Assembly (NCBI GenBank): GCA_018240295.1 | Contig: JAFEGB010000083.1 | Location: 1-33,669, forward strand | Direction of reading: 5' to 3' | Length of the DNA stretch: 33,669 nucleotides | Origin: Pseudomonadota bacterium | Lineage (GTDB): Bacteria > Pseudomonadota > Gammaproteobacteria > Competibacterales > Competibacteraceae | Part shown: positions 1 to 33,669 of the stretch, in pieces | Position numbering within the stretch: the stretch's first letter is position 1 | Layout: every line of letters starts with the position of its first letter | Made by a program: the position numbers and the translations under genes | The notes under the pieces: model-generated | The model's database searches: none | Told to the model about the DNA's origin: nothing | What the model saw: the letters and a program-made list of their open reading frames with translations, nothing else

Positions 1-894
1 CACACGGCAGCCGCGGTCGATGACGGCGCGGCGGATACGGGCGTGGCGGCCGATGTCGACGGCCGGGGCCAGTTCGCCGCTCGCGAGCAGGCGGTTCACC
101 AGCTCGATCGTGCCGAGCGCCTGCTCCAGCGCCAGATGACCGGCGAGCTCGCCGTGGCGGTCGCGGATCGCATCGAGCGTGCGCGGCAGCTCCGGCGTGC
201 TGCGCGGGTTGATCTGCACGACCCACAGCTCGTCGGGCGCGAGCGCCGCGAGTTCGCGGATCGGCGGGTTCTGCGTGAACAGGCCGTCCCAGTAATGACC
301 GGCCCCGACGCGCACGGCACGGAACAGCGTCGGGGTCGCCGTCGAGGCGAGCAGCGTCGCCACCGTGATCTCGGCGTCGCGGAAGCTGCGTGCGCAGCCG
401 GCGAGCACGTCGACGGCGCCGACGAACAGGCTCGGCCGGCCGGGGCCGGTGAGCTGCGGGATGCGCTCGAACTCGACGTGCCATTCGAGCAGCGAACGCA
501 GCTGGTCCTGGCCCCAGTTCGGCACGTCGTACGGCGACAGCTCCGGCAGCAGCAGGTGATCGCGCAGCCGCGCGCTGCCGAGCACGAACTCGTTGAGCAG
601 CTGATCCGGCAGCGTCTCGGCGGCGTTGTCGTGCCAGAAGTCCTCCAGCAGGCGCACGCCCTCGGCCGGCGAGCCGAGCAGCAGCCCGTACCAGGCGAGC
701 AGCGCGCAGATCGCCCCGCCCGAGCTGCCGGAAAACCCGGCGATCGTGAAGCGCCCGTCCGCCCCGGCCGCCGCCAGCAGCTGCTGCAGCACGCCGGCCG
801 TGAACGCCGTGTGACTGCCGCCGCCCTGGCAGGCGATCGCGATGCGCGGCAGCCGCGCCGCACCCGCCTCCCCCGCATCGGCGCAGCCGCCCAT
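1..894 (-). CDS. Patatin-like phospholipase (C-terminus beyond the left edge)
   Basis: The 298 codons visible start at ATG 894 and run off the left edge, so the protein is incomplete. The N-terminal part carries the patatin/RssA-type oxyanion segment GGGSHTAF (about residues 24-31) and the nucleophile elbow GSSGG (Ser about 58). A D-G pair in WDGLFTQNP (about residue 205) fits the catalytic Asp of the Ser-Asp dyad. Families of this kind hydrolyse acyl esters of phospholipids or other lipids; the substrate here is unknown. No signal peptide is visible, so it is probably cytoplasmic or membrane-associated. The start lies 4 bases after the stop of the FAH-family gene, so the two are probably co-transcribed and perhaps translationally coupled, since the ribosome-binding site is weak. 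Confidence 0.85.
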   Translation of the reverse strand, partial: MGGCADAGEAGAARLPRIAIACQGGGSHTAFTAGVLQQLLAAAGADGRFTIAGFSGSSGGAICALLAWYGLLLGSPAEGVRLLEDFWHDNAAETLPDQLLNEFVLGSARLRDHLLLPELSPYDVPNWGQDQLRSLLEWHVEFERIPQLTGPGRPSLFVGAVDVLAGCARSFRDAEITVATLLASTATPTLFRAVRVGAGHYWDGLFTQNPPIRELAALAPDELWVVQINPRSTPELPRTLDAIRDRHGELAGHLALEQALGTIELVNRLLASGELAPAVDIGRHARIRRAVIDRGCRV

Positions 895-898
895 CGCT

Positions 899-1567
899 TC
901 AGGCCACGCGCGCCGACCAGCTCCAGCGCCCGGCGAGGCGCAGCTCCAGCCGGTCGCCGGACGCGAGCGGTCCGACGCCGGCCGGCGTGCCGGTCAGCAC
1001 CACGTCGCCGGGCAGCAGCGTGAAGTGGCGCGAGATGTGGGCGATCAGGTCGAGGATCGGATGCATCATCTGCGCCGTGCTGCCGTGCTGGCGGCGCTCG
1101 CCGTTGACCAGCAGTTCGAGTTCCGCCGCCTGCGGCTCCGGCAGTTCCTCGGGGCGCACGAAGCCCGACAGCGGACAGGCGCCGTCGAAGGCCTTTGCGA
1201 GTTCCCAGGGCTGGCCCTTGTTCTTCAGCTCGGTCTGCACCTCGCGCAGCGTCAGGTCGAGCGCGAGCCCGTAACCGGCGATCGCCTCGCGCGCCGCCGC
1301 CGGGCTGGTGCCGGTCAGGCGCCTGCCGATCAGCACGGCGAGTTCCAGCTCGTGATGGCAGCTGCCGCGCGCCTCGGGCAGGCGCAGCGGCGCATCGAGA
1401 CCGACGATCGCCGTCGAGGGTTTCATGAACAGCAGCGGCGCCTCGGGCACGGCGTTGCCGAGTTCGCGCACGTGGTCGAGGTAGTTGCGGCCGATGCAGA
1501 CGATCTTGCCGACCGGCAGGTCGATCGGCTGACCGTCACGGTCGCGGTGCTGGTAGGCATGTTCCAT
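899..1567 (-). CDS. Fumarylacetoacetate hydrolase (FAH) family protein, acylpyruvate hydrolase-like
   Basis: A 222-residue protein of the short FAH type (similar to YcgM/FAHD1 acylpyruvase). It has the family opening KIVCIGRNYLDH, the metal-binding pair E-L-E in HHELEL (Glu about 73 and 75) with a later Asp in LALDLT (about 104), and the C-terminal block DVVLTGTPAGVGP. Members cleave C-C bonds in acylpyruvates or fumarylpyruvate, or decarboxylate oxaloacetate, using Mg2+ or Mn2+; the exact substrate cannot be read here. The ATG at 1567 has GGGAG about 8 bases upstream; the open frame continues further upstream but without family similarity. It is the first gene of a probable two-gene unit with the lipase and is divergent from the alpha/beta hydrolase at 1826. 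Confidence 0.88.
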   Translation of the reverse strand: MEHAYQHRDRDGQPIDLPVGKIVCIGRNYLDHVRELGNAVPEAPLLFMKPSTAIVGLDAPLRLPEARGSCHHELELAVLIGRRLTGTSPAAAREAIAGYGLALDLTLREVQTELKNKGQPWELAKAFDGACPLSGFVRPEELPEPQAAELELLVNGERRQHGSTAQMMHPILDLIAHISRHFTLLPGDVVLTGTPAGVGPLASGDRLELRLAGRWSWSARVA

Positions 1568-1825
1568 CGTCAGGGCTCCCGGTCCGCGCACCGGCAGCGG
1601 CGGACGACTGACAGATCGGCGGAATTGCTGCGGTTCGCAGGATGATCCCGCCATCGCTCGCGACGGCGGCTGCCGGCATTTAAGCCGCTCGCCGGTGCCG
1701 CGACAACGCTGCACGATGCTGCGCCGCAATGAGCGTGCAAGGGCTGGTTTCGGCCTGCCGGCTTGCGATGACTTCGCCGGTGCCGGCCCGCACAATGCCG
1801 CACCCGCCCGCCCGGACCGCCCGCC

Positions 1826-2914
1826 ATGCCGATGCTCGACCTGCCCGACTGCCGCCTGCATTACCGCGAGACCGGCAGCGGTGCCCCGCTGCTGCTGCTG
1901 CACGGCAACTTCGCGAGCCAGCAGTGGTGGGCCCCGCAGTTCGCGGACCCGCCGGCCGGGCGCCGGCTGATCGCCCCCGACCTGCGCGGCCTCGGCGATT
2001 CCGGGCGACCGGGCCACGGCTACGACGTGCCGTGCGCCGCCGCCGACGTGCTGGCGCTGCTCGATGCGCTCGACATCGAACGCTGCGACGTGGTCGGGCA
2101 CTCGCTCGGCGGCGTGGTCGCGCTGCAGCTCGCGATCCTGCAGCCGCAGCGGATCCGCAGCCTGCTGCTGCTGACGCCGGCGCCGGCCGACGGCATCCGG
2201 CTCGATCACCTCGGCCCGCTGGCCTGGCTCGGCGCCGAGCGCATCGCCCGCCTGATCCCGACGCTGACCCAGCACCACGCGACGATGGATCACCTGCTGC
2301 CGCACGCGCTGCCGGGCCTGCGCGAGGACGCCGCCCAGATCGCGAAGCTCTGCGAGATCGCGCTCGCCTGCGACCCGGCGGCGATCGCCGGCTACACCGG
2401 CGCGCTCGCCGGCCTGCGCCTGCTGCCGGCGCTCGCGACGCTCGATCAGCCGGTGCTGGTGCTCGCCGGGGCGCTCGATCCGCTGGTGTCACCGCAGTCG
2501 CTGGAACCGACGGTCGCGCAGCTTCGCCACGGCGCCCTGCTGATCTGGTCCGACTGCGGTCACGCGCCGCAGCTCGAACAGGTGCAGCCGTTTCGCACCC
2601 TGCTCGCCGACTGGCTGGCCGATGCCTCGGCGGTGCTCGCCGACATCGGCCTGCACGGCGTGGTGAATCCGCCGCCGATCGTCATTGAACCGCCACCGCC
2701 GGAGCAACTGCTGGAAACGACGCTGCCGCTGACGCTGCCGGCGCTGCAGCCGGCCGCCAACGAGCTGCTGCAATCGGCGTTCGAGGCCGCGCAGCAGGCC
2801 ACTCAGGCCGGCACCGCCGTCTCGGTCGCCGCGGTCGCCGCGGTCGAGACGGCCGTGCAGGCCCAGGCCGGGCTGCTGCAGCGGCCGCGCAGCTGGCTGC
2901 ACCTCGGCGACTGA
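1826..2914 (+). CDS. Alpha/beta hydrolase with unusual C-terminal extension
   Basis: A 362-residue alpha/beta-hydrolase-fold protein. Residues 1 to about 262 are a normal hydrolase domain: oxyanion-hole HGNF (about 29), nucleophile elbow GHSLGG, acidic residue in ALDPLVSP, and catalytic His in DCGHAPQLE. It could be an esterase, lactonase or haloalkane-dehalogenase-like enzyme; the substrate is unknown. The last ~95 residues are not part of the fold: a proline-rich linker (NPPPIVIEPPPPEQ) is followed by an Ala/Gln/Val-rich segment likely to form an amphipathic helix, resembling phasin or apolipoprotein-like tails in composition. No signal peptide is visible. The gene is convergent with ligA, with only 20 bases between the stops. 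Confidence 0.85.
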   Translation: MPMLDLPDCRLHYRETGSGAPLLLLHGNFASQQWWAPQFADPPAGRRLIAPDLRGLGDSGRPGHGYDVPCAAADVLALLDALDIERCDVVGHSLGGVVALQLAILQPQRIRSLLLLTPAPADGIRLDHLGPLAWLGAERIARLIPTLTQHHATMDHLLPHALPGLREDAAQIAKLCEIALACDPAAIAGYTGALAGLRLLPALATLDQPVLVLAGALDPLVSPQSLEPTVAQLRHGALLIWSDCGHAPQLEQVQPFRTLLADWLADASAVLADIGLHGVVNPPPIVIEPPPPEQLLETTLPLTLPALQPAANELLQSAFEAAQQATQAGTAVSVAAVAAVETAVQAQAGLLQRPRSWLHLGD

Positions 2915-2934
2915 AGCCGGTCACCCGATCGGCA

Positions 2935-5583
<2,649 letters not shown>

Positions 5584-5715
5584 AGGGAGCGGGCGCGCGA
5601 TTGATCCGCCCCGCCCGGCCGTTCACCGCCGTCGTTCAGGCGCCCGCCGCCTGCGGGAGCGCAGCAGCGGGCAGCAGGATCGCCATGGCCGACAGCGCCG
5701 GAGACCGCCGGCAGC

Positions 5716-6831
5716 TCAGGCCGGTGCCGTCTGCCGCAGCCGGCGCTGGAAGTCGGTCACGCGCAGGCGCAGCTCGCTGATGCCGTCCGGACCGAGCCGG
5801 CGGCGCTGCTCGTCGCACAGCGTGCCGTTGAGCTTGGCCGCCAGCCGGCGCGCCTGCGACAGCATCAGCTCCAGCGACGGCAGCGGCTCGGCGACCGAGC
5901 CGGGCAGCTTCATGAACAGCAGCAGGCCCGGCGTGCTGAGCTGCTGCACCTCGCCGGGCGGGAACACGCCCGGCTCGATGACGTTGGCGATCGAGAACAC
6001 CGGCTTGCCGCGCACCTCGCCGTTGACGTAGCCGTCGAACAGGCCCTGCTTGCTGAACTTCAGCCCCAGATCGTGCGCGGCCATCAGCAGCTCCATGCCG
6101 GTGAAGCGCGCGCCGGGATCGGCCATCACCGTCAGCACGACGTGCAGGCTCGGCCCTGCCGCCGCCGGCGCACCGGCGGCGTTGGCGGCCGGGCGCAGGT
6201 TCAGCGGCGGGATGCCGCCACCGGCCGGCAGCGGCGTGCGCGGCGCGGCATCGGTGCGCGCCGCGGCACCGCTCCAGGTCATGCCGACCTCGGCATCGAG
6301 CTTCGGCGCCGGCGGCGTCACCGGCTTGCGCGGCGGGCGCACGACCGGGGTTTCCGGAGCCGCGACGGCCGGTGCCGCTGCGGCAGGGGCCGCCGGCGCG
6401 GCTTCCGCCTCCGGAATCACCGTCGCAAGCGGCGCAGCCTGCGGCGGCTGCGCCGGTTCCGGCTGCACCTGCACCTGCTGCGGGGCCGGCGCAGGCTCCG
6501 CCGGCGTGGTGACCGCATCCGTCACGGCCGCACCGGCCGCGTCGCGGCGCACCGGCACGATCTCGACATCGACCAGCCGCTGGTGCGCGAACGGATCGCC
6601 ATAGCCGGGCGCCAGACCGGGCGTGACCGGCGTGCCGGCACCGGTGCCGGCCTCGTCGGCCAGCGGCGGCACGTCGGCCGCCCGCTGCGCCCGCCGGCGG
6701 CGACGCTCGTCCAGGCTCGCGCGCAGGCGCACGCGATTGCCCCATGCATAGATCAGCGCGATCAGCACCGCACCGACGGCCAGCACCGTCAGCCGGGCCT
6801 CGTTGGGCGTCATCTGTTCGAACAGCCCCAT
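5716..6831 (-). CDS. zipA: Cell division protein ZipA
   Basis: A 371-residue inner-membrane protein that tethers FtsZ protofilaments to the membrane at the Z ring. The N-terminus has one membrane anchor (RLTVLAVGAVLIALIYAW, about residues 12-29) followed by a basic stretch (RVRLRASLDERRRRR). A long Pro/Ala/Glu-rich linker follows (about residues 50-230). The C-terminal FtsZ-binding domain (last ~140 residues) contains HVVLTVMADPGARFTGMELL, GLKFSKQGLFDGY and LLLFMKLPG, which are characteristic of ZipA. ATG 6831 is preceded by GAGG about 8 bases upstream. It lies just downstream of smc (38 bases), the standard gammaproteobacterial order. Confidence 0.95.
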   Translation of the reverse strand: MGLFEQMTPNEARLTVLAVGAVLIALIYAWGNRVRLRASLDERRRRRAQRAADVPPLADEAGTGAGTPVTPGLAPGYGDPFAHQRLVDVEIVPVRRDAAGAAVTDAVTTPAEPAPAPQQVQVQPEPAQPPQAAPLATVIPEAEAAPAAPAAAAPAVAAPETPVVRPPRKPVTPPAPKLDAEVGMTWSGAAARTDAAPRTPLPAGGGIPPLNLRPAANAAGAPAAAGPSLHVVLTVMADPGARFTGMELLMAAHDLGLKFSKQGLFDGYVNGEVRGKPVFSIANVIEPGVFPPGEVQQLSTPGLLLFMKLPGSVAEPLPSLELMLSQARRLAAKLNGTLCDEQRRRLGPDGISELRLRVTDFQRRLRQTAPA

Positions 6832-6869
6832 TTCCGTTACCTCATGATCGCGGGAACGACCGGCGACGC

Positions 6870-9800
6870 TCAGACCGCCGCCAGCCGCACGGCCTCGGCC
6901 ACGTCCACGTCCACCAGGCGCGAGACGCCCGGCTCGTGCATCGTGACGCCGGCCAGATGCTCGGCAACTTCCATCGTCGCCTTGTTGTGGGTGATGAAGA
7001 TGAACTGCACGCGCTCCGACATCTCGCGCAGCAGCCGGCCGAAGCGCCCGACGTTGGCCTCGTCGAGCGGTGCGTCGACCTCGTCGAGCATACAAAACGG
7101 CGCCGGGTTCAGCCGGAAGATCGCGAACACCAGCGCCACCGCGGTCAGCGCCTTCTCGCCGCCCGACATCAGCGACAGGCTGCCGATCTTCTTGCCGGGC
7201 GGCTGCGCCATGATCGTGACACCGGCATCGAGCAGGTCCTCACCGGTCATCGCCAGCCAGGCCCGGCCGCCGCCGAACAGGCGCGGGAACAGCGCCTGCA
7301 GATCGGCATCGACGCGTTCATAAGTGTCCTTCATGCGCGCGCGTGTCTCGCGGTCGATGCGGCGCATCGCCTGTTCGAGCGCATCGAGCGCCGTGACCAG
7401 ATCGGTGTGCTGGGCATCGAGAAAGCCCTTGCGCCCGTTGAGTTCGTCGTGCTCCTCGATCGCGCTCAGGTTGACGTTGCCGAGCCGGCGCAGACGCTCG
7501 GCGGTGTCGTCCAGACGCTGCTGCCAGAGCGCCTCGCCGGCATCGGCCGGCAGTTGCGCGCAGAGCGCACCCGGCGCCTGATCGCTCAGCTCGGCCAGCG
7601 CCTCGACCAGTCCGTCACGACGCGTGCGCTGTTCCTGCGTTGCGAGCCGCACCGCTTCGAGCCGCGTGCGCAGGCCGCCGGCCTCGGCCTCGGCCTGCGC
7701 ACGGGCGCGCTCGTGACCGCGCACGGCCTCGGCCAGCGCCGCATGCGCGTCGCGGGCCGCGGCGAGGGCGGCTTCGGTTTCGAGCCGCGCGGCGAGCCGG
7801 TCTTCGAGCTGGCCGGCGAGTTCGAATTCGGGCTCGTCGCCGGCCGCGTGCTCGGCGGCGAGCCGTGTCTGACGCGCGGCGGCCTCGGCGCGCTGGGTTT
7901 CCAGCCGCGCGAGCGCCTGCCCGGCCGACGCGAAGGCCGTGCGCCGGCTGCCGAGTTCGAGCGCGAGGCGCTGCTCCCCGGCCTGGGCGGCGCGGGTGGC
8001 GGCACGGGCGGCCTCGAGCGCCGAGCGCAGCGCCTCGCGCCCGGCGAGCGACTGCGCGCGCGCTTCGGTATGGACGCTCATCGCCGCCAGCGCATCCTCC
8101 AGCACGAAGCGCTGTTCGGCGGCCTCCTCCTGCGCCAGCGTCAGCTCGGTCGCGAGTTCCTCGCGCTCGGCGCCGATCGCCTGCGCGCGGGCCTCGCCGT
8201 GACGGGCGCGGGCCGCGGCGGATTCGGCGGCCGCGGCAGCGCGCGCCAGTTCGCGCTGCGCGAGGTTGGCCGCCTGCTGCGCCTCGCGGCGCGCGAGTTC
8301 GGCCGCACCGAGCGCGCTGCGCCCGTCGGCGAGACCGGCTTCGAGCGCCTGCAGTTCGAGCACGTCAGCGGCCAGCGCCTCGCGCAGCGTGCGCAGCTCG
8401 CGCTCGCGCGCCAGCACGCCGTGCTGCGCATCGGCCGCCCCGCGCGCAAGCCGCAGCCAGTCGCGCCCGAGCAGCACGCCGTCGGCCGTGACCAGGCATT
8501 CGTGCGCGGCCAGATGCGCGCGGGCGGCGAGCGCGGCGTCGAGATCGCCGACCGCGTGGACGTGGCCGAGCAGGCCGGCGAGCGCGTACGGACCCCGCAC
8601 GCACTGGCGCAGCGGCGTGACGCCCGCAGCAGCGGCGGACGCATCGGCGGCGCCGGGCATTCCGGGCATGTCTGGCATTCCGGCGGCTCCGGGCACCGCT
8701 TCGCCGGAGGCCGGCCCGGCGTGCTCGACCAGCATCAGCGCGCCGCGCAGCAGCGCCGGCGTCGCCGTGGCCGGCGGGTTCAGCGCCTCGACCAGCACGG
8801 CTTCGAGCGCCGGACCGAGCGCGGCCTCGACGGCGGTTTCCCAGCCCGGAGCGACGGCAATCTGCTCGGCGAGCCGCGGTGCGGCATGCAGGGCCTGCGC
8901 CTGCAGCCAGGGCTGCAGGCCGTCGTCCCGCCGCCCGAGCGCGGCTTCCTGCAGGGTTTCGAGCGCAGCACTGCGGCCGCGGGCGGACTCGACGCGCGCG
9001 CGCAGCGCATCGAGCGCGCGGGTGGCCTGCGCAAGCTGCGCGCGGCGGGCGTCGATGTCGGCATCGCCCTGCGCCAGCTGCAGTTCGGCCTCGGCATGGG
9101 TTTCGGCGGCCAGCCGCTGCGTGATTTCGGCCTCGCTCAGTGCCTGCGCGTGGCCGGCGGCGGCGAGCGTGTCGAGTTCGAGGCGCAGGCGTTCGCTGCG
9201 CCGGCCGGCATCGAGCGCACGGCGCTCCAGCGCCTCGACCCGCGCCCGGCCGACCTCGGCCAGACGCTGCGCCTCGGCGCCGGCCTGCACGATGCGATCG
9301 TGCGGGGCCTGCCAGTCGGCAAGCTCGGCCTCGGCACCGGCCTGCGCCTCGTGGCAGCCGGCGAGCGCGGCCTGCGCAAGCGCGAGCGCCGGTTCGCCGG
9401 CGGCGATGCCGGCTGCGAGGGCTTCGAGCTGCTCGCGATCGGCCGCGAGCTGCGCATCGAGCCCGGCGAGCGCGCGCGCGAGGCGTTCGAGTTCATCGGC
9501 CTCGCGCGCGCGGCGCTCGCGACTCGCCGCCAGCGCCTGTTCGAGGCGCGCGAGCGCCGTGCCGAGCGCGTAGTGGCGGGCCTGCACCGCGTCGAGCGCC
9601 TCGGCAGCGGCCTCCTGTTCGCCGCGACTGCGGCCGAGCGCGGCCTCGGCGGCGCGCTGCGCGGCGACGGCGGCCTCCAGCGCGGTTTCCAGCCGCGCGC
9701 CGTCGGCCTCCAGCGCGGCGGTGGCCGCGGCCAGCGCCTGCCAGCGCAGTGCCAGCAGCCCGGTCTTCAGCTCGCGCTCCCCGGCGCGCAGCGCCCGGTA

Positions 9801-10451
9801 CTGCTCGGCGGCACGCGCCTGCCGGGCCAGCACCTGCAGGCGGCGCTCGAGTTCCTCGCGCACGTCGGCGAGGCGGTCGAGGTTCTCGCGCGTGTGGCGG
9901 ATGCGGGTTTCGGTCTCGCGCCGGCGTTCCTTGTACTTCGAGATGCCGGCGGCCTCTTCGAGGAAGGCACGCAGTTCCTCGGGCCGGGCGTCGATGACGC
10001 GCGAGATCATGCCCTGCTCGACGATCGCGTAGCTGCGCGGCCCGAGGCCGGTGCCGAGGAACAGCTCGGTCACGTCGCGCCGCCGGCAGCGCGTGCCGTT
10101 CAGGAAGTACTGGCTGGTGCCGTCGCGGTTGACGAGGCGGCGCACCGAGATCTCGGCGTAGCTCGCCCAGGCGCCGCCGAGGCGGCCTTCGGCGTTGTCG
10201 AACACCAGTTCGACGCTGGCCTGGCCGACGGGCTTGCGCGTCGCCGAACCGCTGAAGATCACGTCGCTCATCGCCTCGCCGCGCAGGCGCGAGGCCGCCG
10301 ACTCGCCCATCACCCAGCGCACGGCGTCGATGACGTTGGACTTGCCGCAGCCGTTCGGGCCGAGGATGCCGACGAGGTTCGAACGCAGGTGGACCGTGAC
10401 GGGATCGACGAAGGACTTGAATCCGGCGAGGCGTATCCGGGACAGGCGCAT
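6870..10451 (-). CDS. smc: Chromosome segregation protein SMC
   Basis: A 1193-residue SMC ATPase, the core of the condensin-like complex that organises and segregates the chromosome, normally with ScpA and ScpB. Walker A is GPNGCGKSN (residues 31-39). The two long coiled coils are extremely rich in Ala, Glu, Gln and Arg. The hinge lies around residues 510-660. The C-terminal head has the ABC signature LSLMSGGEKAL, Walker B FCMLDEVDAPLD and the His-switch segment FITHNK. ATG 10451 gives the standard opening MRLSRIRLAGFKSF; its ribosome-binding site is weak. The hinge holds a low-complexity Gly/Met/Pro/Ala insert, reported separately. It begins the smc-zipA-ligA cluster. Confidence 0.97.
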   Translation of the reverse strand: MRLSRIRLAGFKSFVDPVTVHLRSNLVGILGPNGCGKSNVIDAVRWVMGESAASRLRGEAMSDVIFSGSATRKPVGQASVELVFDNAEGRLGGAWASYAEISVRRLVNRDGTSQYFLNGTRCRRRDVTELFLGTGLGPRSYAIVEQGMISRVIDARPEELRAFLEEAAGISKYKERRRETETRIRHTRENLDRLADVREELERRLQVLARQARAAEQYRALRAGERELKTGLLALRWQALAAATAALEADGARLETALEAAVAAQRAAEAALGRSRGEQEAAAEALDAVQARHYALGTALARLEQALAASRERRAREADELERLARALAGLDAQLAADREQLEALAAGIAAGEPALALAQAALAGCHEAQAGAEAELADWQAPHDRIVQAGAEAQRLAEVGRARVEALERRALDAGRRSERLRLELDTLAAAGHAQALSEAEITQRLAAETHAEAELQLAQGDADIDARRAQLAQATRALDALRARVESARGRSAALETLQEAALGRRDDGLQPWLQAQALHAAPRLAEQIAVAPGWETAVEAALGPALEAVLVEALNPPATATPALLRGALMLVEHAGPASGEAVPGAAGMPDMPGMPGAADASAAAAGVTPLRQCVRGPYALAGLLGHVHAVGDLDAALAARAHLAAHECLVTADGVLLGRDWLRLARGAADAQHGVLARERELRTLREALAADVLELQALEAGLADGRSALGAAELARREAQQAANLAQRELARAAAAAESAAARARHGEARAQAIGAEREELATELTLAQEEAAEQRFVLEDALAAMSVHTEARAQSLAGREALRSALEAARAATRAAQAGEQRLALELGSRRTAFASAGQALARLETQRAEAAARQTRLAAEHAAGDEPEFELAGQLEDRLAARLETEAALAAARDAHAALAEAVRGHERARAQAEAEAGGLRTRLEAVRLATQEQRTRRDGLVEALAELSDQAPGALCAQLPADAGEALWQQRLDDTAERLRRLGNVNLSAIEEHDELNGRKGFLDAQHTDLVTALDALEQAMRRIDRETRARMKDTYERVDADLQALFPRLFGGGRAWLAMTGEDLLDAGVTIMAQPPGKKIGSLSLMSGGEKALTAVALVFAIFRLNPAPFCMLDEVDAPLDEANVGRFGRLLREMSERVQFIFITHNKATMEVAEHLAGVTMHEPGVSRLVDVDVAEAVRLAAV
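8655..8690. repeat. Short degenerate tandem repeat inside the smc hinge
   Basis: The plus strand reads GGGCATTCC, GGGCATGTC, TGGCATTCC in a row, three near-copies of a 9-bp unit. On the coding strand it gives degenerate Gly-Met-Pro units inside a Gly/Ala/Pro/Met-rich loop of the SMC hinge. The reading frame is kept because the unit is three codons. It looks like local slippage expansion in a surface loop. Confidence 0.6.
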
Positions 10452-10677
10452 GGCGGGCAAGGATACCCGAGGCGCCGGACGGGCGGGATTGCGGTTGTGC
10501 GGATGCAGCACGCACGGCACGGCCGGAATGGCCGGCGGAAGCTAAGGGTGCAGACGGTGATGCAGGCGGACAGGTGCGCTGCGGATCCCGAGCGGTGCTG
10601 CGTGCGGAGGGGCCCCGTCCCCCGACGTATGCGCCGTCGTTGCGATCTGCGCCGGCAGGCCGCTGCCGGGATGGCAG

Positions 10678-12039
10678 TCAGTCCTCGCTGTCCTCGGCCT
10701 CAGCCTTGAACAGCGCCGGCTCCAGCCCGTGGCGGGCGAGCAGCCGGTAGAACTCGGTGCGGTTGCGCCCGGCCAGCCGCGCGGCCTGCGTGACGCCGCC
10801 GCGGGTCAGGCGCAGCACGCGCACCAGATAGTCGTGCTCGAAGGCATCGCGTGCCTCCTCCAGCGGCGGGAACGGCGTGTTGCGGTCGCGCAGCGCGCGG
10901 CGCACCAGCGCCACCGGGATCACCGCCGACGGCGACAGCGCCACGCAGTGCTCGACGACGTTGGCGAGCTGGCGGACGTTGCCGGGCCAGTCGGAGGAAA
11001 TCAGCATCTCCATCGCCTCGGGCGCGAAGCGCTTCGACGCCTCGCCGGCCTTCTCGGCCAGCCGCGCGAGGAACTGCTCGACCAGCAGCGGCACATCCTC
11101 GCGCCGCTCGCGCAGCGGCGGCAGGCGCAGCTCGACGACGTTCAGGCGGTAGTAGAGGTCCTCGCGAAAGCTGCCGTCGGCGACGAGCTGGTCGAGGTCG
11201 CGGTGCGTGGCCGAGATGATGCGCACGTCGACCTCGACGTTGCGGGTCGAGCCGACCGGGCGCACCTGACGCTCCTGCAGCGCGCGCAGGATCTTCGCCT
11301 GCATCGCCAGCGGCAGGTCACCGATCTCGTCGAGAAACAGCGTGCCGCCGGTCGCGGCGACGAACAGGCCGTCGTGCGCGGTGTTGGCGCCGGTGAACGC
11401 ACCCTTCACGTGGCCGAAAAGCTCGGATTCGAGCAGCTCGGACGGGATCGCGCCGCAGTTGACCGGCACGAACGGCCGCGTGGCGCGCGGGCTGGCCTTG
11501 TGGATGGCCTGCGCCAGCAGTTCCTTGCCGGTGCCGCTCTCGCCGTGCACGAACACCGAGACGTCGGACTTGGCAACGAGCTGCGCCTCGTCGAGCACGG
11601 ATTCGAGCCGCGGGCTGCGCGTGACGATCGCCGCGCGCCAGCCGGCGGGGTTGCCGCGCGCCGGCGCCGTGGTCGCGAGCGCGCGCTGCACCTCGGCGAG
11701 CAGTTCGGCCGGCTCGAAAGGTTTCGGCAGGAAACCGAACACGCCGTCGCGCGTGGCCTGGATGGCATCGGGAATCGTGCCGTGCGCAGTCAGCATGATC
11801 ACCGGCAGCCCCGGACGCTGGCTGCGCACGGCGTCGAACAGCGCCAGGCCGTCCATGCCCGGCATGCGCAGGTCGGTGATCAGCAGGCGCGGCGCACACA
11901 GCGTGAGCTGGGTCAGGGCTTCCTGACCGTTGGTGGCGGTTTCGACGACGTAGCCGGCGGCCTTCAGGCGCAGGACCAGCAGACGCAGCAGATCGGGATC
12001 ATCGTCGACCGCGAGGATGTCGCAGCGTTTGTCGGTCAC
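10678..12039 (-). CDS. glrR: Sigma-54 response regulator GlrR (QseF)
   Basis: A 453-residue NtrC-family response regulator. The receiver domain (1-120) has the acidic pocket VDDD (12-14) and phospho-acceptor Asp56 (LLITDLRMPG). The AAA+ sigma-54-activation domain (about 140-375) has Walker A GESGTGKE, the sigma-54 contact loop GAFTGA (HVKGAFTGAN), Walker B GGTLFLDEIGD and the arginine-finger region. A short Fis-type helix-turn-helix ends the protein (GVTQAARLAGRNRTEFYRLLARHG). The last-named motif and the genes alongside fit GlrR/QseF, which in enterobacteria activates the small RNA gene glmY. It starts with GTG one base after the qseG-like stop, so the two are translationally coupled. Confidence 0.88.
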   Translation of the reverse strand: MTDKRCDILAVDDDPDLLRLLVLRLKAAGYVVETATNGQEALTQLTLCAPRLLITDLRMPGMDGLALFDAVRSQRPGLPVIMLTAHGTIPDAIQATRDGVFGFLPKPFEPAELLAEVQRALATTAPARGNPAGWRAAIVTRSPRLESVLDEAQLVAKSDVSVFVHGESGTGKELLAQAIHKASPRATRPFVPVNCGAIPSELLESELFGHVKGAFTGANTAHDGLFVAATGGTLFLDEIGDLPLAMQAKILRALQERQVRPVGSTRNVEVDVRIISATHRDLDQLVADGSFREDLYYRLNVVELRLPPLRERREDVPLLVEQFLARLAEKAGEASKRFAPEAMEMLISSDWPGNVRQLANVVEHCVALSPSAVIPVALVRRALRDRNTPFPPLEEARDAFEHDYLVRVLRLTRGGVTQAARLAGRNRTEFYRLLARHGLEPALFKAEAEDSED

Positions 12040-12040
12040 G

Positions 12041-12382
12041 TCATTTGCCCTGGTCGGAAAGCGTGGATTCGATCCGGCCGAGCGCCTGCAGACGGCGCTT
12101 CAGATCGAGATTCTCCTGAGTCAGTCGCTCGTTCTGCGCGCGCAGTTCCGCGACGGTGGTTTCGAGATCGGCCTTGTCCTTGCCGAGATCGGTCGCGCGC
12201 GCCTCGGCCTTGCGGGCGCTGGCGCGGGCGCGGTCGGCGACGCTGCGGGCATCGACCAGTTGCTTGCGCAGGATCGCCTCGTCGCCCGAGGGCGGCTTGT
12301 CGGTCATGCCGTTGAGGGTGTCGCAGCCGGTGCCGAGGACGGCCAGCAGACAGAGCAGGAGGGGCGGAGAGTGGCGGCGCAT
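12041..12382 (-). CDS. qseG: QseG-like small lipoprotein between kinase and regulator
   Basis: A 113-residue protein with a lipoprotein-type signal (MRRHSPPLLLCLLAVLGTGC, Cys20; the residue at -3 is Gly rather than Leu, so the lipobox is not perfect). The rest is charged and strongly coiled-coil (about residues 35-105). Position between a GlrK-like kinase and GlrR matches QseG of the glrK-qseG-glrR operon, where an outer-membrane lipoprotein interacts with and activates the kinase in the periplasm. E. coli QseG is about twice as long, so the name rests on position and type, not on similarity I can score. Translation from ATG 12382 is preferred because it gives the signal peptide; an upstream extension in the open frame does not. 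Confidence 0.65.
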   Translation of the reverse strand: MRRHSPPLLLCLLAVLGTGCDTLNGMTDKPPSGDEAILRKQLVDARSVADRARASARKAEARATDLGKDKADLETTVAELRAQNERLTQENLDLKRRLQALGRIESTLSDQGK

Positions 12383-12497
12383 GTTGCGGTCACCGAGCGG
12401 GTGGTGGAAGAAAAAAAGCCTTGGCGTGGCGCGACTTGTAGGCGATCCCCCGGGGTTCAAGAGTCCTGTCCCGGTGCCCGCCGGATTTTTTTGCGCG

Positions 12498-13937
12498 CTA
12501 CGGTGGTGCAGTCGCCGGCAGCGTCAGGCACAGGCAGGCACCACTGCCGCGGCCATCGGCGACGATCAGGTCGCCCCCATGCAGGCGGGCGAATTCACGG
12601 GCCAGGGCGAGGCCGAGACCGGAGCCACGCACCGGGGTATCCGGCTGGTGGCTGCCCTGGAAGAACAGCTCGAACACCCGCTCGCGCTCCTCGGCCGGGA
12701 TGCCGGGACCGTCGTCCTCGACCTCGACGGCGACGCCGCCGGGATAGCGGCCGGCGCGCAGTGCGATGCGGCCGTCGCGCCGGGCGAACTTCAGGGCGTT
12801 GGAGAGCAGGTTGTCGAGGATCGTGCGCAGCTTGTCGTGATCGGCCTGCACGATGAGCCCCTCCGGCACGTCGAGCTCGAGCGTGACGCAGCGCGCCTGC
12901 GCGGCCAGGCGCTGCGCGCCGGCGACTTCCTCGACCAGCGCGGCGAGTGCCACCGTGCCCGCTTCGAGCTGCTGCGTGCGCGCCAGCAGGCGGTTGAAGT
13001 TCAGCAGGTCCTCGATCAGCGTCGACAGCCGCCGGGCGTTGTCGACGAGGATGCCGGCGACCTCGCGCTGGTCCTCGGCCAGCGGCCCGAGCGTACCGTC
13101 GCGCAGCAGCTCCGAACCCTCGCGCAGCGCGGTCAGCGGCGTCTTCAGCTCGTGCGAGACATGGCGCAGGAAGCGCTGCTTCTGCGCGTCGATCTCGCCG
13201 AGGCGGCTGCGCAGCCAGTCGAGCCGCGCGCCGATCAGCTGGATGTCGCGCGGTCCGGCGAGGCTGACCGGCGTCGTGAAATCCTCGTCGCCGAGGCGCC
13301 GGATCGCCTGCGCGAGCTGGCGCGTCGGCCGTGCAATCAGGCCGCCGGCGAGCAGCGCACAGCCGCTGCCGGCGATCAGCCCGAGCGCGGCCAGCGACGC
13401 GAAGCGCCGGTTGGCCTCGGCCGTGACCTCGCGCAGCCGCGCGCTCTCGCCCTCGACCGCGTCGTCGGAGAGCTCCAGCACGTCGACCGCCTGCGCGACC
13501 AGCGGCGCGAGCTGCGCGGTCAGCACGTCGTCATCGCCGACCGGCGGCCCGTCACCGACCGGCAGCGCCGCCGCCAGCCGTTCGAGGCGCTGCACGCGTT
13601 CGGGGTCGAGCGCGAGCGCCCGCAGCTGGCCGAGCGTCTCGTCGACGCGCTTGCGCCGCTCGCGGTAGGTGTCGAGCAGCGTGTCGGACTGCAGCACGTT
13701 CCAGTGCCGTGCCGAGCGCTGCAGCTCGGTGACATCGGCGACCAGACCGCGGCCGTAGCGGGCTGCGGCAACTGCCGTTTCCAGCCCGGCATCGACCTCG
13801 GCGACCAGGGAATTGAGCGTGTACGCCGCCCAGCCGAGCGCGGCGAGCGGCGGCGTCAGCGCCAGCAGGAAGCCGGCGATGATCAGGCTGCGCAGGGAGC
13901 CCGGCCAGCGCCGGCCGCCATGTCGGGTCACGGCCAT
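12498..13937 (-). CDS. glrK: Membrane sensor histidine kinase, GlrK/QseE-like
   Basis: A 479-residue kinase. TM1 is about residues 17-40 (LIIAGFLLALTPPLAALGWAAY), followed by a ~140-residue helical periplasmic domain, TM2 about 180-203 and a HAMP-like linker (RPTRQLAQAIRRLGDEDFTTPV). The H-box is HVSHELKTPLTAL with phospho-acceptor His262. The ATPase domain has N-box DNLLSNALKFA, G1 DDGPGIP, F-box VFELFFQG and G2 GSGLGLAL. It should phosphorylate GlrR encoded two genes downstream. ATG 13937 lies 8 bases after the ruvB stop, so the signalling genes may be read through from ruvB. In E. coli GlrK responds to envelope-related cues; the signal here is unknown. Confidence 0.87.
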   Translation of the reverse strand: MAVTRHGGRRWPGSLRSLIIAGFLLALTPPLAALGWAAYTLNSLVAEVDAGLETAVAAARYGRGLVADVTELQRSARHWNVLQSDTLLDTYRERRKRVDETLGQLRALALDPERVQRLERLAAALPVGDGPPVGDDDVLTAQLAPLVAQAVDVLELSDDAVEGESARLREVTAEANRRFASLAALGLIAGSGCALLAGGLIARPTRQLAQAIRRLGDEDFTTPVSLAGPRDIQLIGARLDWLRSRLGEIDAQKQRFLRHVSHELKTPLTALREGSELLRDGTLGPLAEDQREVAGILVDNARRLSTLIEDLLNFNRLLARTQQLEAGTVALAALVEEVAGAQRLAAQARCVTLELDVPEGLIVQADHDKLRTILDNLLSNALKFARRDGRIALRAGRYPGGVAVEVEDDGPGIPAEERERVFELFFQGSHQPDTPVRGSGLGLALAREFARLHGGDLIVADGRGSGACLCLTLPATAPP

Positions 13938-13945
13938 GCGCGTGC

Positions 13946-14977
<1,032 letters not shown>

Positions 14978-15429
14978 GACGGATTCGGGGCACTCGGCAG
15001 CCGGACGGACACGGGTCCGGATCAAGATGGCGCAAAACGTCGACTTGCGTCGCGCCGTCCATCGTAAGAGCAAGAGCCGGGCCACGCACCGCTGCTGCCA
15101 TGCGTCACCGACCCGGAAGGCGCGGACACGGCCCGTGCGCCCGCGAAGATGCTGAATCCCTGAAATCCGTCCGGCCGGCAAGCCATCGTCACAGCGTGAC
15201 CGCGTGGAAACGATGACGGCTGGATGAAACGCATCGCGAAAGCAGGCGCCGCAGCGCGCAGGCCGGCGGTGCGGACGACCACGCGCACCGCCCGCCCTGC
15301 TTCCGCCGTCATTCGCATCGAGGCCGCCCGCTGCCGGCGCCGGTGGCGGCAGGGCTCCCCCGGCCTGCGCATCCGGGCTTCGCTGTCACCGGTAGCGCGC
15401 GCCGGCCGTTGTGCGGACAATGCACGGTC
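14978..15429. other. 452 bp divergent intergenic region between ruvB and tusA-like gene
   Basis: No protein-like frame is seen on either strand. It must carry the ruvB promoter (minus strand) and probably that of the TusA-like gene, but I cannot pick a convincing -35/-10 pair. The only structure noticed is a small nested inverted repeat: GTCAC-AGC-GTGAC (15188-15200) flanked by CATCGT (15184-15189) and ACGATG (15210-15215), which could be an operator or chance. Confidence 0.4.
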
Positions 15430-15672
15430 ATGGATACGCCTGCCGCCGCCGAAACCGTACTCGATCTCACCGGACTGCTCTGTCCGCTGCCGCTGCTGAA
15501 GACCAAGCAGGCGATGGCGAAGATGGAGTCCGGCGAGCGCATCCGCATCCTCGCGACCGACCGCAGCGTCGTCGTCGATTTCCGCGTGTTCATCGACCGC
15601 TTCGGTCACGAACTGCTGGAATTCACCGAATCATCCGGGGGCCACTACGTGTTCGTGCTGCGCAAGGCCTGA
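15430..15672 (+). CDS. tusA: TusA/SirA-family sulfur carrier protein
   Basis: An 80-residue protein of the TusA/SirA/YedF family, small IF3-like sulfur carriers. The hallmark CPxP motif is present near the N-terminus (LTGLLCPLPLLKTKQAM; the Cys carries the persulfide). The remainder (GERIRILATDRSVVVDFRVFI) fits the family fold. TusA proper relays sulfur from IscS for tRNA 2-thiouridine; paralogues serve molybdenum cofactor or sulfur oxidation, so the symbol denotes the family only. ATG 15430 gives the normal length; the frame extends upstream without similarity. It lies in opposite orientation between ruvA (convergent, 17 bases) and ruvB (divergent). Confidence 0.88.
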   Translation: MDTPAAAETVLDLTGLLCPLPLLKTKQAMAKMESGERIRILATDRSVVVDFRVFIDRFGHELLEFTESSGGHYVFVLRKA

Positions 15673-15689
15673 GCACTGCCCAGAAACGC

Positions 15690-16304
15690 TCAGCCGCGTG
15701 ACAGCGTCGCCGCCAGCGCCCGGCGGATCAGCTCCTCGCTCGGCAGGCCGTCGGCGGCCACGGCCCGGACCATGCGCGTCGCATCGGCCGGCTTGTAGCC
15801 GAGCGCGACCAGCGCCGCCTCGGCATCCTGCACCGGGTCGGGCGGTGCGTCCGGCGCGCGCGCCGGCAGCCGCGACGCGAACTCGGCGCCGAGTTCCAGC
15901 GACTGGATGCGGTCGCGCATCTCCACCACCAGCCGCTCGGCGGTCTTGCGGCCGATGCCGGGCAGGCGGATCAGCGTCGCCACGTCGCCGGCTTCCAGGC
16001 AGCGCGCGAAGGCATCGACGCTCATGCCGGAGAGGATCACCAGCGCGAGCTTCGCGCCGATGCCGGTGACCCTGATCAGGTTGCGGAACAGCGTGCGCTC
16101 GGCGAGCGTCCCGAAGCCGTAGAGCACCTGTGCGTCCTCGCGCACGGCCAGATGCGTGTACAGCACGACCTCGGCGCCGGTCTCGGGCAGCGCGCAGCAG
16201 GTCGACAGCGAGGCTTCGAGCTCGTAGGCGAGGCCGTTGCCGAGTTCGATCATCAGCAGCGGCGGCTGCCTGAGGATCAGCCGGCCGCGCAGCCGGCCGA
16301 TCAT
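15690..16304 (-). CDS. ruvA: Holliday junction DNA-binding protein RuvA
   Basis: A 204-residue RuvA. It forms tetramers that hold the Holliday junction in square-planar form and load RuvB. Domain I is the OB fold ([10 protein letters not shown]...). Domain II holds two helix-hairpin-helix motifs ([14 protein letters not shown] and [17 protein letters not shown]). After a flexible Ala/Pro linker (about 140-155), domain III ([22 protein letters not shown]) contacts RuvB. The start codon overlaps the ruvC stop by four bases (ATGA at 16301-16304), indicating translational coupling. It faces the end of the TusA-like gene. Confidence 0.97.
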
Positions 16305-16801
16305 CGCCCCTGCCCCGCGCCCGCGAGCCGCGCCTGCGCGAACAGCTGCGTGCCGTGACAGATCGCGACGGCCAGCGCGTCGGCGGCATCGGCCTGCGGC
16401 GCACGCGGCAGTTTCAGCAGTGCGGTGACCATGTGCTGCACCTGTTCCTTGTCGGCGCGGCCGGTGCCGACCACGGCGAGCTTGACGACCGAGGGCATGT
16501 ATTCGGCGACCGCGAGCCCGGCCTCGGCGAGCGCGAGCAGCGCCACGCCGCGCGCATGACCGAGTTTCAGGGCCGAGACGGCGTTGCGGTGCAGGAACAC
16601 CTGCTCGATGGCGGCGGCCGCCGGCGCATGCACGCGCAGGATTTCGGCGAGTCCGCGGTGGATCGCACACAGCCGCTCGCCGAGCGCGCCGGCCGGCGTG
16701 CGGATGCAGCCGCTGTCGACGTAGACGGCGCGCGGACCGTGGACATCGATGACGCCGTAGCCGGTCAGCCGCGAGCCGGGATCGACGCCGAGGATGCGCA
16801 T
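16301..16801 (-). CDS. ruvC: Holliday junction resolvase RuvC
   Basis: A 166-residue RNase H-fold endonuclease that cuts Holliday junctions symmetrically. All four catalytic acidic residues stand at the same numbers as in E. coli: Asp7 (LGVDPGS), Glu66 (AAIEQVF), Asp138 and Asp141 ([11 protein letters not shown]). The opening [16 protein letters not shown] is typical. It follows yebC by 17 bases on the same strand and overlaps ruvA, giving a yebC-ruvC-ruvA unit. Confidence 0.97.
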
Positions 16802-16818
16802 GGCGCCGGAAACCGGCT

Positions 16819-17562
16819 TCAGAGCTGCGCCATCACCGCTTCGGGGATGTCGGCGTTCGAATAGACGTTCTGCGTGTCGTCGAGGTCTTCGAGCATGTCG
16901 AGCAGCTTGATCATGCTGCGCGCATCGTCGAGGCCGAGCGCGACGGTGTTGCCGGCGCGCATCGTGACCTCGGCGCTCTCGGCCACGAGTCCGGCACCGT
17001 CGAGCGCTTCCCGGACGGCCGCGAAGGCATCGGGCGCGGTCAGCACGTCGAAGGAGCCGTCCTCGTTCTCGACGAGATCATCGGCACCGGCCTCGAGCGC
17101 GACCTCCATGACCTTCTCCTGATCGGTGCCGGCCGGGTAGCTGATGACGCCGGTCTCGGTGAACTGGAAGGCCACCGAGCCCGAGGTGCCGAGGTTGCCG
17201 CCGCACTTCGAGAAGGCGTGGCGCACTTCGGCGACCGTGCGGTTGCGGTTGTCGGTCATGCAGTCGACCATCACCGCGATGCCGCCCGGGCCGTAGCCCT
17301 CGTAGCGGATCTCCTCCAGCGTCGAGCCGTCATCGGCACCGGCCCCGCGCTTGATCGCGCGCTCGATGGTGTCCTTGGACATGTTGGCGCCGAGCGCCTT
17401 GTCGACGGCCAGGCGCAGCCGCGGGTTGGCGGCCGGGTCCGGCAGCCCGCTGCGGGCGGCGATGGTGATCTCGCGGATGAAGCGGGTGAACAGCTTGCCG
17501 CGCTTGGCGTCCTGCGCGCCCTTGCGGTGCTGGATGTTCGCCCATTTGCTGTGGCCGGCCAT
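16819..17562 (-). CDS. yebC: YebC/PmpR-family protein (transcriptional regulator / translation factor)
   Basis: A 247-residue YebC/PmpR protein, starting with the invariant [22 protein letters not shown] segment and containing [10 protein letters not shown] and [21 protein letters not shown]. The family was described as DNA-binding regulators; some members have more recently been assigned to relief of ribosome stalling on proline-rich stretches. The position directly upstream of ruvC is the classic one. ATG 17562 is chosen from the conserved N-terminus. Confidence 0.95.
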
Positions 17563-17691
17563 GCGCTGCGTCTCCAGAAGATACGGTGTGCCGTGCCGGC
17601 GGCGGTGCCGGAACGGCCGGAAAAATCGGGGGCGCGAGTCTAACACCGCCCTCCGGGCGCCCGGAAATCCGCACACCGGCGCCCTAAAGAC

Positions 17692-17729
17692 AGCGCCCCC
17701 GCCCGGCGGATCGGCCGGACGGGGGCGCT
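17692..17729 (-). terminator. Candidate terminator hairpin downstream of pedF
   Basis: AGCGCCCCCG (17692-17701) pairs exactly with CGGGGGCGCT (17720-17729), with an inner CCGGC/GCCGG extension. Read on the minus strand it lies about 60 bases past the pedF stop and is followed by GTCTTTAG, a weak U-tract. Very stable, so it probably separates pedF from yebC. Confidence 0.55.
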
Positions 17730-17787
17730 GGCGGCTCGGGGCGCGCGGGCATCCGCCGCGCCCGCCCCCAAGGCTTTCAGCCGTGCG

Positions 17788-18219
17788 TCAGTCGATCGCG
17801 ACCGTGTCGAGCCAGGAGCGGATCGCCCACAGCGCTTCCTGCGACAGCGCGCCTTCGGGCTTCGCGAACTTCGGCATGTAGACGGCGCCGTTGCGCACGG
17901 CGCCGTTGCGCACGCGCTCCTGGAACCATTCGTCGCCGAGCGCGCCCTTTTCCAGCTTGCGCAGGTCGGGGGCGATGCCGCCCGAGATCGCGTCGATGCC
18001 ATGGCAGCGCGCGCAGTTCTGCGCGAACGCCGACTTGCCGATCTTGATCGCCAGTTCGTTGCCGCGGTACGGATTGCTCTCGCGCCAGTTCTCGTCGCCG
18101 AGCGGGTCCAGCCCGGTGGTGTCGACCGCCTGCGGGGTCACGTCGCCGTGGGCGTGGGCGGTGGCCGCCGTCAGCAGGGTCGCCAGCACCAGACCTGCAC
18201 GCATCGTGATCTTCATCAT
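17788..18219 (-). CDS. pedF: Periplasmic cytochrome c, PedF type (c-550)
   Basis: A 143-residue secreted monohaem cytochrome c. The signal peptide (about 1-24, VLATLLTAATAHA) is followed by NPYRGNELAIKIGKSAFAQN, then the haem site CARCH and a distal Met ligand in VYMPKFAKP. This layout is what I recall for cytochrome c-550 PedF, the electron acceptor of PQQ-dependent alcohol dehydrogenases such as PedE/ExaA. It would pass electrons from the quinoprotein to a terminal oxidase. ATG 18219 is favoured over a TTG six bases upstream because GGAGGAGAG sits at proper distance. A sigma-54 promoter with a paired upstream site precedes it. No alcohol dehydrogenase gene is in the window. Confidence 0.88.
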   Translation of the reverse strand: MMKITMRAGLVLATLLTAATAHAHGDVTPQAVDTTGLDPLGDENWRESNPYRGNELAIKIGKSAFAQNCARCHGIDAISGGIAPDLRKLEKGALGDEWFQERVRNGAVRNGAVYMPKFAKPEGALSQEALWAIRSWLDTVAID

Positions 18220-18277
18220 CGCCAAGCTCTCCTCCGGGTCTTATGGGATGAGGGGGTGTTCGAACGCCACGCAATTC

Positions 18278-18293
18278 AGCAATGAGCGTGCCA
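18278..18293 (-). promoter_or_regulatory. Sigma-54 promoter of pedF
   Basis: On the minus strand the sequence is TGGCACG-CTCA-TTGCT, an exact match to the core -24/-12 consensus (TGGCACG-N4-TTGCW). The expected transcription start is near 18268, giving a leader of about 50 bases. An enhancer-like inverted repeat lies ~120-145 bp further upstream, and the next gene, read divergently, encodes a sigma-54 activator. Confidence 0.85.
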
Positions 18294-18406
18294 TGAGCAA
18301 AATGCAAAGGCCAAATCATTGATCCAGAGCATTTTTGCGCACGGACAACACGTTCAGACCCTGCAAATGGCCCGGCCATCCCGGCCGGACGGCGATGGCA
18401 CATGGC

Positions 18407-18448
18407 CGGCTGTGACAGTTCCGGTACGCACTGTCACGGCTGGTCACG
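18407..18448. promoter_or_regulatory. Candidate enhancer (upstream activating sequence) for the sigma-54 activator
   Basis: GTGACAG (18412-18418) and CTGTCAC (18431-18437) form a perfect 7-bp inverted repeat with a 12-bp spacer. A third half-site, GGTCACGGC (18442-18450), follows in direct orientation ten bases from CTGTCACGGC. The block lies ~120-155 bp upstream of the pedF -24 element, a normal enhancer distance, and in the divergent interval next to the activator gene. Three words in it (CGGCTGTGAC, CGGTACGC, CTGTCACGG) recur upstream of the Cache-protein gene. Confidence 0.65.
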
Positions 18449-18593
18449 GCTGTTCCGCACACCGGCAAGCATTTCGCAGGGCGGCAGAAAACGGGTTTAG
18501 AATCAGGTTTTACCGCGCGTGGCGTAATGCCGTGCCCGGCGATACGCCCACAACGACAAGGCCGTGCCCCCCGGCGCGGCGGAGGAGGAGAGC

Positions 18594-20654
<2,061 letters not shown>

Positions 20655-20686
20655 GCAGTCCCGCCCAGACCTGTTGCTGTACCGGC

Positions 20687-20738
20687 GTCCCGGATTCGAA
20701 CACCGGCCGGGACACCGTCGCATCGTTCCCGGGACACC
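20687..20738. repeat. GTCCCGG / CCGGGACACC repeats upstream of the intergenic sigma-54 promoter
   Basis: CCGGGACACC occurs twice in direct orientation (20707-20716 and 20729-20738), 22 bp apart or about two helical turns. GTCCCGG (20687-20693) is inverted to the first copy. The block lies ~70-125 bp upstream of the -24 element at 20811. CCGGGACAC matches the pedF half-site CCGTGACAG at 7 of 9 positions, so it may be an activator-binding region. The inverted pair might instead be a weak terminator of the activator gene (no U-tract). Confidence 0.4.
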
Positions 20739-20810
20739 ACCCCCGCCCCCGGCCGCGGCGGGCCGCTGGCGACAGCCGCAAACCCGCATTCCGGGCCGCT
20801 CCCCGCTGGC

Positions 20811-20826
20811 TGGCATGCACATTGCT
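20811..20826 (+). promoter_or_regulatory. Sigma-54 promoter in the activator-pqqA intergenic region
   Basis: TGGCATG-CACA-TTGCT matches the -24/-12 consensus (TGGCAYG-N4-TTGCW) and is preceded by the favoured C. Expected start is near 20837. No convincing gene lies immediately downstream; a strong intrinsic terminator follows at 20948-20980, so the product would be an RNA of about 145 nt. Confidence 0.75.
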
Positions 20827-20836
20827 GATACTCAAA

Positions 20837-20980
20837 CTGCGAGTTCTGACGCCGTGCCGGCACCGTCCCCCCTTTCCGGTGCCGGCCGACCTCCAGCGCC
20901 GGGGCTCGCACTCCTCCTCGCTTGACCCCCGCGATCCGGGACTCTTGGGGCGACCGAACGACACGGTCGCCCGTTTTTTT
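20837..20980 (+). ncRNA. Candidate sigma-54-dependent small RNA
   Basis: The predicted transcript has three parts. First, a perfect 10-bp stem, GCCGGCACCG (20856-20865) with CGGTGCCGGC (20877-20886), enclosing the pyrimidine loop TCCCCCCTTTC. Second, a probably open segment with CTCCTCCTCG (20911-20920), complementary to Shine-Dalgarno sequences. Third, an intrinsic terminator with seven T. Targets could include the nearby leaders of pqqA (CGAGGAG), pedF, the Cache gene (GGAGGAG) and the activator itself (GAGGAGGAG), but such pairing is generic. There is no ATG; a 23-codon GTG frame (20854-20925) has no ribosome-binding site and an unconvincing composition. Known parallels are GlmY (sigma-54 driven) and C-rich-loop small RNAs of proteobacteria. 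It is a prediction without expression data. Confidence 0.5.
20948..20980 (+). terminator. Strong intrinsic terminator
   Basis: GGGCGACCG (20948-20956), a 7-base loop, then CGGTCGCCC (20964-20972), followed by G and seven T (20974-20980). Nine perfect base pairs plus a U-tract in such GC-rich DNA is unlikely by chance. It lies 294 bp past the activator stop and 203 bp before the pqqA promoter; it fits the end of the small RNA candidate. Confidence 0.9.
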
Positions 20981-21047
20981 GCGCGTCTTCCCACGTTCGC
21001 CTCCCGGCACCGCCCGCAGGGCGCCGGCGTGCCTCGACTGACACACT

Positions 21048-21075
21048 CTGTCCCGCCGGCCGGCGCTTCTGTCCG
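21048..21075. promoter_or_regulatory. Possible activator half-sites upstream of pqqA
   Basis: CTGTCCCG (21048-21055) and CTGTCCG (21069-21075) start 21 bp apart, two helical turns, 108-135 bp upstream of the pqqA -24 element. They resemble the half-site CTGTCACGG found at pedF. The first is also part of GACA-CACTC-TGTC (21040-21052) and the second of GTCCG-CA-CGGAC (21071-21082). Suggestive only. Confidence 0.35.
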
Positions 21076-21182
21076 CACGGACGGCCCGGATGCTGCGAGC
21101 GCACAACGACAAACGTCGCATGATTCGAAATAAACCTTTGACCTTCCATGCATTTTTGACCGGGCTTCCGCGGCTGACCGGC

Positions 21183-21198
21183 TGGCATGCGACGTGCT
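21183..21198 (+). promoter_or_regulatory. Sigma-54 promoter of the pqq operon
   Basis: TGGCATG-CGAC-GTGCT keeps the essential GG (-24) and GC (-12) at the right spacing and is preceded by C; only the first T of TTGC is changed. Expected transcription start is near 21208, about 59 bases before pqqA. Confidence 0.7.
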
Positions 21199-21266
21199 AA
21201 AACTGCCGGGCGGCAGTCGCCGGACCCAGAACCCCAATCACGACCCCGATCACCGAGGAGATCACC

Positions 21267-21341
21267 ATGCAGTGGAGCAAGCCCGAGTTCACCGAGATGC
21301 GTTTCGGCTTCGAAGTGACGATGTACATCGCCAATCGCTGA
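21267..21341 (+). CDS. pqqA: PQQ precursor peptide PqqA
   Basis: A 24-residue peptide, MQWSKPEFTEMRFGFEVTMY followed by IANR, the ribosomal substrate from which pyrroloquinoline quinone is built. Glu16 and Tyr20, the two residues that PqqE cross-links, are in the required E-x3-Y arrangement (FEVTMY). PqqD chaperones it to PqqE. The ATG has GAGGAG 6 bases upstream. It is first in the operon, behind a sigma-54 promoter, and is separated from pqqB by a strong hairpin, which usually lets pqqA be expressed in excess of the enzymes. Confidence 0.97.
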   Translation: MQWSKPEFTEMRFGFEVTMYIANR

Positions 21342-21355
21342 GCTGATCCGCCCGA

Positions 21356-21389
21356 CGCCGGCCCGGGCCACCTTCCGGGCCGGCGTTTT
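21356..21389 (+). terminator. Hairpin/attenuator between pqqA and pqqB
   Basis: CGCCGGCCCGG (21356-21366) and CCGGGCCGGCG (21375-21385) form an 11-bp perfect stem with an 8-base loop, followed by TTTT. It starts 14 bases after the pqqA stop. It is probably a partial terminator or RNA-stabilising structure giving high pqqA and lower pqqB-E expression. Confidence 0.8.
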
Positions 21390-21491
21390 CATTCGGCCCA
21401 GGACCGGCAGTGCCGCTGCCCGCCCGGCCATCCCTCTCCCGAGAGTGCGGCCCACCGCACCGCCCTGCCCGACCACCCACGGGACACCGAC

Positions 21492-22403
21492 ATGCACATC
21501 CACGTCCTCGGCGCCGGCGCCGGCGGCGGTTTCCCGCAGTGGAACTGCAACTGCGCGAACTGCGCCGGCTACCGCGCCGGCACGCTGCGGGCGACGGCAC
21601 GCACGCAGTCCTCGATCGCGGTCAGTGCCGACGGCACGGACTGGATCCTGTTCAACGCCTCGCCCGACATCCGCGCCCAGCTCGCGGCCTTCGCGCCGAT
21701 GCAGCCGAACCGCGGCATCCGTGACACCGGCATCTGCGCGGTCCTGCTGATCGACAGCCAGATCGACCACGCCACCGGCCTGCTGATGCTGCGTGAACAC
21801 ACGCGCCGGCTGCCGGTGTACCTGAGCGCGCCGGCGCAGCAGGACCTCTCCACCGGCCTGCCGCTGCTGAAGGTGCTCGAACACTACTGCGGCACCGAAG
21901 TGCACGAACTGCCGCTCGATGGCGCGGCGTTCACGATTCCCGGTGCCGCAGGGCTCGTGATCCGCACCGTCGCGCTGGCGAGCAAGGCGCCGCCGTACTC
22001 GCCGCACCGCCATGACCCGCATCCCGGTGACAACGTCGGTGTGTTCATCGAGGACACCCGCAGCGGCGGCAGGCTTTTCTACGCGCCCGGCCTCGGCGAA
22101 ATCGAAGACCACCTCCTGCCCTACCTCGAACAGGCCGACCTGCTGCTGGTCGACGGCACCTTCTGGACCGAGGACGAGATGATCCGCCACGGCATCGTGC
22201 ACAAGTTCGCGCGCGAGATGGGCCATCTGCCGCAGTCCGGCGAGGACGGCATGATCCGGGCGCTGGCGCCGTATCGCGGCCGCAAGGTGCTGATCCACAT
22301 CAACAACACCAACCCGATCCTCGTCGAGGACGGGCCCGAGCGCGCCGAACTGGCCGCGCACGGCATCGAAGTGGCTTACGACGGGATGGATTTCGAACTA
22401 TGA
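21492..22403 (+). CDS. pqqB: PQQ biosynthesis protein PqqB
   Basis: A 303-residue metallo-beta-lactamase-fold protein, the usual PqqB length. It shows [24 protein letters not shown] (the CNCxxC structural zinc site is typical), the [16 protein letters not shown] segment, [13 protein letters not shown] and the C-terminal INNTNPIL motif. PqqB has been characterised as an iron-dependent oxygenase that hydroxylates the tyrosine part of the cross-linked intermediate. It lies 150 bases after pqqA and overlaps pqqC by 4 bases (ATGA, 22400-22403). Confidence 0.96.
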
Positions 22404-23143
22404 GCACGCAAGCGCCGGCCTGGAGCCGTGAGGAATTCGAGGCGCGCCTGCGCGGCCTCGGCAGCCTGTACCACATCCACCACCCCTACCACGTGCGCAT
22501 GCACGAGGGGCAGCTGAGCCGCGAGCAGATCCAGGGCTGGGTCGCGAACCGCTACTACTACCAGATCAGCATCCCGCGCAAGGATGCGGCGATCCTCGCC
22601 AACTGCCCGGACCGCGACACGCGCCGGCGCTGGATCCAGCGCATCGTCGATCACGACGGCAACGACGCGCAGGAAGGCGGCATCGAGGCCTGGACGCGGC
22701 TCGGCATCGCCTGCGGCCTCGATCGCGAGACCATCGAGTCGCAGCGCCTGGTGCTGCCGGGCGTGCGCTTCGCGGTCGATGCCTACGTGAACTTCGCGCG
22801 TTCGGCGAGCTGGCAGGAGGCCGCCTGCTCGTCGCTGACCGAACTGTTCGCGCCGACCATCCACCGCCAGCGCCTGAACCACTGGCCGGACCGCTACCCG
22901 TGGATCGAGCCCGAGGGCCTGCAGTACTTCCGCAACCGCCTGACCGAGGCGCACCGCGACGTGCAGCACGGCCTCGCGATCACGCTGGAGCACTTCGCGA
23001 GCCGCCTCCAGCAGGAACGCGCGCTCGAGATCCTGCGCTTCAAGCTCGAAGTGCTGTGGACGATGTGCGATGCGATGTGGATGGCCTACGTCGCCGAGCT
23101 GCCGCCGTTCACCGGCTGCGAAGCCCCGGCGGTTCCGGCATGA
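22400..23143 (+). CDS. pqqC: PQQ synthase PqqC
   Basis: A 247-residue cofactorless oxidase that performs the final ring closure and eight-electron oxidation to PQQ, consuming O2. Typical helical-bundle segments are present: [41 protein letters not shown] (active-site His), and [14 protein letters not shown]. It overlaps pqqB and pqqD by four bases at each end, indicating coupled translation. Confidence 0.97.
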
Positions 23144-23403
23144 GCGGCGCGCGCCTTCGCATCGCGCCCGGCTACCGCCTGCAGTGGGAGCCGGCGCAAA
23201 GCTGTCACGTGCTGCTGTATCCGGAAGGCATGGTGCAGCTCAACCCTTCCGCCGCTGCCGTGCTCGAACTCTGTGACGGCAGCCTCGATGCCGACGGCAT
23301 CGTCGCGGCCCTCGAAGCGAAGTATCCCGGCGCCGATCTCGCCGCCGACGTGCGCCAGTTCCTGGAGGTCGCCGATGAGCGCGGCTGGTTACGTTCCGCC
23401 TGA
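23140..23403 (+). CDS. pqqD: PqqA-binding chaperone PqqD
   Basis: An 87-residue PqqD, a RiPP recognition element with winged-helix-like fold that holds PqqA and presents it to PqqE. The family pattern P-x-Y-R-L-Q-W-x-P ([12 protein letters not shown]), the [23 protein letters not shown] block and a helical C-terminus ([13 protein letters not shown]) are seen. Start ATG 23140 overlaps the pqqC stop. Confidence 0.96.
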
Positions 23404-24511
23404 AGTACCGTCACGGCCGCTGTGGCTGCTCGCCGAGCTGACCTACGCCTGTCCGCTGCAGTGCCCGTACTGCTCGAACCCGCTCGACTACACGGCGGTG
23501 CGCGAGGAGCTCGACACCGAGACCTGGAAGCGCGTGCTGCGCGAGGCCCGGGCGATGGGGGCGGCCCAGCTCGGGCTTTCCGGCGGCGAGCCGGCGACGC
23601 GCACCGACCTCGAGGAGATCGTCGCCGAGGCGCGCCGGCTCGGTTACTACACGAACCTGATCACCTCCGGACTCGGCCTCGACGCAGCGCGCATCGAGCG
23701 CCTGCACGCGGCCGGACTCGATCACATCCAGGTGAGCTTCCAGGCGAGCACCGAGGAGCTCAACAACCACCTCGCCGGCACCGATGCCTTCCGGCACAAG
23801 CTGGAGATCGCGCGCGCGGTCAAGGCCGCCGGCTACCCGATGGTGCTCTGCTTCGTGCTGCACCGCGACAACACCGACTCGATGGACGCGATCCTGACGC
23901 TGGCGGCACAGCTCGGTGCCGACTACGTCGAGCTCGCGACCACGCAGTACTACGGCTGGGCCTGGGTCAACCGCGACCGGCTGCTGCCGACGCGCGAGCA
24001 GCTCGTGCGCGCCGAAGCGGTCGCGCACCGCTGGCAGGCCGACATGAAGGGCCGCATGAAGATCTACTACGTCGTGCCCGACTACTTCGAGGACCGGCCG
24101 AAGGCCTGCATGAACGGCTGGGGCAAGGTGTTCCTGACCGTCGCCCCCGATGGCACCGCGCTGCCCTGCCACTCGGCGCGCGAGCTGCCGGGCCTGAGCT
24201 TCCCGAACGTGCGCGATCACTCGGTCGAATGGATCTGGAAGGACTCCCCCGGCTTCAACCGCTTCCGCGGCTACGGCTGGATGAAGGAACCCTGCCGCTC
24301 CTGCGACGAGAAGGAAAAGGACTTCGGCGGCTGCCGCTGCCAGGCCTTCCTGCTGACCGGCGCCCCCGAGAACGCCGATCCGGTCTGCAGCAAGTCGCCC
24401 GAGCACGGCCGCGTGCTGTCCGCGATCGAACAGGCCGCGGCGACGCCGTCCGAACGGCCGCTGGTGTTCCGCAATCCGCGCAGCGTCCGTCGCCTGCACG
24501 GCGAAGCCTGA
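23375..24511 (+). CDS. pqqE: Radical SAM PqqA peptide cyclase PqqE
   Basis: A 378-residue radical SAM enzyme that forms the C-C bond between Glu16 and Tyr20 of PqqA. The SAM cluster motif is C26-PLQ-C30-PY-C33, followed by GGEP. The C-terminal SPASM domain supplies auxiliary-cluster cysteines ([32 protein letters not shown]). ATG 23375 is preferred: GGAGG is 6 bases upstream and the protein opens with the usual [19 protein letters not shown] block. It overlaps the end of pqqD by 29 bases. No pqqF or other protease gene follows, so PqqA trimming must be done elsewhere. Confidence 0.96.
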
Positions 24512-24535
24512 GCGTCCGGCGCCCTCTCGACTGGC

Positions 24536-24595
24536 GAAAAATAAACTGAATGTAATACTCGGTGTCCGACGGATCAGCCGCCCCGGGGCGGCTGA
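24536..24595 (+). promoter_or_regulatory. AT-rich patch with possible promoter, then a 22-bp perfect palindrome
   Basis: After pqqE an unusually AT-rich stretch (24536-24559) contains TGTAATACT (24551-24559), a possible extended -10; no good -35 is seen. It is followed by TCAGCCGCCCCGGGGCGGCTGA (24574-24595), a perfect palindrome that may end the pqq transcript (no U-tract) or act as an operator or structured leader for the hemerythrin gene. Confidence 0.35.
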
Positions 24596-24613
24596 CCTGC
24601 ATCAGCCCGCCGA

Positions 24614-24669
24614 GGTCCGGTGCCGGCTACGTTTCGCATCTTCCGAACCGCGCGCCGCGGCACCGGACC
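24614..24669 (+). promoter_or_regulatory. Stem-forming leader of the hemerythrin gene
   Basis: GGTCCGGTGCCG (24614-24625) pairs perfectly with CGGCACCGGACC (24658-24669), a 12-bp stem around 32 bases, ending 14 bases before the ribosome-binding site of the hemerythrin gene. The loop contains a further GC-rich hairpin. It may be a structured 5' leader; no known riboswitch is recognised. Confidence 0.45.
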
Positions 24670-24699
24670 ATCAAGCGACCACCGGAGAGAGTCGGCCAC

Positions 24700-25161
24700 A
24701 TGAGCATTCCGAATTACATCGAATGGAGCGACGAGCTTTCCGTCGGCATCCAGGAGATCGACGAGCAGCACAAGTATCTGGTGCAGCTGGTCAATGAGCT
24801 GAACGTGCACCTGCTGAGCCACGGCTCCGCGAAGGAGACCGTGCACGAAGCCCTGGACAAGCTGATCCGCTACACCGAGACGCACTTCGTGGTCGAGGAA
24901 AGCCTGATGCGCATCCTCGGCTATCCCGACTACGACTCGCACCGCCAGCACCACGAGGACCTGATCCAGATGGTGCTCGACTTCCGCCAGCAGCTCAACG
25001 TGGAAGGTCGCGTCTCGCGCACCGAACTCATGGAGTTCCTGCACAAGTGGCTGACCTATCACATCCTGAAGGAAGACAAGCAGTACTCGGAGCACTTCCT
25101 GAGCCGTGGCGCGCAGCGCTCGTGGCTGAAGGGCTCGTGGCTGAAGAAGTTCTGGAAGTGA
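24700..25161 (+). CDS. Bacteriohemerythrin
   Basis: A 153-residue single-domain hemerythrin, a four-helix bundle with a non-haem di-iron site that binds O2 reversibly. Ligands are in place: His24 (DEQHKYLV), His62 and Glu66 (HFVVEE), His81 and His85 (HRQHH), His121 and Asp126 (HILKED). The C-terminus carries a basic-aromatic tail with a repeated SWLK unit (RSWLKGSWLKKFWK), encoded by a 13-bp direct repeat, that could touch a membrane or partner. ATG 24700 has GGAGAGA upstream. It follows pqqE by 188 bp on the same strand. It may store or deliver O2, possibly for PQQ synthesis or the aerobic respiration it serves. Confidence 0.92.
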   Translation: MSIPNYIEWSDELSVGIQEIDEQHKYLVQLVNELNVHLLSHGSAKETVHEALDKLIRYTETHFVVEESLMRILGYPDYDSHRQHHEDLIQMVLDFRQQLNVEGRVSRTELMEFLHKWLTYHILKEDKQYSEHFLSRGAQRSWLKGSWLKKFWK

Positions 25162-25224
25162 AGCTCCGCAACTGAAGCCCGGAAGAGGGCCCGCACCGGG
25201 CGCGCTGTCCGGAACCCGCTGAAC

Positions 25225-25255
25225 ACGACGCCGGCCTGCCGGCGTCGTTGCGTTT
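25225..25255 (+). terminator. Intrinsic terminator after the hemerythrin gene
   Basis: ACGACGCCGGC (25225-25235) and GCCGGCGTCGT (25238-25248) make an 11-bp inverted repeat with a 2-base centre, followed by TGCGTTT. It ends transcription from the hemerythrin side, in front of the convergent peptidase gene. Confidence 0.75.
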
Positions 25256-26295
25256 CAGCCGGCGTCGATGCTGACCTGCTCGCCGACATCGGCGAAGCAG
25301 GTGAACAGCGAGGCCGGCCGGCCGCGATCAGCCGCCGGTGCCACGGCCTCGTACAGCCGTGCGGCCGCCTCGACCCAGGCCGCCAGCATCGGCGGCTCGG
25401 CGAGCAGATGCCCGGCCTTCGGCAGGCGCACCAGCTCCGCATCCGGCCACACCGCCCCGAGCGCCTCGGCCTGCACGATCGGGCAGACGCGATCGAGCTC
25501 GCCGTGCAGCAGGATGCCGGGGATGCCGTCGAGACGATGGGCGTTGGCGAGCACCCGGTTCGGCACGATGAAGCAGGCGTGATGCAGGTAGTGCGCGGCG
25601 ATGCGCGCCTGCGCGATGCGCCGCAGCGGATCGGGTGGCAGTTGCGGCTCGCGATCGGGCGGCAGCGTCCAGGTCGCGACAGCGTTGTCCCAGCCCGCCC
25701 AGGCGGTGGCGGCCCGCGCGACGACCTCCGGGTCCGACGAGGTCAGGCGCCGGTAGTAACTGGTCAGCAGGTCACGGCGCTCGGTCTCGTCGAGATGGCC
25801 GACGAAGGCCCGCCAGGCGCTCGGAAAGCGCAGCGCCACGCCATCGGCGCGGTAATACCAGGCGATGTCGCGCGGGCGCGCGAGGAAGGTGCCGCGCAGC
25901 AGCAGCCCGAGCGTGCTGTCCGGAAAGGCCTCGGCGTACAGCAGGCCGAGCGTCGCCCCCCAGGAGCCGCCGGCGACGACCCAGCGGTCGATGCCGAGCG
26001 CAAAGCGGATGCGTTCGAGATCGCCGAGCAGGTCGGCGGTCGAATTGTGTTCGATGCAGCCGGCCGGCAGCGAACGCCCGGCCCCGCGCTGATCGACCAG
26101 CACGATGCGCCAGCGCGCCGGATCGAACAGCCGCCGCTGCAGCGGATTGCAGCCCGAACCCGGGCCACCGTGCAGGAAGATCACCGGCAGCCCGTCGGGC
26201 GTGCCGCATTCCTCCACGTGCAGCACATGGCCCTCGCCGACGGCGAGGGCATGCACCGCGTACGGCTCGCAGGGCGGAAACAGGCAGCTGTCCAA
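25255..26295 (-). CDS. pip: Proline iminopeptidase (prolyl aminopeptidase)
   Basis: A 346-residue alpha/beta hydrolase of family S33 that removes N-terminal proline. Diagnostic blocks: HGGPGSGCNP (oxyanion hole), DQRGAGRS, nucleophile elbow GGSWGATL, the FLARPRDIAWYY cap segment, catalytic Asp in LLHGELDRVCP, and a His in KAGHLLAEP. I place the start at TTG 26295 because GGAGGG stands 6 bases upstream and the family sequence begins there (LFPPCEPY); a GTG at 26394 would add 33 unrelated residues. It follows the Cache-protein gene on the same strand and may share its promoter. Confidence 0.9.
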   Translation of the reverse strand: MDSCLFPPCEPYAVHALAVGEGHVLHVEECGTPDGLPVIFLHGGPGSGCNPLQRRLFDPARWRIVLVDQRGAGRSLPAGCIEHNSTADLLGDLERIRFALGIDRWVVAGGSWGATLGLLYAEAFPDSTLGLLLRGTFLARPRDIAWYYRADGVALRFPSAWRAFVGHLDETERRDLLTSYYRRLTSSDPEVVARAATAWAGWDNAVATWTLPPDREPQLPPDPLRRIAQARIAAHYLHHACFIVPNRVLANAHRLDGIPGILLHGELDRVCPIVQAEALGAVWPDAELVRLPKAGHLLAEPPMLAAWVEAAARLYEAVAPAADRGRPASLFTCFADVGEQVSIDAG

Positions 26296-26409
26296 GGTTC
26301 GCCCTCCGGCCGCACGCCGGCCGCAGCCGGCCGGCGTGTGCCTGCAGAAAGTCCCGTCGTGACGACGCAGCGGCGGGAAGGCCGCTCCGCTCACGGATCA
26401 GTTCACGGC

Positions 26410-26874
26410 TCAGTTCACGAAATAGTGACCGACGCCGACGATCAGGCCGTTGACGACCTTGATGTGCGACATCTTGCGCTGCAGCTTGTTGACCTTCGGG
26501 TTCAGCCACATGTACTCGACCTCGCCCTCGCCCTTGTTCTTGGCGATGTCGAGCATGGTCGCGACCACCGGGTTACCGGCGACATCGACGAGGTCACGGG
26601 CCGGCTTGCCGACCAGAGCGGGATTCTGGCCGTTGGCCTTGTAGGTGCCCTCCATGTCGAACGCGAACACGTACAGCTCGCCCTTCACGAACTTGCCCTT
26701 CGGATTGTTGAACTCGGCGAGCGCGGCATCGACACCCTTGTCCTTGATCTCGGCGACGGCCTGTTCCAGCAGCGCCAGCGCGTCCTTCTCGGTCGCCCAG
26801 GCGTGGGCGCTGGTCGAGCTGAAGGCCAGCAGCGCGGTCGTGAACAGGGCCGTCAGGATCCTGATGAATTTCAT
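26410..26874 (-). CDS. Secreted single-Cache-domain protein
   Basis: A 154-residue periplasmic protein. The signal peptide (about 1-25, ILTALFTTALLAFSSTSAHA) precedes one Cache domain of the sCache_2 kind: a long helix (EKDALALLEQAVAEIKDKG), then YVFAFDMEGTYKANGQNPALVGK and the closing YMWLNPKVNKLQRKMSHIKVVNGLIVGVGHY. Cache domains bind small ligands and usually form the sensor part of chemoreceptors or kinases; here there is no membrane anchor or output domain, so it would act as a free binding protein or partner. ATG 26874 has GGAGGAG about 8 bases upstream. A sigma-54 promoter and pedF-like sites precede it. Confidence 0.85.
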   Translation of the reverse strand: MKFIRILTALFTTALLAFSSTSAHAWATEKDALALLEQAVAEIKDKGVDAALAEFNNPKGKFVKGELYVFAFDMEGTYKANGQNPALVGKPARDLVDVAGNPVVATMLDIAKNKGEGEVEYMWLNPKVNKLQRKMSHIKVVNGLIVGVGHYFVN

Positions 26875-26901
26875 GGAGCTTTCTCCTCCGGTCTGAAGCT
26901 T

Positions 26902-26920
26902 GTCGAAGCTTGTTTGGAAT
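26902..26920. repeat. Tandem ACAAGCTTC repeat in the Cache-gene leader
   Basis: On the minus strand ACAAGCTTCG is followed at once by ACAAGCTTC, two near-identical units with a 10-bp period, about 30-45 bases before the Cache-protein start. Such helically phased repeats can be protein-binding sites; it could be chance. Confidence 0.35.
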
Positions 26921-27004
26921 GTGCCGCTGACGGGCAACGGAAGGGTGCGCGGAACGCCGCGTCTGCAAGCCTCGCGCGGCGCCCCAGCGACTGCACTGAC
27001 CCAT

Positions 27005-27020
27005 AGCAAGGAGCAAGCCA
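27005..27020 (-). promoter_or_regulatory. Sigma-54 promoter of the Cache-protein gene
   Basis: On the minus strand the sequence is TGGCTTG-CTCC-TTGCT: GG and GC at correct spacing and a perfect -12 box. Only the A-C of TGGCACG is changed to T-T. Expected start near 26994, about 120 bases before the gene. Confidence 0.6.
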
Positions 27021-27068
27021 TTGACAGCAAGACGCTGATTTGACATGGCCCGCGACCGGGGCGAAACA

Positions 27069-27114
27069 GCTGTCCGAGCGGCGTCACAGCCGCCCTGTCA
27101 CGGAATCGGTACGC
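27069..27114. promoter_or_regulatory. Candidate activator-binding region upstream of the Cache-protein gene
   Basis: Contains GTCACAGCCG (27083-27092), CTGTCACGG (27095-27103) and CGGTACGC (27107-27114). All three words also occur (the first in inverse orientation) in the pedF enhancer candidate at 18407-18439. CTGTCCG lies alongside (27070-27076). The block is ~50-95 bp upstream of the -24 element, partly before and outside the end of the PedC-like gene. Confidence 0.6.
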
Positions 27115-27154
27115 CATCCGGCACAGGCTGCGCGCCGTCTGGCGTATCGCGGCC

Positions 27155-27964
27155 TCAGCCCGGCCGGCCGCTGCGCTTCAGCAGCCCCCGCTGCGGGTCG
27201 TAGCCCAGCGTAGCCGCGATGAAGAACAGCGCCGCGCTGCCGAGCACGACTGTGCAGGCCAGTGGCTCGAAGCGCCCGTACAGCGCGTAGCGGATCAGCT
27301 CGACCGCATGCGTGAACGGGTTCCACCGGGCGATGTGCCAGACGATCTCGGCGCCCGACTCGCGCAGCTTCCACAGCGGGTACAGCGCCGAGGAAATGAA
27401 GAACATCGGGAAGATCACGAAATTCATCGTGCCGGCGAAGTTTTCGAGCTGCTTCACGTACACCGACAGCAGCAGCCCGAGCGCGCCGAGCATCAGCCCG
27501 CCGGCCGCGAGCGCCGGCAGCACCGCCAGCCAGCCGCCGGCCGGAATCTCGACGCCGAAGGCCGCCGCCACCAGCAGGAAGGCATAGGCCTGCAGCACCG
27601 ACAGCAGCGTGCCGGCCGCGAGCTTGCAGAACAGCAGCCACCAGCGCGGCAGCGGCGCGGTCAGCAGCAGCCGCATCATGCCCATCTCGCGGTCGTAGAC
27701 CATCGCCAGGCTCGACTGCATGCCGTTGAACAGCAGCACCATGCCGAGCAGGCCCGGCGCGATGTAGACGCGGTATTCGATGTAGGTGTCGTAGGGCGGG
27801 ATGATCGCGACGCCGAACACGTTCTGGAAACCGGCGGCGAACACGATCAGCCACAGGCTCGGGCGCACCAGCGACGAGAACAGCCGCCCGTACTGGCGGC
27901 AGAACTTCGCGACTTCGCGGCCGGCAACGGCGTTGAGCGCGAGCAGGGCGTGGGCGGGGGTCAT
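27155..27964 (-). CDS. pedC: ABC-2 type transporter permease, PedC-like
   Basis: A 269-residue integral membrane protein with about six hydrophobic helices (e.g. LWLIVFAAGF, LLGMVLLFNGM, AFLLVAAAFGV, NFVIFPMFFISSALYPLW, CTVVLGSAALFFIAATLGY) and the ABC-2 permease pattern (MVYDREMGMMRLLLTAPLPRWWLL). It resembles the permease PedC found with PQQ-alcohol-dehydrogenase genes; the PedF and pqq neighbours support this. No ATPase partner (PedB) or PedA gene is adjacent, so its partner must be elsewhere or lost. ATG 27964 has a weak ribosome-binding site. Divergent from the permease at 28270. Confidence 0.75.
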   Translation of the reverse strand: MTPAHALLALNAVAGREVAKFCRQYGRLFSSLVRPSLWLIVFAAGFQNVFGVAIIPPYDTYIEYRVYIAPGLLGMVLLFNGMQSSLAMVYDREMGMMRLLLTAPLPRWWLLFCKLAAGTLLSVLQAYAFLLVAAAFGVEIPAGGWLAVLPALAAGGLMLGALGLLLSVYVKQLENFAGTMNFVIFPMFFISSALYPLWKLRESGAEIVWHIARWNPFTHAVELIRYALYGRFEPLACTVVLGSAALFFIAATLGYDPQRGLLKRSGRPG

Positions 27965-28269
27965 CGGCGGACGGGCCTCGGCAGCGCTGGGAAAGGATGC
28001 CGCGCAGCTTAAACGCCTGCGGAAACGCCCGCGAACCCCGGCGCCTGCGCCACGACCCGCACCGGTGCAGCCGCCCCGCCGGCGGGCGCAGCTGTCAGGA
28101 GCCTTGACGCTGGCCGGCCAACATGAACAAGCCGCACACGACCGATCAGCGACTTGGGGACCGTGTGCGCCGATGGCATCGGGCTTGTATCGCTGCATCG
28201 CAGCATCCGCAACCGCCTGCGGACGCCGCGCATCCCGTTCCCCACCCGCCCCCGGGAGTCTGCCGCATC
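27965..28269. other. 305 bp divergent intergenic region
   Basis: Separates the PedC-like gene from the ethanolamine-type permease. No gene is seen. One sigma-54-like sequence on the plus strand (TGGCATC-GGGC-TTGTA, 28174-28189) has GT in place of the essential GC at -12, and CTGTCAGG (28091-28098) vaguely resembles the activator half-site; neither is strong enough to call. Confidence 0.3.
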
Positions 28270-29691
28270 ATGTCGAGCCCCACGCCGCGTCATCCGTCCT
28301 CCCCCGCCAGCGGCCCCGCGTCGCTGGAGCGCACCCTCGGCCCCTGGCAGCTCTGGGGCATCGCCGTCGGCCTCGTGATCTCCGGTGAATACTTCGGCTG
28401 GAGCTACGGCTGGGCCAGCGCCGGCACGCTCGGCTTCCTCGTCACCTCGACGCTGGTCGCGCTGATGTACGCGTGCTTCATCTTCAGCTTCACCGAGCTG
28501 ACCACGGCGATCCCGCACGCCGGCGGCCCGTTCGCGTATGCACGCCGCGCCTTCGGCCCGGCCGGCGGGTATCTCGCCGGTGCGGCGACGCTGGTCGAGT
28601 TCGTGTTCGCCCCGCCGGCGATCGCGATGGCGATCGGCGCCTACCTGAACGTGCAGTTCCCGGGGCTCGATGCCAGGACCGCCGCGGTCGGGGCCTACGT
28701 GATCTTCATGACGCTGAACATCCTCGGCGTGCAGATCGCGGCGACCTTCGAGCTGTTCGTGACCGTGATCGCGATCGTCGAGCTGCTGGTGTTCATGGGC
28801 GTGGTCGCGCCGGGCTTCTCGCTCGCGAACTTCACGGCCGGCGGCTGGGCCGGGGCCGACAGCTTCACCTGGGGCTCGGTCGCCGGCATCGTCGCGGCGA
28901 TCCCGTTCGCGATCTGGTTCTTCCTCGCGATCGAGGGCGCGGCGATGGCCGCCGAGGAGGCCATCGAGCCGACGCGCACGATCCCGATCGCCTACATCGC
29001 CGGCATCCTGACGCTGCTCGTGCTCGCCTACGGCGTCATGCTGTTCGCCGGCGCGACCGGGGACTGGACGAAGCTCTCGAACATCAACGATCCGCTGCCG
29101 CAGGCGATGAAGGTGATCGTCGGCGAAAACTCGGGCTGGCTGCACATGCTGGTGTGGATCGGCCTGTTCGGGCTGATCGCGAGCTTCCACGGCATCATCA
29201 TGGGCTACTCGCGCCAGATCTACGCGCAGGCGCGCGCCGGCTACCTGCCGCGCTGGCTCGCGCAGGTGCACCCGCGCTTCCACACCCCGCACCGCGCGAT
29301 CCTCGCCGGCGGCGTGGTCGGCATCGCCGCGATCTTCTCCGACGAACTGGTCAGCTTCGGCGGCCAGACGCTGACCGCCAACATCGTCACGATGTCGGTG
29401 TTCGGCGCGATCGTGCTGTATCTGGTCAGCATGGCCAGCCTGTTCCGGCTGCGCCGGCTCGAACCCGCGCTGCCGCGGCCGTTCCGCGCGCCGCTGTACC
29501 CGCTGCTGCCGGGCATCGCCTTCGCGCTCGCCGCGCTCTGCCTGCTGACGATGATCTGGTTCAACCCGCAGATCGCCGCGCTGTTCGCCGGCCTGCTCGT
29601 GCTCGGCTATCTGTACTTCCGGCTGACCGCCGGCCAGCGCGCCGCGGCGCACGACGACACGCTGCTGCAGGCCGTGCCGGCGGCCGACTAG
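28270..29691 (+). CDS. eat: Ethanolamine-type APC-family permease
   Basis: A 473-residue APC-superfamily transporter with about 12 membrane helices. The N-terminal part (LGPWQLWGIAVGLVISGEYFGWSYGW) and the segments AIPHAGGPFAYARRAFGP and PFAIWFFLAIEGAAMAAEEA match the ethanolamine permease group, proton-coupled importers. ATG 28270 has GGGAG 11 bases upstream; earlier in-frame starts add unrelated residues. A downstream gene (eutC, 33312) for ethanolamine ammonia-lyase supports the substrate, though a signalling gene lies between. Confidence 0.85.
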   Translation: MSSPTPRHPSSPASGPASLERTLGPWQLWGIAVGLVISGEYFGWSYGWASAGTLGFLVTSTLVALMYACFIFSFTELTTAIPHAGGPFAYARRAFGPAGGYLAGAATLVEFVFAPPAIAMAIGAYLNVQFPGLDARTAAVGAYVIFMTLNILGVQIAATFELFVTVIAIVELLVFMGVVAPGFSLANFTAGGWAGADSFTWGSVAGIVAAIPFAIWFFLAIEGAAMAAEEAIEPTRTIPIAYIAGILTLLVLAYGVMLFAGATGDWTKLSNINDPLPQAMKVIVGENSGWLHMLVWIGLFGLIASFHGIIMGYSRQIYAQARAGYLPRWLAQVHPRFHTPHRAILAGGVVGIAAIFSDELVSFGGQTLTANIVTMSVFGAIVLYLVSMASLFRLRRLEPALPRPFRAPLYPLLPGIAFALAALCLLTMIWFNPQIAALFAGLLVLGYLYFRLTAGQRAAAHDDTLLQAVPAAD

Positions 29692-29749
29692 CGCGTGCGG
29701 TGCGGCCGGGCGAACGCGCCCGGGACGCGCTCGCGGCCGCCGTCCGGCC

Positions 29750-32700
29750 TCAGAGCGGATGATCGCTGCGGCTCAGGCAGTGCCCGCAGGCGCAGTCCGG
29801 GTCGTGGCCACCGGCGGCCCCGCTGGCCTCGGCCAGCAGCCGGGCGGCGAAGGCATCGGGGTCGAGCGCGCGTGACCACAGCCAGCCCTGTGCGGACTCG
29901 CAACCGAGCCCGGCGAGGAAGTCGCGCTGCGCGGCGGTCTCGACGCCTTCGGCGACGGTTTCGAGGCGCAGGCTCTGCGCCAGATGCACGATCGCGCGCG
30001 CGATCGCCGCGTCGCTGGCATCGCCGGGCAGGCCGCTGACGAAGGAGCGGTCGATCTTCAGGCGCTGGATCGGGAAGTGCTTCAGGTAGGCAAGGCTCGA
30101 ATAACCGGTGCCGAAGTCGTCGATGGCGATGCTGACCCCGTGCGTGCGCAGCGCCTCCAGCGTCGTGCGCGCGGCCGTGGCGTCCTCCATCAGGCAGCCT
30201 TCGGTGATCTCCAGCTCCAGCCAGCCCGGCTCCAGCCCGCTCGCCGCCAGCGCCGCGGCGACGCTCGCGCCCAGGCCCGGGGAGCGGAACTGCACGGCCG
30301 AGACGTTCACCGACAGCCGCACCGGCGGCAGGCCGGCATCGAGCCATTCCCGCGCCTGCCGGCAGGCCGATTCCAGCACCCAGGCGCCGATCGGCACGAT
30401 CAGTCCGCAGTCCTCGGCCACCGCGATGAAGTCCGCCGGCGCGATCTCGCCACGCTCGGAGTGACGCCAGCGCAGCAGCGCCTCGGCACCGAGCGTGCGC
30501 CCGCTCGCCACCTCGACCTGCGGCTGGAATTCGAGGCGCAGCTCGCCGCGTTCGAGCACGCGGCGCAGCGCGTTCTCGAGCCAGATGCGCGCATCGTTGG
30601 CGGTGTTCATCGCCGGCGTGAAGTACTGGCACTGGTTGCGACCGGCGTGCTTGGCATGAAACATCGCCGTGTCGGCGTGGCGCACCAGGGTTTCGGCGTC
30701 GTGACCGTCCTCCGGATACACGGCGATGCCGACGCTGCCGGTCACGTACAGCTCGTGCTCGCCGACCTGCACCGGCTCGCAGATCGCCGCCAGCAGCTTG
30801 CGCCCGACGCGCCCGGCATCGGCCGGGTCATCGAGTCCGGGCAGCAGCACGATGAACTCATCGCCCCCCGAACGCCCGAGGGTGTCGGATTCGCGCAATA
30901 CCCCGGTCAGCCGGCAGGCGAGTTCGCGCAGCAGCGCATCGCCGACCGGGTGGCCGCAGGTGTCGTTGATGATCTTGAAGCGGTCGAGATCGAGGAACAG
31001 CAGCCCCACCCGCCCGCTGCGCCGTGCCGCGAACGCCACGGCCTGCTGCAGCCGGTCTTCGAGCAGCCGGCGGTTCGGCAGCCCGGTCAGGAAGTCATGC
31101 TGCGCGAGGTGGCGGATGCGCGCCTCGGCGGCCTTGCGCTCGCTGATGTCGGTGAAGATCGCGACGGTATGCGTGGTCCGGCCCTCCGGATCGCGCACCG
31201 CCGACATCGACAGCCACTGCGGGTACGGCGAGCCGTCGCAGCGGCGGCTCCAGAGCTCGCCCTTCCAGGCCCCGCCGGTGGCGAGCGCCTGCAGGCAGGC
31301 AGCCAGGGCGTCCGGATCGTCGTCGCTGCCGAGCAGGCGTTCGAGCGGCTGGCCGGGCAGTTCCGCCGCCGGGTAGCCGGTGATGGCGGCGCAGGCGCGG
31401 TTCAGCGACACGATGCGCTGCTGTTCGTCGGCGATGAAGATCGCCTCGCCGCTGCCCTCGAACACCTGCGCCGCCAGCCGCAGCCCGGCCTCGGCGCGCC
31501 GGCGCTCGGTCACGTCGGTCACGAGCATCAGCCAGGCCTCGCGTGCGCTCCAGACCAGCGCGTGCGCGACCCACTCGACCTCGATCGGCCGGCCGTCGGC
31601 GCACCGGTGCCGCGCGAGCCCCTGGCAGCGCGCCGGCTCCCCGGACTCGCGATCCGCGGCATCCGGCAGGCCGGACGGCGCCCCGGCACTTGCGTGCAGA
31701 TCGGGCAGCGCCATCTGCAGGAAGCGCTCGCGCGCATGGCCGTAGGCATCGAGCGCCGCCTGGTTGACGGCGAGAAAACCGAGCGTGCCGGCCTCGACCA
31801 CCCACATCGGCTGCGGGCTGGCCTCGAACAGCTCGCGGTAGCGGCTCTCGCTCTCGGCCAGCCGCGCCTGCGCGCGCGCGCGCTCCTCGGCGAGCTGCTG
31901 GCCATCGAGCGCGTGGCCGATCTCCTCGGCCATCGCCGCCAGCAGGCCGATGCGCTCGGGCGTGAAGAAGCCGGCCTCGGTGGCGTAGACGGTCAGCACG
32001 CCGCTGATGCATCCGCCCTCGCGCAGCGGGAACACACCGGCCGAGCACAGCCCGTACTTGCCGGCGAGCACGGCCGCACGCTGCAGGCCGAGGCGTCCGA
32101 GCATCGCCAGCAGATCGTTCTCGACGCTCGGTGCCCCGCGGCGCATGGCTTCGGCGACCGGACCGACGGCGTCCGGACCGGCCGGGAATACCTGCAGCTG
32201 ATGCAGGTAATCGCCGGCCGTGCCGCTGAACACCTGCGGGCGCACGCAGGCGGCCGCGGCATCGAGCGTGCCGATCCACGCGAAGCAGAGTCCGCCGTGG
32301 TCGGTGGCGATGCGGCAGACCTGCGCGTACAGCTCGGCCCGGCTGCGCACGCGCATCACGGCGCGGCCGGTCTCGCTCAGCGCCGCGTACAGCTCGGTGA
32401 GCTGGCGGATGCGGCGCTCGTCGTGCTTGCGCGCGCTCAGGTCGCGCACCGTCGCCAGCGTGCCGCCGGCGCGCCCGGCGGCATCGGGCAGCGCGCAGTG
32501 CAGGATCTCGTAGCAGAGCGCTCCCTGCGCACCCGGCAGATCGATCTCGTGCGTGACGATGTCGCGGCTGCCGAGCGCGCGCAGGCGTGCCGTCTCGCAG
32601 CTGGCCGCGACCGCCGGCGGCAGGCCGAGCTCGAACAGCGTGCGCCCGTGCGCGGCGACGGCCTTCAGCCCGAGCAGGTCGAGGCCGTTGCGGCTGATGT

Positions 32701-33037
32701 AGCGGCAGCGCCCGTCGGCATCGAACAGGAAGAACAGGTCCGGACAGGCCGACAGCACGGTGTCGAAGGTGCGCAGCTGCGCGGCGAGTTCCGAATACAG
32801 CCGCACGCGCTCGGCCTCGGCAGCCTCGACGCGCGCGAGCGTGCTGCGGATCAGCGCGTACAGCAGCAGCGCCGTGACCCCGACGAACAGCCAGCCCTTG
32901 TACATCGACAGCCGCGTCAGCCACGCCCGGTCCGGCGCCAGCGCCTCGGCGGCGATGTCGGAGAACAGGATCCAGATGGCGGCGAAGGCCGCATAGATCA
33001 GCGCGATGCGCAGCGCATCGCGGCGGGACGGAGTCAT
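29750..33037 (-). CDS. Membrane-bound PAS/GAF/GGDEF/EAL cyclic-di-GMP protein
   Basis: A 1095-residue protein. Two membrane helices (about 8-26 and 49-68) enclose a short periplasmic loop. Then PAS (about 90-200), GAF (about 210-380), PAS (about 400-520), PAS (about 525-650), GGDEF (about 655-820) and EAL (about 830-1075). GGDEF is intact (RSGGDEF) with an RxxD inhibitory site five residues before it (RESD). The EAL domain keeps [23 protein letters not shown]-x-D and AEGVE, so both diguanylate cyclase and phosphodiesterase activities are possible. The C-terminus ends in DPDCACGHC, a small Cys cluster not expected in this family. The ATG at 33037 gives the membrane segment; 32 upstream codons in frame look unrelated. 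Confidence 0.92.
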
Positions 33038-33311
33038 CGGCGCAGACCGGTGGCGGCTCGGGAGCGATCGGCCCGCCACGGAACCGTGCCGATCGGCGGA
33101 CGCGGCCAGTCTATCCAAGCCGCATTGCCGCATACGCAGGTGCCACAGCTTGCGACATCCGGCTCGACCGGCCGGCGCGCAGCGCCCGGCGGACGCCTCG
33201 GTGGACCCGGATGGCCCGGCGGCTCAGGATGGACCGATCCCCGCCGCCGGCACGCAGCGCGCTGCCGCAAGCCCCGGCCGGGACGCCGCCACCGCCACCG
33301 GAGCGCCGCCG

Positions 33312-33669
33312 ATGACCGACACCCCGCCCCCGCCCGTCACTCCCAACCCGTGGACGGCGCTGCGCCGGCACACCGATGCGCGCATCGCGCTCGGGCGCGC
33401 CGGCGTCAGCCTGCCGAGCGCCGCGCATCTGGCCTTCCAGCTCGACCACGCCCGCGCCCGCGACGCCGTGCATCTGCCGCTCGAGCGTGCCGCCCTGCAC
33501 GCGGCGCTGGCGCAGGCGAGCGGACTCGAAGTCCTGGACCTGCACTCGGCCGCCGCCGACCGCCTCGAATACCTGCAGCGCCCCGACCTCGGCCGCCGGC
33601 TCGACGAAGCCTCGCGCACGCTGCTCGCCGCCCGGCCGGTCACGACCTGCGACGTGGGCTTCGTGATCG
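33312..33669 (+). CDS. eutC: Ethanolamine ammonia-lyase small subunit EutC (partial, right edge)
   Basis: The first 119 residues are visible; the gene runs off the right edge. Residues [42 protein letters not shown], and [15 protein letters not shown] are typical of the EutC small subunit of adenosylcobalamin-dependent ethanolamine ammonia-lyase, which with EutB converts ethanolamine to acetaldehyde and ammonia. ATG 33312 is preceded by a weak GGAG (about 9 bases). EutB is normally encoded just upstream, but here the upstream neighbour is the oppositely oriented GGDEF/EAL gene, so eutB must lie downstream or elsewhere. Confidence 0.85.

Follow-up and report, generated by a model that had tools for sequence, protein, structure and literature searches.

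A predicted sigma-54-dependent small RNA gene between an enhancer-binding activator gene and pqqA

The window (the whole 33,669-nt stretch of DNA analysed here, from a host genome of 4.06 Mb) holds, from left to right, pedF on the minus strand, a gene for a sigma-54 enhancer-binding activator (EBP), a 612-bp gap and pqqABCDE. The pedF product, cytochrome c-550 (17788..18225, minus strand), scores above the cut-off of NCBIfam TIGR04494; the EBP (18594..20654, plus strand) has GAF, AAA+ and Fis-type HTH domains according to Pfam, and pqqA (21267..21341, plus strand) and the pqqBCDE genes that follow it were recognized with Pfam and NCBIfam. The gap spans the distance from the EBP stop (20654) to pqqA and, as originally predicted, contains no convincing gene. 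Within it lies a predicted small RNA of about 144 nt (20837..20980, plus strand), the end of which is 203 bp from the pqqA sigma-54 box at 21183, exactly the spacing first proposed. Only three of 39 genomes from the family carry pqqB, and these are the window genome, G001 from the same genus (PqqB 87% identical to that of the window) and G007 from another genus (79%). The EBP gene adjoins the pqq locus in both relatives and in one Nevskia genome.

The predicted RNA gene is preceded by an exact-consensus -24/-12 sigma-54 promoter, TGGCATGCACATTGCT (20811..20826, plus strand), which sets the predicted +1 at 20837; the original prediction had claimed such a box and it is indeed present at these positions. 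The distance from the box to the RNA start is right for a sigma-54 promoter, and the box matches the consensus in both the window and G001. The spacing between the G001 counterpart, TGGCATCGAATCTGCT, and the beginning of the basal stem agrees with that of the window to within 1 nt, and promoter box and stem base stay in register in both species. Across the genome the box pattern is modestly enriched (22 matches vs 14 for a reversed-pattern control), a count that leaves some room for the view that the locus is ordinary sequence, with a box and hairpins that arose by chance in GC-rich DNA. Against this view, three of the 22 matches fall inside 3 kb at this locus, and the G001 homolog described below, with its conserved sequence and both-sided pair changes, already contradicts it; we regard it as extremely improbable. 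The box pattern is informative in this host because several exact matches elsewhere precede glnK-, glnA-, nifH- and other nitrogen-fixation-like genes, some of them classic sigma-54 genes (products identified by eye). Judging by these boxes, the host appears to fix nitrogen.

The RNA as a whole folds at -70 kcal/mol, compared with -53.1 +/- 3.3 for shuffled sequences (z = -5.1; 0 of 200 shuffles as good), and its G001 homolog folds with z = -3.3. Domain 1 (20838..20910, plus strand) consists of an outer stem (20838-20848 with 20900-20910), an inner stem and an apical 10-bp hairpin with a CU-rich loop. The apical hairpin is perfect, as first described, and its loop is 11 nt long; the 11-bp outer stem had been overlooked, and it encloses the hairpin and begins one base past the predicted +1. 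The apical loop, GUCCCCCCUUU (20866..20876, plus strand; AUCUCCCCCUUUC in G001), is unpaired in the ensemble, and its C-rich run and UUUC are kept between the two RNAs. A second unpaired element is the bulge GACCUCC (20889..20895, plus strand), in which GCCGACCUC is invariant in both species. Domain 1 is followed by a CU-rich linker, CUCCUCCUCGCUUGAC (20911..20926, plus strand; CCUCCUCCUUUGUA in G001), which is the main anti-Shine-Dalgarno-like stretch and is unpaired in the G001 RNA, whereas in the window RNA it is partly paired in the lowest-energy fold. Next comes a small hairpin, CCCG-CGAUC-CGGG (20927..20940, plus strand), where the RNA is most strongly conserved in sequence, with all but one loop base invariant; in the window RNA it belongs to a fold that lies some 0.6 kcal/mol higher than the minimum-energy one. 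Its exact signature was found in its own genome only, among 369 genomes drawn from the class (a draw that did not include G001). The RNA ends at an intrinsic terminator (20948..20980, plus strand), and here too the original description of a 9-bp stem with seven T holds: the stem occupies 20948-20972, eight of its nine pairs are G-C, and it is kept in G001 with two both-sided changes. Both RNAs end in U7.

Promoter, hairpin and terminator are all conserved in G001, the sole relative with the same gene order, so the prediction withstands the conservation check originally set for it. There the order EBP-RNA-pqqA is repeated, and the gap holds TGGCATCGAATCTGCT, a 142-nt RNA and a terminator with seven T; one copy of the RNA gene was found in each of the two genomes. 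When 50 kb were searched with a covariance model made from the window sequence alone, the G001 RNA was picked out at E = 1e-6, and gapped local alignment of the two RNAs gave a score of 77 (shuffles: mean 26, sd 4.3, maximum 53), while the flanks (upstream of the box, and from the terminator to the pqqA box) scored within the best of their own shuffles. Standard pairs fill 94.7% of the pair cells in a structural alignment, and both sides have changed in 12 of the 39 pairs as compared with 6.0 +/- 1.8 in shuffles, although the G001 row is model-fitted and therefore leans towards structure; domain 1 accounts for 10 of these changes, among its 26 pairs. The stems vary, and sequence conservation is concentrated in the CU-rich loop and linker, the GCCGACCUC bulge, CUUG and the CCCGCGAU(C)CGGGA hairpin. 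No ORF shared between the window RNA and the G001 RNA was found. It is very unlikely that the transcript encodes a small protein: each RNA does have short ORFs starting from GTG or ATG, but frame, start and Shine-Dalgarno site are all unshared, and the compensatory stem changes indicate RNA function. Judged by its sequence, then, the element is a free-standing structured RNA gene that ends in an intrinsic terminator and lacks a conserved ORF.

We also considered that the RNA could be a processing product from the 3′ end of the mRNA for the activator, that is, a terminator-bearing 3′ UTR that yields a stable RNA, perhaps by cleavage, with the sigma-54 box being incidental. The RNA begins 182 bp past the EBP stop, our scan shows no earlier plus-strand terminator, and CrcZ can also derive from a cbrB co-transcript (PMC6292655). 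What makes this scenario unlikely in our view is that G001 retains the -24/-12 box in register with the base of the stem amid an otherwise diverged spacer, and that the RNA fold starts at the predicted +1. We favor the possibility that the RNA gene is transcribed from its own promoter and is probably sigma-54-dependent.

Beyond the genus the RNA was not encountered. In G007 and in the Nevskia genome the EBP gene adjoins a sigma-54 pqqA promoter with no RNA between them, and the RNA is therefore known from this genus alone, having been either gained there or lost elsewhere. Covariance model R2, run with strict filters and hence limited sensitivity over 144 relatives and 369 genomes of the class, returned the window genome, G001 and one further match only, and no credible match came from searching with it the pqq locus of G007 and those of 80 other genomic regions carrying pqq. 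The further match, in G273, was dismissed as chance since it lies mostly inside an ORF, and matches of model R1 in other family genomes (G024, G011, G033 and others), which come without terminator or promoter, were set aside as noise. BLASTN of the window stretch gave short chance matches only against 59 relatives and nothing against plasmids. The original view that the small RNA is undescribed agrees with Rfam 15, in which there was no match at the gathering score and a few sub-threshold matches, far below gathering, at permissive thresholds. In the Nevskia assembly (L080, 3170-5800) a comparable EBP gene immediately precedes a pqqA promoter of the sigma-54 type, and sigma-54 control of pqq therefore appears to reach past the family.

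The RNA promoter belongs to a wider set of sigma-54 boxes. One precedes pqqA (21183..21198, plus strand) and is conserved in G001 and G007; another precedes pedF (18278..18293, minus strand) and has counterparts in both genomes, the one at G007 pedF being weaker. A third conserved box precedes a PQQ alcohol dehydrogenase gene located elsewhere in each of the three genomes; its sequence, TGGCATTGACCTTGCT, does not differ between the window genome and G001. The dehydrogenase promoter follows the pattern TGGCATTG....CTTGC in all three genomes; in the window genome it is on a contig separate from pqq. Since pqqA, pedF and the dehydrogenase gene all have a conserved sigma-54 box ahead of them, the proposed co-induction of the RNA with pqq and pedF is plausible and, as far as sequence goes, well founded. 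With regard to the activator, the RNA gene lies directly 3′ of the EBP gene (EBP stop at 20654, RNA box at 20811), a layout repeated in G001, and the EBP is likely the regulator of the RNA. We infer this from proximity and the shared promoter class, because upstream of the RNA promoter there is no clearly established activator site, just scattered GACA/TGTC half-sites. For pqqA, a candidate EBP binding site is the palindrome TGACACACTCTGTCC (21040..21054, no strand assigned); its 13-base core, GACACACTCTGTC, is identical in G001 and a shortened version is present in G007, and the element sits roughly 100-145 bp ahead of the sigma-54 box of pqqA.

As to what the RNA might do, its three CU-rich stretches suggest silencing by anti-Shine-Dalgarno pairing. 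The original prediction was that it tunes translation of pqq and pedF or of carbon-metabolism genes, and for pqq and pedF our analysis does not support this as worded. Pairing of the linker with the regulon's ribosome sites was ranked among those of 168-193 crudely called genes, with G007, which is without the RNA, as a control genome. The EBP site ranked 4 in the window genome and 2 in G001; the pedF site ranked 6 in the window genome and from 14th to 37th in G001, depending on the start chosen; the pqqA site ranked 31 and 3, and the dehydrogenase site 63 and 12, respectively, the last two being unremarkable in the window genome. The EBP of G007 ranked 4 of 185 with the linker, equal to the EBP of the window, and the EBP ranks first for the 16S anti-Shine-Dalgarno sequence in both the window genome and G001, so the target ranks, including those of pedF and the EBP, mostly mirror strong Shine-Dalgarno sequences. 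On this test, pairing with the EBP, pqqA, pedF or alcohol dehydrogenase ribosome sites did not prove specific, and the EBP site is the best candidate among them. The EBP Shine-Dalgarno sequence, GGAGGAGGAG (window 18575-18593), is unusually strong, with 9 nt complementary to the RNA linker, and those of G001 and G007 are similar, GAGGAGGA(G). Hfq is encoded in all three genomes.

Taken together, we consider it fairly probable that the locus holds a real, free-standing small RNA gene that is switched by sigma-54 and the EBP, made together with the alcohol-oxidation regulon, and acting in trans by anti-Shine-Dalgarno pairing. The box, the fold, the terminator, the conservation and the shared promoter type are the parts of this model that are read from sequence. 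Transcription, activation by the EBP, Hfq dependence and anti-Shine-Dalgarno action are the steps that we infer, and they might proceed as follows: (i) sigma-54 RNA polymerase, turned on by the neighbouring EBP during alcohol oxidation, would start at about 20837; (ii) transcription would halt at the terminator, at about 20980; (iii) production of the RNA would coincide with that of pqqA-E, pedF and the PQQ alcohol dehydrogenase; (iv) up to three CU-rich single-stranded stretches would be exposed, able to pair with Shine-Dalgarno sequences; and (v) the RNA, probably with Hfq, would reduce the translation of a group of mRNAs, to which that of the activator itself may plausibly belong. Action in trans seems most likely because the exposed CU-rich stretches can pair with Shine-Dalgarno sequences, and the RNA probably tunes translation of other genes while the cell burns alcohols. 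If transcribed, it would add a post-transcriptional layer to the PQQ/sigma-54 alcohol-oxidation regulon. A more elaborate scenario, which we offer tentatively and regard as doubtful, is that this is a genus-specific family exemplifying, as CrcZ and NrsZ do, a recurring layout with a sigma-54-dependent sRNA gene right behind the gene of its sigma-54 activator, and that the RNA covers the GGAGGAGGAG site of the EBP mRNA as negative feedback and retunes metabolism toward PQQ-dependent alcohol oxidation.

A search of the open-access literature yielded no small RNA that had been linked to PQQ synthesis or to alcohol oxidation under sigma-54 control, in agreement with what was originally supposed for PQQ. 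GlmY is alike in being a sigma-54-driven small RNA, but the window RNA has no Rfam match. GlmY works by protecting GlmZ. There is closer precedent for the arrangement itself: crcZ, in the cbrB-pcnB spacer, and nrsZ, in the ntrC-PA5126 spacer, are sigma-54-dependent sRNA genes directly beside the gene of their own activator (PMC8395346), and crcZ/Y are RpoN-dependent (PMC6292655). CrcZ/CrcY of Pseudomonas and Azotobacter share with the window RNA an EBP-driven sigma-54 promoter, a position directly downstream of the activator gene (cbrB for crcZ) and a link to carbon use (PMC8395346, PMC6292655). This shared position and promoter type raise the prospect that the window RNA is instead a protein decoy, titrating Hfq/Crc or CsrA/RsmA without pairing, like CrcZ or RsmZ. 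CrcZ, however, is about 407 nt long with several A-rich Hfq-sequestering motifs, whereas the window RNA, about 144 nt, is free of them and its open parts are CU-rich. Neither the window RNA nor the G001 RNA has a match to the A-rich CA motif (AANAANAA, 0 matches in both) or an ARN triplet run, and repeated GGA in hairpin loops is absent, GGA occurring once in the window RNA and twice in the G001 RNA, outside the conserved loops. Because these motifs are missing, decoy mechanisms are less likely, and we rate them as distinctly improbable.

NrsZ of Pseudomonas aeruginosa is also a sigma-54-dependent sRNA encoded in the spacer directly next to the gene of its activator, ntrC (PMC8395346), but it answers to NtrC and a nitrogen signal, is about 226 nt long and processed, and has no Rfam-level similarity to the window RNA. 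With regard to mode of action, the nearest likeness is the NfeR1/alpha-r14 family of rhizobia, which has variable stems and several CCUCCUCC-type anti-Shine-Dalgarno motifs in unpaired regions, motifs that redundantly silence the ntrBC regulator mRNA (PMC10746234). NfeR1 differs in being alphaproteobacterial, in having three hairpins with the same motif in each, and in being activated by LsrB rather than through sigma-54. On this comparison the window RNA would be a new family of a known kind of sRNA, its gene previously unlisted, and a third instance of a sigma-54-dependent sRNA gene that immediately follows the gene of its presumed activator, an arrangement open to systematic searching.
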